A stretch of DNA of 64,000 nt from Paludibacteraceae bacterium. Lineage in GTDB: Bacteria; Bacteroidota; Bacteroidia; Bacteroidales; Paludibacteraceae. The position numbers were made by a program, and so were the translations under genes. The notes under the pieces are model-generated. The model had not been told where the DNA came from, did not search any database, and saw only the letters and a program-made list of their open reading frames with translations. This document shows positions 1 through 64,000 of this stretch, piece by piece (position 1 is the first letter of the stretch; each line of letters opens with the position of its first letter). The stretch lies in contig JAFTIM010000004.1 in assembly GCA_017456885.1 (NCBI GenBank), forward strand, positions 314,851 through 378,850, given 5' to 3'.

Positions 1-168
1 GGCGGTATCTTTTCCCGAAAGAATATTCAACAAAGAGGTTTTTCCTTTTCCATTCCGTGCCAACAAAGCCATTCGTTGCCCCTCATGCAATCCAAACGAT
101 ATATTTTCAAACAAAATCTTATCACCAAAAGATTTTGTCAGATTCGAAACTTGTAAATAACAACCCAT
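1..168 (-). CDS. ABC-F family ATP-binding protein, N-terminal fragment
   Basis: This is the first 56 codons of a soluble ABC ATPase that runs off the left edge. The start ATG reads leftward from 168. The protein opens with a beta-strand and then LTKSFGDKILFENISF, the usual start of an ABC domain. A Walker A loop (ARNGKGKT) follows near residue 40. The opening resembles the ABC-F (Uup-type) proteins of Bacteroidales, which have two ATPase domains, lack membrane segments and act on ribosomes. With the second domain outside the window the subfamily is an inference. It is unlikely to be the partner of the export permease at 4832, because the ATPases that pair with that permease start differently and normally sit next to it. 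Confidence 0.75.
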   Translation of the reverse strand, partial: MGCYLQVSNLTKSFGDKILFENISFGLHEGQRMALLARNGKGKTSLLNILSGKDTA

Positions 169-172
169 AACA

Positions 173-205
173 CTAAAAAAGGTTGAACCCACAAGGCTCA
201 ACCTT
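173..205 (-). terminator. Intrinsic terminator after the SUMF1-like gene
   Basis: On the minus strand AAGGTTGA (205-198) pairs with TCAACCTT (186-179), and a run of T follows at 180-175. It lies 25 bases after the stop of the gene at 230-898 and directly ahead of the ABC-F start. Confidence 0.75.
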
Positions 206-229
206 ATATTTATACAATTCTATTAAAAA

Positions 230-898
230 TTATTTCACACTCCGAGCCAAACGGAATCCGCAACGAATACCCCTAACACCACCATAATTTAGTATGCTAT
301 CTTGTGCAGTTATTTCACAATTCGAAGGCACACTCTTGCAGGTTCCTCCCTTTATATAAACATATTCAGAATTTATAGCTATATCAGATGTCATTTCAGA
401 CACATTACCACTCATATCGTAAAGTCCCAACGCATTAGGTTTTTTTGTTCCTACCGGATGAGTTTGTGCTTCATTATGAACATCTTGGCTATTATTTTTA
501 TACCAAGCATACGCATCTAAACTATCTGTTGTACCTGCATATTTATAAAATTGACGATTTGCAGCATAAGCAGCCGTTTCCCATTCTTGACGGGTTGGCA
601 AACGATATCCTGCATTCGTTTTTTCATTCAATTTTGCTATAAATTCCAATACTTCATCGTAAGAAACATTCTCAACAGGATAATCATCTCCACTTAAATT
701 ACCTGCAGGTTTTGTTCCCATCACTGCACGCCACTCTTTTTGAGTAACCTCGTATTTCCCGATAAAAAAAGCTTCACCCTTTTCCGGAGCAACTTTAACC
801 ATTTGAATCTCCACCTTTGCTATAACCGGCTGATAATCACAAGAAGCAGCCAAAAAGGCAACAAAAACAACTGTTAAAATAAAACTAACCTTTCTCAT
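230..898 (-). CDS. SUMF1/FGE-like domain lipoprotein
   Basis: The 222-residue product has a signal peptide with a lipobox (LAASC, Cys about residue 20), so it should be a lipid-anchored envelope protein. The rest is a formylglycine-generating-enzyme-like (SUMF1) fold. Landmarks are YEVTQKEW near residue 50, PVENVSYDEV near 75, YRLPTRQEWE near 100, LGLYDMSGNVSE near 160 and the terminal GFRLAR. Cysteines occur in GGTCKSVPSNC, but their spacing does not match the catalytic CxxxxC pair of true formylglycine-generating enzymes. A binding or structural role, as in GldJ/GldK-type relatives, is more likely than sulfatase activation. No sulfatase gene is in the window. It has its own promoter and terminator and appears monocistronic. 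Confidence 0.85.
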   Translation of the reverse strand: MRKVSFILTVVFVAFLAASCDYQPVIAKVEIQMVKVAPEKGEAFFIGKYEVTQKEWRAVMGTKPAGNLSGDDYPVENVSYDEVLEFIAKLNEKTNAGYRLPTRQEWETAAYAANRQFYKYAGTTDSLDAYAWYKNNSQDVHNEAQTHPVGTKKPNALGLYDMSGNVSEMTSDIAINSEYVYIKGGTCKSVPSNCEITAQDSILNYGGVRGIRCGFRLARSVK

Positions 899-951
899 CT
901 TTATTCTTTATTTATTTGATTATTCGTACTTTTGCTTAAACAATAACTTTG

Positions 952-980
952 CAAAGATAGTTATCTTTTTTAAATACAAA
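952..980 (-). promoter_or_regulatory. Bacteroidetes-type promoter of the SUMF1-like gene
   Basis: Reading leftward, TTTG (980-977), 17 bases and TATCTTTG (959-952) match the -33/-7 pattern of the Bacteroidetes primary sigma factor. The start codon is about 54 bases downstream at 898. The oppositely oriented TAACTTTG at 944-951 could serve the rightward acetyltransferase gene. Confidence 0.55.
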
Positions 981-1009
981 TTACTTTTTTATTTTTTTTA
1001 TCAAAAACG

Positions 1010-1534
1010 ATGAACATTCTTGAAAACGAACATATTAAACTGAGAGCACCCGAACCAGAAGACCTTGATTTTCTTTATAAATGGGAAAATGACTCTAACA
1101 TTTGGGACGTTGCCGACACAAACGAACCACTATCAAAATACCTCATAAAAAGATATATTGCCTACTCCGACAAAACGATTTACGAAAAAAAACAACAACG
1201 TTTGATAATTGAACTACAAAACCAAAAACTCGTTGTCGGGTGTATTGACTTGTACGATTTTGAAGCTATTCACAAAAGAGCCGGCATCGGAATTGTCATC
1301 GACGAAAAATATAGGAAACACGGTTTTGCATTCGAAGCCGTTTCTGTGTTAAAAAACTATGCAAAAAAATACCTACACTTGCATCAATTGTATTGCTACA
1401 TTTCAACAGACAACGAAGCAAGTATCAATCTTTTCAAGAAAGCAGATTTTAAAACATCAGGAGAATTAAAAGAATGGATAAAAACATCCGACAATCAATA
1501 CACGGACGTTGTAATTCTTACCCATCTGCTCTAA
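1010..1534 (+). CDS. GNAT N-acetyltransferase (RimJ/RimL-like)
   Basis: The protein has 174 residues and no signal peptide. It begins with IKLRAPEPEDLDFLYKW, typical of the Acetyltransf_3 group that includes RimJ/RimL and SpeG-like enzymes. The acetyl-CoA-binding segment is AGIGIVIDEKYRKHGFAFEA (about residues 90-110). The C-terminal NEASINLFKKADFKTSGEL is the conserved alpha4-beta7 region. The acceptor substrate cannot be deduced. Its stop lies three bases from the stop of the convergent rluB gene. Confidence 0.88.
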   Translation: MNILENEHIKLRAPEPEDLDFLYKWENDSNIWDVADTNEPLSKYLIKRYIAYSDKTIYEKKQQRLIIELQNQKLVVGCIDLYDFEAIHKRAGIGIVIDEKYRKHGFAFEAVSVLKNYAKKYLHLHQLYCYISTDNEASINLFKKADFKTSGELKEWIKTSDNQYTDVVILTHLL

Positions 1535-1536
1535 AA

Positions 1537-2502
1537 CTACTCAAAAGCTCCCATTTTTAACATCTGGATTTCTTTTTCACTTAAAAAACGCCATTTACCA
1601 CGTGGGAGATTCTTTTTGGTTAAACCGGCAAAAACAGACCTGTCCAATTGCTTTACCGTATAGCCGATATGTTCAAACATTCGACGAACAATACGATTTT
1701 TACCCGAGTGAATTTCCACACCGACTTGCCGTTTGTCGTTATCTATATAGGAAATGTCATCTACATGGATTGCTCCATCGTCTAAAACGATTCCATTTCT
1801 TAACTTTTGCATATCGTTTTCGGCGATTGGTTTATCCAACGTTACTTGATAAACTTTCTTTTTGTTAAATTTAGGATGTGTAAGCGTTGTGGCAAGATCG
1901 CCATCATTTGTCAACAACAATACGCCTGTTGTGTTTCTATCCAAACGTCCGACAGGATAGATACGCTCCACACACGCATTTTTCACAATATCCATCACCG
2001 TAATACGAGCATGCGGATCGTCTGTGGTTGTTACGCAATTTTTGGGCTTATTCAAGAGCACGTAAACTTTCTTCTCCGAACGCAAAAGTTGGTCATGAAA
2101 CAAAACCCTATCTTTCGACGGACACACTTTTGTTCCAAGTTCGGTAACAACCTCACCATTTACGGAAACCACACCCGCCAATATATATTCATCAGCCTCT
2201 CGACGCGAGCATATTCCCGAATTTGCAATAAATCTATTCAAGCGAATAGGGGCATTTGCATCAACAAATCTTTTTTTATACTCCAACTGTTTCTTTTTAG
2301 AATAAACATTTGAGGCATTTCCCTTTCGTTCAAATCTCGATGCTTTATTCTCTGTATAAGAACGCTTCGAAAATGTCATTTCCTCGTTAGAGTCTGGCTT
2401 ACCCGCCACAAAAAACTTGTTTTTTTTGTTTGCTCTATTATCAAAACCTTCTTTCCGACGAGAAGTTGTTTGCTGCGCGTGAAACTTTTTTCCTATTGGC
2501 AT
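1537..2502 (-). CDS. rluB: 23S rRNA pseudouridine synthase, RluB/RsuA family
   Basis: The 321-residue protein has a basic, low-complexity N-terminal tail of about 85 residues, an S4 RNA-binding domain (LNRFIANSGICSRREADEYI, about 90-150) and the RsuA/RluB/RluE/RluF catalytic domain. The catalytic aspartate is in GRLDRNTTGVLLLTNDGDL. YPVGRLDR and the later IHSGKNRIVRRMFEHIGY are family signatures. It should isomerise a uridine in large-subunit rRNA. Assignment to RluB rather than a sister family rests on general resemblance. A minus-strand -7 box (TACTTTTG, 2526-2519) lies only 17 bases before the ATG, which implies a very short leader. Confidence 0.9.
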   Translation of the reverse strand: MPIGKKFHAQQTTSRRKEGFDNRANKKNKFFVAGKPDSNEEMTFSKRSYTENKASRFERKGNASNVYSKKKQLEYKKRFVDANAPIRLNRFIANSGICSRREADEYILAGVVSVNGEVVTELGTKVCPSKDRVLFHDQLLRSEKKVYVLLNKPKNCVTTTDDPHARITVMDIVKNACVERIYPVGRLDRNTTGVLLLTNDGDLATTLTHPKFNKKKVYQVTLDKPIAENDMQKLRNGIVLDDGAIHVDDISYIDNDKRQVGVEIHSGKNRIVRRMFEHIGYTVKQLDRSVFAGLTKKNLPRGKWRFLSEKEIQMLKMGAFE

Positions 2503-2561
2503 AAATTATTTTTTTTTGCAAAAGTAGTGATTTACATGTTATCCGTAAACATACGAAACAA

Positions 2562-3860
2562 TCAATATATCTTCTTAATCTCCGATTTTTTATAATAATG
2601 TTCTAATATTTGCCGATAATCATAACCTTTCTGACTCATCAATGCAGCTCCAATCTGACAAAGCCCCACGCCATGTCCCCAGCCGGCTCCATAAAAAACA
2701 AAATTTGAAGCTTCCTTTTCAACTACAAACGCCGAACTATATAAGTGCGTTTCCGACAACCATTTCCTAATTTCAAGTTCTTTCCCGACAACAACTACCG
2801 ACTTCGTTCCTACGATTTTCAGATAAGAAATACGTCCCGAACACCCTCGTTTCAAAGGAATTATATCCAATATTATACCGAAATCAATACCCGAACGACG
2901 TTTCAGCATATCTGCAAGTTGTTGTTCCGAATAGACCACTTTCCATCGAAAGAAATCGGTTGTCGATTGGTCGAAATTATTTAAAACTTGTCGTAAAACT
3001 TGTTCATCGGTTACGTTACAAAACGAATCCGGCGATGACATTATCCATTTTTTGGCATCTGCTTCGGTTGTCAAGTCAAAAGTCAACTCTTCTTCGGGAT
3101 TATCAGGGACACATTCCAAATATTCATAATGCTTATCAGCCCAACACGTATCGAATCGTTCGGTTGCACCTCCACAAGACTTTGAAAAACGAGCATCACA
3201 AATTTCTCCTTCGCTCACCAAAACCTCGCCCCGCGTTGCCTCCACAGCAGCTTTTGCTTCCGGGGTTGTTACTTTTGTAATGCCTTGATAACGCTGACAA
3301 TGATCGTCGGCACATACATCGTAGTTTTTATGTTTATCGCGTTCATACCACCTATTCACAAACAACACATCGGCGTCTAACGCCATCGGCATTTCCGAAG
3401 TCTGACAATCGACATGTTCAACCATTTGACTTAATAACCAACTACGAGATATAACGGCATGCGCTTTTAGCAACTCCATATAAGACGTTGCACTCATTTC
3501 AGAAGAAATAACGCTGGTCAGATAATCTTCTATCGGTAATATGTTTATTGCAGTTATCAAATCGTCTTCAACCATAAATTTCAAACAGCCCTGAAAACGT
3601 TGAAGTTCTTTCTTTTGCCAATGAAAGCCGATTCCGATAACCACTTCTTTCAGTTCAAAAAAAGATTTGTCGTAACATAGAGGTGAGAAGACGAGTTCTT
3701 CATAAAGACGTCCCAAAAATTTCACTTTCCCCTCATATGCCGATACGGACAATTTCCCCTCAAAAAGATTGTCCAACAATTGATATTGTCCTTTTAATCG
3801 GAAGGTTATTTCTTTCGACGACAATATTCCGACCGAAATCTGTTCGGGAATCAAATTCAT
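2562..3860 (-). CDS. SpoIID/LytB domain protein without signal peptide
   Basis: The protein has 432 residues. The SpoIID/amidase-enhancer core starts near residue 105 (IEDYLTSVISSEMSATS, then LKAHAVISRSWLL) and ends with the conserved GWGHGVGLCQIGAALMSQKG and ILEHYYKKSEIKKIY. SpoIID proteins cleave peptidoglycan strands lacking stem peptides, or enhance amidases, normally outside the membrane. Here the N-terminus (MNLIPEQISVGILSSKEI) is not a signal peptide, which is odd. Its ATG overlaps the TGA of the upstream DUF4922 gene by four bases (ATGA), so the two are translationally coupled. This organism shows no sign of sporulation; the name reflects homology only. Confidence 0.85.
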   Translation of the reverse strand: MNLIPEQISVGILSSKEITFRLKGQYQLLDNLFEGKLSVSAYEGKVKFLGRLYEELVFSPLCYDKSFFELKEVVIGIGFHWQKKELQRFQGCLKFMVEDDLITAINILPIEDYLTSVISSEMSATSYMELLKAHAVISRSWLLSQMVEHVDCQTSEMPMALDADVLFVNRWYERDKHKNYDVCADDHCQRYQGITKVTTPEAKAAVEATRGEVLVSEGEICDARFSKSCGGATERFDTCWADKHYEYLECVPDNPEEELTFDLTTEADAKKWIMSSPDSFCNVTDEQVLRQVLNNFDQSTTDFFRWKVVYSEQQLADMLKRRSGIDFGIILDIIPLKRGCSGRISYLKIVGTKSVVVVGKELEIRKWLSETHLYSSAFVVEKEASNFVFYGAGWGHGVGLCQIGAALMSQKGYDYRQILEHYYKKSEIKKIY

Positions 3861-4735
3861 AATCCGACTTGCTGATAAATATCAATAATATCTTCAAGAT
3901 TTATTCTTTGGAAATGCTCCTCTTTGGGAAGAACCACCACACCGCTCATCTCGGCAGTGCCGGGGCTAACCATCAACGTCTGTGATTCAGGAGCCTCGTA
4001 TTGCCATGGACGTGATTTTTTTCTCGGAAAAACAAAAATCAACCATCTACCGGCAGAATAGGAACAAAGCAAATTCATCATCGGTGCGTTTGTTCCGAAA
4101 AGTTGTCGTTTCAAATACTCAAAATGAAAATTTGCCGATTGGATTTCTGAAGATTCTATGCAAAAAACCGTGCGAAAAACTCCAAGTATTTTATAGGTCA
4201 TTGCTCCATTTTTCTTAAAAAAAGGAGTCTTTCCCAACGTGTCATAACTTACCAAAAGAGGAAACGAATTCTGCTCCGCCGCCTGAAAATGCAAATGGTC
4301 AGGAGCTGATGCCCCGCAATTTATTCCATTGAAAAACACGGCGAAATTGGGTAGTTGCTCCGACACGGACAGCAATTCCGAAAAATGACCGTTTATATCT
4401 TGCAAAATGTGCTGCCGATGCGCTATAACCAAATGATTAGGGAAAATAGGGTAAGGATTGAGTTGAACAACATAATCCTGCCAAAACATGCTGAGCTCTT
4501 CCGCAGGCTGATTTTGCAAACACAAAAAACATTTCCGTTTCGAGATGCTTTCGGCATCAAGTTTTGCTCCCGTAGAGGCTATTCTTGTAGGATTAAATTG
4601 CAAAACAATTTTTGTCGTAGGCAATAAAAAAGTACGCGTCTTTATCAAAGATAAATTATCATAGTTTTTTTTTGCGAAACTCCATTGCGAGAGTTGCTTT
4701 TCTATAAAAGGATATATTTGTGTCTGCAAATCCAT
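3857..4735 (-). CDS. DUF4922 protein, HIT/GalT-like nucleotide phosphorylase fold
   Basis: The 292-residue protein is read from the ATG at 4735; an in-frame TTG four codons upstream is less likely. Two landmarks point to the HIT/GalT superfamily. A CxxC pair sits in KCFLCLQNQP (about residues 68-71), followed by PIFPNHLVIAHRQH. A HxHxQ triad (PDHLHFQAAE) sits about residue 145, where GalT and Ap4A phosphorylases place the nucleophilic histidine. A nucleotidyl-transfer or phosphorolysis activity is therefore plausible, but the substrate is unknown. The ATGA overlap with the downstream SpoIID-like gene suggests a shared pathway. A minus-strand -7 box TACTTTTG (4752-4745) ends only about ten bases before the ATG. 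Confidence 0.82.
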   Translation of the reverse strand: MDLQTQIYPFIEKQLSQWSFAKKNYDNLSLIKTRTFLLPTTKIVLQFNPTRIASTGAKLDAESISKRKCFLCLQNQPAEELSMFWQDYVVQLNPYPIFPNHLVIAHRQHILQDINGHFSELLSVSEQLPNFAVFFNGINCGASAPDHLHFQAAEQNSFPLLVSYDTLGKTPFFKKNGAMTYKILGVFRTVFCIESSEIQSANFHFEYLKRQLFGTNAPMMNLLCSYSAGRWLIFVFPRKKSRPWQYEAPESQTLMVSPGTAEMSGVVVLPKEEHFQRINLEDIIDIYQQVGL

Positions 4736-4831
4736 AATCGACTGCAAAAGTAGTATAATTTAAGTCATTTTTTTAAAGCCGGAAGTTTAATTTTCGATTA
4801 AATGCTTAAATTTGTCATTTAAAATTTTACT

Positions 4832-5683
4832 ATGAGTGAAAAGGAATGGACAGAAGTAATCAAGCCGCATAAAAGCCTTTTAAGCGTTGATTTTAAAGAG
4901 ATTTGGCGTTACAAAGATTTATGGGCAATGTTCGTAAAACGAGACATTATCACCCAATACAAACAAACGATACTTGGTCCTTTATGGTTTTTTGTCCAAC
5001 CGATAATGACCACCATTATGTATATGGTCGTTTTCGGAGGCATTGCGGGAATCCCGACAGACGGTATCCCTCAACCGTTATTTTATCTGTCAGGCATCTG
5101 TCTTTGGCAATATTTCGCCGATTGTTTAAACAAAACATCGAATACGTTTCTTTCTAATGCCGGCATTTTTGGTAAAGTTTACTTTCCTCGCTTAATTGTT
5201 CCATTGTCCACAGTTACGTCATCAATGGTTCGGCTCGGCATTCAAATGCTATTATTTATTATTGTTTATCTCTATTACATAATATTTACCGATGTAACCG
5301 TTACACCAAATTTTTATATACTATTATTGCCATTACTCATCTTGATATTAGCAGGATTAGCGTTAGGATTCGGGATTTTATTTTCATCAATGACGACAAA
5401 ATATCGTGATTTGACATTGCTTTTATCTTTTTTCGTGCAACTATGGATGTATGCCACACCCATAATTTATCCTTTAAATACGATCTCGAACGAGAAATTA
5501 CGTTTTGTAATGACCTTAAATCCAATAACTCCTATTGTAGAAACTTTTAAATTTGGCACTCTTGGAGCAGGTTCTTTCAGTTGGTGGAGTTTAGGTTATA
5601 GTTTCGTATTCACATTGCTGTTGTTAGCAATCGGAATTATCATATTCAATCGTGTTCAACGTAGTTTCATGGATACTGTTTAA
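4832..5683 (+). CDS. ABC-2 type polysaccharide/polyol-phosphate export permease
   Basis: The protein has 283 residues and about six transmembrane helices. The cytoplasmic start KDLWAMFVKRDIITQYKQT and the following LGPLWFFVQPIMTTIMYMVV are diagnostic of Wzm/TagG-like permeases, which export O-antigen or teichoic-acid-like glycans. The family normally sits next to a dedicated ATPase (Wzt/TagH), but none is adjacent here or elsewhere in the window. A -7 box (TAAATTTG, 4807-4814) precedes it. Downstream come a LysM protein, a barrel, thyA, a flippase and a glycosyltransferase on the same strand. Confidence 0.9.
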   Translation: MSEKEWTEVIKPHKSLLSVDFKEIWRYKDLWAMFVKRDIITQYKQTILGPLWFFVQPIMTTIMYMVVFGGIAGIPTDGIPQPLFYLSGICLWQYFADCLNKTSNTFLSNAGIFGKVYFPRLIVPLSTVTSSMVRLGIQMLLFIIVYLYYIIFTDVTVTPNFYILLLPLLILILAGLALGFGILFSSMTTKYRDLTLLLSFFVQLWMYATPIIYPLNTISNEKLRFVMTLNPITPIVETFKFGTLGAGSFSWWSLGYSFVFTLLLLAIGIIIFNRVQRSFMDTV

Positions 5684-5702
5684 CCATTTAATTTTAAAAG
5701 AG

Positions 5703-7427
5703 ATGAAACCGTCTATTTCAAAAATATTTTTTGCATTTGTTTTAATTGTGTTTTTACCGGCAAGAGGGCAAGACCAACTTTACCCGAAAATCACAGAAAA
5801 CAATCAAGAATTCTACCTATATCAAGTGTCGCAAGGTGAAGGTTTGTGGTCTATCAGTAAGAAATTTGAAGTCTCACAAAATGAATTACACCAATACAAT
5901 CCTGAACTTGCTCAAGGGTTAAGATATGGCATTACACTTAAAATACCTGTAAGGAAACAGGTTTTTCAACCTAAACAACAAAATAAAAGCACAGAGTCGG
6001 GCGAGTATAAAACACACATTGTCGAACCTTCGCAAACGTTATACTCCATTGCAAAAATGTATAATGTTTCAATAGGAAGCATCATCGCTCTAAATGCTTC
6101 GGCCAGAGATGGTCTGAAAGTTGGAGAAGAACTCAAAATACCTATCAGCAATCAAAACATTGAAACAAAAGAGGACATCAATAACGACACATCTGTATTT
6201 ATTTTGCACGAAGTAAAAAGAAAAGAAACCTTGTATTCCATCAGCAAACAATACGGAGTTGACATCAACTCGATTTTAGAATCTAACGATATTAAAGACG
6301 TTATCAAAAAGGGTGATGTTTTACGAATTTTCAAACGGCATGGACATGCTTTGACGATACAAAAAAACGACAACATTGTTTCCGACACTGCGAAAACGGA
6401 GGTATATGATAATGACAAGTATGCCGACACCATTTCCAATGTGCTTCGAGTAGCAATTATGCTACCTTTCAAATTAGACATGGCAGGTGCTGAAAAATTC
6501 GTCGATTTTTATCGAGGAGTACTTTTGGCTATTGATGCAGCAAAAAAACAAGGTACATCATCTATATTGTATGTGTACGACACCGGAATTTCTGAAAACG
6601 ATATTGATTCTTTATTAACAAAAGAAGAATTGCAACATGTCGATTTAATTATTGGTCCTGCCTATACAAATCAAATTCAGAAAGTTACCGATTTTGCAAA
6701 ACAACATCAAACTTTTGTGGTTATACCCTTTTCGCAGAATGTAAAAGACTTGGGAAACAACCCTTACATTATCCAATTCAACCCACCAAAACAGATGTTT
6801 CTGACCATATCAAAAGGGGAATTACTCAAAAAATTTAAAAACAGACATATTTTGTTGGCCTATTTTGAAAACAACTACGACGAAGGGAACAATTTTGCCA
6901 ATGCACTTTTAGCCGATTTGTTAGTAACAAACACTCCTCATTCAAGATGCTTCATTACAGAAGAAAATGCCGACTCTATTTGCGAATCAGCTGTCAGTCA
7001 GCACGCTTCTATTCTATTAGCGTCCTCAACTCCCGAGCGCGTCAAACCCATATTACGGAAAATAAACCAATATCGTATAGGTACGGATTTGGAATTGATA
7101 GGATTTGACAGATGGGGATTGTCTCTTTTGACCGAAAGTAAGCCCATCTACTTTACCTCTTTATTTAATCCTTATTCAAAATTTGCTCTACAATACAAAA
7201 CCGAATATGAAAAATATTTCGGCATTGCCAACAACGCATATCCGAACTACGACCAATTAGGATACGATATTATGTGCAACATGATAGAAATGTTAAAAGA
7301 AAAACGAGTAAGCAATAATTTGACATTTCCCGAATTGAACAATGTTCAATCAGATATGAAATTCAAAAAAATAATGCCCGATGGCGGATGGGTCAACGAA
7401 CATGTCTATTTAATTCATCTTGAATAA
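5703..7427 (+). CDS. LysM-repeat protein with periplasmic-binding-like domain
   Basis: The start chosen is the ATG at 5703, preceded by AAAAGAG. A longer frame back to 5652 would run into the permease gene and spoil the signal peptide. The 574-residue product has a signal peptide (about 1-23). Three LysM domains follow (about 37-83, 102-148 and 165-209), each with the GL/TLYSISKxY and LKIP signatures. The C-terminal half (about 248-574) resembles type-1 periplasmic binding proteins (VAIMLPFKLDMAGAEKFVDFYRGVLLAID). LysM modules bind peptidoglycan glycan strands. The ligand of the second half is unknown. It is 19 bases from the permease and two bases from the next gene. Confidence 0.87.
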   Translation: MKPSISKIFFAFVLIVFLPARGQDQLYPKITENNQEFYLYQVSQGEGLWSISKKFEVSQNELHQYNPELAQGLRYGITLKIPVRKQVFQPKQQNKSTESGEYKTHIVEPSQTLYSIAKMYNVSIGSIIALNASARDGLKVGEELKIPISNQNIETKEDINNDTSVFILHEVKRKETLYSISKQYGVDINSILESNDIKDVIKKGDVLRIFKRHGHALTIQKNDNIVSDTAKTEVYDNDKYADTISNVLRVAIMLPFKLDMAGAEKFVDFYRGVLLAIDAAKKQGTSSILYVYDTGISENDIDSLLTKEELQHVDLIIGPAYTNQIQKVTDFAKQHQTFVVIPFSQNVKDLGNNPYIIQFNPPKQMFLTISKGELLKKFKNRHILLAYFENNYDEGNNFANALLADLLVTNTPHSRCFITEENADSICESAVSQHASILLASSTPERVKPILRKINQYRIGTDLELIGFDRWGLSLLTESKPIYFTSLFNPYSKFALQYKTEYEKYFGIANNAYPNYDQLGYDIMCNMIEMLKEKRVSNNLTFPELNNVQSDMKFKKIMPDGGWVNEHVYLIHLE

Positions 7428-7429
7428 GA

Positions 7430-8095
7430 ATGAAACACAAAATCATCTTTACCACTATACTGCTTGCTCTTTGTGTCGGCACATTTGCTTATACTCCTGA
7501 AATTGCATTCGGGACACGTCAAGGAGTTACATTAAGCACAGTATGGTTCTCACCATCCGTAGATCAGACCATGAGGGTGGGCTACATGGGTGGATTCATG
7601 TCTCGCTTTATTTTCGAAAAATATTTTGGGTTGCAAGTCGAGCTAAATTACATGCAAAGAGGATGGACAGCAAAAGCTCACAACAGCGATTCTGAAACAT
7701 TCAAATACGACCGACTTTTCCATTATGTTGAGTTACCATTTATGACTCACATTTTTTTTGGTAAGAAAAAATTCAGGTGGTTTTTCAATTTGGGATTAAA
7801 CTTAAGTTATTTAGTTGATGACAAGACGACCGCTGTACTACTCGACTCCGAAAGCAGAGACGAACATAACCAGCAGATTTCCAACAGATTTGATTATGGA
7901 ATATGCGGAGGTACAGGATTTGAATTTCATACTCGAGCAGGTATTTATCAATTGGAAGGCAGATACAATTTCGGACTTGGCGATGTTTTCCCGAATAGAA
8001 TTACCGACGATTTCGGTCGGTCGAGTAATCAGGTAATAACCATTAATCTCGGCATTTTATTCGATATAAACAAAGAAAAATATAAGAAACCATGA
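7430..8095 (+). CDS. Outer-membrane beta-barrel protein
   Basis: The 221-residue protein has a signal peptide cleaved near FAYTPE. Alternating aromatic and polar strands follow, typical of the small Bacteroidetes beta-barrel family (porin/PorT-like). Examples are [43 protein letters not shown] and [12 protein letters not shown]. No enzymatic motif is seen. The start lies two bases after the stop of the LysM protein, and the stop overlaps the thyA start (ATGA). A role in envelope assembly together with the LysM protein is an inference from this tight spacing. Confidence 0.75.
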
Positions 8096-8886
8096 AACAA
8101 TATTTAGACTTACTCGATTATGTATTAAAAAATGGTACAACGAAGGAAGACCGTACAGGGACGGGTACCATCAGTGTTTTTGGGTATCAAATGCGTTTTG
8201 ACTTATCCAACGGGTTCCCATTGTTAACGACCAAGAAACTACATTTAAAGTCTATCATTCACGAACTCCTATGGTTTTTGAATGGTGATACAAACGTGAA
8301 GTATCTGCAAGAAAATGGTGTTCGGATTTGGAATGAATGGGCAGATGAAAATGGGGAACTCGGTCCAGTATATGGGCATCAATGGAGAAGTTGGCCTGAC
8401 TACAATGGTAATTCTATTGACCAGATTTCCAATGTTATCAATCAAATAAAAAACAATCCAGACTCAAGGCGGTTAATTGTGAGTGCATGGAATGTTGCAG
8501 AGGTAGAAAATATGGCGTTACCACCTTGTCATACCTTATTTCAATTCTATGTTTCCAATGGAAAACTATCACTTCAACTGTATCAACGTTCTGCCGATAT
8601 TTTTCTCGGTGTACCTTTCAACATTGCTTCTTACGCACTTCTTTTAATGATGGTTGCACAAGTGACAGACCTACAAGTTGGGGAATTTATTCATACGCTT
8701 GGTGATGCACATATATACAAAAATCATCTCGAACAAGTTCACGAACAATTATCAAGACAACCACGAGCATTGCCAACCATGAAACTAAACCCAAACGTAA
8801 AGGATATTTTTAATTTTCACTTTGAGGATTTCTCTCTTGAAGATTACAATCCTCACCCACATATCAAAGGTATTGTCGCTGTCTGA
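8092..8886 (+). CDS. thyA: Thymidylate synthase
   Basis: This is a complete 264-residue ThyA, which makes dTMP from dUMP with methylene-tetrahydrofolate. The catalytic cysteine is Cys146 in [12 protein letters not shown], with the dUMP-binding RRLIVSAWN ahead of it and [20 protein letters not shown] after it. The length and the C-terminal [11 protein letters not shown] are normal. It overlaps the barrel gene by four bases. The dihydrofolate reductase gene that often follows thyA is absent; a polysaccharide flippase gene follows three bases later. Confidence 0.98.
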
Positions 8887-8889
8887 AAA

Positions 8890-10251
8890 ATGGAAGAAGT
8901 AAATATCATTGGAAAAATTGGGAAGAAAGACGTATTTTGGAGTTTACTTGCCAATGTTTTACGCATAGGATATGGATTACTTCTATTTCCATTGATATTA
9001 ATAGCATTACCCAACGAAGATGTTGCTTTTTGGACTATCTTTTCAGGCATCACTGCACTTGTCTATTTATTTGATTTCGGATTCTCAGCAGCATTCTCAC
9101 GAAATGTATCTTTTGTATTTTCCGGCGTCCAAAAATTAAAAGAAGAGGGGTTTCATACCCCTGCGGATAACGGCAAAGAAATAAATTTCTCATTACTAAA
9201 GGGAGTTATCGTTTCCATGAGATTCTTTTATAGGCGTTTAGCATTTATCGTCCTATTGGGTTTACTTACTATCGGCACCTTTTATATCCATACATTATTA
9301 AAATCGTACTCCGGCAACGCCAACGAAATTTACGCAGCATGGTTCTTATTATGTATCATCTGTACATTCAACATCTATACCCTTTACTACGAGGCTTTAT
9401 TACAAGGAAAAGGTTATATAAAAACATCTAAACAATATGCCATCATAGGAAATCTTGTCAATTTAGCAATCGCTATAATTCTTATTTTATCGGGACAAAG
9501 GCTTATTGCCATTGTCATGGCACAACTTTGCTCCATTCTTATCATCCGATTCCTATGCAGACGTAAATTTTTCACGAAAGAAATTCAACACCACTTATCA
9601 AAAGTAGAAGCTGTAACAAAAGCAGAAACGCTCCGAAAAATTGCACCTAATGCCATAAAGATAGGACTTACAAGCATTGGAGGATATGCCGTACTAAAAT
9701 CGGCTCTTTTTATCGGATCGCTATTTCTACCTTTAAACGATATTGCATCGTACGGCATCACTATGCAAATTATCGCCATTGCCGATTCGATAGGAAAGAG
9801 TTTCTACCAATCATACAACCCGAAAATTTGCCAATTGAGGGTTCATAACGATAAAAAAGAAACTAAAAAATTATATATCAAAAGTTCCATCTTTTGCATT
9901 ATGACATTTTCGATTGTTGCCCTTTGCACAATTTTATGCGGAGAACCTGTATTACATCTAATAAAAAGCAACACGGAATTGTTACCTCAAAACATGCTTA
10001 TTTTCTCATTTTTATTTGCATGGCTCGAAGCAAATCATTCCATTGCGGGGGGATTTCTGCTTGCCGACAACGAAGTTCCTTATTTCAAAGCGTCTCTATT
10101 TTCAGGAGCAGCAACAGTAGTTTTTCTATTGGTGGCATTCTATACACTCCCCTCTTACGGAGTATGGATAATGATATTCGTTCCGGGAATCGTACAACTA
10201 CTCTATCAAAATTGGCGTTGGCCTTACGTCTTATTAAAAAAGTTAAACTAA
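8890..10251 (+). CDS. Polysaccharide flippase (Wzx-like, MOP superfamily)
   Basis: The 453-residue hydrophobic protein has about twelve predicted membrane helices. It has the MOP/Wzx layout: an N-terminal LANVLRIGYGLLLFPLIL, a helix with FDFGFSAAFSRNVSF, and a second half starting near ALKSALFIGSLFLPLNDIASYGI. Such proteins flip undecaprenyl-linked oligosaccharides across the inner membrane. It starts three bases after thyA and is followed after six bases by a GT2 glycosyltransferase, which supports a glycan role. Confidence 0.85.
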   Translation: MEEVNIIGKIGKKDVFWSLLANVLRIGYGLLLFPLILIALPNEDVAFWTIFSGITALVYLFDFGFSAAFSRNVSFVFSGVQKLKEEGFHTPADNGKEINFSLLKGVIVSMRFFYRRLAFIVLLGLLTIGTFYIHTLLKSYSGNANEIYAAWFLLCIICTFNIYTLYYEALLQGKGYIKTSKQYAIIGNLVNLAIAIILILSGQRLIAIVMAQLCSILIIRFLCRRKFFTKEIQHHLSKVEAVTKAETLRKIAPNAIKIGLTSIGGYAVLKSALFIGSLFLPLNDIASYGITMQIIAIADSIGKSFYQSYNPKICQLRVHNDKKETKKLYIKSSIFCIMTFSIVALCTILCGEPVLHLIKSNTELLPQNMLIFSFLFAWLEANHSIAGGFLLADNEVPYFKASLFSGAATVVFLLVAFYTLPSYGVWIMIFVPGIVQLLYQNWRWPYVLLKKLN

Positions 10252-10257
10252 ACCTGT

Positions 10258-11241
10258 ATGGATAGTGTCCCTAAAATCAGCATCATACTTCCGGTTTTCA
10301 ATGCAAGAAATCGCATTGCAAAATGCCTTGAAACATTGATTAACCAAACCCTGCACGACATCGAAATTATTGTCGTTCTCGATTGTCCCAACGATGGTAC
10401 AGACAAAATCGTATTGAATTATACAAAAAAGGACAAACGAATTATCGTCATTCAAAACAAAGAACGGATGCACATAGGCAACAGCAGGAATATCGGGCTT
10501 CAGAGTGCTCACGGCGAATACATCGGATTCTCCGACCACGACGATTTCCGCGAATTGACAATGTACGAATGTCTTTATAAAGCGGAAAAAGAGAACGATT
10601 CTGACATTGTCTTTTCTCCCTGTCGTCATATTAGTCTAAAAAAAGATAAAATTGTCCAACATAATAGTTTTGATTTCTCCGCTCAACACGATTTACAAAA
10701 ATATTGTTTGAGCGACCTTATCGGAAATGGGAATAACGAAAGAGAGGAATCGTTATTCATCAACATTCAAGGATGTATTTATCGAAACGAGTTCATCAAA
10801 AAACATCATATCAACTTTGTAGATACGAAGACGACCACGCCAGAAGACATTATTTTTCAGATAGATACATTCTCTAAAACAACACACATTTGTATACAAA
10901 ACGACTTTCTATACACGCACGTTTCGCATTCTTCGAACGAAGGAGTCAAAAGCAGTTATAAAAACATCAACAAAAGGTGTAAAGGATTGAGTTACATCTA
11001 TGCGAACTTACCAAACAATATGTACAAAGAGAACTTTTACATTTATGTACAAAAACAATTTCTACACCTATTGGCTGCAACAATATTCCCTTTCCCGAAT
11101 ATCGTTAAATTTCTATCTTATCGAAAGATTTTGAGAAGTTACGAGTTTTGCATTCCTGCCTTTAAGAAAAACAATCTGCACCATGCAAAAAAAGGAATCA
11201 AACGGCTGCTCCGGAAGTTCCTTTGTTTCTGCCTTCGATGA
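10258..11241 (+). CDS. Glycosyltransferase family 2
   Basis: The 327-residue protein has the GT-A nucleotide-sugar domain at its N-terminus. KISIILPVFNARNRIAKCLETL opens it. The metal-binding acidic motif is SDHDDFRE (about residue 90), reached through GNSRNIGLQSAHGEYIGF. The C-terminal third is basic. It probably adds one sugar to a surface glycan. Its last 44 bases overlap the 3' end of the convergent GT4 gene. Confidence 0.9.
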   Translation: MDSVPKISIILPVFNARNRIAKCLETLINQTLHDIEIIVVLDCPNDGTDKIVLNYTKKDKRIIVIQNKERMHIGNSRNIGLQSAHGEYIGFSDHDDFRELTMYECLYKAEKENDSDIVFSPCRHISLKKDKIVQHNSFDFSAQHDLQKYCLSDLIGNGNNEREESLFINIQGCIYRNEFIKKHHINFVDTKTTTPEDIIFQIDTFSKTTHICIQNDFLYTHVSHSSNEGVKSSYKNINKRCKGLSYIYANLPNNMYKENFYIYVQKQFLHLLAATIFPFPNIVKFLSYRKILRSYEFCIPAFKKNNLHHAKKGIKRLLRKFLCFCLR

Positions 11242-12388
11242 TTGTCGTATAAATATCGGATAGTTGTTCCCCTACAGAGCGGAATCGGAATTGTTCTGCC
11301 GAACGACTAATCTTATCTTTATCAAAATTTGATTGATGATTTATCATCCATTCCATTTTTTCAGTCAAGGCTTGTTCGTCGGCAAAGGGGACAAGCAGTC
11401 CATTATCCTTTGTAATAATCTCGGGTGCGATTCCGCATGGCGTCGAAATAACAGGTGTTCCGCTTGCTAAACTCTCCATCAAAACCACTCCTGATGTTTC
11501 ATAATTTGAAAAAAGCACAAACACATCGCTACTATGCAACCACGCAGCCACTTCGTCTGGCGTTTGTTCTCCAACTAAAGCAATCGGTATTTTATCGTAT
11601 TCTTCTTCGATAAACAATTTTATCGAATTAAAATCTTGTCCCGTTCCAACAATTACAAGTTCAACATCTTGCCTCTTTTGATACAAATTACCAAAAGCAC
11701 GGATAATGCCTTTTACATTCTTTGCCTTTTCGTCGAAACACGAGATGTGCAATAGTCTTTTCACATTGCGTTTTTCCCTCGTCGAATGTTCAAAAAAGAA
11801 ATCCTCTATCGTATTGTGCACAATCCTGCAATTCGGATTTTTCAAGCAAAACGAATCCAACGCACTCTTCAAAACATTGGAAACGGGTATAAAATAGGCA
11901 GCATTCTTTACAACCAACCGTGTCAACCATTTATGCAAAGCGGTTGTTGTTGCATAGTAGCCATGCGGCAAATACCTCGACCAATGTTCCGAAACAAGAT
12001 AAGGCTTATGGGTAAATAATTTCAACAAATAGGCAAAAAAGCCTACCCTTGTCAGCACATTTACGTGCAAAATTTGCGGAGAAAATCCTTGAGCAAGCAC
12101 TTGTCGATAGCCATAAAACAAGGCCTTAAAGTAACGTATGGCTCTCAAGGCTCTAACTTTTGAAAACGGATAATAAACGATGGTTTCTTTGATATTTTCA
12201 AACTTAGTAGTTACCATCTCCCGATGTGTTACCGCCTTATCTTCCTTTACAAATAAAACCTGTACTTCGTTGTAAAGGCTTACAGCCAAAGCATGCTTCC
12301 GTACAAACAAGCCTTCCATGGCATCTATACGATTCGGATACCATCTGGACACAAATAAAACCTTTATTTCTTTATTTTTTAAAGGCAT
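11198..12388 (-). CDS. Glycosyltransferase family 4
   Basis: The 396-residue protein has the GT-B fold. The N-terminal domain begins KVLFVSRWYPN. The C-terminal nucleotide-sugar domain carries VELVIVGTGQD, then VFVLFSNYETSGVVLMESLASGTPVISTPCGIAPEII, containing the E-x7-E motif. It is a retaining glycosyltransferase of uncertain donor. Its start overlaps the end of the FemAB-like gene by 17 bases, and its end overlaps the convergent GT2 gene by 44 bases, so both ends are unusually compact. Confidence 0.92.
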   Translation of the reverse strand: MPLKNKEIKVLFVSRWYPNRIDAMEGLFVRKHALAVSLYNEVQVLFVKEDKAVTHREMVTTKFENIKETIVYYPFSKVRALRAIRYFKALFYGYRQVLAQGFSPQILHVNVLTRVGFFAYLLKLFTHKPYLVSEHWSRYLPHGYYATTTALHKWLTRLVVKNAAYFIPVSNVLKSALDSFCLKNPNCRIVHNTIEDFFFEHSTREKRNVKRLLHISCFDEKAKNVKGIIRAFGNLYQKRQDVELVIVGTGQDFNSIKLFIEEEYDKIPIALVGEQTPDEVAAWLHSSDVFVLFSNYETSGVVLMESLASGTPVISTPCGIAPEIITKDNGLLVPFADEQALTEKMEWMINHQSNFDKDKISRSAEQFRFRSVGEQLSDIYTTIIEGRNKGTSGAAV

Positions 12389-13259
12389 TCCATCTACAAA
12401 AAGAGACCAACATTCCTTTTTCTATTCTGTAATAATCCGCTTTTTCAGCCCCAAAACTTTTGTAAAATCGAGCTATTCCATCAACTCGCGAACCTTCAAA
12501 ATCGAGCCACAAATTATTCCCCGCATTTTTCTTTATAATGTAGTCGATTAAATGAAACATTGCAAAATTAGCTTTCCCTTCGATGCTCGATGCTGCAATG
12601 TGATAAATAATTCGATGAGAAGATTTTAGCAGGAAACAGGCTGCAAGCAATTTGCCATCAGGAGTAGTAATGCCCAATATCTGCCCAGCTCTGTTTTCGA
12701 ATGCGGCACTGATTATATTTTCTGCCAATGGTCTAAATTTAGGTTTCCAAAAAGGCTGTTCTTCGCATAATCTCAGAAAATCGGAAAGCGAAATTTGTTC
12801 TTTTACACAAAACTCCAGATTTGTTTTCTTTCTCAAATTACGTTTTGTATTGGTAGAAAAACCTGCATATAACATCTCGTAAGCAGCAGAAAGATTTAAC
12901 AAATGGTTCGGGTGTGCGATTCCGTGTTCAGAAGCATTTCCCTCATTCAAATTCAGTAAAACATTCCTATACGGAACAGCCTTAAGAAACGCTCCCAATA
13001 TCTCGGGAATAACAACTTTTGGCGAAAAAACGCCTAACTGTTGTGTAAAAAACGGCTGTGCAATGTATTTTAACCCGCACTTTTTCTTTACAGGCAACGG
13101 CATTACATAATCGTAATTATTCCACACAAGGGCTTCCCACGAAGGCGACACTGCATCTAAAAACCATGTATAAGCGTAAGGCATTTCATTTTTTGACTTC
13201 GCAATACACTCATTCCACGCCCTACGATTGATTGCCCTATTTTTCAGTAATCGAATCAT
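12372..13259 (-). CDS. FemAB-like/GNAT acyltransferase
   Basis: The 295-residue protein belongs to the FemAB-like branch of the GNAT superfamily (Acetyltransf_6 type). The markers are FSTNTKRNLRKKTN near residue 135, a second acyl-CoA or aminoacyl-tRNA-binding-like half with LAACFLLKSSHRIIYHIAASS, and the closing LDFEGSRVDGIARFYKSFGAEKADYY. Relatives modify surface sugars or cell-wall precursors. It is cotranscribed with the downstream GT4 gene. Confidence 0.75.
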   Translation of the reverse strand: MIRLLKNRAINRRAWNECIAKSKNEMPYAYTWFLDAVSPSWEALVWNNYDYVMPLPVKKKCGLKYIAQPFFTQQLGVFSPKVVIPEILGAFLKAVPYRNVLLNLNEGNASEHGIAHPNHLLNLSAAYEMLYAGFSTNTKRNLRKKTNLEFCVKEQISLSDFLRLCEEQPFWKPKFRPLAENIISAAFENRAGQILGITTPDGKLLAACFLLKSSHRIIYHIAASSIEGKANFAMFHLIDYIIKKNAGNNLWLDFEGSRVDGIARFYKSFGAEKADYYRIEKGMLVSFCRWNAFKK

Positions 13260-13476
13260 TAAACATATAACGCAAATCCTCTTGTTTTATTGTTAAAAAA
13301 GCAAAAAACTCCACAACAAAAATAATGTGATGGAGTCATCTCTAATTTACTAATTCAAATCACTCAACAACGGCTTCTTCTATTCACAAAAATTACTGAT
13401 AATCAACAAATAAAGAATTTTATAAATACTTGCCTGCTTCGTTTGAAATAAAACTCACAAAGGAGTCGGGCACCAT

Positions 13477-14364
13477 TTATGCCGCGCGCCATTGCGCAGG
13501 TGTTTTGCCGGTATGCGCCTTGAAGAAGCGGACAAAATGCTGCGGATAATCGAAGCCGAGTCGCTCGCTTACTGTAGAAATAGTCAGTGATGCATCGTTC
13601 AGCATTTGCGTGGCGTGTGATAGCAGATGGTCGGCGATAATATCTTTAGCCGACCGTCCTGTTTCTATTTTTACCAAAGTGCCGAAATAGCCCGTTGAAA
13701 AGCAGCATTTATCGGCAAAATACGCCACAGACGGCAACCCCTCACTTGCTGCTTGATTGACAATATAATCATCAAGCAGGCGGATAAATTTCTTCACAAC
13801 AGAGTTGTTAATCTCCTCGCGGGTGATGAATTGGCGGTCGTAAAAACGCAGGCAATAGTTGAGTAGCAGCTCGATATTGGATACAATGAGTTCGCGAGTG
13901 TGCTTGTCGATAGCACGATGCAGCTCCTGCTCTATCATGGCGAGTACACCTTGGAATATTTCGACTTCCTGTGTTGACAGGTGCAAAGCCTCTGTGCTGG
14001 TATAGTCGAAGAACTCGTAGCGGCTCATCTGCTTCGCCAACGGGGTGCGGTTGAGCAGGTCGGGATGGAATGCCAATGCCGTGTATTTCGCAAAAGGCAC
14101 ATCGGGGTTGGGCTCTACCGTAACAACCTGACCGGGCGCGAAACTCGTCACCGTCATCTCATCGAAGTCGTAGGGTGTGCGACCGTATGATAGTTTGCAT
14201 CCCTTGGTCTCCTTCAGGTAGATGGCATAGAGTCCATAGTGCATCACACTCTTTTGGATATGTTCCGTGCTCTCAACATGCAACACGCTGACTAAGGGAT
14301 GGAGAGTCTCCATCCCGTTATAGTCGTTGAAGTCCTGTATGGTATTCAGAAATATCTCTTGCAT
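13477..14364 (-). CDS. AraC family transcriptional regulator
   Basis: The 295-residue protein ends in a two-helix-turn-helix AraC domain (about residues 195-295). The marker SLTISTVSERLGFDYPQHFVRFFKAHTGKTPAQWR is split here as helix LTISTVSERLGF and signature YPQHFVRFFKAHTGKTP. The N-terminal half is a cupin-like sensing domain (YLKETKGCKLSYGRTPYDFD). It lies 15 bases after the flavodoxin gene in the same direction and probably controls this redox-enzyme cluster. The ligand is unknown. Confidence 0.93.
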   Translation of the reverse strand: MQEIFLNTIQDFNDYNGMETLHPLVSVLHVESTEHIQKSVMHYGLYAIYLKETKGCKLSYGRTPYDFDEMTVTSFAPGQVVTVEPNPDVPFAKYTALAFHPDLLNRTPLAKQMSRYEFFDYTSTEALHLSTQEVEIFQGVLAMIEQELHRAIDKHTRELIVSNIELLLNYCLRFYDRQFITREEINNSVVKKFIRLLDDYIVNQAASEGLPSVAYFADKCCFSTGYFGTLVKIETGRSAKDIIADHLLSHATQMLNDASLTISTVSERLGFDYPQHFVRFFKAHTGKTPAQWRAA

Positions 14365-14379
14365 AAGAAATCATTTACA

Positions 14380-14955
14380 TTATAACGGAGAAATTCCTAT
14401 TTTATTAAGCCAGATTTTGATTTCTTCAACACTTGCATGGTTGAGCAATCTGCCTGTCTGCCATTTTACCTTTGGATATGATTTCTTCAGCGCGGCTACA
14501 CTTCCCGCAATGGAACTGCTGCCCGATGTAACGAATGGGATAATGGTCTTTCCTGCGAGGTCGCTGCTTTCGATGAATGTGTTGACAGCCCTTGGGACGA
14601 GGTCCCACCAGATGGGATAGCCGAGGAAGATGCAGTCGTACTTACTAACATCAATGCCGATAGCCTTTATTTCTGGTCTGGATTGAGGGTCGTTCATCTC
14701 AACGGAGCTTCGTGACTGACTATTATGCCAATTAAGGTCGGCATTGGTATAGGGATTAATAGGAATAATCTCACAGATGTCGGCGTCGGCGAGATTTGCC
14801 AATTTCTCAGCCACCCGTTTTGTGGTTCCCATAGCCGAGAAATACACTACTAAAACGTTTTTCTTTTCCATGTTTTTCTTTGAGTCGTTTTGTGGAAAGG
14901 CGGATACTGACAAGAAGGTCAGTACAGCCAAAAATATTGTTTTAAGGAGATTCAT
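14380..14955 (-). CDS. Flavodoxin-like protein with possible signal peptide
   Basis: The 191-residue frame has a flavodoxin fold. The FMN phosphate loop is YFSAMGTTKRVAEKLA, IFLGYPIWWDLVPRAVNTFI is the isoalloxazine-side loop, and TSGSSSIAGSVAALKK is the third FMN-binding segment. The first 22 residues look like a cleavable signal peptide (MNLLKTIFLAVLTFLSVSAF). An internal ATG at 14871 (MEKKNVLVVYF), with a purine-rich stretch ahead, would give a 163-residue cytoplasmic form. The first start overlaps the stop of a degraded cupin reading frame (ATGA), so translation was probably coupled to that gene once. Confidence 0.88.
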   Translation of the reverse strand: MNLLKTIFLAVLTFLSVSAFPQNDSKKNMEKKNVLVVYFSAMGTTKRVAEKLANLADADICEIIPINPYTNADLNWHNSQSRSSVEMNDPQSRPEIKAIGIDVSKYDCIFLGYPIWWDLVPRAVNTFIESSDLAGKTIIPFVTSGSSSIAGSVAALKKSYPKVKWQTGRLLNHASVEEIKIWLNKIGISPL

Positions 14956-15086
14956 TTTAATGAAACTTTTAATAGACCATTATACACTTCTTCATTTACT
15001 GGCTCCAGCCACTCGTTGGATGTGTTCTCGCCTTCAACTTCAAAGGCTAAGTGGGCAAACCAACTGTGTGCGACCTGCCGTTTGCA
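14952..15086 (-). pseudogene. C-terminal remnant of a cupin-domain gene
   Basis: Leftward from 15086 a reading frame of about 44 codons, with no start codon and a stop (TAA) just upstream, encodes HSWFAHLAFEVEGENTSNE followed by WLEPVNEEVYNGLL. This matches the C-terminal end of small Bacteroidetes cupins that accompany flavodoxins. The rest of the cupin is missing. The frame ends with TGA overlapping the flavodoxin ATG, preserving the old operon junction. The remaining 80 bases up to the hydrolase stop hold no convincing gene. Confidence 0.6.
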
Positions 15087-15166
15087 TTATCTTTTTCTGT
15101 GCCATCATGTTGAGATTGATTGCTGCAAATACTTGCAAAAAGAACTATTCTTACCATAAGTATTCG

Positions 15167-16222
15167 TTATAAGTTATCCTTCAGAAATGATACTATTTCG
15201 GAAAAAGGAATGACCGACATGTTATCATATAGGTCGCAGTGAACGGCATCAGGCACAATCAATAGCCGTTTGTTATCGCCTTTAAGACGCTTGAAAGTGT
15301 CTTCGCTGAAATAGCGAGAATGGGCATTTTCGCCGTGGACAAGCATCACTGCACTCTCTATCTCGCCAGCGTAGGCAAGTATCGGGGCATTGAGGAAAGC
15401 GAGGCTTGAGGTCATGTTCCATCCTTGACCGGAATTGATAGAGCGTGGATGGAAACCACGCGGAGTCTTGTAATAGTCGTAGTAGTCTTTCATGAACTGC
15501 GGTGCATCGGCGGCTGGTTCTGGGTTCATGACAGAGCGTTTGTATGAGCCGTTCTTCATATCTTCCGAGCGTTGTGCATTCAGAGCCTTGCGCATCTGCT
15601 GTCGCTTGGCGGCATCGTCAGCCCCATCGTAATATCCGTTGGCGGTGCAACGGCTTATGTCATACATCGTTACGGCAATGGTAGCCTTGATGCGGGTGTC
15701 TATGGCTGCTGCATTAACCGCAAAACCGCCAAAGCCACAGATTCCTACTATGCCTATCTTGTCAGCTGACACGTCATCACGGGAGACGAGATAATCAACC
15801 GCCGCAGAGAAGTCCTCGGTATTGATGTCCGGAGAAGCAAGGTTGCGAGGATGACCGCCGCTTTCACCAGTGAAAGAAGGGTCAAAGGCAAGCGTGATAA
15901 AACCTTCTTCAGCCAACCGCTGCGCATAGAGTCCGGACGACTGCTCTTTCACTGCTCCGAAAGGACCGCTGACGGCCAATGCCGACAATGCACCTTGCCT
16001 GTCTTTAGGACGATACAAGTCGGCAGCAAGCGTAATGCCGAATCGGTTTACGAAGGTCACCTTCTCGTGTACCACCTTGTCACTCTTGGGAAAAGTCTTG
16101 TCCCAGGTTTCCACCAACAGAAGATTCTCTTTCTCTGCCATTTTGTTCTGCACTTCTTGTGCCTGAACACTTGTCACCATTATTAATGTCATCGCCATAA
16201 TAAAAATGATGTTTTTCTTCAT
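15167..16222 (-). CDS. Secreted alpha/beta hydrolase with Cys nucleophile (dienelactone-hydrolase-like)
   Basis: The 351-residue protein has a signal peptide (about 1-21) and an alpha/beta hydrolase fold. After the strand DKIGIVGICGFGGFAVNAAA the nucleophile elbow reads GICGFG, with cysteine where most esterases have serine, as in dienelactone hydrolases. Likely acid and base residues are in LVHGENAHSRY and VPDAVHCDLYDN near the C-terminus. ADLYRPKDRQGALSALAVSGPFG holds the oxyanion side. It is probably periplasmic and the substrate is unknown. It lies in the GC-rich block, upstream of the cupin remnant and flavodoxin in transcription order. Confidence 0.85.
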   Translation of the reverse strand: MKKNIIFIMAMTLIMVTSVQAQEVQNKMAEKENLLLVETWDKTFPKSDKVVHEKVTFVNRFGITLAADLYRPKDRQGALSALAVSGPFGAVKEQSSGLYAQRLAEEGFITLAFDPSFTGESGGHPRNLASPDINTEDFSAAVDYLVSRDDVSADKIGIVGICGFGGFAVNAAAIDTRIKATIAVTMYDISRCTANGYYDGADDAAKRQQMRKALNAQRSEDMKNGSYKRSVMNPEPAADAPQFMKDYYDYYKTPRGFHPRSINSGQGWNMTSSLAFLNAPILAYAGEIESAVMLVHGENAHSRYFSEDTFKRLKGDNKRLLIVPDAVHCDLYDNMSVIPFSEIVSFLKDNL

Positions 16223-16649
16223 GATTTAATGAATAATAAATGTTTTTTTCGACTGCAAAATTATCACGAAAATTTCACGGGTTCATTACCCAAAACTCGG
16301 GAAAAATTACCAATATTTAGGGGCTCGAGGGCAAAAGCGGCACCAATAATGATGGTGCAAAGCATCGGACTTCAAAAAAGCCGTCGATACACTGATAGAG
16401 CGCATAAAAAGTTCACTTGCCGCCGCCACTCCTGCGGCAGACCTTTTCAGGAAACCTCTTCTGCCATATTCAAGGTTCTGATTGCGGTTTTTCGAGATAG
16501 TACACGTCCGGCAAGCATCTGCTCCACCACTTTATTCTCTTTCTCTATGCGTCTAATTGTCATTAAATTTATTTTATGTTTTTATACCGTAACCTCCAGG
16601 ATAATGCCTTCAGGACCTATAAGACAACTCTCGAAATATCCGTCTCCGG
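16223..16649. other. Decayed intergenic stretch inside the GC-rich block
   Basis: These 427 bases hold no complete gene. On the minus strand they contain the short frame at 16447-16563 and, in another frame (about 16307-16510), a start-less peptide with the twin-arginine-like string RRGFLKRSAAGVAAAS that soon ends. Both look like leftovers of lost genes. The plus-strand frame crossing the stretch (16229-16720) is rejected because it runs into the DUF1349 gene. Confidence 0.5.
16447..16563 (-). pseudogene. Short frame resembling the start of a YgbA/NO-stimulated-promoter protein
   Basis: The 38-codon frame starts MTIRRIEKENKVVEQM and continues with unrelated sequence to a stop at 16447. The first 16 residues look like the N-terminus of the small YgbA_NO family (nitrous-oxide-stimulated promoter proteins), whose members continue with a Cys-rich region that is absent here. 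It may be a truncated remnant or a chance frame. The resemblance comes from memory of the family only. Confidence 0.3.
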
Positions 16650-17393
16650 TCACTCTTGGACCACTGAAACATTCATATCCGGTTGCTGGCCATCGTGAGC
16701 TTTCCATGCACATTCAGTAAGCTTCATGTCCGTGAAGACGGTCTTGAAAGACGAGTCCTCCGGCGAGCAGGCGTAGATGCCAAAACGGATTTTCCCAGCA
16801 CCTTGGTGCATGTGGCAAACGCGCATTTGCGAGAAATGCAGTCCGTCTTGCGAGCACTCGATGCAATAGTCGTCCTCTCGGCGAGAGAGCCTATACCACA
16901 TCGTCTTGACATCGGCAGGGATGGTCGTGGTTGCCCAATCTGAATAACCGTTGTTGGTAACAACGCTTCCTAAATGCTGAAAGGTCTCGTTTTCATACTC
17001 CACACTGCCCTTCAGCCAGTTTTCGCTGTCGAGATACACAACGATGCCGCATTGGTCAAACCGATGATGGCTTTCGGTGAAATCCGTTTTTACAACGAAA
17101 CTGAAAAATTTCACCTCGGTCTCCATCTGGAAGACGGGTGCATTGTCGTTGCGGAAATGATAATACGTGCGTTGCCAAAGGTCCGTACGGGGCCGAGTGA
17201 CCACCTCGATGGTGTCGTCCTTGATGACGCAACTTTCCGGCTCACGCATCCATTTGAAATCCTTGATATTCAGTGTCATAATTTGTTGATTTTGTTCAAC
17301 GCTCATTTGGCTGCTGCTATTGTCTTTGCTCGTGCATGCCGCCAAAGCGGTCAGCAATACAGCTACGATGATAGTCTTTTTCATTTTGTTCAT
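16650..17393 (-). CDS. DUF1349 (concanavalin-like) lipoprotein
   Basis: The start is placed at the ATG at 17393 (MNKMKKTIIVAVLLTALAAC); an ATG at 17384 is equally possible. A longer frame to 17468 would overlap the acetyltransferase gene and bury the signal peptide. The product has a lipobox (LAAC, about residue 20) and a DUF1349 domain, the beta-sandwich lectin-like fold also called regulation of enolase protein 1. Markers are TYYHFRNDNAPVFQMETEVK, FDQCGIVVYLDSENWLKGSVEYE and KIRFGIYACSPEDSSFKTVF. The role is unknown. It is the first gene of the GC-rich leftward block. Confidence 0.82.
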   Translation of the reverse strand: MNKMKKTIIVAVLLTALAACTSKDNSSSQMSVEQNQQIMTLNIKDFKWMREPESCVIKDDTIEVVTRPRTDLWQRTYYHFRNDNAPVFQMETEVKFFSFVVKTDFTESHHRFDQCGIVVYLDSENWLKGSVEYENETFQHLGSVVTNNGYSDWATTTIPADVKTMWYRLSRREDDYCIECSQDGLHFSQMRVCHMHQGAGKIRFGIYACSPEDSSFKTVFTDMKLTECAWKAHDGQQPDMNVSVVQE

Positions 17394-17425
17394 ATATTTT
17401 GATATTTTCTCTAATATTCGAATAA

Positions 17426-17893
17426 TTATATATTTCCCATAAAATTCCATTCCATCAATATATTGCAACGTTCATAGGCATTGCCTTTTAAGGGTATTTC
17501 GTCAAAACCGAGTTTTCGATAAAGTGCAATTGAAGCCTTCAGGCGCGTGTTCCCTTCGAGAAAAATTCTATTAATCCCGTTCTTTTGTGCATATTCCAAC
17601 ACTGTTTTTCCAAGCAAATACCCGATATGCTTGCCCTGATGACGTGGAGAAACTGCCATCTTAGCCAATTCGTATGATTGTTTTGCTTCATGATGTTTCA
17701 GCGCACAGCATCCGACAACATCTCCATCATATATGGCAAGAAATATCTGTCCGCCTTGTTCTACGATGTCGTCAACATGCGAAAATGTTTCTATATCCAA
17801 GGCTTCTATTTTGAAATGAGTCTCTATCCATTCTCTGTTCAGGCGGATGAAATCGTTCCTGTATTTAGGGTCGTATGTTTCGATGCGTACCAT
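17426..17893 (-). CDS. GNAT N-acetyltransferase
   Basis: The start is the ATG at 17893 (MVRIETYDPKYRNDF). In-frame upstream codons to 17914 are possible but would enter a poorly conserved leader. The 155-residue protein has the acetyl-CoA-binding motif SPRHQGKHIGYLLGKTVLEYA and the terminal LEGNTRLKASIALYRKLGFDEI. The closest general match is the group annotated as MarR-associated or small GNAT acetyltransferases. Composition is AT-rich like the core genome, which marks the right border of the GC-rich block. Confidence 0.88.
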   Translation of the reverse strand: MVRIETYDPKYRNDFIRLNREWIETHFKIEALDIETFSHVDDIVEQGGQIFLAIYDGDVVGCCALKHHEAKQSYELAKMAVSPRHQGKHIGYLLGKTVLEYAQKNGINRIFLEGNTRLKASIALYRKLGFDEIPLKGNAYERCNILMEWNFMGNI

Positions 17894-17923
17894 AACAATA
17901 ATCTTTACAAGCAAATAGAAATC

Positions 17924-17967
17924 AGGCGGTAAGCTTGAAATAACAAGAACTTACCGCCTAATCTTTT
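17924..17967. terminator. Perfect 10-bp hairpin between ppdK and the GNAT gene
   Basis: AGGCGGTAAG (17924-17933) pairs with CTTACCGCCT (17950-17959) across a 16-base loop. The run of T (17963-17970) is on the plus-strand side, yet both flanking genes read leftward. On the minus strand the stem is followed by a weaker TGATTTCTATTT. It most likely ends ppdK transcription, perhaps in both directions. Confidence 0.6.
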
Positions 17968-17983
17968 TTTTGTATAAAACTAA

Positions 17984-20707
17984 TTATTCTTCTACCGCTG
18001 CCTGAGCCGCTGCCAATCGGGCAATTGGTACACGGAATGGCGAGCAAGAAACATAATTCAAACCGACTTTGTGACAGAATTTCACTGACGATGGTTCGCC
18101 GCCGTGTTCTCCACAAATACCGCATTTCAAGTCAGGACGCACCGAGCGACCTTTCTCCACAGCCATTTCAACCAACTGACCAACACCATTTTGGTCAAGA
18201 ACTTGGAATGGATCTACCTTCAAAATTTTCTTCTCAAGATATACGGGCAAGAAGCTGGCAATGTCGTCACGAGAATAACCAAAGGTCATTTGAGTCAAAT
18301 CGTTGGTACCAAACGAGAAATACTCTGCACGGCTTGCTATACGATTTGCCGTAAGAGCAGCACGCGGAATTTCAATCATTGTACCCACTTTAAATTCAAC
18401 CTCGACTCCCTCCTCTGCGAAGAGTGCAGCAGCGGTTTCGCGAATGACCTTCTCTTGAGCCTCGAACTCATACAAAATACCTGTCAAAGGCACCATAATT
18501 TCAGGATGCGGATCGCCACCCTCTTTTTTCAACTGAATAGCAGCTCCAAGTATAGCACGTGTTTGCATTGCCGTGATCTCGGGATAGGTATTTCCCAAAC
18601 GACAGCCACGATGACCTAACATCGGGTTTGCTTCGCAAAGGCTATCCACGCGTTGACGAATATATTCAACAGTTACACCCATTGCTTTAGCCATTTCTTC
18701 CTGACCTTTCAAATCGTGAGGGACAAACTCATGCAAAGGAGGATCGAGCAAACGAACATTCACAGGACAGCCATCCATTACTTTGAAAATACCATAGAAA
18801 TCGGCTTTTTGATAAGGCAACAATTTTGCCAATGCTTTTTTGCGACCTTCAGCATCTTGCGCAAGAATCATTTCTCGCATAGCAACGATTTTTTCAGCCT
18901 CGAAGAACATGTGTTCCGTACGGCAAAGTCCGATACCAACCGCACCAAAATTGCGTGCGACTTGTGCATCGTGAGGTGTATCGGCATTGGTGCGAACAAC
19001 CAATTTTGTGTATTTTTCACAAAGAGCCATCAAATCGGCAAAATCACCCGACACCTCAGCTGCCTTTGTTTCTACCTTACCATTATAAATTTCACCGGTG
19101 GTACCGTTCAAAGAGATAAAGTCGCCTTCTTTAAGAACAACGCCATCAACTTCAACCGTGCGGGCTTTGTAATCAATATTCAAAGCTCCGGCTCCCGAAA
19201 CACAACATTTTCCCATACCGCGAGCCACTACCGCTGCATGCGATGTCATACCGCCACGAGCGGTAAGAATACCTTCTGCCACAGCCATACCGGCAAGGTC
19301 TTCGGGCGATGTTTCGATACGAACCATAATTACCTTTTTGCCGTCTTCAGCCCATTTTGCAGCATCATCGGCAAAAAATACGATTTGGCCACAAGCAGCA
19401 CCCGGCGATGCAGGAAGACCTCGAGTCAATACCTTGGCCGATGCCAATACTTTTTTATCAAACACAGGGTGAAGCAACTCATCTAATTTGTTAGGTTCAC
19501 AACGTTTCAAAGCAGTTTTTTCATCAATCATACCTTGACGAAGCAAATCCATTGCAATTTTCACCATTGCAGCCCCTGTACGTTTTCCGTTACGGGTTTG
19601 CAAGAACCACAATTTACCTTCTTGAACGGTAAATTCCATATCCTGCATATCACGATAATGATTTTCCAACTTGGTTTGCAGTGCGTCAAGTTCTGCATAT
19701 ATTTCAGGCATAGCCTCTTCCATCGAAGGATATTTAGCCAAACGTTCTTCTTCGGAAATACCTGCACGCTCTGCCCAACGTTGAGAGCCAATTTTTGTAA
19801 TCTGTTGAGGCGTACGAATACCGGCCACAACGTCTTCGCCTTGTGCATTTATCAAATACTCACCATTGAAAAGGTCTTCGCCATTACCAGCATCGCGCGA
19901 GAAACATACTCCCGTTGCCGAGGTATCACCCATATTACCGAACACCATTGCTTGAACGTTTACGGCCGTTCCCCACTCAGCAGGAATACCCTCCATTTTT
20001 CTGTAAAGAATAGCACGTTCGTTCATCCAACTATCGAATACAGCACAAATAGCGCCCCAGAGTTGTTCGTAAACATTTGTCGGGAAATCTTTCCCTGTTT
20101 GAGCTAAAACAGCAGCTTTAAAACGTTTTACCAACTCTTTTAAATCATCAACTTCCAACTCGTTGTCCAACTTCACTCCTTTTGCTTCTTTTACCTCCTC
20201 AATGATGGCTTCAAACGGGTCTATATCATCTTTGTTAACAGGCTTCATTCCTAAAACGACATCACCATACATTTGAACAAAACGACGATAAGAGTCCCAA
20301 GCGAAACGCGGACGACCGGTTTTACGAATCAACCCTTCCACTACCTCATCGTTCAAACCAAGATTCAGAATCGTATCCATCATACCCGGCATAGAAGCAC
20401 GAGCACCCGAACGCACCGAAACCAGCAACGGATTTTCCACATTGCCGAATTTCGAATTCATCAGCTTCTCAATATTTGCAACAGCGGCCAACACGTCGTC
20501 TTTCAAGAGTTCTACTACTTTATCTTTCCCCTCTTCAAAGTATTCGTTACAAACATCAGTTGTAATTGTAAACCCGGGAGGCACAGGCACTCCGATAAGA
20601 TTCATCTCGGCCAAATTTGCTCCCTTACCACCAAGCAGATTTCTCATATCTGCTTTACCTTCGGCTTTTCCGTTACCGAATGTGTAAACTCGTTTCTTGT
20701 TGTTCAT
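17984..20707 (-). CDS. ppdK: Pyruvate, phosphate dikinase
   Basis: The complete 907-residue enzyme interconverts pyruvate, ATP and phosphate with phosphoenolpyruvate, AMP and pyrophosphate. Domain order is normal. The ATP-grasp part (about 1-350) includes VSVRSGARASMPGMMDT and FGNMGDTSATGVCFSRD. The phosphohistidine domain has its catalytic histidine about residue 490 in LTARGGMTSHAAVVARGMGK. The C-terminal PEP/pyruvate barrel has GTMIEIPRAALTA, FSFGTNDLTQM and GICGEHGG. In anaerobic Bacteroidales it usually works in glycolysis or gluconeogenesis with pyrophosphate. The glycogen genes lie directly upstream on the same strand but behind a terminator. Confidence 0.98.
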   Translation of the reverse strand: MNNKKRVYTFGNGKAEGKADMRNLLGGKGANLAEMNLIGVPVPPGFTITTDVCNEYFEEGKDKVVELLKDDVLAAVANIEKLMNSKFGNVENPLLVSVRSGARASMPGMMDTILNLGLNDEVVEGLIRKTGRPRFAWDSYRRFVQMYGDVVLGMKPVNKDDIDPFEAIIEEVKEAKGVKLDNELEVDDLKELVKRFKAAVLAQTGKDFPTNVYEQLWGAICAVFDSWMNERAILYRKMEGIPAEWGTAVNVQAMVFGNMGDTSATGVCFSRDAGNGEDLFNGEYLINAQGEDVVAGIRTPQQITKIGSQRWAERAGISEEERLAKYPSMEEAMPEIYAELDALQTKLENHYRDMQDMEFTVQEGKLWFLQTRNGKRTGAAMVKIAMDLLRQGMIDEKTALKRCEPNKLDELLHPVFDKKVLASAKVLTRGLPASPGAACGQIVFFADDAAKWAEDGKKVIMVRIETSPEDLAGMAVAEGILTARGGMTSHAAVVARGMGKCCVSGAGALNIDYKARTVEVDGVVLKEGDFISLNGTTGEIYNGKVETKAAEVSGDFADLMALCEKYTKLVVRTNADTPHDAQVARNFGAVGIGLCRTEHMFFEAEKIVAMREMILAQDAEGRKKALAKLLPYQKADFYGIFKVMDGCPVNVRLLDPPLHEFVPHDLKGQEEMAKAMGVTVEYIRQRVDSLCEANPMLGHRGCRLGNTYPEITAMQTRAILGAAIQLKKEGGDPHPEIMVPLTGILYEFEAQEKVIRETAAALFAEEGVEVEFKVGTMIEIPRAALTANRIASRAEYFSFGTNDLTQMTFGYSRDDIASFLPVYLEKKILKVDPFQVLDQNGVGQLVEMAVEKGRSVRPDLKCGICGEHGGEPSSVKFCHKVGLNYVSCSPFRVPIARLAAAQAAVEE

Positions 20708-20747
20708 AAATGTATTGTTAAATAAATCTAAAAGCCTTAATATTCTG

Positions 20748-20777
20748 CAAAATTATACATTTTTAGCAATTTGCAAA
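20748..20777 (-). promoter_or_regulatory. Promoter of ppdK
   Basis: Leftward, TTTG (20777-20774), 18 bases and TAATTTTG (20755-20748) form a good Bacteroidetes promoter. The ppdK ATG lies about 40 bases downstream. Confidence 0.6.
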
Positions 20778-20804
20778 AAACCTTTTTCTATTTTTAAAAA
20801 GAAC

Positions 20805-20839
20805 ATAAAAAAAGAGAATTATCAAACGACAATTCTCTT
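20805..20839 (-). terminator. Intrinsic terminator of the glycogen operon
   Basis: On the minus strand AAGAGAATT (20839-20831) pairs with AATTCTCTT (20820-20812) and is followed by seven T (20813-20807). It lies 24 bases after the glgP stop and separates the glycogen genes from ppdK. Confidence 0.85.
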
Positions 20840-20862
20840 CTCCTTTTTATCAATTTTAGTTC

Positions 20863-23421
20863 TTAAAACCAACGTACATAGCAAAAATCCATACGATGAG
20901 GCAAATCGGCATTTTTTGGGAACATACGGAAAGCGTATTTAAACGAACCGGCACGATTTATTTGATAATCAAGCTCAAAGAAAACGCGTGAGCCTTCCAC
21001 TTTTACCACATCAAACTCTTTTGACTCGAATTTACGCATGCGGTTTTTATCGTCCATATAAGTAACGACAATTTCTATTCCCAACGAATTAACATCCATG
21101 CCTTTTGTATCAACCTCGGCACTTATGTGATAAGGATGTCCGAGTTCGAGCATCTCGTTTTCTGCATCAATATCTACTCTTTCGATGGTAATATTATCCC
21201 AATTTGCAGCTACCATTTGCTTCCAAGCGGCAATCTCTTTTGCTTTTGCATAATTATTTTCAAGCAAAAGAGCCGAACGTTTTGCTTCCGGAGCATAAAA
21301 ACGTTCGATGTAGTCGTCGAGCATTCGCTTTGTTGTAAATCGAGGAGCAATTTTTGCTATTGAGTTTTTAATCACCTGAATCCAATCGGGCGAGAAGCCT
21401 TCTTTGTTTTTCGCAAAATAAAGAGGAAGTATCTCATTTTCAAGTATGTTGTAAATAGTGGCCGCATCCAAACGGTCTTGTTGTCCTTGGTCGTCAAACG
21501 TGCGTTTCTCGGTCAATGCCCAACCGGCACCTTTTACATAACCTTCCAACCACCAACCATCAAGCACAGAGAAATTCAGCACACCATTCATTTCGGCCTT
21601 TTGCCCTGATGTACCGGAAGCCTCCAACGGACGCGTAGGATTGTTCAACCAAATATCCACACCCGAAATCAAACGTTTTGCCAAATGCATATCATAATTT
21701 TCAAGGAAAATGATTTTACCGACGAATTGAGGCATGTGAGAAATCTCGAAAATACGCTTAATCAAACCTTGACCGGCACCATCGGCAGGGTGAGCTTTTC
21801 CCGTAAAAATAAATTGTACGGGACGTTCAGGATTATTTACAATTTTAGCCAAACGCTCCAAATCGGTGAACAACAAATGAGCACGTTTGTAGGTAGCAAA
21901 ACGGCGACCGAATCCCACCAACAAAGCATTAGGATTGATGTTTTCCAACACCGAAACAATACGTCCCGGGTCGCGCTGACTTGCCAACCAAGTTTCTTTA
22001 AACTGAGTACGGATATAATCAATCAACTTATTTTTCAAAGTCATACGTGTTTCCCAAATTGTTTTATCGGGTACATCGTATATTTTTTTCCAAATATCAA
22101 GATTCGACTGATCGGCATAAAATTCTTTGCCAAAAGTTTTCTCGTAAACAGCTTTCCATTCAGAAGCAGCCCATGTAGGCATATGCACGCCATTCGTTAC
22201 ATAGCTGACATGCAATTCTTCGGGGAAATAACCTTTCCATATCGGATTGAACATTTCTTGCGAAACTTTACCATGCAACCAACTCACTCCATTGACTTCT
22301 TGCGAAGTGTTACAAGCAAACACACTCATGCAGAATTTTTCCGAATGGTCGTCAGGGTTTTCACGTCCCATGCCGATAAACTCTTCCCATGACAAACGCA
22401 ATTTGTCGGCATAACCACCCATATAGTAACGGAAAAGTCCCTCATCGAAGCGGTCGTGTCCGGCAGGTACAGGCGTATGCACCGTATAAAGCGACGAAGC
22501 TCGAACGACCTCGATAGCCTCGTTGAACGACAAACCTTCTGCCACATAATCAACCAAACGTTGTACATTGATTAAAGCGGCATGACCCTCGTTGCAATGA
22601 TAAATTTGAGTCTTGATACCCAAGCGTTTCAACATCAACATACCGCCAATGCCCAAAAGCATTTCTTGTTTCAAACGATGTTCGTTATCACCGCCATAAA
22701 GTTGATGAGTCAGCGTGCGATCTGCCTCCGAGTTTTCATTGATATTGGTATCCAACAAATACAAAGAGATTCGACCAACTGCAACTTTCCAGACTTGAGC
22801 ATAAATCAATCGCTCGGGATATGGCACTGCTATAAGCAAGGGAGCTCCGTTTTCATCTTTAATTTGTTCAATCGGCAACGTATTAAATTGTTGAGGTTCA
22901 TAGACCGCAATCTGCTGACCATCAATCGATAGCGTTTGTTTAAAATAGCCGAATTGATACAAAAATCCGACAGCGGTCATATTCACATTGCAATCACTTG
23001 CTTCTTTCAGATAATCACCAGCCAAAACACCTAATCCGCCCGAATAAATTTTCAAAACGCTACTCAAACCATATTCCATACTGAAATAGGAAACCGAAGG
23101 AATGTCGGTACGAGGTTTCGCTTTTACATATTCACTGAACTCGTTATAAACCTTATTCAAACGGTTCATAAAATTGGCATCCTTTTCCAACTCTTCGAAT
23201 CGTTCATAATTTGTTTTTTCAAACATCAACAAAGGATTCTTTTGAGTGGACTTCCATGCTTCAGGATTTACATCACGAAACAACATCTCTGCTTCGTGAT
23301 TCCACACCCACCAAAGATTATTGGCAATTTCCACCAACTTATCAAGTCCTTGAGGTACATCAAGTTTTACACTAAAATCTTTCCAATTCGGTTGATTGGA
23401 ATTACTTGTTCTCAATTTCAT
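20863..23421 (-). CDS. glgP: Alpha-glucan (glycogen) phosphorylase
   Basis: The start is the ATG at 23421 ([13 protein letters not shown]); an in-frame GTG two codons earlier (23427) would overlap the upstream stop. The 852-residue protein has the DUF3417-type N-terminal region ([19 protein letters not shown]) and a GT35 phosphorylase domain. The PLP lysine lies in [19 protein letters not shown], and the active-site region has [10 protein letters not shown] and [12 protein letters not shown]. It releases glucose-1-phosphate from glycogen-like glucan. It follows the glycogen synthase gene by a few bases, so synthesis and breakdown enzymes share one transcript. Confidence 0.95.
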
Positions 23422-23426
23422 ATTCA

Positions 23427-25067
23427 CTAATTTAGTTTTTGTTTTTTTACTCTTTTGTTTTTATTATTTAGCGCCAAGCTAAAAGCTTTTTCGTAATAAC
23501 ATATAAAGTGCTTCCATAATGCTTTTTGTGCAATTTGGAAAGCCTGTTTTCCAATTTTTTTTGTTTCCGATTCGGATTTCGATATAAAATTCCCGATCAT
23601 CGAACTCAACGCACCAACCACTTCATGATAATTATAATCGGTACGCGAAAGAACTCCCACTCCGCTTTCTACCGATTGCGGCACATCGGACACCCACTGC
23701 CCAAATCCCGACAAATTCGTCGTAATGGTCGGTATTCCAAAAGCGGCACTCTCCAACGGCGTATATCCCCAAGGCTCGTAATACGAGGGGAAAACCGTCA
23801 AATCCAATCCTATCAAAACATCATAATACGATTTATTAAAAACAGCATCATTTCCGTTCAAATACGAAGGGATGAATATAATTTTCATCTTACTCGTTTG
23901 TGCATTCGAGAAATGAAACCATCGTATCGTATTTAATATCGGATCGTGCTCTTCATAGTGCAAATAATGCGTGGCAAAAGGTTTTTCATAAGAAACAGCA
24001 TGGCTCTCTCCCGTCAACTCGATTCGACAATTGGAAGTGTAAGCAGGCACCATCAGAAAAGCGACAATTTCTCGTTTCAAATCCGATTCCGCAACCTGCT
24101 TCATAGCCTCTATAAACACATCAATTCCTTTATTTTTAAACTCATACCGCCCCGAAGTACCCACAAACAGCACATCATCAGCGAGCCGGTAACCCAACAC
24201 CTTTTCCGCCACATTGCGTAAAAACGTACGAGCTTCGGTACGTTTTTTCAAGTACGATTTTCCCTTGGGTACAAACCCATTTTCAAACCCATTCGGAGTA
24301 ACGACGTCAGGCTCTTTTTCCAACAATTGAGTGCACTCTTTGGCCGTTACATTACTAACCGTAGTAAAACAATCGGCATGATGAGCTGCCTGCTTTTCAG
24401 CAGAATGCTTCGACTGCATATTCAACTCTTCCGCCATTTGATCGCCATTGTAGGCCGAAAGATAATCGTACAAGGGTTTATTGTTTCCTGCTATCGAACG
24501 ACCTATCGAGGTGGCATGCGTTGTAAATAAGGTAGCAACATTTGGCATGTGTCGTTTTAAATAGAATTCCCCAAATGCAGTCATCCATTCGTTAAAATGA
24601 GCAATTACTTGTTTTTCTGTCAAATTGTAGAAACGGAGAAAACTTTCAATCGTAACACCGCAAGCATAGCCAAACATTGACGACTCGTCATAATCGCCAT
24701 AGGCATGCAACGAATCCACGCCAAACCAATTCCACATATCGGCATAAATGGTATTTTTCTGCTGATAAAAACTTCTAAAATCAACTAATATGACCAATGG
24801 TTTTCCCGGAATATCCCAATTGCCGACACGCACATGCAATCCCTCTTTTTCCGAAGCAGAAACCCATTCCGAAAATTTATCTTTATCAGGTATAAAAAAA
24901 GGGGACTCCACCTCGTGCCACACATCAGGACCCACGAAAAACATATTTTGCCCGAATCGAGAAACCAACGATGCCGCTTTTGTGGACAACACCGTATAAA
25001 TACCACCTACGCGGTTGCAAACCTCCCAACTTGCTTCAAATATATAATCGGGTACTAAAATGCTCAT
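23427..25067 (-). CDS. Glycogen synthase, eukaryote-like GT3 family
   Basis: The ATG at 25067 is used (a TTG lies one codon upstream). The 546-residue protein begins with [21 protein letters not shown], the nucleotide-sugar entry of GT3 glycogen synthases rather than the GlgA (GT5) type. Further marks are the [20 protein letters not shown] helix and the E-x7-E region in [19 protein letters not shown]. Bacteroidales commonly use this GT3 form. It should elongate alpha-1,4-glucan from a nucleoside-diphosphate glucose. A -7 box (TATCTTTG, 25094-25087) lies about 20 bases before the ATG. Confidence 0.92.
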
Positions 25068-25225
25068 CAAAAGAATTTTTAAGTTGCAAAGATAGTTTTT
25101 TTACACAAATCCTACAAGCAAACAACCATCGTCATACGAAAATGTTTTTATCCAATATAAACAACTGATTATAAACAAATTAACATTATTGTCATATTTT
25201 TATACAACATAACAGAATTATTTTC

Positions 25226-25233
25226 TACCTTTG
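25226..25233 (+). promoter_or_regulatory. -7 box of the first LPP20 lipoprotein gene
   Basis: TACCTTTG fits TAnnTTTG, about 30 bases before the ATG at 25264. No well-spaced -33 TTG was found. Confidence 0.45.
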
Positions 25234-25263
25234 GCAAAATTAACCATATAAAAATGTTTTAAT

Positions 25264-25812
25264 ATGAAAAAAGTATTTATTTGTGTTGCTGTTGCATTGA
25301 TGACAATAGCATGTAGTTCGAAAAAAGAGGCTGTTCACAAAGGAGACGTTACCGTTAACGTACCTTGCAGTGGCAAAGAGTATCGTAGCGACAAAGACCA
25401 TCTTCGTGCATTAGGCACGGGTTATGCCACAAGTTTACAAATAGCTCGCGACAAAGCATTAGTAGCCGCAAGAGCAGAATTGGGAACACAAGTCAGTGCT
25501 TTGATGAAACGTGTTACCGACAACTACGCTTCATCGTACGAAATTGGCATGGACGAAGAGTCGAAGGGCAAATTTCAGGATTTAACACGCCAAGTTGTTA
25601 ACCAAGAATTGAACGGAACAATTGTTATTTGCGACGAAACCCAACGTACACAAGACGGGAAATACCGTTGCTATGTTGTAGTGGAATTGGTCGGTACCGA
25701 TTTGGTAAACAAAGTGGCAAATTCAGTAAAAAACAACGACAAACTTCGCATTGATTACGAATACGAAAAGTTCAAAGAAGAGTTTGAAAAAGAAATGAGT
25801 AAATTGCAATAA
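25264..25812 (+). CDS. LPP20-type lipoprotein (first of three)
   Basis: The 182-residue protein is a predicted lipoprotein (lipobox MTIACSS). The body has the LPP20 pattern LRALGTGYATSLQIARDKALVAARAELG, then long helices and a strand-rich end (IVICDETQRTQDGKYRCYVVVEL). The tail is charged and helical. LPP20/FlgP-like lipoproteins of other phyla build rings at the outer membrane, but no flagellar gene is present. A strong terminator follows, so it may be expressed more than the next two genes. Confidence 0.75.
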   Translation: MKKVFICVAVALMTIACSSKKEAVHKGDVTVNVPCSGKEYRSDKDHLRALGTGYATSLQIARDKALVAARAELGTQVSALMKRVTDNYASSYEIGMDEESKGKFQDLTRQVVNQELNGTIVICDETQRTQDGKYRCYVVVELVGTDLVNKVANSVKNNDKLRIDYEYEKFKEEFEKEMSKLQ

Positions 25813-25830
25813 TTTATTCTCCTGATTTAT

Positions 25831-25866
25831 AAGGTGCTTGTATAAAAAAGTGCAAGCACCTTTTTT
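25831..25866 (+). terminator. Intrinsic terminator after the first LPP20 gene
   Basis: AAGGTGCTTG (25831-25840) pairs with CAAGCACCTT (25853-25862), and the T-run extends to 25866. It sits 18 bases after the stop and 11 bases before the next ATG, so it may only partly attenuate transcription into the next two genes. Confidence 0.9.
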
Positions 25867-25876
25867 GTAAAACAAC

Positions 25877-27241
25877 ATGATGTATAGAATACACTACCTT
25901 TTACTTTCATTTCTGATAATCGTTTTTACAAGTTGTTCCACCTATCAAACAACGGCTAAAAACAAACAACCCGAATGGACAACAAATCTGCCATCGGACA
26001 AAAACTATTATCAGGGAGTCGGCTATGCCCTGAAAGAAAAAAATTCTATTCTTCATTACGAAACCGCAAGAAAAAATGCACTAAAAAATCTTGCCGAAGA
26101 AATTTCTGTCAAAATATCTTCATCAACCATACACATCAGCTACGAAAACGACTTCTCGCTGAAAGAGGATTTCAGCTCCATTATCGAAGCTCGAGTCAAT
26201 TCCTCAATTGAGGGATATGAATTAGTTGATAGTTATGAAAACAAAAAAGAATATTGGGTGTTTTACCGGCTGAACAAACAAAAATATGCAGCATTGCAAG
26301 CTCAAAAAAAGGAACAAGCCATACAACTTGCCACTTCTTACTATTCCGAAGCCGAACAAGCTCAACAACACAGCGACATCAGAAATACTGTAATCTATTA
26401 TTCCAAGTCGCTCGATGCGCTGAAAGCTTATTTCAACGAAACGATTATTGCGAACATTGACGGAAAAGAGGTAAATATCATTTCAGAAGCCTACAATCGT
26501 ATTTACAACATTCTCAGCAATATCGAAATTATTGCAGAAAACGCAACTATCAATTGTAAAACAGGTTATAGAATAGACCCTAAGTTGCTTACTTGCGAGG
26601 TAGCATATCAAGGGAAATCTATAAAAAAATTCCCGATAATAGCCTCTTACAGCGAAAATGCCCTACAGCAAAAGTTAAATAGCGATGCAAATGGTTTTGT
26701 CCAGATTTCACCTCTTGTAAAATCGAATAGAAATACCGAAACCATCAATTTTTCAATCGACAAAACCACCTTGTTACTCCAATCGGCAACCGACTTTACC
26801 ATTCGCAAACTGCTGCAAAAAATACCGACGCAAACAACTACCGTCTATCTCCAAATAGCAAAACCTGCCATCGTTATAAAATCTGACGAGAAGAACATCG
26901 GCATTGCCACAAAAGATATGGTATTGAAGACAAAACTCGAACAGCTTTTGCAAAGCAAAGGTTATGAAATTGTTTCGACTAACGGCGATTTTGAAATCAC
27001 AATTACTTCAGACACGAAAGCGGCAAGTCAATCAAACGGGATTTTCACGGCTTCTTTAAAATCTCGTTTTACAATTAAAAACCTGCACAATAACAAAATT
27101 GTGGACGTTTTGGATTTAACAGCAACGGGAACACAGTTATCCTATAAAAAAGCGGGAGAAAAAGCCTACGAAACTGCATCGCAACAACTATCTTCGCGTT
27201 TGATTTCATCTTTCACCAACGCATTTCTTAAAACGGAATAA
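25877..27241 (+). CDS. LPP20-domain lipoprotein with long C-terminal region (second of three)
   Basis: The 454-residue predicted lipoprotein has lipobox VFTSCST. Residues about 35-140 repeat the LPP20 design of the upstream protein (YYQGVGYALKEKNSILHYE, then ARKNALKNLAEEISVKI). A helical stretch follows (about 140-200). The rest is a strand-rich region without a family I recognise, ending with a segment (KTKLEQLLQSKGYEIVS) like the last domain of CsgG- or FlgT-like proteins. That last comparison is only an impression. The stop is nine bases before the third gene. Confidence 0.7.
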   Translation: MMYRIHYLLLSFLIIVFTSCSTYQTTAKNKQPEWTTNLPSDKNYYQGVGYALKEKNSILHYETARKNALKNLAEEISVKISSSTIHISYENDFSLKEDFSSIIEARVNSSIEGYELVDSYENKKEYWVFYRLNKQKYAALQAQKKEQAIQLATSYYSEAEQAQQHSDIRNTVIYYSKSLDALKAYFNETIIANIDGKEVNIISEAYNRIYNILSNIEIIAENATINCKTGYRIDPKLLTCEVAYQGKSIKKFPIIASYSENALQQKLNSDANGFVQISPLVKSNRNTETINFSIDKTTLLLQSATDFTIRKLLQKIPTQTTTVYLQIAKPAIVIKSDEKNIGIATKDMVLKTKLEQLLQSKGYEIVSTNGDFEITITSDTKAASQSNGIFTASLKSRFTIKNLHNNKIVDVLDLTATGTQLSYKKAGEKAYETASQQLSSRLISSFTNAFLKTE

Positions 27242-27250
27242 CTCTATTAC

Positions 27251-28618
27251 ATGAAAACGAACTCCTTACATCTTTTACTCATAATCCTCTCCTTATCTTT
27301 TTTATTCTCCGGATGCGCTTACAAACGGTTATTCAAGGAAGGTAAAAAATATGAAGATGAAGGTATGCTCGAACTCTCTATCGAAAAATACAACGCTGCG
27401 CTTCAAAAAAAAACAGACTTTGTTGATGCCCGAATTGCTCTTAACCGCACTTTAACACGTTATGCTCACAATTTGGAACAGCAAATCAACGAAAACTACA
27501 TCCAACTTGACGACAACGAGATTGTAGAAAATTATCTTAAACTAAAAAACATAAAAAAAATAGCCGACAACAACCGTATCAGCCTCGAAATAAGTAATCA
27601 GACAAAGGAACAATACAGCGAATCGCAACAACGTTATTTGACAAACCATTATGCACAAGTTACCACAAATCTCGAAAACGAAGATTTTGACAATGCCCTT
27701 TTGCACATACTTGCCATAAAAAAAGTAAACAGTTCATACAAAGACATCAAAGAAAAAGAGATTATCTGTCGTTGCGAACCGCTTTACAGAAACGCTCTAC
27801 AACAAATAGAACTCAAAAGATATCGTACGGCATACAGCATTTTGGAATCTGTAATAGGCATCGGGGGTAACTACAAGGACAGCAAAAACATACAAAACGA
27901 ATGCCTCGAAAAAGGAATTTTAACGGTTGCATTCACCAACTTCTCCTCCAACGATGCTAACAAACGGTTATTTGCCGAACAACTCATTCGCAAAACTACA
28001 ACCAACATTCAAAACGCAAATGCTTTATTTCTAAAAATTGTTGACATAAACAATACGGAGCAAATTGTTCGAGAGCAAAAAATAGCAATGCAAAACGGCA
28101 TTGAAATTCAAGGGAACATCATTCCTGTGCGTTCTCATTTATCATTCAAAATACCATTGCTAACCTACACTAAAAGCACATTGACAAAAACAAAGAAAAA
28201 AGGATATATCAAAGAAGTTAAAGATGACAAAAGTGTTGTTTATCATAAAGTCTATTATTATGAATGCGCTCAAAGTGCCGAATCCAAAATAATGTTCACT
28301 TACAAATTGCGCTCTACCGAAACAGGGCTTACACTTCTGCTCGACAATTATACGGAACAAATCTCCGACAAGGTGTGCTACATTGAGTATTCAGGGAAAA
28401 ACATTTCCAATTTACGCAGTGGTTATTGGGAAAACGGAGGAGCATTCAATCCTTCAAAAGATTATGTAAACGACAATTTCATGGCGAATTTAGCCATTCT
28501 GCAACTCATCAATGCCCGAAAAACGTTAAAAACAAAATCGGATTTACAGACCACTCTGTGCAACAACATTGCAAATAAAATATCGGACAAATTGATAAAG
28601 TACAATCCCGAAAAATAA
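27251..28618 (+). CDS. TPR-like lipoprotein (third of three)
   Basis: The 455-residue predicted lipoprotein has lipobox LFSGCAY. Two helical-hairpin repeats follow (KEGKKYEDEGMLELSIEKYNAALQ, about 30-55). A second TPR-like stretch lies about 145-215. The C-terminal half opens with ILTVAFTNFSSNDANKRLFAEQL, similar in outline to CsgG/LpoB-type domains. No enzyme motif is visible. Its stop codon lies within the T-run of the convergent 6S RNA terminator. Confidence 0.65.
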   Translation: MKTNSLHLLLIILSLSFLFSGCAYKRLFKEGKKYEDEGMLELSIEKYNAALQKKTDFVDARIALNRTLTRYAHNLEQQINENYIQLDDNEIVENYLKLKNIKKIADNNRISLEISNQTKEQYSESQQRYLTNHYAQVTTNLENEDFDNALLHILAIKKVNSSYKDIKEKEIICRCEPLYRNALQQIELKRYRTAYSILESVIGIGGNYKDSKNIQNECLEKGILTVAFTNFSSNDANKRLFAEQLIRKTTTNIQNANALFLKIVDINNTEQIVREQKIAMQNGIEIQGNIIPVRSHLSFKIPLLTYTKSTLTKTKKKGYIKEVKDDKSVVYHKVYYYECAQSAESKIMFTYKLRSTETGLTLLLDNYTEQISDKVCYIEYSGKNISNLRSGYWENGGAFNPSKDYVNDNFMANLAILQLINARKTLKTKSDLQTTLCNNIANKISDKLIKYNPEK

Positions 28619-28649
28619 AAAAACGGAAGATAACGTTTGTCATCTTCCG
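28614..28649 (-). terminator. Intrinsic terminator of the 6S RNA gene
   Basis: On the minus strand CGGAAGAT (28649-28642) pairs with ATCTTCCG (28631-28624), followed by a run of seven T (28623-28617). The T-run overlaps the 3' end of the convergent lipoprotein gene. Confidence 0.85.
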
Positions 28650-28847
28650 CCGCTATGGGAATCGCACTGTTTTTTTTGAGAAAACTCCTATAAAATAGGA
28701 TTTGAGATGTTGATATTCTTTGTAATCTGCCTAACCGCGAAGGGGCAGCACGCCATTAAAAACCAGACTTATCTCAGTATAAAAATAATCTGTTGAGTTT
28801 TCCAATCTCTAAACAGTGCGAAAGAACGCTTCGTTTTATATCTAAAA
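28650..28847 (-). ncRNA. ssrS: 6S RNA (candidate)
   Basis: This non-coding interval has its own promoter and terminator on the minus strand. The transcript folds as a long rod. CGCACTGTTT (28820-28811) pairs perfectly with AAACAGTGCG (28672-28663). GGAAAACTC pairs with GAGTTTTCT further in. CTGCC and GGCAG close a central hairpin containing CUUCGCGGUUAGG, which resembles the conserved CUCCGCGGUUGG of E. coli 6S RNA. 6S RNA mimics an open promoter and binds RNA polymerase. The ends are estimated from the promoter and terminator, giving roughly 190-225 bases. Confidence 0.75.
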
Positions 28848-28852
28848 CATTT

Positions 28853-28881
28853 CAAAGATAAAAAAAGTTTCGATAAGCAAA
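28853..28881 (-). promoter_or_regulatory. Promoter of the 6S RNA gene
   Basis: Leftward, TTTG (28881-28878), 17 bases and TATCTTTG (28860-28853) predict a start near 28847. The -33 element lies inside the rmlB terminator hairpin. Confidence 0.6.
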
Positions 28882-28893
28882 AAAATTTTATCG
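28862..28893 (-). terminator. Intrinsic terminator of rmlB
   Basis: On the minus strand CGATAA (28893-28888) pairs with TTATCG (28876-28871), followed by AAACTTTTTTT. The stem includes the rmlB stop codon. Confidence 0.55.
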
Positions 28894-29961
28894 GTTTTTG
28901 TACATCTCTTCGTAATATCGCTCATATTCACCCGATGTGATATTGTCCATCCATTCCTGATTGTCGAGATACCAACGCACGGTTTTTTCAATACCTTCTT
29001 CAAACTGAAGAGAGGGTTCCCAGCCGAGTTCATTTTTCAGTTTTGAGGAATCAATGGCATAACGCAAATCATGACCATTGCGATCGGTTACATAGGTTAT
29101 CAAATCAAGGCTATAACCATCGGGATTGCCAAGCAACCTATCCACCGTTTTTATCAAAACCTTTATCAAATCTATGTTTTTCCACTCGTTAAAGCCACCA
29201 ATATTATACGAATCGGCAATTTTCCCTCGATGAAAGATAAGGTCGATGGCACGGGCATGGTCTTCCACATAAAGCCAATCGCGTACATTTTCGCCTTTGC
29301 CATAAACAGGGAGCGGCTTCCGATGACGAATATTGTTGATAAACAACGGAATCAACTTTTCGGGGAATTGATAAGGTCCGTAGTTATTCGAACAATTTGT
29401 CAGCATCGTAGGCATACCATATGTATCGTGAAAAGCCCGCACAAAATGGTCGCTACTTGCTTTCGATGCCGAATACGGGCTATGCGGGTCGTATCGTGTT
29501 TGCTCGGTAAACATCGTTCCATCCATTTTCAACGCACCATACACCTCGTCGGTAGAGATATGATAAAAGAGTTTGCCTGCATACCCTTCCGCACACGACT
29601 CCCAGTATTGTTTGGCAGCTTGCAGCATGGTCAGCGTACCGATTACATTGGTATATGCAAACGCCACCGGATTTCTTATCGAACGATCGACATGGCTCTC
29701 CGCAGCAAGATGTATGATCCCGTCTATCCGATAATAGGACATCAATGCAGAGATGCGTTCGTAATCACAAATATCCGCTTTCTCAAAAAAATAATTCGGA
29801 GCGGTTTCTATGTCTTTCAAATTTGCAAGGTTACCGGCATAAGTCAGTTTATCCACATTTACAATGCGATAGTCGGGATATTTGTTTACAAACAACCGAA
29901 CCACATGCGATCCTATAAACCCTGCTCCACCCGTGATGATGATATTACGCTTAAATTTCAT
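28888..29961 (-). CDS. rmlB: dTDP-glucose 4,6-dehydratase
   Basis: The complete 357-residue enzyme carries out the second step of dTDP-rhamnose synthesis. The NAD-binding loop is TGGAGFIGSHVVRLF. The dehydratase motif is YHISTDEVYGAL (catalytic Thr-Asp-Glu) and the SDR dyad is YSASKASSDHFVRA. NCSNNYGPYQFPEKLIPL is typical of RmlB. The remaining rml genes are not in the window, and this copy appears to be alone between its upstream gap and the 6S RNA gene. Confidence 0.97.
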   Translation of the reverse strand: MKFKRNIIITGGAGFIGSHVVRLFVNKYPDYRIVNVDKLTYAGNLANLKDIETAPNYFFEKADICDYERISALMSYYRIDGIIHLAAESHVDRSIRNPVAFAYTNVIGTLTMLQAAKQYWESCAEGYAGKLFYHISTDEVYGALKMDGTMFTEQTRYDPHSPYSASKASSDHFVRAFHDTYGMPTMLTNCSNNYGPYQFPEKLIPLFINNIRHRKPLPVYGKGENVRDWLYVEDHARAIDLIFHRGKIADSYNIGGFNEWKNIDLIKVLIKTVDRLLGNPDGYSLDLITYVTDRNGHDLRYAIDSSKLKNELGWEPSLQFEEGIEKTVRWYLDNQEWMDNITSGEYERYYEEMYKNR

Positions 29962-30043
29962 AGCTTTTCATTTGAAACGTTTCGTTGATGACAACGAATA
30001 AAACAACAATACACAAAATTAGTATTTTTCGCCAATACAAACA

Positions 30044-30081
30044 AAAAGAGAACCTACTCCATTCGGGGCAAGTTCTCTTTT
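30044..30081. terminator. Terminator hairpin downstream of the small lipoprotein gene
   Basis: AAAAGAGAAC (30044-30053) pairs with GTTCTCTTTT (30072-30081). The symmetrical A and T ends allow function in both directions. It lies 24 bases after the stop of the leftward gene at 30105. The rest of the 143-base gap upstream of rmlB shows nothing else. Confidence 0.8.
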
Positions 30082-30104
30082 GTTTTGATTTACTTATTTC
30101 TGTA

Positions 30105-30623
30105 TCATTCAACCTTTTCGTGAGCTTCCTTATAACAGTCTGTTTGTTCAAATTCCTCCCATGAGATTCTTTTCAGTCGATAACGAAGCCATACATTATT
30201 CACATATGGATTTTCATCCAATACAATGTACTTCTTTGTTACCTTTACTACTTTATACTCTATGGCAGGATATATATCCTCCTCGTTTTTTCGACACTGA
30301 AATTCGTGTAAATCAGGGGAATACCGATATATGTAAGAAGTATAAGCATGTCCCATTGAAGGGTCTATAAAAGAAATATAACGATTATGAACACCCTTAT
30401 CGAATACAAAATAACTATATACGTCGCCATAAATAGGGTCGTGAATTTCCATTATTTTACCCGTTTTAAGATTAAATTGAACAAAATAAGCCTTATCACG
30501 TTTCCAGACGCCATCTTCCAAGTACGACAGTGCCGTTGAAGAATCGTCTAAAATCTCATTCTGATTACACGATAAAAGAAATAAACTCACTAAAAATAAC
30601 GAGGCAAAAATTTTTGTTTTCAT
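30105..30623 (-). CDS. Small lipoprotein next to the C10 protease
   Basis: The 172-residue predicted lipoprotein has lipobox LLSCNQ. I do not recognise the family. It is rich in beta-strands and tyrosine (DVYSYFVFDKGVHNRYISF; AYTSYIYRYSPDLHEF) and ends in a charged tail. It starts ten bases after the C10 protease gene, so the two are cotranscribed. C10 proteases are often encoded beside small inhibitors, so an inhibitor role is possible but unsupported by sequence. Confidence 0.65.
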   Translation of the reverse strand: MKTKIFASLFLVSLFLLSCNQNEILDDSSTALSYLEDGVWKRDKAYFVQFNLKTGKIMEIHDPIYGDVYSYFVFDKGVHNRYISFIDPSMGHAYTSYIYRYSPDLHEFQCRKNEEDIYPAIEYKVVKVTKKYIVLDENPYVNNVWLRYRLKRISWEEFEQTDCYKEAHEKVE

Positions 30624-30633
30624 AACTTTTAAT

Positions 30634-31833
30634 TTAATTGGGATTTGCGTATGTAACTAATTTTAGACTTTCAAAACGAGTAGGTGCTTCTGAATCGCTG
30701 ATAGCGTCTCTATGATATGGGTCAAATATTCCAGAGCGATACCACCCATCATAACTATTATAATCAGACCAACCTATCACACAATTCACATAATTTCTTA
30801 CAGAAACACCTTTTTTATATTTTCGATAACCATCTATAATCCAACAATGTCCTGCTCCATCAGAAACCCTTCTTCCTGTAACAAACACAGGTTTATTTAA
30901 TGATGTCATATTTTTAACTGCTGAAAGAGCATATAATTGAGACCTTACAGTATTGTATTTCAAAGACTCCATTGCCAATTTTAGTTTTTGTGTGTTTGAA
31001 GAACTTGCAGTATCAGAAAGTACCGTCATACATCTATCAGACATACTCCTAAGGTAATGTTTCAAAAAATTCCATTCCACAGATGTTGTTGGTCTTGGTT
31101 TGCTATTGATTTGACTCCATGTACAAGTATTCCCAAAGGGGAAATCTGTAATAGGAGGATATTGTTTATACGCAACAACTTGTGCCATAGCCAGACTTAC
31201 ACACCCCACAAGGTTTCCATTAAAAAGTTCATTAAAAGGAGCACGTTGATGCCATTTTGTATGAATTAACGGACCATATTGTTCTGTTATAGTCCAATCA
31301 CCAGATGGAAGTGCTTTAGGTTGAGGTGCCGATGTCAATACTTGTTCATCATCTTCTTCGATTCTATTTTCATCTAAAACATAATCTAAAATCAATTGAT
31401 GTATAATGTTAAGAGAGTCTTCAACTAAAAACTCATCAGAACTAATAGAACCTTGCCCGATAACTGCTATAATAGGGTCACTTTCATCTTTAGCATTTAA
31501 AATAGCATAACCACCATTTGCAAAATTTAAAAAATACAATAAAGTATCTTCTCGTATGCATTCTTCATTTGTATATGTATTACATAAAGAAAATTTTTCA
31601 ATTGATTTCTTTTGCAAAACATCTACCGACATCAACGACAAATTACTTTTCATTCCCATGGTATTAAGCATAACCCCTAACTCTTCAACAACATCTTCAC
31701 TAACAGGCAACTTTTCTTGAACAATTTCTACCACATTCACACTTTCTTCTTCTGCAAGAAGAGATACATTTTCCACCTTTTCATTATCACAAGCAAGCAA
31801 TAGAAAAGGAATTAATAAAAGACTCTTTTTCAT
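30634..31833 (-). CDS. C10 family cysteine protease (streptopain-like) lipoprotein
   Basis: The 399-residue protein has a lipobox (LLLACDN) and a propeptide-like region of about 170 residues, then the peptidase C10 domain. The substrate-side TKWHQRAPFNELF is followed by the catalytic cysteine in LVGCVSLAMAQVVAYKQYPP. The catalytic histidine is in GAGHCWIIDGYRKYK, and GWSDYNSYDGWYRSG is the downstream tryptophan-rich motif. Related enzymes are streptopain and the Bfp proteases of Bacteroides. No C-terminal sorting domain is seen; the lipid anchor should hold it at the envelope. Confidence 0.87.
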   Translation of the reverse strand: MKKSLLLIPFLLLACDNEKVENVSLLAEEESVNVVEIVQEKLPVSEDVVEELGVMLNTMGMKSNLSLMSVDVLQKKSIEKFSLCNTYTNEECIREDTLLYFLNFANGGYAILNAKDESDPIIAVIGQGSISSDEFLVEDSLNIIHQLILDYVLDENRIEEDDEQVLTSAPQPKALPSGDWTITEQYGPLIHTKWHQRAPFNELFNGNLVGCVSLAMAQVVAYKQYPPITDFPFGNTCTWSQINSKPRPTTSVEWNFLKHYLRSMSDRCMTVLSDTASSSNTQKLKLAMESLKYNTVRSQLYALSAVKNMTSLNKPVFVTGRRVSDGAGHCWIIDGYRKYKKGVSVRNYVNCVIGWSDYNSYDGWYRSGIFDPYHRDAISDSEAPTRFESLKLVTYANPN

Positions 31834-31930
31834 AACAGATAACTTTTAATAATAAAAAAAATAAAAATAATCACTTTCGAAAGATTGCACTTTATTTTTT
31901 TATTATCAAATTTTTATGTGATTTTTTTAA

Positions 31931-33685
31931 TTATTTTCCATAAACTGCATAATAGAACCACGTGTCGGCAAAAGGTTTCAGTTGCACTTTCTTGATTCTA
32001 TTATCGGTATTGGCAGTGTAAATAGCATAGAATTGTTCGAACCGATGTTGTGTTGCTGCCGATATTTTGAAATCTGTTGCCGGCAAAGCAATATTTGCAA
32101 AAGGTGCCATTACCAAAAACTCCTCGTAGGCTTTCGGCAACACCTCACAGTTGCGATAAGGATAGTACGCAAAGAAATATTTGACAAAGTTGTTGCAATC
32201 ACGCATTTTCAGCAGCATACAAAGTAACAAATCGGCCGCCACGGGGTTATATTTCCTATCCAACAACGAAATCAGTTCTACATGTTTAACTCCCGAACCG
32301 AAAAACAAAACCGAATCGCATACGTCTTGCTCCACCGGTTCTTTCTTCATCTGCTTACAACTCTCGATAAAGTCGTTATAAAACAGGGTTTTATGAAGTT
32401 TGTTCAGATATTTTTCGGAAACGTCATCTGCACCTGCAAGCGCATTCAAACGAGCCAACTGCTTCAGCGTCAGAATATCGTACTCGTTAGTGCGAATCGA
32501 TGAATTTTGGAAAGCATAAGCAATGGCCATATTCAACATACCGCATTGCTGATAAAAAGCCACATTAGCCTGTATGTTGATGTTTCTCAAATCGGAAGGA
32601 GGCAGAAACGCACCTTGCGCCGTCAACGGATATTCAAACATTTTTTCGGGCAATTGTCCTTGCGCAGCAAGAGCCACAATAGTAAAAGGGAACAAGTTAT
32701 CAATCTTTTGCTTCTGATACTCTGTTATTTGCAGCAACTTTTCCCAATTGGACTCGCAGCACGCACTCTCTATTTGAAAAAAACGTTCCCAACCCAACTC
32801 TTTTTTATATACGGAATAGGAATAAACCACAGGTAAGAGCAACAGCAACGAAGATACGAAGCAAAGCCATTTTATGGTTTTTATGGTTTTTCTTTGTAAG
32901 AAAACACAAGCAATAAGAATACAGAAAGGAAATAGGTAGAAAAAGATGATTTTCGACCAACTAATTTTTGTATTTAAAGCCATATCCAATAGACATGCTG
33001 TTGTCGGGAGCTGATTGTTTACCAAGAAACTCCACAGAATCGGCATTAAAACCGCCAATACTATTGTCAAAACATTTTTTGCCAACAACACGGAACATTT
33101 TACTCCTTTCAACAATAAAAAATCGGTTGCACACAGCACCAAATAAAAACATAAAACAACACCCGATGGCAAGAAAAAGAACAAAAACGGATAGAGCAAC
33201 AACGACACAAAAACGGCACGACCGACACCCTGTCCCTTTACCGAACGCATATAAACGGCCATGGCAAAATAAAAAAACGCCACGCATACGCCTATCGACA
33301 AAAAGCATAACTTGTCCGATAAAAGCAACGATAAAGCAACATACGGCAACAATATCAACGGCGAAAATTCATCTGAAATCTGCAACGTTCGGAAAATGCT
33401 TCGGGTCGAAAGATAGACAACCGCAGGCATCAGCAACAGCAACACACACCCTACATAGTGCCAACGATAAAACATTTGCAGAAAAGCAGCTATATATAAA
33501 GTCAAACCTGCGGGTTGCAGACTCTTCAAAAAATATTCGGGAGTAAATTCCCAATAGTTATTGCCCTCCCAAAAAGCAAAATGCCCCTCGTATTTTATTG
33601 CAAAAAACAGGAAAAATCCCACAAAAATCACCCCTGCCAATACCGACGTGATAAGGTTGTATGTACCTTTTTTGATATTTTTCAT
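31931..33685 (-). CDS. DUF6057-like membrane protein
   Basis: The 584-residue protein has about nine to ten hydrophobic helices in the first 300 residues, beginning LITSVLAGVIFVGFFLFFAI. A mainly helical soluble part with TPR-like features follows (NEYDILTLKQLARLNALAG). The motif pattern around EYFLKSLQPAGLTLYIAAFLQMFYRWHYVG resembles Bacteroidetes proteins classed as DUF6057. The function is unknown. It begins directly after the thioesterase gene and probably shares its transcript with tsaD. Confidence 0.7.
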   Translation of the reverse strand: MKNIKKGTYNLITSVLAGVIFVGFFLFFAIKYEGHFAFWEGNNYWEFTPEYFLKSLQPAGLTLYIAAFLQMFYRWHYVGCVLLLLMPAVVYLSTRSIFRTLQISDEFSPLILLPYVALSLLLSDKLCFLSIGVCVAFFYFAMAVYMRSVKGQGVGRAVFVSLLLYPFLFFFLPSGVVLCFYLVLCATDFLLLKGVKCSVLLAKNVLTIVLAVLMPILWSFLVNNQLPTTACLLDMALNTKISWSKIIFFYLFPFCILIACVFLQRKTIKTIKWLCFVSSLLLLLPVVYSYSVYKKELGWERFFQIESACCESNWEKLLQITEYQKQKIDNLFPFTIVALAAQGQLPEKMFEYPLTAQGAFLPPSDLRNINIQANVAFYQQCGMLNMAIAYAFQNSSIRTNEYDILTLKQLARLNALAGADDVSEKYLNKLHKTLFYNDFIESCKQMKKEPVEQDVCDSVLFFGSGVKHVELISLLDRKYNPVAADLLLCMLLKMRDCNNFVKYFFAYYPYRNCEVLPKAYEEFLVMAPFANIALPATDFKISAATQHRFEQFYAIYTANTDNRIKKVQLKPFADTWFYYAVYGK

Positions 33686-34117
33686 TTATTTTAAATCGTT
33701 ACGCCCCTCAAACCGGACAATTGCCGTTCTCCATTTATCCGATATCGGTTTCGAGCAGTTTGTCTTAAAATCGAAACCTACCATTACCGTTCGGCAAACA
33801 CATTTAACTTCGTTGGTATCGCTACGTACGATGCGTTGCAACAAGGTAAAGCTTTTAGTTCCGATTTTTTCAACCATGGTCTGTACCTCTACGGTATCAG
33901 TTAAAAATATAGGCGACAAGAAATCGACATCCAAATGAGCCACCACCACATCAATATCGGAAGGCAGCATCGTTTCTCCACAAATTGTTTGAAAATAGGA
34001 GGTTTTTCCCAAATCGTAAAAATTCAGATATACCGCATTGTTGATATGCCCCAACGTATCGGCATCATTAAAACGCAGTTGTATAGGCAAGGAGTGTTTA
34101 AACAAATTATCCATCAT
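33686..34117 (-). CDS. Acyl-CoA thioesterase (hotdog fold, 4HBT type)
   Basis: The start is the ATG at 34117, which overlaps the tsaD stop (ATGA); a longer frame to 34162 lies inside tsaD. The 143-residue protein begins LPIQLRFNDADTLGHINNAVY, where the aspartate and the GHINN segment are the 4-hydroxybenzoyl-CoA-thioesterase signature. VDFLSPIFLTDTVEVQTMVEKIG follows. The acyl substrate is unknown. Confidence 0.88.
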   Translation of the reverse strand: MMDNLFKHSLPIQLRFNDADTLGHINNAVYLNFYDLGKTSYFQTICGETMLPSDIDVVVAHLDVDFLSPIFLTDTVEVQTMVEKIGTKSFTLLQRIVRSDTNEVKCVCRTVMVGFDFKTNCSKPISDKWRTAIVRFEGRNDLK

Positions 34118-35151
34118 CTGTCGAATGTTACTTTTGAATAAGGCGGTAACGATATATCGCAAAAAGCACGATCCAAATACTTATAATAGCCTGCCATGGC
34201 TATCATTGCGGCATTATCTGTCGTATATGAGAATTTCGGGATATACAGATTCCAATGATATTTTGCCGCCGCTTCACGACATGCTGCACGCAATCCGTTG
34301 TTTGCCGAAACGCCTCCCGCTATCGCAATTTCTTTTATCCCCAAATCCTTGGCCGCTTTCTTCAGTTTTTTCATTAAAATGCTCACAACCGAATATTCTA
34401 TCGAAGCAGCCAAATCGGCTTTATGTTCTTCGATAAAACAAGGATTCTCTTTCGTTAAGTCGCGTAAAGTATATAAAAAAGAGGTTTTTAGCCCGCTAAA
34501 ACTATAATTGTAACCTGCAATATTAGGCTTGCTGAAAACAAACGCCTCGGGATCACCCTGCCGAGCCAACTTGTCGATAATAGGTCCTCCGGGGTAGCCA
34601 AGCCCCATCACTTTGGCACATTTATCAATGGCTTCTCCTGCCGCATCATCAATGGTTTGACCTATAATTTCCATATCATTATAAGCTTTTACCAATACGA
34701 TTTGCGAATTGCCACCCGAAACCAACAAACATAAAAACGGAAACCTCGGGTGAGGAGTATCCGTATCGGGTTCGTCAATAAAATGAGCCAATATATGTCC
34801 TTGCAAATGATTGACATCTATCAAAGGCACACCAAGCGACAACGACAATCCTTTGGCGAACGAAGTCCCCACCAAAAGCGACCCCATAAGCCCCGGACCT
34901 CGTGTAAATGCGATTGCATCAATGGCTTTTTTGTCGATACCCGACGCAACTATGGCTTCGTGCACCACAGGAATAATGTTTTGCTCATGAGCACGCGATG
35001 CCATTTCGGGAACAACGCCTCCATATTTTTCGTGAACATATTGCGTAGCTGTTACGTTAGACAATAAAAGACCATTGCAAATAACCGCAGCAGATGTATC
35101 ATCACATGAAGATTCGATACCTAAAATGACTGTTTTTTTCGTTTTGTCCAT
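34114..35151 (-). CDS. tsaD: tRNA threonylcarbamoyladenosine transferase TsaD
   Basis: The start is the ATG at 35151 (MDKTKKTVILGIESSCDDT); the 18 codons upstream are not conserved in the family. The 345-residue protein has the ASKHA fold with ILGIESSCDDTSAAV, the metal-binding HEQNIIPVVHEA (two histidines) and LLVSGGNSQIVLVK. GGPIIDKLA and AGGVSANNGLRAA also fit. With TsaB, TsaE and TsaC (outside the window) it makes t6A at position 37 of ANN-decoding tRNAs. It overlaps the thioesterase start. Confidence 0.97.
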   Translation of the reverse strand: MDKTKKTVILGIESSCDDTSAAVICNGLLLSNVTATQYVHEKYGGVVPEMASRAHEQNIIPVVHEAIVASGIDKKAIDAIAFTRGPGLMGSLLVGTSFAKGLSLSLGVPLIDVNHLQGHILAHFIDEPDTDTPHPRFPFLCLLVSGGNSQIVLVKAYNDMEIIGQTIDDAAGEAIDKCAKVMGLGYPGGPIIDKLARQGDPEAFVFSKPNIAGYNYSFSGLKTSFLYTLRDLTKENPCFIEEHKADLAASIEYSVVSILMKKLKKAAKDLGIKEIAIAGGVSANNGLRAACREAAAKYHWNLYIPKFSYTTDNAAMIAMAGYYKYLDRAFCDISLPPYSKVTFDR

Positions 35152-35226
35152 TTCCCTAAAAAATGCTAAATTCTCATCACTGAAAGGCTCTTGTACAAAG
35201 CGCATTGATGAAGAATTTTATTATTT

Positions 35227-38200
35227 TTGCAAATAAAATTCAAAGGTATTAAAAAAACAGCTAAAATAGTAGGTTTAATCGTTGCGATAACGCTTCTTTT
35301 TTTTGCAACAATACTTTTATTACTTTCCACCAAAAAAGTACAAAATCTTATTGCTCAAGAGATTATTGCTCAAGTTGAGGAACAAACAGGCGTTGCCGTT
35401 ACCCTAAAAAAAATCGAATTCGATTTTCCTAATAAAATCAGCCTGCAAAATGCCCGAATCGCTATCCCGAACTACGACCAACTGCTACATGCCAATTCGA
35501 TGGAGTTCAAATTCTCCATTTGGCAGTTACTACATCGTAGAATTATTTCCGATTATCTGAAAATCAACGGATTGAATTTCAAAATACACATTCTCGAAGA
35601 TGGGTCGTCAAATATCGATTTTCTGAAAAATATCCAGTTTTCGGGCAACGGATTAAACGCGGTAAGTATCAAAACCATTGCTTTAGACGATTGTTCTTTC
35701 GCTTTCGACGATGATAGGAAGGCGAAAAAAGACACTATTTTTTTCGACAACAATCATTTCTGTATCAACAAAATAAACACAACAATATCAATAAACGAGT
35801 ATGCCAAAAACAAATTAAACCTCGTTGTCGAGCATTTCGGATTTGAAGAGTCTTCGGGATTCAAAGTAGTCGATTTAAACACAAAAATCGAGTTGAATGA
35901 ACAAGCACTAATCATTCCCAACTTTGCACTGAAACTAAACAAATCATCACTCAAAACCGACACTATCAAATTCCAATTTGAGCAAATCGGCGATTTATTC
36001 GACCAACAAACAAATGTAACTGTCAATGCCAAATTGGAACCGTCTGAGATTGTTCTGTCCGATTTAAACAATCTACATCCTGCCCTTAACGGGTTCTCAA
36101 AAAAAGTACAACTAAAAGGTGAGGTAAACGGTACGCTCGACTCGTTATCAGTCCATGATTTTGACTTTAACTATGCCGACGAATTACAACTGCAAGGAGA
36201 ATTACAATTGAAGAATTTGCAGAAAACTTTAAACGAAATTTATGTAGATGCCAATATTAAAAAGTTGAGTTTTTCAGTGCCTTGCATTCAAGACATCGTT
36301 GCTTCCCTGCAAAAAAAACCACTTGTTATGCCTCACGAACTATACAATTTAGGCACATGCAATTATTCGGGCAACATTCGTGGTATATTCCGCAATTTAC
36401 AGCTACACGGATTACTCCAAACCAATATCGGGAATGTACAAACCGATGTTCGATTGTTGGTTTTCAACAAATTCAACGATGCACAGATAAAAGGCTCTGT
36501 CAAATCCAGAAACTTACGTTTAGGCAAACTGCTACCAAAAGCTCGCATCGGCAACATCACGTTTAACATCTCCTCCGATACGCAATTCGGGCATTCCACT
36601 CCGTTTAATAGTAGAATGACAGCCGAAATTTCGTCACTTGTTTACCATGATTACAACTATCAAAATTTGCATTTCGACGGAGAATTGAAGAAAAATTTCT
36701 TTTTAGGGAAAATAAATTTTGATGATGAAAACGGACGATTAGAGGCACAAGGTTCGTTCGATTGGAACAAGCAAGAACCTAAATTCAAATTTACAGCGGA
36801 AGTGGCGGACTTCAATCCCTACAAAATGAATCTGACAAACACATACCCCGATTTAACACTCAATTTCAAGGCGAATTCCGATTTTACGGGCGGGAACATT
36901 GACAACATGAACGGCTTTTTCGAGTTGTTTGACATTAACTTGACCAATGCCGAAAAAAACTACTCGGTCGAACAATTTCGGCTATCGTCGGACGATATTG
37001 ACTCCGACGCTCACCGTTTAGCAATACAATCGGATATTATAAATGGTAATGCCACAGGTCAATTCATTCTCAAATCGCTAAAAAACAGCGTATTAAATCT
37101 AACTAAAAAATACATTCCTGCATCTCTGAAAAGCGACTACCGACATACGGCACAAAACAACTTTGTATATGCACTAAATATCAAGCACTTAAATCAGTTA
37201 TGCGACTTTCTCGACATACAATGGACTACGAACGACTCCATCAACATATCGGGCATTTACAACGATTTCGACAACGATATTGCATTTTATCTCGACATTC
37301 CTTCTATTGTCAAAAAAGGTGGCAAAACCTCGTTTCAAGGAGTGAATCTGCAGGTATCGAACAACGAAAAACAATTAAGTCTGACGGCAAATGCAAACAT
37401 TATGGCTCCGAAGTACTCCACTATGCTCAATGCAAAATTTCAATTGGGGAACGATTCATTGCAAACATTTGTCAAATGGTTAAGCAACAAAGAGAATCTT
37501 TTCGAAGGAGAAATTTTTACCCGTTCGGCATTCAAAACCGAAAAAGACACATTGCATTGTATAACGCATGTGCTCCCTACTCAATTTGTGTTACGCGACT
37601 CGGTGTGGGACATCACTCCTGCCGAAATTTCAACCGATTTTTCGAGCATACTCATCAAAGAGCTGTCCATATCGAAACAAAACCAATTTCTAACCATCAA
37701 CGGAAAAGCCTCGCCAAGCGAAACCGACACCATCGATATTCAACTGAAAAACATCGACTTAAGCTATATCAGCGGATTTATCCCAAAAGCATCTGTCATT
37801 TTCGGCGGGAAAGCCAGCGGAAAAGCATTTATTTCCAATATTTTTTCAAAACCGATATTCAATGCCGACGTTCATGTACCCAAATTTTCATTTAACAACT
37901 CGCTTTGGGGCGATACCAAGGCTTCTGCCAAATGGGACAACGAAAACAATGCCATCAATTTAGAAGGAATTGTAACCAACAACAATCAAACTATTGCAGA
38001 AATCGAAGGAGGATACTTTTTCGGCAACGACTCACTCGACTTAATCGGTCAAGCCAACAATTTAGACCTCGATTTCATAAATTATTACTTAAACAGCATC
38101 ACGCTCTCGGCAAAAGGTTGTGCATCGGGTGACGTTCATGTATTTGGTAAGAAAAAAGAGGTTACTATCACCACAAACGCCAAGGCCGACGATGCAGCCC

Positions 38201-39732
38201 TGACAGTCGATTATTTGAAAACGACTTATACATTTTCCGACAGCATTATACTGACACCCGACAGTATATTGTTCCGAAATATAACGGTATACGATCCATA
38301 CAAAAACAAAGGACAGGTCAATGGGTTTGTCGCGCACAAATATTTCAAAAATTTTGTATACAACATCGACATCAACTGCGATAACGTACAGGCAATGAAC
38401 ACCAACGAACGGGACAATCCCTATTTTTACGGGCTTATATTTGCCTCCGGCAATGTCAATATATCGGGAGATGAAACCTCCGGCACTATCATATCCGCCA
38501 AAGCGACAACCGAGCCAAAAACAAAAGTGTTTATTCCCATGTCCAACTCTTCCACGGCAATGGACAACTCCTTTGTTGTGTTTGTAAACAACGACAGTCT
38601 GGCAACTGATTTTCAGCAAATTCCCGAACAGCAAGAAGCATCGAATGCGAATATGAGGTTGTTGTTTATGATAGACATTACGCCCGATGCCGAAGCCCAA
38701 ATCATTATCGACCCAAGTTCAGGAGATATGATAAAGGCCACCGGAGAGGGAAGTTTAAAAGTCGATTACGACATCAAAACCGACAATTTTAAACTTTATG
38801 GTGACTATACGTTGGAAACTGGGAATTATCTGTTCTCATTACAAAATGCCATCAGAAAAGAGTTCAGAATTCAAAAAGGAAGTACCATTCGTTGGTCAGG
38901 GGTCCCTTATGATGCCGACGTAAACATCACCGCATTGTATCAACTCACCGCATCACTCACCGACATTCTCGACAAAGCCGTACTTTCAAGTTCCAATCGT
39001 ACAAGCGTACCTGTTCAATGCGTTCTGAAACTGACGGGAAATCTTATGCGACCCAATATCGCTTTTGACATCCATCTGCCAAACTCCGACGAAGAGTTGA
39101 ACAGAGCGTTGAAAGCCGTCATCAATACCGAAGAAATGATGAATCGGCAAGTAGTTTATTTGTTGGCGTTAGGTAAATTCTTTACTCCTGAATATCTCCG
39201 CAGCAATACACAAGGAGAACTCTTGGCAATTGCTTCGTCAACATTGTCTTCCCAACTCAACAATTGGGCATCACAATTGTTCGAGAATTGGAATTTCGGA
39301 GTCAATTTCCGAACATCGGGCGAAGGAAGCGACAAATCGGACGAATACGAGTTTGCATTTTTATACTCTCCGAACGATCGTCTTGTGATTAACGGCAACG
39401 TAGGTTATCGCGACGACAACCTATCGGCATCAAAATTCATCGGTGATGTCGATGCCGAATACAAAATCACTTCAAACGGCAAAATATGGTTGAAGGCCTA
39501 CAACCATACCAACGATTACAAAGAATTTAAAACCGCACTGACAACACAAGGAGTCGGATTGGCTTACCGAGAGAGTTTCAGTTCGGGGAAGGCATTGAAA
39601 AAAGAGTGGCAAAAGACCATTCAACGTAACAAAGAGGAAAGAGCCTTGAAAAAACAACTACGCAAAGAGAAGAGAGAAAAACGCAAACAAGAAAAAGAGG
39701 CTAAAAAACAACAAAAAGAAGCTGCAAAATGA
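35227..39732 (+). CDS. tamB: TamB-like translocation and assembly module protein
   Basis: The 1501-residue protein has an N-terminal membrane anchor (VGLIVAITLLFFATILLLL), an AsmA-like start, a long repetitive beta-rich body and a C-terminal TamB (DUF490) domain. That domain has GNYLFSLQNAIRKEFRIQKGSTIRW near residue 1205 and the late LGKFFTPEYL. The tail is lysine- and glutamate-rich. TamB-like proteins bridge the periplasm and move lipids or outer-membrane proteins. The frame has no ATG at its start: TTG at 35227 is the best candidate, and an ATG at 35208 is one frame off. A TATTTTTG box overlaps this TTG, so the true start needs checking. Confidence 0.9.
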   Translation: MQIKFKGIKKTAKIVGLIVAITLLFFATILLLLSTKKVQNLIAQEIIAQVEEQTGVAVTLKKIEFDFPNKISLQNARIAIPNYDQLLHANSMEFKFSIWQLLHRRIISDYLKINGLNFKIHILEDGSSNIDFLKNIQFSGNGLNAVSIKTIALDDCSFAFDDDRKAKKDTIFFDNNHFCINKINTTISINEYAKNKLNLVVEHFGFEESSGFKVVDLNTKIELNEQALIIPNFALKLNKSSLKTDTIKFQFEQIGDLFDQQTNVTVNAKLEPSEIVLSDLNNLHPALNGFSKKVQLKGEVNGTLDSLSVHDFDFNYADELQLQGELQLKNLQKTLNEIYVDANIKKLSFSVPCIQDIVASLQKKPLVMPHELYNLGTCNYSGNIRGIFRNLQLHGLLQTNIGNVQTDVRLLVFNKFNDAQIKGSVKSRNLRLGKLLPKARIGNITFNISSDTQFGHSTPFNSRMTAEISSLVYHDYNYQNLHFDGELKKNFFLGKINFDDENGRLEAQGSFDWNKQEPKFKFTAEVADFNPYKMNLTNTYPDLTLNFKANSDFTGGNIDNMNGFFELFDINLTNAEKNYSVEQFRLSSDDIDSDAHRLAIQSDIINGNATGQFILKSLKNSVLNLTKKYIPASLKSDYRHTAQNNFVYALNIKHLNQLCDFLDIQWTTNDSINISGIYNDFDNDIAFYLDIPSIVKKGGKTSFQGVNLQVSNNEKQLSLTANANIMAPKYSTMLNAKFQLGNDSLQTFVKWLSNKENLFEGEIFTRSAFKTEKDTLHCITHVLPTQFVLRDSVWDITPAEISTDFSSILIKELSISKQNQFLTINGKASPSETDTIDIQLKNIDLSYISGFIPKASVIFGGKASGKAFISNIFSKPIFNADVHVPKFSFNNSLWGDTKASAKWDNENNAINLEGIVTNNNQTIAEIEGGYFFGNDSLDLIGQANNLDLDFINYYLNSITLSAKGCASGDVHVFGKKKEVTITTNAKADDAALTVDYLKTTYTFSDSIILTPDSILFRNITVYDPYKNKGQVNGFVAHKYFKNFVYNIDINCDNVQAMNTNERDNPYFYGLIFASGNVNISGDETSGTIISAKATTEPKTKVFIPMSNSSTAMDNSFVVFVNNDSLATDFQQIPEQQEASNANMRLLFMIDITPDAEAQIIIDPSSGDMIKATGEGSLKVDYDIKTDNFKLYGDYTLETGNYLFSLQNAIRKEFRIQKGSTIRWSGVPYDADVNITALYQLTASLTDILDKAVLSSSNRTSVPVQCVLKLTGNLMRPNIAFDIHLPNSDEELNRALKAVINTEEMMNRQVVYLLALGKFFTPEYLRSNTQGELLAIASSTLSSQLNNWASQLFENWNFGVNFRTSGEGSDKSDEYEFAFLYSPNDRLVINGNVGYRDDNLSASKFIGDVDAEYKITSNGKIWLKAYNHTNDYKEFKTALTTQGVGLAYRESFSSGKALKKEWQKTIQRNKEERALKKQLRKEKREKRKQEKEAKKQQKEAAK

Positions 39733-40361
39733 GAAGAATCACATTATTTACACTGCTGCTTATCGGGGCAAACTGCTTTGCATTCGACATTTTAGACGCA
39801 TTCAAAGCAATGCCCGACTATCTTACACCTACATTGAATCCGGTTCTGAAATCGGAACTTATAAATAGTTACATCAACGGAAGCGATTCGGTTGAGAACC
39901 GATATGCCGGCAAATCGAAAATAACGTTACTCGACACCGACAACCATCTTTTGCAAATACAAACATCCGATGTTGGAAAAATCGAATTGAAAATATTCAC
40001 TCCGACACCAACCGACACCATTATCGGTTATATCAACACGATTTGTACGCCCGAATGCACTTCCGTAATTAAAGCATTCAATTGTCAGTGGAATGAGTTA
40101 CCACTCGAAACCATTGACTACAAGGATTTTATGAATACAAAAGACAACGACCGAATTGCTTTGTTCGAAAGCTGGGATATGCCACAATTTATCGAATATT
40201 CATTTACTGACAAAAACACCGTAAAGGCAAAATTCACCACTTTTTTTTACCTTGATGACGAACAGCAGAAACAGATGGAACCTATCATAAAAAAAAGTTT
40301 GACACTTAAGATAAAATCTCACGAGTCAAACTCCACGAAATACAGTTTAGACACTTTCTAA
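39729..40361 (+). CDS. DUF3256 family protein
   Basis: The 210-residue protein has a signal peptide ending near FAFDILDAF. The pattern AFKAMPDYLTPTLNP, DFMN and the strand-rich rest match the Bacteroidales DUF3256 family, whose function is unknown. The ATG overlaps the tamB stop by four bases, so it is coupled to tamB, suggesting an envelope role. Its end overlaps the convergent sigma factor gene by four bases. Confidence 0.85.
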   Translation: MRRITLFTLLLIGANCFAFDILDAFKAMPDYLTPTLNPVLKSELINSYINGSDSVENRYAGKSKITLLDTDNHLLQIQTSDVGKIELKIFTPTPTDTIIGYINTICTPECTSVIKAFNCQWNELPLETIDYKDFMNTKDNDRIALFESWDMPQFIEYSFTDKNTVKAKFTTFFYLDDEQQKQMEPIIKKSLTLKIKSHESNSTKYSLDTF

Positions 40362-40948
40362 ATTTTTAAAACCGACCGCTCTTTGGCCATTGTTTTAAGA
40401 TTTATCAAGGCATAACGCATACGCCCCAAAGCAGTGTTGATACTTACACCCGTTTGTTCGGCTATTTCGCTGAAGCTCATATCTTCATAAAAACGCATAC
40501 GAACGACTTCACGCTGATTTTCTGGGAGATAATCGAGCAATGCCACCACTTCTTTTAGTTGCTGTTCGCGAATCATATCATCTTCGATGCTATCCTCACA
40601 CAACTTTGCATCATTCAATAAATCGTATTCGCAATCATCGTTCGAAAACGTGCTTTCATAAGCAATTCTTCTATAATGATCAATTATCAGATTGTGAGCT
40701 ATTCGGCTCAACCAAGCAGCAAATTTTCCATTTTCGTTATACGTCCCCTTTTGCAGACAAACAACGACCTTGATGAAGGTTTCCTGAAAAATATCATCAG
40801 CCAAACTTTCGTTTTTCGTAACAAAAGAAATATAGTTGTAAATACGATCTTTATGACGATTAAGCAATACGGCAAATGCTTCGTTCAAGCCCGTTCTGTA
40901 AAGAGCCACCAACTTCTCGTCCGACAAAGAAGTTAAATTTGTTTTCAT
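40358..40948 (-). CDS. ECF-type RNA polymerase sigma factor
   Basis: The 196-residue protein has region 2 (IYNYISFVTKNESLADDIFQETFIKV, with FAAWLSRIAHNLIIDHYRR) and region 4 (LPENQREVVRMRFYEDMSFSEIAEQ, then GVSINTALGRMRYALINL). No anti-sigma gene is adjacent, so it may be of the housekeeping-like Bacteroidetes RpoE group. A minus-strand -7 box TACTTTTG (41040-41033) lies about 85 bases before the start. Confidence 0.93.
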   Translation of the reverse strand: MKTNLTSLSDEKLVALYRTGLNEAFAVLLNRHKDRIYNYISFVTKNESLADDIFQETFIKVVVCLQKGTYNENGKFAAWLSRIAHNLIIDHYRRIAYESTFSNDDCEYDLLNDAKLCEDSIEDDMIREQQLKEVVALLDYLPENQREVVRMRFYEDMSFSEIAEQTGVSINTALGRMRYALINLKTMAKERSVLKI

Positions 40949-41098
40949 TACCTTGTTTGTTTTGCGTTTTATACAAAGTAATTTTTTTCGATAGGCATTC
41001 TATTTTTAGATTCAAAACGATGCAAAAGTAATAGTTTAATTTCAAATAAAAAAACTTTTAAAACGTGATTCACAAAAAGCCAACTAATGAGATTTTCA

Positions 41099-41129
41099 TT
41101 TGCGTTCTGAACAAAAAGTTATACTTTTG
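41099..41129 (+). promoter_or_regulatory. Promoter of the acyl-CoA ligase gene
   Basis: TTTG (41099-41102), 19 bases and TACTTTTG (41122-41129) are the textbook Bacteroidetes -33/-7 arrangement. The ATG is at 41154. Confidence 0.7.
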
Positions 41130-41153
41130 CCCGACTTTTTAAACTAAAACAAT

Positions 41154-43064
41154 ATGGCAAAAAGATTGACAATCATTGATTTTGTGGAACAATACGTTTC
41201 TCTATACGCAAAAAATCCTTTTCTTTGGGAAAAGAATTTAGACACAAACATCTGGGAACCAACTACCTACGAAGAGACGCTCCGTCAGGCCAAACGCATT
41301 GCCGCCGGACTCATCTCACTCGGTGTTCAAAAAGGGGAAAAAATTTCTTATCTCTGCGAAGGACGAAATCTGTGGGTAATCGGAGAGCTTGGCGTACTCT
41401 ACGCAGGAGCTGTCAATGTTCCGCTCTCCATCAAATTGGAAGAAACCAACGATTTGGTATTCAGAGTTAAACACTCCGATTCGAAATATATTATCACTTC
41501 AAAATTTCAATTGCCGAAAGTGCGGAAAATCCTTTCCGAATGTCCGATGGTGGAAAAAGTAATCGTGTTCGACCACATAGACGACAAACAAGACAACGAA
41601 ATCTACATAGACGACATCATGGCAATGGGCGATGATTTATTGGCAAAAGACGCTGAATTGCTCACGCAACGATATTCATCAATTCTGCCTGACGACTATG
41701 CAAACATCAGCTACACATCGGGGACGACAGCCGACCCTAAAGGCATTCTGCTGACACATCGCAACTACACGGCCAACGTAGAGCAAGCACACTCGGTGAT
41801 TGGTATCACGCCAAACGACAAAATGCTTATCATTTTACCTCTTGACCACTGTTTTGCTCACGTTGCAGGCTTCTACACGATGATGTCTTACGGGGCTTCA
41901 ATCGGTACGGTTCCTTCAGGGAAATCGGGTAAAGAGGCGCTTCGTAACATTCCGACAAGCATTCAAGAGTTTAAACCGAACGTAATGCTTTCGGTGCCTA
42001 CTCTTGCCAAAAGTTTTAAGAAAAACATCGAAACCTCTATCAAAAAAAGCGGACGCACCATAGAGCGACTCTACAAATTCGCTCTCAAAAATGCCATCGC
42101 CTACAACAAAGAGGGTTACAACAAAGGCACCGAGTTTGTCGATATTTTCCGAAAACCGCTAATGTTGTTGTTCGATAAGATTTTATTCAAAAAAGTGCGT
42201 GAAGGACTTGGCGGGCAAATGAAATTTTTCGTTGGTGGCGGCGCCCTTCTCGACATCGACCTCCAACGTTACTACTATGCCATAGGCATTCCAATGTATC
42301 AAGGATACGGCCTCTCGGAGGCTACCCCAATTATCTCGGCCAATTCGCCGGAAAAACACATTTTCGGTTCGTCGGGTAAGGTCGTTTCGCCAATGGAAAT
42401 CAAGATTCTTGACGCCGACGGCATCGAACAGCCTTTCGGTTCAAAAGGCGAAATTTGCATAAAAGGCGAAAATGTGATGGCAGGATATTGGAAAAATCCG
42501 AAATCGACGGCCGACACCATTATCAACGGATGGCTTCACACCGGCGATATGGGATATATGCTCAACGAAGAGATGCTTTATGTTGTCGGACGCTTCAAAT
42601 CGCTTCTTATTGCTGCCGACGGCGAAAAATACTCTCCCGAAGAGATTGAAGAGAACCTCGTGGAAAACTCAAAATACATCGACGGCGTAATTCTTCACAA
42701 CAACCAAGACCCATATACCATCGCCCTCATTACGCCAAACAAAGAGGCTCTTTACGCATACGCAAAAAGACACGAACTCGAACCGGACACAAAGGAGGCG
42801 AAAGAGTTAATGCTCGAAAAACTGCAACGCGAAGTAAACTGTTATCGCAAAGGAGGACGCCTATACGGAGCTTTCCCCGAACGTTGGCTTCCGGCTGCCG
42901 TATGCGTTTTGCCCGAACCTTGGACGGAACAGAACCATTTCCTCAACAGTTCGATGAAAGTTGTACGCGGAAGAGTGGTAGAAACTTACAAAAACAACAT
43001 TGAGTTTGCTTATACCACGGAGGGGAAAAACATTGTCAACAGCATGAATTTGGCGGCATTGTAA
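41154..43064 (+). CDS. Long-chain acyl-CoA synthetase (AMP-binding)
   Basis: The 636-residue ANL-family enzyme has the P-loop ISYTSGTTADPKGILLTHRNY, the A5-type YQGYGLSEATPII, LHTGDMGYM and the C-terminal GRFKSLLIAADGEKYSPEEIEE with the catalytic lysine region. It activates fatty acids to acyl-CoA via acyl-AMP. No fatty-acid degradation genes are nearby, so a role in lipid recycling is more likely than beta-oxidation. A strong terminator follows. Confidence 0.94.
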   Translation: MAKRLTIIDFVEQYVSLYAKNPFLWEKNLDTNIWEPTTYEETLRQAKRIAAGLISLGVQKGEKISYLCEGRNLWVIGELGVLYAGAVNVPLSIKLEETNDLVFRVKHSDSKYIITSKFQLPKVRKILSECPMVEKVIVFDHIDDKQDNEIYIDDIMAMGDDLLAKDAELLTQRYSSILPDDYANISYTSGTTADPKGILLTHRNYTANVEQAHSVIGITPNDKMLIILPLDHCFAHVAGFYTMMSYGASIGTVPSGKSGKEALRNIPTSIQEFKPNVMLSVPTLAKSFKKNIETSIKKSGRTIERLYKFALKNAIAYNKEGYNKGTEFVDIFRKPLMLLFDKILFKKVREGLGGQMKFFVGGGALLDIDLQRYYYAIGIPMYQGYGLSEATPIISANSPEKHIFGSSGKVVSPMEIKILDADGIEQPFGSKGEICIKGENVMAGYWKNPKSTADTIINGWLHTGDMGYMLNEEMLYVVGRFKSLLIAADGEKYSPEEIEENLVENSKYIDGVILHNNQDPYTIALITPNKEALYAYAKRHELEPDTKEAKELMLEKLQREVNCYRKGGRLYGAFPERWLPAAVCVLPEPWTEQNHFLNSSMKVVRGRVVETYKNNIEFAYTTEGKNIVNSMNLAAL

Positions 43065-43082
43065 TTCAAATATCGTTTTCAA

Positions 43083-43129
43083 AAAAAGAATCCATTCGGC
43101 TGCATCATTGCCAAGAGTGGATTCTTTTT
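43083..43129 (+). terminator. Intrinsic terminator of the acyl-CoA ligase gene
   Basis: AAAAAGAATCCA (43083-43094) pairs with TGGATTCTTTTT (43118-43129), giving a 12-bp stem with U-tract 19 bases after the stop. Confidence 0.88.
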
Positions 43130-43164
43130 GTTCAACATATCTACAAACAAAAATGTTTTTGTTA

Positions 43165-43172
43165 TAACTTTG
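43165..43172 (+). promoter_or_regulatory. -7 box of the BrkB-family gene
   Basis: TAACTTTG matches TAnnTTTG, 15 bases before the ATG at 43187, which implies a very short leader. No clear -33 element. Confidence 0.4.
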
Positions 43173-43186
43173 AAAAAAATTAAATC

Positions 43187-44527
43187 ATGAAGAGCAAATC
43201 ACTAAAAGACAATGTCTTAAGCATCTGGCATTTTCTTACCATCGACATTTGGAGAGTTACGGAAAACGAATTGACAAAATCGAAACGCGTTTCAATACTT
43301 TTGCTCAAAAAACTCATTCTTTCGTTCAGAGGTTTCTTTGAAGACAATCTTATGATGAAAGCCGCCGGACTGACCTATTACACGCTGTTAGCCATTGTGC
43401 CGACATTAGCGCTTATCATTGCCATCGGCAAAGGGTTTGGCGTTCAAAACTCAATCGAAAAATTCGTATTGGGGTTGTTTTCTTCCAATCAAGATGTACT
43501 ACCCTATGTCATGAATTTCGTTTCAAACTATCTTGAACAAGCACACGGCGGATTGTTTGTAGGTATAGGCATTGCACTGCTTTTATGGTCGGTAATGAGT
43601 ATGTTCCGACAAATAGAAAACAACTTCAACAACGTGTGGAACGTACAAAAATCGCGCTCCATCATTCGGCAATTTACGACCTATTTTTCGCTTATGTTGC
43701 TTGTACCCGTACTGATTGTAATAGCCACAAGCCTTTCAAACATGATCGACCCTTACATCGAATACATGACTCAAAAAACGGAGAATCATTTTTTGTCGGG
43801 GCTATACAAAATACTGATTACTTTGTTACCGTTTTTTGTTTATTGGCTGTTGTTCACTTTTGTTTTTATCATTATTCCGAATACGAAAGTAAAATTCATT
43901 CACGCTCTTTTTGCGGGAATTGTTACGGGAACATTGTTTCAAACCTTCCAATATCTATACATCAACGGACAGATAAATTTGACAAAATATAATGCTGTTT
44001 ACGGTAGTTTCGCTTTTCTGCCGTTGTTATTGTTTTGGTTGCAAATATCGTGGGTAATAGTGCTTTACGGTGCAAAACTGAGTTATGTAAGTCAGAATAT
44101 TGCTTTTCACAATTTCGAGAAAGAAACGAAAAACATCAGCCGACGTTACAAAGATTATACAACAATTATCGTTTTAAAAGAGATTATTCTCCGTTTCAAC
44201 GACAACGAATTGCCTGTATCCGATCAAGATATTGCCAACAAATACAACATTCCAATAAAATTGACGCAAGACATTTTGTGGCTGCTCACCGAAGCCGGAA
44301 TCGTACGAGAAACCTACATTGAGCAATCGAACATAAAAACCTATGTCCCTGCTTTGGATACACACAAAATCACATTGGCTTTGCTTATCAAACGAATTGA
44401 AACTCTTGGAAACGAGAACTTTAAGCTAAAAGTTGACGAATCGTCCAATGGAATTTGGGAGAAACTTATCGAAATTCAAAAAGATTATTCCGAAAGTTTA
44501 AATTCGGTTTTAATTAAAGATTTATAA
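43187..44527 (+). CDS. YihY/BrkB family membrane protein with C-terminal winged helix
   Basis: The 446-residue protein has the BrkB core of six helices (about 45-310), starting FFEDNLMMKAAGLTYYTLLAIVPTLALI and including VNISKY-like NGQINLTKYNAVYGSFAFLPLLLFWL. Beyond it, residues about 330-446 form a winged-helix-like domain (LPVSDQDIANKYNIPIKLTQ, then DILWLLTEAGIVRE). This addition is common in Bacteroidetes members. The family was once misnamed RNase BN; its role is unknown. The next gene starts 61 bases on. Confidence 0.88.
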   Translation: MKSKSLKDNVLSIWHFLTIDIWRVTENELTKSKRVSILLLKKLILSFRGFFEDNLMMKAAGLTYYTLLAIVPTLALIIAIGKGFGVQNSIEKFVLGLFSSNQDVLPYVMNFVSNYLEQAHGGLFVGIGIALLLWSVMSMFRQIENNFNNVWNVQKSRSIIRQFTTYFSLMLLVPVLIVIATSLSNMIDPYIEYMTQKTENHFLSGLYKILITLLPFFVYWLLFTFVFIIIPNTKVKFIHALFAGIVTGTLFQTFQYLYINGQINLTKYNAVYGSFAFLPLLLFWLQISWVIVLYGAKLSYVSQNIAFHNFEKETKNISRRYKDYTTIIVLKEIILRFNDNELPVSDQDIANKYNIPIKLTQDILWLLTEAGIVRETYIEQSNIKTYVPALDTHKITLALLIKRIETLGNENFKLKVDESSNGIWEKLIEIQKDYSESLNSVLIKDL

Positions 44528-44588
44528 CGTTTAAAAAGGCTTTTTTTATATAAAAACGCACTATTTTCGCAGTAAATAAAAAATAAAT

Positions 44589-45314
44589 ATGGCATTAGGA
44601 AAATATCTTTTTGCAGGAGGTTTAGGATTTGTACTCGGAGGACCTATCGGAGCCGTAGTCGGTGTCGTGTTGGCGTCGATAGTGCCAAATGTTCAAGAGC
44701 TTCGTCCCAACTCGCAAAAGGCAAGCGTTCAAGGCGATTTTCGTATCGTGCTGCTGATGTTGTTTGCCAACGTTATGAAAGCAGACGGTGAGGTAAAAAA
44801 ATCGGAGTTAAACGTCGTAAAACACTTTTTGGTAGAAACATTTGGCGAACAAGGCGCTTTGGAAGCCTTGCAATTGCTAAAAGAAATTTTAAAACAAGAC
44901 TATAGCACCGCCGCCATAGCACAACAAGCAAGCAGCCACTTCAACTACTCGCAACGAATAGAGTTGATACATCTGCTTTTTATGATTAGTGCCGCCGACA
45001 AGGTCATCTCCGCAAACGAGTTGAACACCATTCAAACGGCAGCACAATACCTCATCACTGCCAACGACTTCGAGTCGATTAAAGCCATGTTTTTCAAAAC
45101 GGAAACAAACAGCGATTGGGCGTATAAAGTGCTTGGTGTCGAAAAAAATGCCCCAGACGAGGAGGTGAAAAAAGCCTATCGAAAAATGGCCATGAAGTTC
45201 CATCCCGACAAAGTAAACACCCTCGGCGAAGAGATAAAAAAACAGGCGGAAGAAAAATTCAAGGAAATTCAGAAAGCCTACGAAACAATCAAAAAAGAAC
45301 GAAATATTGCTTAA
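44589..45314 (+). CDS. TerB-like/DnaJ protein (DjlA-like)
   Basis: The 241-residue protein has a glycine-rich hydrophobic N-terminus ([26 protein letters not shown]). A TerB-like helical domain (about 50-160) follows, with [19 protein letters not shown], and then a J domain (about 178-241) with the HPD motif in [15 protein letters not shown]. It should stimulate an Hsp70 partner near the membrane. The layout is that of DjlA. It lies four bases before the S41 protease gene. Confidence 0.92.
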
Positions 45315-45317
45315 TCC

Positions 45318-46925
45318 ATGAACATAAAAAGAAATCTTGTTCTCGCACTCCTTTGTTACTCTCTTGCAGCAACAGCTTCCGACAACTCTTTCGAAATATC
45401 GAAAAATGCCGACATCTACAACTCTGTCATGCAAGAGTTGCAACTTTTTTATGTAGATAGCATCGACAATAAGAAATTGACCGAAAAAGCCATCAATGCG
45501 ATGCTTTCGGTGTTAGACCCCTATACCGTTTACATTCCCGAACAACAAAATGACGAACTGAAACGTATGACTTCGGGAGAATACGGCGGCATCGGTTCTG
45601 TCATTATGCAGCATGGCAACAACGTGGTTATTTCAGAACCTTACGAGGGGTTTCCCGCCCAAAAAGCCGATTTGCGTTGTGGCGATGTCATTGTGGCTAT
45701 CGATGGCAAAAACGTAGAAAAAAAATCGACTGCCGACATCAGTGCCATGCTCAAAGGAGCTCCGGGCACCTCGTTCGAGATAGAGATAAAACGACAAGGC
45801 GAGAAAAAAAACCTGAAGAAAACACTCGTCCGCGAAAACATTCAATTTCACCCCGTCAGTTATTACACCGTTTTTGCCGACAGCATCGGTTACATTCTTC
45901 TTTCGGAATTTAACGACAAGGCTTACAGCGAATTTAAGGCGGCTTTAACAACCTTAATCGAAAAGAAGCGCATCAAAAGTCTCGTTATCGATTTGCGGGG
46001 AAACGGAGGCGGTTTGGTCGATGAAGTGGTAAAAATAGCCGGACTTTTCGTACCGAAAGGCACCGAAATAGTATCGATAAAAGGACGAAACAGCGAAAAA
46101 CAATTTTCTCATAAAACAAGCAGAGAGCCCATTGCTGCCGAGCTGCCTTTGGCCATTTTGGTCGACCGATCGTCGGCGTCGGCTTCCGAAATTCTTTCGG
46201 GGGCTTTTCAGGATTTAGACCGTGCCGTGATTCTTGGCGAACGTACTTTCGGGAAAGGTTTGGTGCAAAACATTCGTCCGATAAAATACAAGGGATTTCT
46301 GAAAGTTACCACTGCAAAATACTACACGCCAAGCGGTCGGTGCGTGCAAGCCATCGACTATGCCAACCGCAACGACGACGGTAGCGTGGGACGCATACCC
46401 GACAGCCTGACTCACGCCTTCACGACACGCCTCGGACGCACCGTGCGAGATGGAGGTGGTATTCTGCCCGATACGGTTTTTGCGGAAGAAAAACAATCTG
46501 TCAACGTTGCTTATTACCTCTATATGCAAAACATCATTTTCGACTACGCAACGATTTTTGCAAGAAAATACAAGCAAATAGACACTCCCGAAACATTTTC
46601 CATTTCGGATAAAGAATACGAGCTTTTTATGAATTTTGTACGCGAAAAGAATCCTAAATACAACCTGCAAAGCGAAAAAATACTTTCCGAATTGGAGCAG
46701 ATGGTCGAGTTTGAAGGATATGGTGAACAAGTGCAAGACGAAATCAACGCCCTACGAGCCAAACTCAAACCGAATATAGACAAAGACCTTCTGTTTTTCA
46801 AAAAAGACATTGTCGATTTGCTGAACTACGAAATCATCAAACGCTACTACTATCAAAAAGGCACCATTCGCTATGGTTTGCGCAACGACAAATGGCTGCA
46901 AAAGGCCATCGAAACGCTGCAATAG
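45318..46925 (+). CDS. S41 family C-terminal processing protease
   Basis: The 535-residue protein has a signal peptide, a PDZ domain (about 85-165, GGIGSVIMQHGNNVVISEPY) and an S41 tail-specific protease domain. The serine lies in LVDRSSASASEILSGAFQD and the general-base lysine in GERTFGKGLVQNI. It cleaves C-termini of periplasmic proteins. A helical C-terminal region (about 370-535) follows. It is cotranscribed with the DnaJ-like gene. Confidence 0.95.
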   Translation: MNIKRNLVLALLCYSLAATASDNSFEISKNADIYNSVMQELQLFYVDSIDNKKLTEKAINAMLSVLDPYTVYIPEQQNDELKRMTSGEYGGIGSVIMQHGNNVVISEPYEGFPAQKADLRCGDVIVAIDGKNVEKKSTADISAMLKGAPGTSFEIEIKRQGEKKNLKKTLVRENIQFHPVSYYTVFADSIGYILLSEFNDKAYSEFKAALTTLIEKKRIKSLVIDLRGNGGGLVDEVVKIAGLFVPKGTEIVSIKGRNSEKQFSHKTSREPIAAELPLAILVDRSSASASEILSGAFQDLDRAVILGERTFGKGLVQNIRPIKYKGFLKVTTAKYYTPSGRCVQAIDYANRNDDGSVGRIPDSLTHAFTTRLGRTVRDGGGILPDTVFAEEKQSVNVAYYLYMQNIIFDYATIFARKYKQIDTPETFSISDKEYELFMNFVREKNPKYNLQSEKILSELEQMVEFEGYGEQVQDEINALRAKLKPNIDKDLLFFKKDIVDLLNYEIIKRYYYQKGTIRYGLRNDKWLQKAIETLQ

Positions 46926-46965
46926 AGTTTCAATTTTTTAGTGTAAAAAAAATGAGCAAATGTAA

Positions 46966-46995
46966 TTGCACAACAAAAAAAAACGACTACCTTTG
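46966..46995 (+). promoter_or_regulatory. Promoter of the cobalamin-regulated locus
   Basis: TTG (46966-46968), 19 bases and TACCTTTG (46988-46995) predict transcription starting just before the riboswitch at 47001. Confidence 0.7.
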
Positions 46996-47000
46996 CCCAC

Positions 47001-47173
47001 GCAAAAGGAGCCCTTACGGATAGAACTTCACGAAGGGTGAAAAGGGAATTCGGTGCAAATCCGAAACAATACCTGTTGCTGTAAGTCCTTACATAAGTTT
47101 ATTACACTCTCTGCCACTGGTTTACACTGGGAAGGCGTAACAAACGGGACAAGTCAGAAAACCTACCTTTTGC
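47001..47173 (+). promoter_or_regulatory. Cobalamin riboswitch
   Basis: The outer stem GCAAAAGG (47001-47008) pairs with CCTTTTGC (47166-47173). Inside are the conserved GGGAATTCGGTGCAAATCCG (47044-47063) of the core and a B12-box-like AAGTCAGAAAACCTACC near the 3' side (47151-47167). This aptamer senses adenosyl- or methylcobalamin and turns the downstream uptake genes off when B12 is plentiful. The downstream genes (btuG, btuB) agree. Confidence 0.92.
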
Positions 47174-47306
47174 AACATTTGATTTTTTAACCCGCAGGAT
47201 AACGGTACAAAATCAGTACATTTCTTTGTCGATAGCCTAATAGGCAAGACTCAAACGTTTGAAAGAAAAGCCAATATTCTAACGTTTATTTGAAATGATA
47301 TGATTT

Positions 47307-47347
47307 GTCGTTTCTTGCGAAAAAGGTTGCAGGATACGACTTTTTTT
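47307..47347 (+). terminator. Intrinsic terminator downstream of the riboswitch
   Basis: GTCGTTTCTTGC (47307-47318) pairs with GCAGGATACGAC (47329-47340) with one mismatch, followed by seven T (47341-47347). It lies between the aptamer and the first gene, as expected for a transcription-control platform. The 130 bases between aptamer and hairpin (47174-47306) hold two small palindromes (GCCTAATAGGC and CAAACGTTTG) and no gene. Confidence 0.75.
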
Positions 47348-47392
47348 ATGTGAATTTATAATAATAGTTAAACCATTTAATTTTTTAAAAGT

Positions 47393-48277
47393 ATGAAAAC
47401 ACTAAATTTCAAAACTTGGGTAATGCTACTTTGCGTAGCAAGTACAATGATGTTTGTTTCTTGTAAAGAAAAAGACGAACCGGATGATCCTACAAACATA
47501 GTACCGGAGAATCCGACGCCGGAACCGGAAACGCCCCAACCGGAAACGCCCCAACTCGCTTACGAACTTCGCACACTCACCTTTGAAGACGCAGATGCGA
47601 AAGGCATTGTAAACTTTAATACCGGCGATGAAACATGGTCCTCACTGATTGATGAACAACAGTACAACGGTACTCTGCTCTACCCTACAGACGGCGCAGC
47701 ACCTCTTTATGGTTGGCACGACGAAAACAATACTGAAATAATATCAACTTTCACAAACAGTTGGAATGATAACAAATTTTGGGGAGGAGGAATCGCTATT
47801 TCAAACTATATTGATAATAATTTATCTAATGGCGATGCCGATCATCAGTTATCTGTTCCATCTTCAAATGGCAGTAATAATTTTGCTGTAACTTATTGTA
47901 CGGCTGAATTTTCGTTTGCCGATGGCATTCACGAGATTGAATCGCTATCAATTTCTCCAACTATTTACCAACTCAATGTTTCTAAAAACGGAAATGCGTT
48001 TGCAAAAGCTTTAACGGGAAAAGGCGATTATCTTTCAATTGTTTTTACAGGTTATAACAATGATGTTGCCTCTGAAAATGTTGTAAAATTCGATTTGGTT
48101 CGTGATGGCAATTTTGTTGAGACGTGGACCGAAGTTTCTCTTCTCGCTCTTGGCAAAGTGGACAAAGTTGTCTTGACCATGGAATCCAACGATATGAGTT
48201 ATGGTTACCTCAATCAACCTCAATACTTTGCTTTCGACAACGTAAAAGTTCGCTTTGATAAGGAACTTGAATTCTAA
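47393..48277 (+). CDS. DUF4465 surface lipoprotein, B12-regulated
   Basis: The 294-residue predicted lipoprotein has lipobox MFVSCKE, a proline/glutamate-rich linker (about 38-55) and a DUF4465 domain. The domain markers are LTFEDADAKGIVNFNTG, WSSLIDEQQYNGTLLY, FTNSWNDNKFWGGGIAISNY and YFAFDNVKVRF. It is the first gene behind the cobalamin riboswitch and so probably takes part in B12 capture at the surface. It could be of the type described as BtuH, but I cannot confirm that from sequence. Confidence 0.85.
   Translation: MKTLNFKTWVMLLCVASTMMFVSCKEKDEPDDPTNIVPENPTPEPETPQPETPQLAYELRTLTFEDADAKGIVNFNTGDETWSSLIDEQQYNGTLLYPTDGAAPLYGWHDENNTEIISTFTNSWNDNKFWGGGIAISNYIDNNLSNGDADHQLSVPSSNGSNNFAVTYCTAEFSFADGIHEIESLSISPTIYQLNVSKNGNAFAKALTGKGDYLSIVFTGYNNDVASENVVKFDLVRDGNFVETWTEVSLLALGKVDKVVLTMESNDMSYGYLNQPQYFAFDNVKVRFDKELEF
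47525..47554 (+). repeat. 15-bp perfect tandem duplication in the linker of the DUF4465 gene
   Basis: CCGGAAACGCCCCAA occurs twice without a gap (47525-47539 and 47540-47554), encoding a repeated PETPQ. It is in frame and could vary in copy number. Confidence 0.85.
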
Positions 48278-48280
48278 TTT

Positions 48281-49237
48281 ATGATGAGAAAAAAAATACT
48301 GTGGTTTGCGGTCGTTTTGGTTGCCGTTTGTGCGTGCAACATCGACGAAGAGATTACCATCGACAACCCGTTGAGCAAACTGCCGAATTACAGAGCAAAA
48401 ACGGAGTCCTCGTGCGCCGATTGTAATAAAGTGTATGAGTACACTCCTGCTCCCGGGCAGTTTATCAACGACACAAAAATCGGAGGATTTGATGGTACAC
48501 AAACAACTCCCCAAGCCGCTGCCGCTTATGCCGAAAAACGATTGCAAGCAAATACATTTGTTTCGCTTGGAGGTTTCGGAGGTTATATTGTGGTGGGATT
48601 CGACCATAGTATCGACAATCGCGAGGATTACGACTTTGCCGTTGTCGGAAATTCTTACTCCGGTTCTTCGGAACCCGGCATCGTATGGGTAATGCAAGAC
48701 GAAAACAGCGATGGGCTGCCCAACGACAGTTGGTACGAACTTAAAGGCTCAGAAACGGGGAAAACTTCGACAAAACAGAACTATTCCGTGACTTACCACC
48801 GTCCTGCGGAGCCTCAAATGTCCGTACAATGGTCTGACAGCGAAGGCAACCAAGGAGAAATCGACTATCTGCAGTCCTATCACAATCAGGACTACTACTA
48901 CCCTGCGTGGATTTCGGAAGATGCCTATACGTTGCGGGGAACCTGCCTCGAAGCACGTAACCACGACGTATCGGGCAACGGCACGAATTGGATACAGGAG
49001 GAATACGACTGGGGCTATGCCGACAATTTCAGTCCAACAGACCGCACCGCCACAGACAATAGCCGTACCAACCGTTTCGACATCTCCAATGCCATCGACT
49101 CGTCGGGCGAACCGGTTGAGTTGGAGTTTATCGACTTCGTTAAAGTACAAACGGCTGTAAATGCCAAAAGCGGTTGGATAGGAGAATTATCCACCGAAGT
49201 TATCGGATTTTATGATTATAGTATGAAACAAGAATAA
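48281..49237 (+). CDS. Surface lipoprotein in the B12 locus
   Basis: The 318-residue predicted lipoprotein has lipobox VCACNID. The body has FVSLGGFGGYIVVGFDHSI, VVGNSYSGSSEPGIVWVMQD and the end FVKVQTAVNAKSGWIGELSTEVIG. These are features of a Bacteroidetes family often annotated only as cell surface protein and found beside BtuG/BtuB-like genes. I cannot name a fold. It lies three bases after the DUF4465 gene, inside the riboswitch-controlled unit. Confidence 0.75.
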   Translation: MMRKKILWFAVVLVAVCACNIDEEITIDNPLSKLPNYRAKTESSCADCNKVYEYTPAPGQFINDTKIGGFDGTQTTPQAAAAYAEKRLQANTFVSLGGFGGYIVVGFDHSIDNREDYDFAVVGNSYSGSSEPGIVWVMQDENSDGLPNDSWYELKGSETGKTSTKQNYSVTYHRPAEPQMSVQWSDSEGNQGEIDYLQSYHNQDYYYPAWISEDAYTLRGTCLEARNHDVSGNGTNWIQEEYDWGYADNFSPTDRTATDNSRTNRFDISNAIDSSGEPVELEFIDFVKVQTAVNAKSGWIGELSTEVIGFYDYSMKQE

Positions 49238-49272
49238 AAACAGGTTCTCTCCTCTAAAAACAGCAACCTATT

Positions 49273-50340
49273 ATGCCATATAAAATTAAATCAATGCTTA
49301 CCATATTTCTGTTTTCTACGCTCTTGGGCGGGTGTATGAAATGGGAATATGGTTTGGAGGAGATTTTTGACAACAAGGGAGAAGGACTTTTTATCACCAA
49401 CGAAGGCAATTTCCAATACGGGAATGCCTCTCTTTCGTATTACAACCCAACGACAAAAACCGTTGAAAACGAGGTATTTTATCGGGCGAACGCCATGAAA
49501 CTCGGCGATGTGGCACAGTCGATGACCATTCACAACAACACGGGTTGGATTGTCGTCAATAACTCGCACGTGGTTTTTGCCATCGACACACAGACATTTA
49601 AAGAAATAGGGCGCATCACCAACCTCACTTCGCCTCGCTACATTCATTTCGTATCCGACGAAAAAGCCTATGTTACGCAACTTTGGGACAACAGAATTTT
49701 TATTGTAAACCCTAAACGTTACAAAATCGTCGGACACATCGTTTGTCCGAATATGACAATGGAAAGCGGCTCAACCGAACAGATGGTACAATACGGAAAG
49801 TACGTTTTTGTAAATTGTTGGTCGTATCAAAACCGCATACTCAAAATAGATACCGAAACCGACAAAGTAGTAGACGAACTCACGGTTGGCATTCAACCCA
49901 CATCACTTGTTTTAGACTGTAACAACAAATTGTGGACACTCACCGACGGCGGTTACGACGGTTCGCCTTACGGATACGAAGCGCCATCGCTTTACCGCAT
50001 CGACGCAGAGACGTTTACAATCGAAAAACAATTCAAATTTTCGGCTAACGAAACGCCCTCCGAACTGCAGACAAACACCTCTAAAGACAAAATCTACTGG
50101 CTCAACAACGATGTTTGGGCAATGAACGTTACCGATGAAAATTTACCCGCAAAGTCTTTTTTGGAAAATAAAGGCACCATCTACTATGGGCTGACAATTT
50201 GCCCGCACACAGGCGATGTATATGTAGCCGATGCCATCGACTACAACCAACAAGGGAAAATCTACCATTACTCAAAAGTGGGGCAACTCATCGATGAATT
50301 TTATGTAGGAATTACCCCCGGAGCCTTTTGTTGGAAATGA
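49273..50340 (+). CDS. btuG: BtuG-like beta-propeller surface lipoprotein
   Basis: The 355-residue predicted lipoprotein (lipobox LLGGCMK) is a YncE-like seven-bladed propeller (DUF5074 type). Blade motifs recur: GEGLFITNEGNFQYGNASLS, IYWLNNDVWAM, DVYVADAIDYNQQGKIYHY. BtuG proteins bind cobalamin very tightly and sit as a lid on BtuB. The stop overlaps the btuB start (ATGA), which fits that pairing. Confidence 0.88.
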   Translation: MPYKIKSMLTIFLFSTLLGGCMKWEYGLEEIFDNKGEGLFITNEGNFQYGNASLSYYNPTTKTVENEVFYRANAMKLGDVAQSMTIHNNTGWIVVNNSHVVFAIDTQTFKEIGRITNLTSPRYIHFVSDEKAYVTQLWDNRIFIVNPKRYKIVGHIVCPNMTMESGSTEQMVQYGKYVFVNCWSYQNRILKIDTETDKVVDELTVGIQPTSLVLDCNNKLWTLTDGGYDGSPYGYEAPSLYRIDAETFTIEKQFKFSANETPSELQTNTSKDKIYWLNNDVWAMNVTDENLPAKSFLENKGTIYYGLTICPHTGDVYVADAIDYNQQGKIYHYSKVGQLIDEFYVGITPGAFCWK

Positions 50341-52391
50341 ATAAATGCCGCCTGACATACTTGTTTGCCTCTCTTCTGTTTTTATCAACAGCACATGCAC
50401 AAAATGATTCTGTCCGAATGGTTCAAAAAAGCCTCACCATTCCCGAAGTCGTTGTTTACGGCAATCGTCCAATGAAAGAAATCGGCATTCAACAGACAAA
50501 ACTCGATTCGGTAACTCTAAAAGAGAACATTGCCCTTTCGATGGCCGACGTACTGACTTTCAATTCTCCTATTTTCGTCAAAAATTATGGACGAGCCACA
50601 CTTTCGACAGTGGCTTTTCGTGGCACATCGGCTTCGCATACGCAAGTAACCTGGAACGGCATGCGAATAAACAACCCCATGCTTGGCATGACCGATTTTT
50701 CGATGATTCCGTCATACTTTATCGACAATGCGTCGCTTTTGCACGGCACCTCGTCGGTGAACGAAACTGGCGGCGGACTTGGCGGAGCTGTCAAACTCGG
50801 CACAACACCTGCACAAAGCAACGGATTCGGATTACAATTTGTTCAAGGTATCGGGTCATTCAAAACGGCTGACGACTTTCTACGATTAACCTACGGCAAC
50901 CGGCATTGGCAAACATCGACAAGGGTTGTTTTATCCACTTCAAAAAACGACTATAAGTACCGCAACCACGACAAAAAAGTCAATGTGTACGATGATGATA
51001 TGAACATTGTCGAGCAATATTACCCTATCGAACGAAATAAAAGTGGCTCGTTCACCGATTGGCACTTATTGCAAGAGGTTTACTACAACACAGGCAAAGG
51101 CGACCGCTTTGGATTGAACGCTTGGTACATCAATTCCAATCGTGAATTGCCGATGCTGACAGTAGATTACGGCGACAACACCGAATTTGACAATCGGCAA
51201 CGGGAGCAAACCTTCAGAGGAATTTTCTCTTACGACCATTTGGCCGATACTTGGAAAATAGCCGCCAAAGCAGGTTATGTTTACACATGGATGGCTTACG
51301 ACTATACGCGCGACATCGGAAACGGAGTTATGGCACAAATGACATGTTCCCGCAATATCATTCACACGGCTTACGGGCAAGTTGATGCAGAGTACTATCT
51401 CGGCAAAAAGTGGCTCTTTTCGGCCAACATTGCTGCCCATCAGCATTTTGTGGAAAGTCGCGACAAAAACATTATTTTACAAAATGCCGATAAAGGGATT
51501 GTCGGTTATAAAAAAGCACGCATTGAGCTTTCGGGCAACCTATCGGTCAAATGGCGTCCGATAGACCGTATAGGCTTATCGGCTGTCGTTCGCGAAGAGA
51601 TGTTTGGCAAGGATTGGTCGCCCGTGATTCCCGCCTTCTTTATCGACGGCGTTTTGTCGAAAAAGGGAAATCTTATGGCTAAAGCCTCCTTCTCTCGCAA
51701 TGTTCGATTTCCCTCGCTCAACGACCTCTATTTTTTACCCGGAGGCAATCCCGACCTGAAAAAAGAGAGCGGATGGAGTTACGATGCAGGGCTATCGTTT
51801 GCCGTTGGCAAGAAAAACGTATATTCATTGTCAGGTTCTGCCACTTGGTTCGACTCCTACGTCAAAGATTGGATTATATGGCTGCCCACCACAAAAGGTT
51901 TTTTCTCGCCCGACAACGTCAAAGACGTTCATGCCTACGGAGTTGAGTTACAAACCGACTTGCATTTGCAGTTTCCGAAAGACTGGCAATTAGGTTTCAA
52001 CGGCACTTTTTCGTGGACGCCATCTATCAATCAAGGCGAGCCTCGCTCCGCTGCCGACCAATCGGTAGGGAAACAACTACCCTACGTTCCCGAATTTTCT
52101 TCGACCATCAGCGGTCGATTGGCTTGGCGAAAATGGGCTCTGACCTACAAATGGTGCTACTACAGCGAGCGTTTTACCATGTCAAGCAACGATCTCACGC
52201 TCTCGGGCAAGCTACCACCCTACTTTATGAGCAATTTATCCATCGAAACACTACTCACTTTTCAATGGACAGACCTTTCGCTCAAAGCTGCCATCAACAA
52301 TCTTTTCAACGAAGAATACCTTTCCGTACTCTCTCGCCCCATGCCGGGCATCAATTTCGAATTTTTTGTGGGGATTACACCTAAGTGGTAA
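50337..52391 (+). CDS. btuB: TonB-dependent cobalamin receptor BtuB
   Basis: The ATG at 50337 overlaps the btuG stop; a TTG three codons upstream is unnecessary. The 684-residue protein has a signal peptide and a plug domain (about 45-165, including IPEVVVYGNRPMKEIGI near its start and VAFRGTSASHTQVTWNGMRI). A 22-strand-type barrel follows, ending in FEFFVGITPKW with a terminal aromatic residue. There is no N-terminal carboxypeptidase-like extension. It imports B12 using TonB energy. The inner-membrane BtuCDF transporter is not in the window. Confidence 0.93.
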   Translation: MNKCRLTYLFASLLFLSTAHAQNDSVRMVQKSLTIPEVVVYGNRPMKEIGIQQTKLDSVTLKENIALSMADVLTFNSPIFVKNYGRATLSTVAFRGTSASHTQVTWNGMRINNPMLGMTDFSMIPSYFIDNASLLHGTSSVNETGGGLGGAVKLGTTPAQSNGFGLQFVQGIGSFKTADDFLRLTYGNRHWQTSTRVVLSTSKNDYKYRNHDKKVNVYDDDMNIVEQYYPIERNKSGSFTDWHLLQEVYYNTGKGDRFGLNAWYINSNRELPMLTVDYGDNTEFDNRQREQTFRGIFSYDHLADTWKIAAKAGYVYTWMAYDYTRDIGNGVMAQMTCSRNIIHTAYGQVDAEYYLGKKWLFSANIAAHQHFVESRDKNIILQNADKGIVGYKKARIELSGNLSVKWRPIDRIGLSAVVREEMFGKDWSPVIPAFFIDGVLSKKGNLMAKASFSRNVRFPSLNDLYFLPGGNPDLKKESGWSYDAGLSFAVGKKNVYSLSGSATWFDSYVKDWIIWLPTTKGFFSPDNVKDVHAYGVELQTDLHLQFPKDWQLGFNGTFSWTPSINQGEPRSAADQSVGKQLPYVPEFSSTISGRLAWRKWALTYKWCYYSERFTMSSNDLTLSGKLPPYFMSNLSIETLLTFQWTDLSLKAAINNLFNEEYLSVLSRPMPGINFEFFVGITPKW

Positions 52392-52406
52392 GTAATTGAC
52401 GACAAC

Positions 52407-52434
52407 AAAAAAAGAGACTTTAAATGCCTCTTTT
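52407..52434. terminator. Bidirectional terminator between btuB and the tRNA pair
   Basis: AAAAGAG (52410-52416) pairs with CTCTTTT (52428-52434). On the minus strand the stem is followed by a run of T, fitting the end of the tRNA transcript. On the plus strand it lies 18 bases after btuB. Confidence 0.75.
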
Positions 52435-52437
52435 AAG

Positions 52438-52524
52438 CGGAAAGTGAGGGATTCGAACCCCCGGAGCAGTTACCCGCTCACCGCATTTCGAGTGCGGCCC
52501 GATCGACCTCTCTGGCAACTTTCC
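52438..52524 (-). tRNA. tRNA-Ser (CGA)
   Basis: On the minus strand the acceptor GGAAAGT pairs with ACTTTCC, with discriminator G and no encoded CCA. The anticodon loop is CTCGAAA (anticodon CGA) between CCGCA and TGCGG. A long variable arm (GAGCGGGTAACTGCTC) and the T-loop GGTTCGAATCC complete a serine tRNA. Confidence 0.96.
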
Positions 52525-52534
52525 AATAAAAAAG

Positions 52535-52607
52535 TGATTCGCTTGGGGCTCGAACCCAAGACCCCATCCTTAAAAGGGATGTGCTCTACCAGCTGAGCTA
52601 GCGAATC
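52535..52607 (-). tRNA. tRNA-Lys (TTT)
   Basis: On the minus strand the acceptor GATTCGC pairs with GCGAATC, with discriminator A and no encoded CCA. The D arm is GCTCAGCTGGTAGAGC. The anticodon loop is CTTTTAA (anticodon TTT), and the T arm is CTTGGGTTCGAGCCCCAAG. It lies ten bases upstream of tRNA-Ser on the same transcript. Confidence 0.97.
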
Positions 52608-52676
52608 ATTTGTTCCGAAAAACGGTTGCAAAGATAAACAAAATCGGAAAGCAACAAAAGAAAAAAGAAAAAATAT

Positions 52677-53198
52677 TTACCAACCGAAAGAGGCTCGGTC
52701 ATTCATCCACTTACCTTGTACTTTCAGAACCTGCTCTATCACATCGCGACCGCAGCCCTCGCCACCCTTACATGCCGACACATAGTGGGCAATGGCTTTT
52801 ATTTCGGGAGCCGCATCGGCAGGGCAAGCCGCAACTCCTACGCTGCGCATCACCTCGTAGTCGGGTATATCGTCCCCCATAAACAACACTTGGTCTGCTG
52901 TCAAATTGCATTTCGAAAGAAAATCGCTAAAATCATCGGTTTTATAATGTGAACCCATATAGATATGTTGCACGCCAAGTCCGCGAAACCGAGCACGCAC
53001 AGCCTCGGTATTCCCTCCTGTAATGATTGCAACAGGGTAACCTTTCTGCACCGCCTGATGAAGTGCATACCCGTCTTTTATATTTATCATTCGCATCGGC
53101 TCTCCATTCGGATAGAGCGGAATCATTCCTCCCGACAACACCCCATCGACATCAAAAGCAAAAGCTTTTACCTGCAATAATTTTTCTTTAAAATTCAT
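52677..53198 (-). CDS. kdsC: KdsC-like HAD phosphatase (KDO 8-phosphate phosphatase)
   Basis: The start is the ATG at 53198 ([13 protein letters not shown]). Upstream in-frame codons to 53270 cross the -7 box CAAAGGTA (minus, 53221-53214). The 173-residue protein has the HAD nucleophile motif [12 protein letters not shown], motif II in [12 protein letters not shown] and motif IV in [12 protein letters not shown]. The length and [19 protein letters not shown] end fit KdsC. It removes phosphate from KDO-8-phosphate for lipopolysaccharide core synthesis. The tRNA genes lie downstream on the same strand. Confidence 0.9.
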
Positions 53199-53232
53199 AT
53201 AATCAATTTTCAACAAAGGTAAGAAAAAGGAG

Positions 53233-53261
53233 TTTGCGCCCATAAAAAAACAGTACCTTTG
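53233..53261 (+). promoter_or_regulatory. Promoter of the sialic acid operon
   Basis: TTTG (53233-53236), 17 bases and TACCTTTG (53254-53261) lie just before the nanA ATG at 53282. The leftward kdsC promoter box (53221-53214) is back to back with it. Confidence 0.6.
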
Positions 53262-53281
53262 TAACATCAAACAATAATTAT

Positions 53282-54196
53282 ATGGAAAAAATAATAGGAC
53301 TCATCGATGCACCATTCACGCCATTTGACAAGAATGGTGATATAAATTTAAAACCGATACCCGAATATGCTGCACTATTGCAACGTAACGGGCTGAAAGG
53401 CGTATTTATCAACGGATCTTCGGGCGAAGGTTATATGCTCACAGACGAGGAACGCATTCAGCTTGCCGAAGCATGGATAAAAGCCGCTCCTAAGGATTTT
53501 AAAGTAATCGTACATGTGGGTAGTTGTTGTGTACGCAGCAGTAGAAAACTTGCCGAACACGCACAAAAAATCGGAGCTTGGGGTATAGGTGCCATGGCTC
53601 CTCCTTTCCCCAAAATCAATCGTATAGAAGAATTGGTAAAATATTGTGAGGAGATTGCAGCCGGAGCACCCAATCTGCCTTTTTACTTTTATCACATACC
53701 CGCATTCAACAATGCCTATCTGCCAATGGTAAAATTTTTGGAAGCAGTTGATGGTAGAATTCCCAACTTTGCAGGCATCAAATACACGTTTGAAAGCATT
53801 TACGAATACAATCAATGCCGACTATACGGTAATGGCAAATTCGATATGCTTCATGGGCAAGACGAAACGATACTGCCTTCGTTGGCAATGGGCGGTGCCA
53901 AAGGCGGCATCGGCGGGACCACCAACTACAACGGACGTGTATTGACCCAAATCATTGAAGCATGGAATAACGGCGATTTAGAACGGGCTCGCGAATTGCA
54001 AAATTTTGCCCAAGAAGTCATCAACGTTATTTGTCATTACAGAGGAAATATCGTAGGTGGCAAACGCATTATGAAACTCATCGGACTTGACTTGGGTAAA
54101 AATCGCACTCCGTTTCAGAATTTGACAGACGAAGAGGAATTGGCAATGAAAGCCGAATTGGAAGCCATCAATTTCTTTGAACGTTGCAACAAATAA
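53282..54196 (+). CDS. nanA: N-acetylneuraminate lyase
   Basis: The 304-residue class I aldolase of the DapA/NanA family cleaves sialic acid to N-acetylmannosamine and pyruvate. Schiff-base Lys167 is in [10 protein letters not shown], Tyr137 in [10 protein letters not shown], and the pyruvate-binding GSSGEG is at 45-50. The Tyr/Lys spacing and the YxxP-type motif favour NanA over dihydrodipicolinate synthase. It is the first gene of a tight five-gene operon for sialic acid use. Confidence 0.93.
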
Positions 54197-54199
54197 TTG

Positions 54200-56854
54200 A
54201 TGAAAAAGACATTTTTCTCACTGACTTGCATTCTACTCCTTCTCCCTGCAAAAGCTGAAGATGGTAGTTACAACTCTTTCCTGAGAAAACAACTTAAAGC
54301 CTTGAACGTATGCGCCACGGAAGGCGTCTCAGGGCATTTCGCAGGCATTTCGGGCGATGCTCTGATAGTGGCAGGCGGTTGTAACTTTCCGGACACACCA
54401 GCAGCCAAAGGTGGGGAGAAAGTTTTTTACAACAATATTTTTGTTCTCGAAAACCCACTTTCAGAAAAATCGGAATGGAAATGCTCCGGCACACTACCCG
54501 CTCCTTCGGCTTATGGAGTAAGCTTTACCACTCCCGAAGGTGTTATTTGCATCGGAGGCACTGATGGACACGAAAGTGCCGCATCGGTATTGTTGTTATG
54601 CTACAAAAACGGGGAAACCGAAGTCAAGACACTGACTCCGCTGCCAATACCATTGGACAATATGGCAGGAGCCTACGGCGATGGTTATATTTACATAGCT
54701 GGAGGTCAATCTAACGGGGAAAGTTCTTGTGCTGCATTCAGAATAAAACTTACCGATTTAATGCACAAGAAAGATTGGGAACGCCTTCCCGACTTTCCTG
54801 GTCGTGCAAGAATACAACCCTCTGCTGCCGTACAAAACAACTCCAACGGATATTGTTTTTATTTGATAGGCGGATTTTCGCCTATTGCCGACAACAATCG
54901 GTGTTTTATCCACTCCGACGGACTTGTTTTCTATCCCAAAGAAAACAGATGGGAAACCACATCCGAGATAACGCCAAACGCTTTCGGGTCTAATGCCGCA
55001 ATCGGCAGTGTTGCAGCAATAGTAGGCAACTCACACATTGTCTGTATCGGTGGCGTTAATCGCTCTATTTTTGAAAACGCCATCAACCGTCCGTTTGTTA
55101 AAAAAGAACTCAACGACAATGACAGCCTGCTCAAAACATTAAATGCCGAAGATGCTGCATACCTCAATCACCCTGCCTCGTGGTATCGTTTTAACAACGA
55201 ATTGCTTATCTACAACACCATAACCGACACATGGGCTTACACAACGCAAGATAGTTGCTTTGCAAAAGCAGGTGCCACACTCATTGCTTACGAAAATCAT
55301 TTATTATTGGTTGGAGGTGAAAGCAAACCCGGCATTCGTTCAAACGAAACCATTGACATCGCCATCGGCAGTCAGCAACAATTCGGATGGCTCAATTGGA
55401 CGATTTTGATTGCTTATCTGCTATCGATGCTGTTACTCGGTTTTTATTTCATGAAAAAAGAGCGTGGAGGTAACGATTTTTTCAAAGGAGGCGGACGCAT
55501 ACCGTGGTGGGCGGCAGGCATCAGCATTTATGCCACCATGCTCAGTGCTATTACCTACATGGCTTATCCTGCCAAAGCCTATGCCACGAATTGGACTTAC
55601 TATCCGATGCTGATTACGATTCTTTTGGTCAGTTTTCCCGTCATTAAATATTACTTACCTTTTTTTCGCCGACTAAACGTAACAAGCGCATACGAATATT
55701 TGGAGCTTCGATTTAATGCGGCAACACGACTAATGGCAAGTGCTTTGTTCATTATTTTTATGATTGCGCGAATGGCATTGGTGCTTTACCTACCCTCTTT
55801 GGCATTGACAGCAGTAACCGGTATCAACATCTACACCTGCATCATTTTAATGGGTGTTATAACCATCGTATATTGCACAATGGGTGGAGTGGAAGCTGTA
55901 GTTTGGGGCGACGTGATTCAGGGTTTTATACTCGTTGGAGGGGCTTTGCTGGCTGCAGGCTACCTGATATTTTCTACAAAAGGAGGCTTCAACGGATTTA
56001 TCGAAATTGCCACTACCGACCACAAAATGCAACTTATCGATTGGAGTTTTGATTTTACAAAAGCGACTTTCTGGGTCGTTATTTTAGGCGGTATTGCCAA
56101 CAATCTGATTTCGTACACTTCCGACCAAACCGTCATTCAACGCTATTTGACCACAAAAGACGAGAAAAGTGCAAAACACAGCATTCTGATGAACGGAATA
56201 ATGAGCGTAGCCGTTTCGATACTCTTTTTCGTCATAGGAACAGGTCTTTACACATTTTTCAAAACGCACCCTACACAAATGGATATCACAATGAGAAAAA
56301 CCGATGCGATATTCCCGTTTTTCATGACGAGTCAGTTGCCTGCAGGATTGGCGGGATTGCTGATAGCGGCCGTCTTTGCCGCAACGATGTCCACTATATC
56401 TTCGAACATCAACTCTGTAGCCACGGCTTTTTCCGTTGACTTTTACAAACGCCGACACGAAACCGCTTCCGACCGCAAAATGTTATTGGTAGCTCGTTAT
56501 GCCTGCATCATTTCAGGCATTATCGGCATTGGTATTGCACTGTTGATGGCGACATGGGACATTTACTCGCTGCTCGATTTTTTTCAAGAAATACTCGGAC
56601 TTCTGTCAAGCGGGTTGGGTGGACTGTTCGTAATGGGGATATTTTTCCCACGCATCAGCGCAAAATCGGCACTTATCGGATTTGTTTGCGGCATTATCAC
56701 TGTATTTGGATTTAAATACTTCTCCAATGTCAACTTGCTGTTATACGGTTGTATTGGAATGACGGTTTCGGTCGTTGTCGGATTTATATTAAGTTTTGCA
56801 TTTAGCAACGAAAAAACTTGTAAAGGATTAACTTGGAAACATTTAAATAAATAA
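54200..56854 (+). CDS. Fusion: NanM-like mutarotase domain plus sodium:solute symporter
   Basis: The ATG at 54200 is used (a TTG lies one codon upstream). The 884-residue protein has a signal peptide. A kelch-type six-bladed propeller of the cyclically permuted mutarotase family follows (about 25-385; markers VAGGCNFPDTP, GTDGHESAASV, YIAGGQSNGESS, LVGGESKPG). Then comes an SLC5-type symporter with about 13 helices (about 395-884; WWAAGISIYATMLSAITYMA; NNLISYTSDQTVIQRYL). It probably interconverts sialic acid anomers at the periplasmic side and imports the sugar with sodium. The two functions are separate proteins in most bacteria. Confidence 0.9.
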   Translation: MKKTFFSLTCILLLLPAKAEDGSYNSFLRKQLKALNVCATEGVSGHFAGISGDALIVAGGCNFPDTPAAKGGEKVFYNNIFVLENPLSEKSEWKCSGTLPAPSAYGVSFTTPEGVICIGGTDGHESAASVLLLCYKNGETEVKTLTPLPIPLDNMAGAYGDGYIYIAGGQSNGESSCAAFRIKLTDLMHKKDWERLPDFPGRARIQPSAAVQNNSNGYCFYLIGGFSPIADNNRCFIHSDGLVFYPKENRWETTSEITPNAFGSNAAIGSVAAIVGNSHIVCIGGVNRSIFENAINRPFVKKELNDNDSLLKTLNAEDAAYLNHPASWYRFNNELLIYNTITDTWAYTTQDSCFAKAGATLIAYENHLLLVGGESKPGIRSNETIDIAIGSQQQFGWLNWTILIAYLLSMLLLGFYFMKKERGGNDFFKGGGRIPWWAAGISIYATMLSAITYMAYPAKAYATNWTYYPMLITILLVSFPVIKYYLPFFRRLNVTSAYEYLELRFNAATRLMASALFIIFMIARMALVLYLPSLALTAVTGINIYTCIILMGVITIVYCTMGGVEAVVWGDVIQGFILVGGALLAAGYLIFSTKGGFNGFIEIATTDHKMQLIDWSFDFTKATFWVVILGGIANNLISYTSDQTVIQRYLTTKDEKSAKHSILMNGIMSVAVSILFFVIGTGLYTFFKTHPTQMDITMRKTDAIFPFFMTSQLPAGLAGLLIAAVFAATMSTISSNINSVATAFSVDFYKRRHETASDRKMLLVARYACIISGIIGIGIALLMATWDIYSLLDFFQEILGLLSSGLGGLFVMGIFFPRISAKSALIGFVCGIITVFGFKYFSNVNLLLYGCIGMTVSVVVGFILSFAFSNEKTCKGLTWKHLNK

Positions 56855-56858
56855 GAAT

Positions 56859-58037
56859 ATGGACTTTCAGAAATTAGCGGCACAATACAAAAGCGAATTG
56901 TTAGACCGCGTTTTGCCTTTTTGGCTCAAAAAATCACAAGACAAAGCCTTCGGAGGTTATTTTACATGCCTCGAACGCGATGGATCGGTATTCGACACCG
57001 ACAAATTTATTTGGCTACAAGGTAGGCAGGTTTGGATGTTCGCTACTTTGTACAACAAGGTTGAAAAACGTCAGGAGTGGCTTGATTGTGCCGTTCAGGG
57101 GGCAGAATTTTTGAAGAAATATGGTCACGACGGAAATCTAAATTGGTACTTTTCACTTGACAGAGAAGGGAATCCTTTGGTAGAGCCGTACAACATTTTC
57201 TCATATACGTTTGCCGTCATTGCTTTCGGGCAATTAAGCATCGCAACAGGCAATAGTGAATATGCCGAAATTGCAAAAAAGACTTTTGACATTGTACTCT
57301 CTAAAGTAGCCAACCCGAAAGGGAAATGGAACAAAGCCGTGGCAGGAACTCGCAATATGAAAAGTTTTGCCCTGCCTATGATTCTTTGTAATGTCGCCCT
57401 CGAAATAGAATCCCTTTTGGAACCCGCATTTCTGAAAGAAACAATCGAAACTTGCATTCACGAGGTAATGGACGTATTCTATCGTCCCGAATTAGGATTG
57501 ATTGTGGAACATATCGGGACTGACGGACAACTGCAAGATAACTTCGACGGACGCCTGCTAAATCCCGGACACGCCATCGAAGCGATGTGGTTTATTATGG
57601 ATTTGGGCGTACGTTTAAGGCGAAAAGAGCTGATAGAAAAAGCCGTTGAAATTGCTCTCAACGAAGTTGAGTACGGCTGGGATAAAAAATTCGGAGGCAT
57701 TTTCTATTTCATGGACCGTTTGGGACACCCAACGCAACAACTCGAATGGGATCAGAAACTATGGTGGGTGCATATCGAAACGTTGATTACAATGATTAAA
57801 GGCTACCAACTCACCGGCAACAAAAAGTGTCTTGATTGGTTTGAACGCGTACACGACTATGTTTGGACGCATTTTGTAGATAAAGAATACCCTGAATGGT
57901 ACGGCTATTTAAATCGTCAAGGCGAGGTGCTTTTACCACTGAAAGGCGGCAAATGGAAAGGTTGTTTCCATGTTCCTCGCGGGCTATTCCAATGTTGGCA
58001 AATACTTGAAAAATTGGCAAAAAACGAAACGTTATGA
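56859..58037 (+). CDS. nanE: N-acylglucosamine 2-epimerase (AGE/RnBP)
   Basis: The 392-residue (alpha/alpha)6-barrel protein has IWLQGRQVWMFATLYN, LLNPGHAIEAMWFI and LWWVHIETLITMI; the two histidines fit the active site of the renin-binding-protein type. It converts N-acetylmannosamine to N-acetylglucosamine, the next step after NanA. Bacteroidetes often use this AGE-type enzyme in place of the classical NanE barrel. It starts four bases after the fusion transporter. Confidence 0.92.
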   Translation: MDFQKLAAQYKSELLDRVLPFWLKKSQDKAFGGYFTCLERDGSVFDTDKFIWLQGRQVWMFATLYNKVEKRQEWLDCAVQGAEFLKKYGHDGNLNWYFSLDREGNPLVEPYNIFSYTFAVIAFGQLSIATGNSEYAEIAKKTFDIVLSKVANPKGKWNKAVAGTRNMKSFALPMILCNVALEIESLLEPAFLKETIETCIHEVMDVFYRPELGLIVEHIGTDGQLQDNFDGRLLNPGHAIEAMWFIMDLGVRLRRKELIEKAVEIALNEVEYGWDKKFGGIFYFMDRLGHPTQQLEWDQKLWWVHIETLITMIKGYQLTGNKKCLDWFERVHDYVWTHFVDKEYPEWYGYLNRQGEVLLPLKGGKWKGCFHVPRGLFQCWQILEKLAKNETL

Positions 58038-58480
58038 TATTAGCATCGTTGGCAGATAGTGCTCGCTACGAGCAGTTGCATCCATTATTTAAAACGGCAT
58101 TCGATTTTATCAAATCCAACCATCTTTTGGAGAGGGAGCCGGGTCGAATCGAGTTAGATGGCAACCGACTCTTTATCAATAATGTAAAAACAAATCTTAT
58201 CAAGCGAGAAAAACAAGCGTTGGAGATTCATAAAAAGTACATTGACATACACATTCCGCTTGACAAAACTGAAATTATCGGATGGAAATCACTATCCGAT
58301 TTAAACCAACCACGAGAAGAATTTGATACGGAAAACGACTTTGCTCTTTTCGACGAACCGGCTACGAATTATATAGAAGTTCACCCCGGAGAATTTTTAA
58401 TCGTATTCCCTGAAGATGCCCACGCACCCGTTATCGGAGAAGGTGCATTAAGAAAACTAATTGTAAAAATAGAGTTATGA
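58034..58480 (+). CDS. nanQ: YhcH/YjgK/YiaL family protein (NanQ-like)
   Basis: The 148-residue DUF386-type protein has EIHKKYIDIHIPLDKTE, FALFDEPATNYIEVHPG and FLIVFPEDAHAPVIG, with the metal-binding histidines and glutamates of the family. E. coli YhcH (NanQ) works as a sialic acid anomerase. The ATG overlaps the epimerase stop (ATGA) and its own stop overlaps the next start, so all are coupled. Confidence 0.92.
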   Translation: MILASLADSARYEQLHPLFKTAFDFIKSNHLLEREPGRIELDGNRLFINNVKTNLIKREKQALEIHKKYIDIHIPLDKTEIIGWKSLSDLNQPREEFDTENDFALFDEPATNYIEVHPGEFLIVFPEDAHAPVIGEGALRKLIVKIEL

Positions 58481-59253
58481 CGCAAAAAAACATTGGTATC
58501 GATTTATCTATAACGCCTTATGGATTGGTAAAAAATCGGCTTTATTCCATCGCAATTTTGCCTTGGGGTGCAACCGAGCCACACAACTTGCATTTACCAT
58601 ATCTCACCGATTGTATTTTATCGCAAGCAATAGCATTAGATGCCGTCGGTCAATTACAAAAAGAGACACCACACAACGTGATGGTTTTACCGCCCGTCGC
58701 TGCCGGTGCACAAAATCCCGGACAACGCGATTTGCCTTTCTGTATTCATTATCGTTTTGAAACCCAGAAAGCGATTTTAAGTGATATTGTAGCAAGTTTA
58801 TATCATCAAGGCATCCGCAAATTACTCATTGTCAATGGACATGGAGGGAACAATTTTAAAAGTATGATTCGCGACTTTTCCATCGATTATCCCGACTTTT
58901 TGATTGCTACGACCGAATGGTACACAATAGTTCCTCCTGCCGGATTTTTTGAAGAAAAGGACGATCACGCCGGCGAATTGGAAACATCTGTCATGATGCA
59001 CTATTATCCCGATTTAGTAAATTTATCGGATGCAGGAGAGGGCAAATCAAAACCATTTGCCGTTGAATCTTTAAACGAAAAAATAGCATGGGTACCTCGC
59101 AATTGGGCTAAAGTTACCACCGATACAGGCATTGGAAATCCCCTCAAAGCGACCGCCGAAAAAGGTAAAAAATACAGCCGTTCGGTTGTAAATAAAATTG
59201 TTAAATTATTAAAGGATTTGATAGAAAACGATGACATTTACCTTTCGGAATAA
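58477..59253 (+). CDS. Creatininase family protein
   Basis: The 258-residue metal-dependent amidohydrolase-like protein has the creatininase metal site in ILPWGATEPHNLHLPYLTD (Glu, His, Asp), NGHGGN and DDHAGELETSVMM. Relatives cleave creatinine, aminopyrimidine intermediates or N-formyl groups. A substrate linked to sialic acid is suggested only by the ATGA overlap with nanQ. It closes the operon. The following 175 bases hold the MoxR promoter region and no clear terminator. Confidence 0.88.
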   Translation: MTQKNIGIDLSITPYGLVKNRLYSIAILPWGATEPHNLHLPYLTDCILSQAIALDAVGQLQKETPHNVMVLPPVAAGAQNPGQRDLPFCIHYRFETQKAILSDIVASLYHQGIRKLLIVNGHGGNNFKSMIRDFSIDYPDFLIATTEWYTIVPPAGFFEEKDDHAGELETSVMMHYYPDLVNLSDAGEGKSKPFAVESLNEKIAWVPRNWAKVTTDTGIGNPLKATAEKGKKYSRSVVNKIVKLLKDLIENDDIYLSE

Positions 59254-59381
59254 GAGTACTCACTGCAAATATTAACAAAACGGCAAACCGAAAACTTCAT
59301 TTATCAACATTAAAAATATTAAATTACATTCATTAGCATTAAATAAAAGTTAAAACATTATTTTAATGTATTATTCTGCCT

Positions 59382-59389
59382 TATATTTG
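59382..59389 (+). promoter_or_regulatory. -7 box of the Bat operon
   Basis: TATATTTG fits TAnnTTTG, about 40 bases before the moxR ATG at 59429. No -33 TTG at normal spacing. Confidence 0.45.
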
Positions 59390-59428
59390 TAAAAAACAAA
59401 AATTGAAACAACTAAAAACAGACAAATA

Positions 59429-60424
59429 ATGGAGCAAACTATTGATTTTAGAGCGTTAAACGAACGCATTGAAAAACAAAGTGCTTTTGTCGATGCCTTA
59501 AACATGGGTATGGACAAGGTGATTGTAGGTCAAAAACATTTGGTAGAGTCGTTATTGATCGGTCTTTTATCAAACGGGCACGTACTGCTTGAGGGTGTTC
59601 CCGGATTGGCTAAAACATTAGCTATAAAAACATTAGCACAGTTGATAGATGCCAATTTCAGCCGAATACAATTTACACCCGATTTGTTGCCTGCCGATGT
59701 CATTGGAACAATGATTTACAGTCAGAAAAAAGAAGAATTCCAAATAAAAAAAGGACCTATTTTCTCTAATTTCATTTTGGCAGACGAAATTAACCGTGCT
59801 CCCGCCAAAGTGCAAAGTGCGTTGCTCGAAGCCATGCAGGAACGTCAAGTTACCATTGGAGAATCGACATTCAAGCTCGACGAACCTTTTTTGGTGCTTG
59901 CCACTCAGAATCCCATTGAGCAAGAAGGAACATATCCATTGCCCGAAGCACAAGTCGATCGTTTTATGCTGAAAGTAGTTATCAATTATCCTCAAAAAGA
60001 GGAAGAACGACTTATTATCCGTCAAAATATTTGTGGCGAAAGACCAAGCGTTGCACCGATTCTTAAAGTAGAAGACATTTTGGAAGCACGCAAAGTTGTA
60101 CAAGAGGTTTACATGGACGAGAAAATAGAACGTTACATTCTCGACATCGTATTTGCATCTCGTTTCCCCGAAGAATATGGCTTGTCGGAGTTAAAAAACA
60201 TGATTGCTTTCGGAGGTTCGCCACGTGCTTCTATCAACCTTGCGTTAGCAGCAAGAGCCTACGCCTTTATTAAACGTCGCGGATATGTAATACCGGAAGA
60301 CGTACGTGCCGTAGCTCAAGATGTAATGCGTCATAGAATCGGATTGAGTTACGAGGCTGAGGCCAACAACATGACATCGGCCGAAATCATCAGCGAAATA
60401 CTAAATGCTGTAGAAGTTCCCTAA
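59429..60424 (+). CDS. MoxR family AAA+ ATPase
   Basis: The 331-residue ATPase has the Walker A loop GVPGLAKTL, Walker B FILADEINRAPAKVQSALLEAM and sensor region LATQNPIEQEGTYPLPEAQVD. MoxR proteins act as chaperones for VWA proteins. It leads the Bat operon, as in other Bacteroidota. Confidence 0.96.
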   Translation: MEQTIDFRALNERIEKQSAFVDALNMGMDKVIVGQKHLVESLLIGLLSNGHVLLEGVPGLAKTLAIKTLAQLIDANFSRIQFTPDLLPADVIGTMIYSQKKEEFQIKKGPIFSNFILADEINRAPAKVQSALLEAMQERQVTIGESTFKLDEPFLVLATQNPIEQEGTYPLPEAQVDRFMLKVVINYPQKEEERLIIRQNICGERPSVAPILKVEDILEARKVVQEVYMDEKIERYILDIVFASRFPEEYGLSELKNMIAFGGSPRASINLALAARAYAFIKRRGYVIPEDVRAVAQDVMRHRIGLSYEAEANNMTSAEIISEILNAVEVP

Positions 60425-60455
60425 ACTGACATTTCATTTTTTAGGATTCAAATAA

Positions 60456-61325
60456 ATGGAAACAAGCGAATTACTAAAAAAAGTTCGGCAAATAGAAATA
60501 AAAACGCGAGGTCTCTCACGCAATATTTTTGCAGGAGAGTATCACACGGCTTTCAAGGGGCGGGGAATGACCTTTTCCGAAGTTCGCGAATACCAATATG
60601 GCGACGATGTGCGCAGTATAGATTGGAATGTAACTGCCCGTTTCAATCGTCCCTACATCAAAGTGTTTGAAGAAGAACGCGAACTTACGGTTATTTTACT
60701 CATCGACGTTTCTGGAAGTTTGGACTTCGGGACAGGAGTTTCCCTCAAACGGAACATTATGACCGAAGTAGCTGCCACGCTTGCTTTTTCGGCAATTCAA
60801 AACAACGATAAAATCGGAGTAATTTTTTTCTCCGACAAAATAGAAAAATTTATTCCGCCGCAAAAAGGTCGTAAACACATTCTTTATATCATTCGGGAAC
60901 TGATTGATTTTAAGCCTTCAAGCAATAAAACGGACATTGCCGAAGCGTTATCGTATTTCACTAACGTCATAAAAAAACGTTCTACGGCTTTCTTGATTTC
61001 CGATTTCATGGATCAGAAAAATTTTGACGACGCACTGACCATTGCCAACAGAAAACATGACATTGTAGCCGTTCAAATTTATGACAAACGCGAAACCGAA
61101 TTACCGGCCGTTGGACTCATCAAGGTAAAAGATGCCGAAACCGAAGAACGCATTTGGATAAACACCAACGACAATCGTTTGCGCAAACTTTATAGCGACA
61201 CTTGGGTAGAAAAACAGTTGATGTTGCAGCAAATTTTTCAAAAATCAAGAATTGATAATGTTTCCATCAATACGGAGGAGGATTATGTGAAAGCATTGAT
61301 AAGATTATTTAAATTAAGGAGTTAA
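60456..61325 (+). CDS. DUF58 domain protein (Bat operon)
   Basis: The 289-residue soluble protein has the DUF58 signature EVREYQYGDDVRSIDWNVTA and a VWA-like region VILLIDVSGSLDFGTG. It lies between MoxR and BatA in the usual Bat order. The function is unknown. Confidence 0.92.
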   Translation: METSELLKKVRQIEIKTRGLSRNIFAGEYHTAFKGRGMTFSEVREYQYGDDVRSIDWNVTARFNRPYIKVFEEERELTVILLIDVSGSLDFGTGVSLKRNIMTEVAATLAFSAIQNNDKIGVIFFSDKIEKFIPPQKGRKHILYIIRELIDFKPSSNKTDIAEALSYFTNVIKKRSTAFLISDFMDQKNFDDALTIANRKHDIVAVQIYDKRETELPAVGLIKVKDAETEERIWINTNDNRLRKLYSDTWVEKQLMLQQIFQKSRIDNVSINTEEDYVKALIRLFKLRS

Positions 61326-61331
61326 TTGCTT

Positions 61332-62291
61332 ATGAATCGCATTCTTTTAGTTTTATTCTTATTGTTTGGTTCTATTTTGCAAGGAGCAAAGGCTCAAAAC
61401 TTTACGGTAACAGCAGAAATAGACTCCTCGTTCCTTTTCATAGGAGAACAGGCAGGTTTGTCGTTTGAAGTAGTACAGGATAAAAATGAGAAAGTACATT
61501 TGCCATTGTTTTCCGACACCATTGTCGGCGGATTGGAATTGGTAGAGCGACAAAAACCGGATACTACGTTTTTGAATAACGAGCAAATGCGGGTGTTGCA
61601 TAAATTTATCATAACCTCCTTTGACACGGCTCTATACTATATTCCTTCGTTTAAATTTTATAATGAAAAAGGCGATACCACAGAGTCGAATCCTCTTTCG
61701 TTAAAGGTTTTTACCGTTGACATTGACACAACTCAATTTCAGATAGCCGACATCAAGCCGATTTACGATCCTCCATTCAATTGGAAAGGTTTTTGGTTGG
61801 TTGTGCTATATATTCTGATTGCGATACTCGTTGCATTCGCAATATATTGGATTGTCAGGAAATATATTTTGAATAGGAAAAACGAACCTGTACAGAACAA
61901 CGAACCCGAAATTCCGGCTCATATAAAAGCATTGGAAATGCTTGACGCCATCAAAAACGAAAAACGCTGGGAACGAGGAGAGGCTAAACTTTATTACACC
62001 GAAATAACCGAGGTCATTCGTATCTATATCGGGAAACGTTACAACCTGAATGCCATGGAATCGACATCCGACGAAATTCTGACAATGCTGAAAACACTTG
62101 AAATAAAGCGGGAAGTATTATCGTCGTTAAAAACGTTATTGGACTTATCGGATTTGGTAAAATTCGCCAAATGGCAACCAATGCCCGACGACTATCTGAA
62201 AAGTTTATCAATCGCCTACTCTTTTGTAAACGAAACAAAAGAAGTGCCTACAGATAACACTCAAGATGAACATAGTGAAAATGTAAAATAA
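61332..62291 (+). CDS. Membrane-anchored Bat operon protein
   Basis: The ATG at 61332 is used (a TTG lies two codons upstream). The 319-residue product has a signal peptide (to about AKAQ), a beta-rich periplasmic half (VTAEIDSSFLFIGEQAGLSF), one helix near 155 (FWLVVLYILIAILVAFAIYW) and a cytoplasmic helical tail. The N-terminal pattern is like BatD and the layout resembles the small DUF4381-type protein between DUF58 and BatA genes. It is two bases from batA. Confidence 0.7.
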   Translation: MNRILLVLFLLFGSILQGAKAQNFTVTAEIDSSFLFIGEQAGLSFEVVQDKNEKVHLPLFSDTIVGGLELVERQKPDTTFLNNEQMRVLHKFIITSFDTALYYIPSFKFYNEKGDTTESNPLSLKVFTVDIDTTQFQIADIKPIYDPPFNWKGFWLVVLYILIAILVAFAIYWIVRKYILNRKNEPVQNNEPEIPAHIKALEMLDAIKNEKRWERGEAKLYYTEITEVIRIYIGKRYNLNAMESTSDEILTMLKTLEIKREVLSSLKTLLDLSDLVKFAKWQPMPDDYLKSLSIAYSFVNETKEVPTDNTQDEHSENVK

Positions 62292-62293
62292 TT

Positions 62294-63277
62294 ATGCAGT
62301 TTAATAATCCTGAATATTTATACTTACTACTTCTTCTGATACCTGTCATTTTTTGGTACATTTTTAAACAGTATCAGGCCGATGCAAGTCTGCAAATTTC
62401 CAGCATTAGTTCGCTGAAACTTCCACAACGCAAATCATTCATCATACTACGGCATTTGCCTTTCTTGTTCAGAATGATTGCATTGACTTGTCTGATTATA
62501 GTAATTGCACGTCCCCAATTATCAAATAGTTTCCGCAGCGAAAGTACCGAAGGCATTGACATTATGATGGCACTTGACATTTCGGGAACGATGTTGGCCG
62601 AAGACCTCCGTCCCAATCGTTTGGAAGCTGCAAAAAACGTAGCAGCCGAATTTATTGCCGGGCGTCCGAATGACAATATTGGATTAGTTGTTTTTGCCGG
62701 CGAAAGTTTTACTCAATGTCCGTTGACTACCGACCATGCCGTGCTTATCAATCTTTTTAACGGCATAAAATACGGTATGATCGAAGACGGCACTGCCATC
62801 GGATTAGGACTTGCCAACTCGGTGGGGAGAATAAAAGACAGCATGGCGAAATCGAAAGTCGTGATACTGCTGACCGATGGTTCGAACAATGCAGGTGATA
62901 TAGCACCGCTAACCGCTGCCGAGATTGCCAAAACATTCGGAATTCGGGTATATACTATCGGTGTAGGAACTCGCGGGATCGCCAAATTCCCCTATCAAAC
63001 GCCAATGGGTGTTCGCTATCAGGACATGCAAGTAGATATCGACGAGGACATGTTGCGACAAATAGCCGCAATGACGGGAGGAAGTTATTTCAGAGCTACC
63101 GACAACAACAAACTAAAAGAGATATATGCCGAAATAGACGAGATGGAAAAAACAAAAATTCGCGTACAAGAATACAGTAAAAAGAGCGAAATCTATTTAC
63201 CATTTGCACTTGTGGCTTTTTTAGCTCTGTTAGGCGAGGTTGTGTTAAAAAACACCATTCTTAGAAAATTACCATAA
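62294..63277 (+). CDS. batA: BatA, VWA domain membrane protein
   Basis: The 327-residue protein has membrane helices at both ends (YLYLLLLLIPVIFWYIF and a C-terminal helix) flanking a VWA domain. The MIDAS-type motif is MALDISGTMLAEDL, with a later threonine and the aspartate in LLTDGSNNAGD. Bat proteins support envelope stress tolerance in Bacteroides-type bacteria; the exact role is open. Confidence 0.92.
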   Translation: MQFNNPEYLYLLLLLIPVIFWYIFKQYQADASLQISSISSLKLPQRKSFIILRHLPFLFRMIALTCLIIVIARPQLSNSFRSESTEGIDIMMALDISGTMLAEDLRPNRLEAAKNVAAEFIAGRPNDNIGLVVFAGESFTQCPLTTDHAVLINLFNGIKYGMIEDGTAIGLGLANSVGRIKDSMAKSKVVILLTDGSNNAGDIAPLTAAEIAKTFGIRVYTIGVGTRGIAKFPYQTPMGVRYQDMQVDIDEDMLRQIAAMTGGSYFRATDNNKLKEIYAEIDEMEKTKIRVQEYSKKSEIYLPFALVAFLALLGEVVLKNTILRKLP

Positions 63278-63289
63278 AAATAGCCGCGT

Positions 63290-64000
63290 ATGTTTCGATT
63301 TGCTAATCCCGAATATTTATATCTATTGCTGATAATACCCATATTATTAGGCTTGTTTATATGGGCAAACAAAAAGCAGCGGAAAAATCTGCAACGCTTT
63401 GGCAATCCAAAGTTATTGGCACCTTTGATGCCAAATGTATCGTATGTGCGACCTCAAATAAAATTTTATTTGATGCTGACAGCATTGATACTCATCGTGT
63501 TTGCGCTTGCACGTCCCCAATTCGGTACAAAATTATCTACCGTAAAAAAACAAGGTATCGAAGCCATGATTGTTTTAGATGTATCCAACTCGATGTTGGC
63601 TCAAGATGTTCAGCCCAATCGACTCGAGAACTCGAAAATGATACTTTCAAAGCTCATCGACAATATGTCGGACGACAAAATCGGATTGATTGTTTTTGCG
63701 GGAGACGCTTTTACTCAAATACCCATTACCGCCGATTATATTTCGGCAAAAATGTTTCTATCGTCAATTTCACCTAACATGGTAGCCCGTCAGGGTACTG
63801 CTATCGGTACTGCCATCGACATGGCAATACATGCATTCGGAGAAGAAAACAATAAAATTGCCCGTACGATAATTGTGATTACCGATGGTGAAAATCATGA
63901 AGACGATGCGGTAGGAGCGGCAAAACTTGCACAAGAAAAAGGCATTTCCATCAATGTGATAGGAATGGGGAAAAGCGAAGGAGCCCCAATTCCTATCCCC
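63290..64000 (+). CDS. batB: BatB, VWA domain membrane protein, 3' end outside window
   Basis: From the ATG at 63290 the frame is open through 64000 (237 codons). It begins MFRFANPEYLYLLLIIPILL, with a second helix near FYLMLTALILIVFALARPQF. The VWA motif VLDVSNSMLAQDVQPNRLEN follows, then IGLIVFAGDAFTQIPI and VITDGENHEDD. It resembles batA, 12 bases upstream, and is the usual next gene of the operon. Confidence 0.93.
   Translation, partial: MFRFANPEYLYLLLIIPILLGLFIWANKKQRKNLQRFGNPKLLAPLMPNVSYVRPQIKFYLMLTALILIVFALARPQFGTKLSTVKKQGIEAMIVLDVSNSMLAQDVQPNRLENSKMILSKLIDNMSDDKIGLIVFAGDAFTQIPITADYISAKMFLSSISPNMVARQGTAIGTAIDMAIHAFGEENNKIARTIIVITDGENHEDDAVGAAKLAQEKGISINVIGMGKSEGAPIPIP

Follow-up and report, generated by a model that had tools for sequence, protein, structure and literature searches.

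A DUF4922 protein, a leaderless SpoIID-domain protein and a tandem glycosyltransferase form a conserved gene set of Bacteroidota with a probable role in AmpG-linked peptidoglycan-sugar recycling

The window, a 64,000-nucleotide stretch of a Paludibacteraceae genome, carries two adjoining minus-strand genes: one for a DUF4922 protein (B; 3857 to 4735, 292 aa) and one for a SpoIID/LytB-domain protein without a leader (C; 2562 to 3860, 432 aa). Together with a third gene conserved around DUF4922 (A; about 480 residues), they form a trio that is a real, conserved feature. A, B and C probably constitute a soluble, cytoplasmic enzyme set for the AmpG-linked recycling of peptidoglycan sugars. This reading is supported because the three proteins are leaderless, fused to one another in some genomes, co-occurring, linked to AmpG, NamZ and amidase genes, and invariant in their catalytic residues. 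The location and pathway of the set are well supported; its exact reactions we infer.

B was matched by the DUF4922 profile PF16269 with an E-value of 5.9e-53 (profile search; 179.2 bits against a cut-off of 23.6), and the window genome contained a single copy each of B and C. The CxxC and HxHxQ motifs named in the original prediction are present in B as C69 and C72 (4520 to 4531, minus strand) and as H147, H149 and Q151 (4283 to 4297, minus strand). Among the 190 rows of the larger B alignment that have a residue there, C69 was identical in all and C72 in 189; H147 and H149 were each identical in 191 of 191 rows, and Q151 in 188 of 191. Conservation of HxHxQ was what the original prediction had staked itself on. 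We take the CxxC cysteines to be zinc-ligand-like, as in GalT, and HxHxQ to be the presumed nucleotidyl-histidine active site. The AlphaFold model of B (pLDDT 93.6) had the fold of a phosphorylase of the HIT/GalT superfamily: yeast Ap4A phosphorylase Apa2 aligned over 252 residues (Z 22.5, rmsd 3.1), and the next matches, ADP-glucose phosphorylase and GalT, had Z values of about 9. The fold and the HxHxQ active site are common to all of these enzymes and B, but identity to Apa2 was 13-18% in the fold matches, and the partners of B, unlike those of Apa2- and GalT-type enzymes, are cell-wall recycling genes. The Ap4A_phos_N profile PF19327 scored 14.2 bits on the window's B, below its cut-off of 23.1, which some homologues passed (e.g., L061, 25.8 bits). 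The NCBIfam GalT profile scored 19.7 bits on B against a cut-off of 650, and a sequence search of the PDB with B gave no match.

C was matched by the SpoIID profile PF08486 (E-value 2.3e-24, 86.3 bits, cut-off 23) and by TIGR02669, SpoIID_LytB (181.5 bits, curated cut-off 83.3). In alignment with the C. difficile SpoIID structures 5txu and 5i1t, E121 of C (3498 to 3500, minus strand) was the equivalent of the catalytic E101, and the residues H177-x5-C183-x3-H187-C188 (3297 to 3332, minus strand) aligned with the zinc residues H134, C140, H145 and C146. Each of these five residues was invariant in 110 of 110 rows, and the idea that C is a degenerate pseudo-enzyme was dropped on this ground. According to passages of PMC6221140, the substitutions E101A, C140A and H145A each abolish the in vitro activity of C. 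difficile SpoIID; the same passages cite the zinc motif only in that protein among the structures compared there, and it is also present in C. The domain and the catalytic Glu are thus shared with the SpoIID lytic transglycosylases of B. subtilis and C. difficile, and the zinc residues with the C. difficile type. C differs from these enzymes in having neither signal peptide nor membrane anchor and in being joined, in some genomes, to enzymes of the cytosol, and it differs from sporulation SpoIID in scoring 132.4 bits on the equivalog TIGR02870, under the cut-off of 234.75. Hydrolysis by a SpoIID fold has precedent, since the chlamydial SpoIID is described in passages of PMC9928106 as a muramidase as well as a lytic transglycosylase.

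The ATGA overlap noted in the original prediction lies at 3857 to 3860 on the minus strand: in it, the start codon of C (ATG, 3860-3858) overlaps the stop codon of B (TGA, 3859-3857). Conservation of the pair, put forward there as a check, was borne out: of the 100 C genes that were unfused and could be read at the N-terminus, 91 were directly downstream of B, which is not an unbiased rate because the loci were chosen through B, and some genomes were counted twice under two locus entries. The same four-base overlap occurred in 24 of the 91 adjacent pairs, the window's own included. The arrangement of B and C is not chance. Elsewhere in the window, the protein encoded at 5652-7427 joins three LysM repeats to a weak periplasmic-binding-protein-like C-terminal part, which is an unusual combination.

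Export signals were scored by a crude hydropathy window, not by SignalP, and on this measure none of 78 A proteins, 176 B proteins or 82 C proteins (those with a complete N-terminus) reached the mark of 2.2. Among the positive controls, 31 of 33 NamZ and 16 of 24 amidase neighbours reached it. The lack of a signal peptide in the window's C, claimed from the outset, thus held both in this protein and in its homologues, and neither of the two results that the original prediction had named as refuting it was seen. A start-site error as the cause was dropped, as each upstream candidate Met was tried and none gave a signal peptide, and the conserved start of C, EPxIxVGIL, lies no more than about ten residues from the Met. 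Four genomes with a leaderless C (G224, G066, G035, and G097) also encode SpoIID paralogues that, judged by eye, have leaders and are exported; these paralogues are without the full zinc motif. Exported paralogues in L210, L211, L212, and L213 read SDVECQ in three cases and ADVECQ in L213; C reads CADDHCQ. C is very likely cytoplasmic because its homologues carry no signal and because it is fused to cytosolic enzymes.

Altogether, 15 fusion ORFs were found among those examined: five A-B fusions (L061, L077, L079, L080, and L082), eight B-C fusions (L075, L078, L081, L083, L084, L127, L173, and L190), and two A-B-C fusions (L192, uncut; L076, cut by a contig end). The DUF4922 profile was built with length limits because of the A-B fusions. 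The ORF at L192:1925-5821, from a Prevotellaceae MAG, joins GT2, DUF4922 and SpoIID domains in one protein of 1298 aa. None of the 15 had a hydrophobic N-terminus, the highest 12-residue mean being 1.71. These ORFs bear on the very improbable alternative that C leaves the cytoplasm along an export route not yet recognised and acts as the periplasmic partner of a secreted amidase, as annotated in T. forsythia. Such a role would agree with the classic SpoIID work, all of it extracytoplasmic, and with the secreted amidase-like gene present in 44 of 134 long loci. It is opposed by the eight B-C and two A-B-C fusion ORFs, by the want of a leader or clear hydrophobic segment in every fusion, and by the leader-bearing paralogues that exist in the same genomes.

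In A, Pfam recognises a GT2 domain (PF00535) towards the C-terminus and nothing in the N-terminal half. Its AlphaFold model (pLDDT 88.4) matched tandem GT-A domains in Foldseek, the top match being the E. coli K4 chondroitin polymerase (K4CP; E-value 6.4e-19), although superposition across both domains jointly was poor (rmsd about 22). K4CP, TarP/TarS and heparosan synthase 2 are GT2 enzymes with the GT-A fold of A, in tandem in K4CP; A differs from them in that only one half matches PF00535, and identities were about 14-24%. All 147 aligned rows of A had the GT2 motifs DSDD and GED unchanged. There was no clear membrane segment, with a maximum 19-residue mean hydropathy of 1.74 among 155 rows. 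In the window genome, A (G000:C6:57157-58476) lies apart from B and C, directly behind a gene for a Golvesin-domain, amidase-like protein. At this locus (L202:4046-8483) the amidase-like protein is a secreted one, and GlcNAc-kinase-like and NagB/PIG-L genes are close.

The chondroitin polymerase-like layout of A, with its invariant DSDD and GED motifs, would also suit a set that builds and turns over a separate cytosolic glycan, with A as its polymerase, B in charge of the nucleotide sugar and C as the trimming enzyme; the AmpG linkage would then reflect only the use of salvaged amino sugars. We regard this as unlikely: the N-terminal GT-A half of A has no Pfam match and looks degenerate, the neighbours are enzymes of recycling and not of polysaccharide assembly, and murein is the known target of the SpoIID domain family. 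For the recycling set, the addition of A also amends the original prediction, whose cytoplasmic placement very likely stands but whose pair becomes a trio with this tandem-GT2 protein.

The search for DUF4922 covered two draws of genomes, 296 from across the phylum and 295 from across the order. Presence was called at E<=1e-60 for A, E<1e-30 for B, and E<=1e-20 for C; the cut-off for B omits five genomes with weaker PF16269 matches, three in the phylum draw and two in the order draw. In the phylum draw, A was present in 40 genomes, B in 41, C in 40, and all three in 39. In the order draw, the counts were 75, 71, 74, and 71, respectively. The full trio therefore occurred in 39 of the 41 phylum-draw genomes with any member and in 71 of 76 such genomes of the order draw, and Fisher P-values for co-occurrence, which ignore phylogeny, were 2e-46 or smaller. 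In many genomes A, B and C lie on separate contigs or far apart, so hitch-hiking in an operon does not account for all of the co-occurrence.

The close fold match to Apa2, and the weaker ones to ADP-glucose phosphorylase and GalT, could point to B as a housekeeping phosphorylase of Ap4A or NDP-sugars that serves nucleotide hygiene and is linked to C only incidentally. This is improbable in view of the distribution of C, which was present in 40 of 41 phylum-draw and 71 of 71 order-draw B genomes, even when unlinked, and was absent from the remaining 255 phylum-draw genomes, which are without B. The fusions, moreover, join B to both of its partners.

Partial sets were seen in G156 (no A), G223 (no C), G306, G390, G538, G572, and G575. 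In G538, of the same family as the window genome, A is followed directly by C and there is no B (L214:3850-6487). In G572, the place of B (L216:5688-7416) is occupied by a GDSL gene and by an ORF that resembles sugar kinases but matches no family, and the order is divergent A, sugar-kinase-like ORF, GDSL, C, AmpG. The gene sets of these two genomes and G223 show that either B or C may be absent on its own. In G223, a NagZ-like GH3 gene without a leader lies directly behind A-B (L219:8905-10104). Its replacing C there was kept as a hint only, as L068, L069, and L074, all three with C, also have GH3 genes close to the cassette.

Neighbouring genes were counted in the 134 long loci, 80 of them named and 54 unnamed, whose flanks are often cut. 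An AmpG-family muropeptide permease gene was found in 79 of these loci and a NamZ exo-muramidase in 36, beside the secreted amidase-like gene already mentioned; GHL10 and GlcNAc-kinase-like genes also recurred. Of the AmpG ORFs, 69 were no more than 300 bases away from A, B or C. The AmpG, NamZ and amidase genes nearby indicate that the earlier suggestion of recycled muropeptides named the right pathway. The members of the module are scattered in the window genome, where AmpG is not adjacent to B-C.

The order amidase-A-B-C-AmpG-NamZ of the loci matches that of Tanf_08345-08370 in T. forsythia, where passages of PMC5388701 report 'xanthan lyase'-gtf-gtf-lytB-ampG-ybbC as one operon by RT-PCR under the control of GppX, with lytB annotated as 'amidase enhancer precursor'. 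From gene order and names we infer that Tanf_08350-08360 are A, B and C; the window genome departs from this operon in having B-C and A apart from each other and away from AmpG. The passages of PMC5388701 name Tanf_08350-08360 but give them no function. Nor is a function for gtf-gtf-lytB given in the passages of PMC7670621, or in those of PMC5790795 and PMC10465942, which treat MurK and the murTKQ genes. A literature search on DUF4922 and on SpoIID/amidase enhancer with AmpG and Bacteroides, which had most subscription papers outside its reach, found no study of A, B or C. The novelty originally expected of the pair thus needs qualifying: the neighbouring operon has been published, though with no function for these genes.

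Gene content was compared in a hand-picked sample of 36 non-cassette genomes and 40 cassette genomes, the latter out of 114 distinct genomes that have at least one cassette gene (41 plus 76, three being shared between the draws); G538, with A and C and no B, was counted among the 40. An AmpG-family match at E<=1e-20 was found in 40 of 40 cassette genomes against 8 of 36 others, an assignment that rests below the curated cut-off of TIGR00901, at which 0 of the 76 genomes had a match. AnmK was found in 12 of 40 cassette genomes against 33 of 36 others; for genomes of the order alone, the figures were 4 of 25 and 13 of 16, respectively. The P-values ignore phylogeny. Strong MurQ matches (E<=1e-80; weak TIGR00274 matches occur nearly everywhere) were scored in the same 40 cassette genomes and in 32 of the 36 others, and were found in 28 of the 40. 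Sixteen cassette genomes had MurQ without AnmK and 12, the window genome among them, had neither. Replacement of AnmK is not strict, as 12 of 40 cassette genomes keep it. That the cassette always feeds MurQ was rejected, and its product would not always go to MurQ, because 12 of 40 cassette genomes are without both AnmK and strong MurQ.

In the recycling route that we propose, peptides would be stripped from the cell wall by outer enzymes and AmpG would import peptide-free GlcNAc-MurNAc and GlcNAc-anhydroMurNAc, the substrates that passages of PMC7670621 report for T. forsythia AmpG. Within the cytoplasm, C would apply chemistry of the SpoIID type to C1 of MurNAc; its most likely reaction would be the opening of the 1,6-anhydro ring or the cleavage of MurNAc-GlcNAc, and this chemistry may free many of these bacteria from the need for AnmK. 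A may transfer an amino sugar from saccharide to nucleotide or back, and B, via a nucleotidyl-histidine, may swap the nucleotide for phosphate. The depletion of AnmK fits the opening of anhydroMurNAc by C, though that depletion is not strict. As proposed here for C, the AnmK of E. coli-type recycling acts on anhydroMurNAc downstream of AmpG; AnmK is depleted where the cassette occurs, and C comes from another family.

A bolder version, to which we give a low but real chance, is an energy-saving cytosolic route for muro-disaccharides. A would work as a glycosyltransferase in reverse, by the logic of sucrose synthase, cutting GlcNAc off (anhydro)MurNAc and attaching it to a nucleoside diphosphate. 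B would phosphorolyse the NDP-GlcNAc to GlcNAc-1-phosphate and free the nucleotide. C, as a lytic transglycosylase running backwards or with water, would open anhydroMurNAc in place of AnmK.

For T. forsythia, passages of PMC7670621 predict no AnmK, call the fate of anhydroMurNAc unexplored, and pose its use without AnmK as a question. For the AnmK-lacking Bacteroidota, the cassette offers three candidate enzymes, with residues to mutate, for the use of anhydroMurNAc. Among the named loci, it occurs in common gut genera, namely Bacteroides, Mediterranea, Dysgonomonas and Parabacteroides. A SpoIID-domain enzyme very likely inside the cell has been hidden by the annotations 'amidase enhancer precursor' and 'SpoIID/LytB'. 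If the proposal is true, an intracellular SpoIID protein that opens an anhydro-sugar would be a new use of the SpoIID fold.
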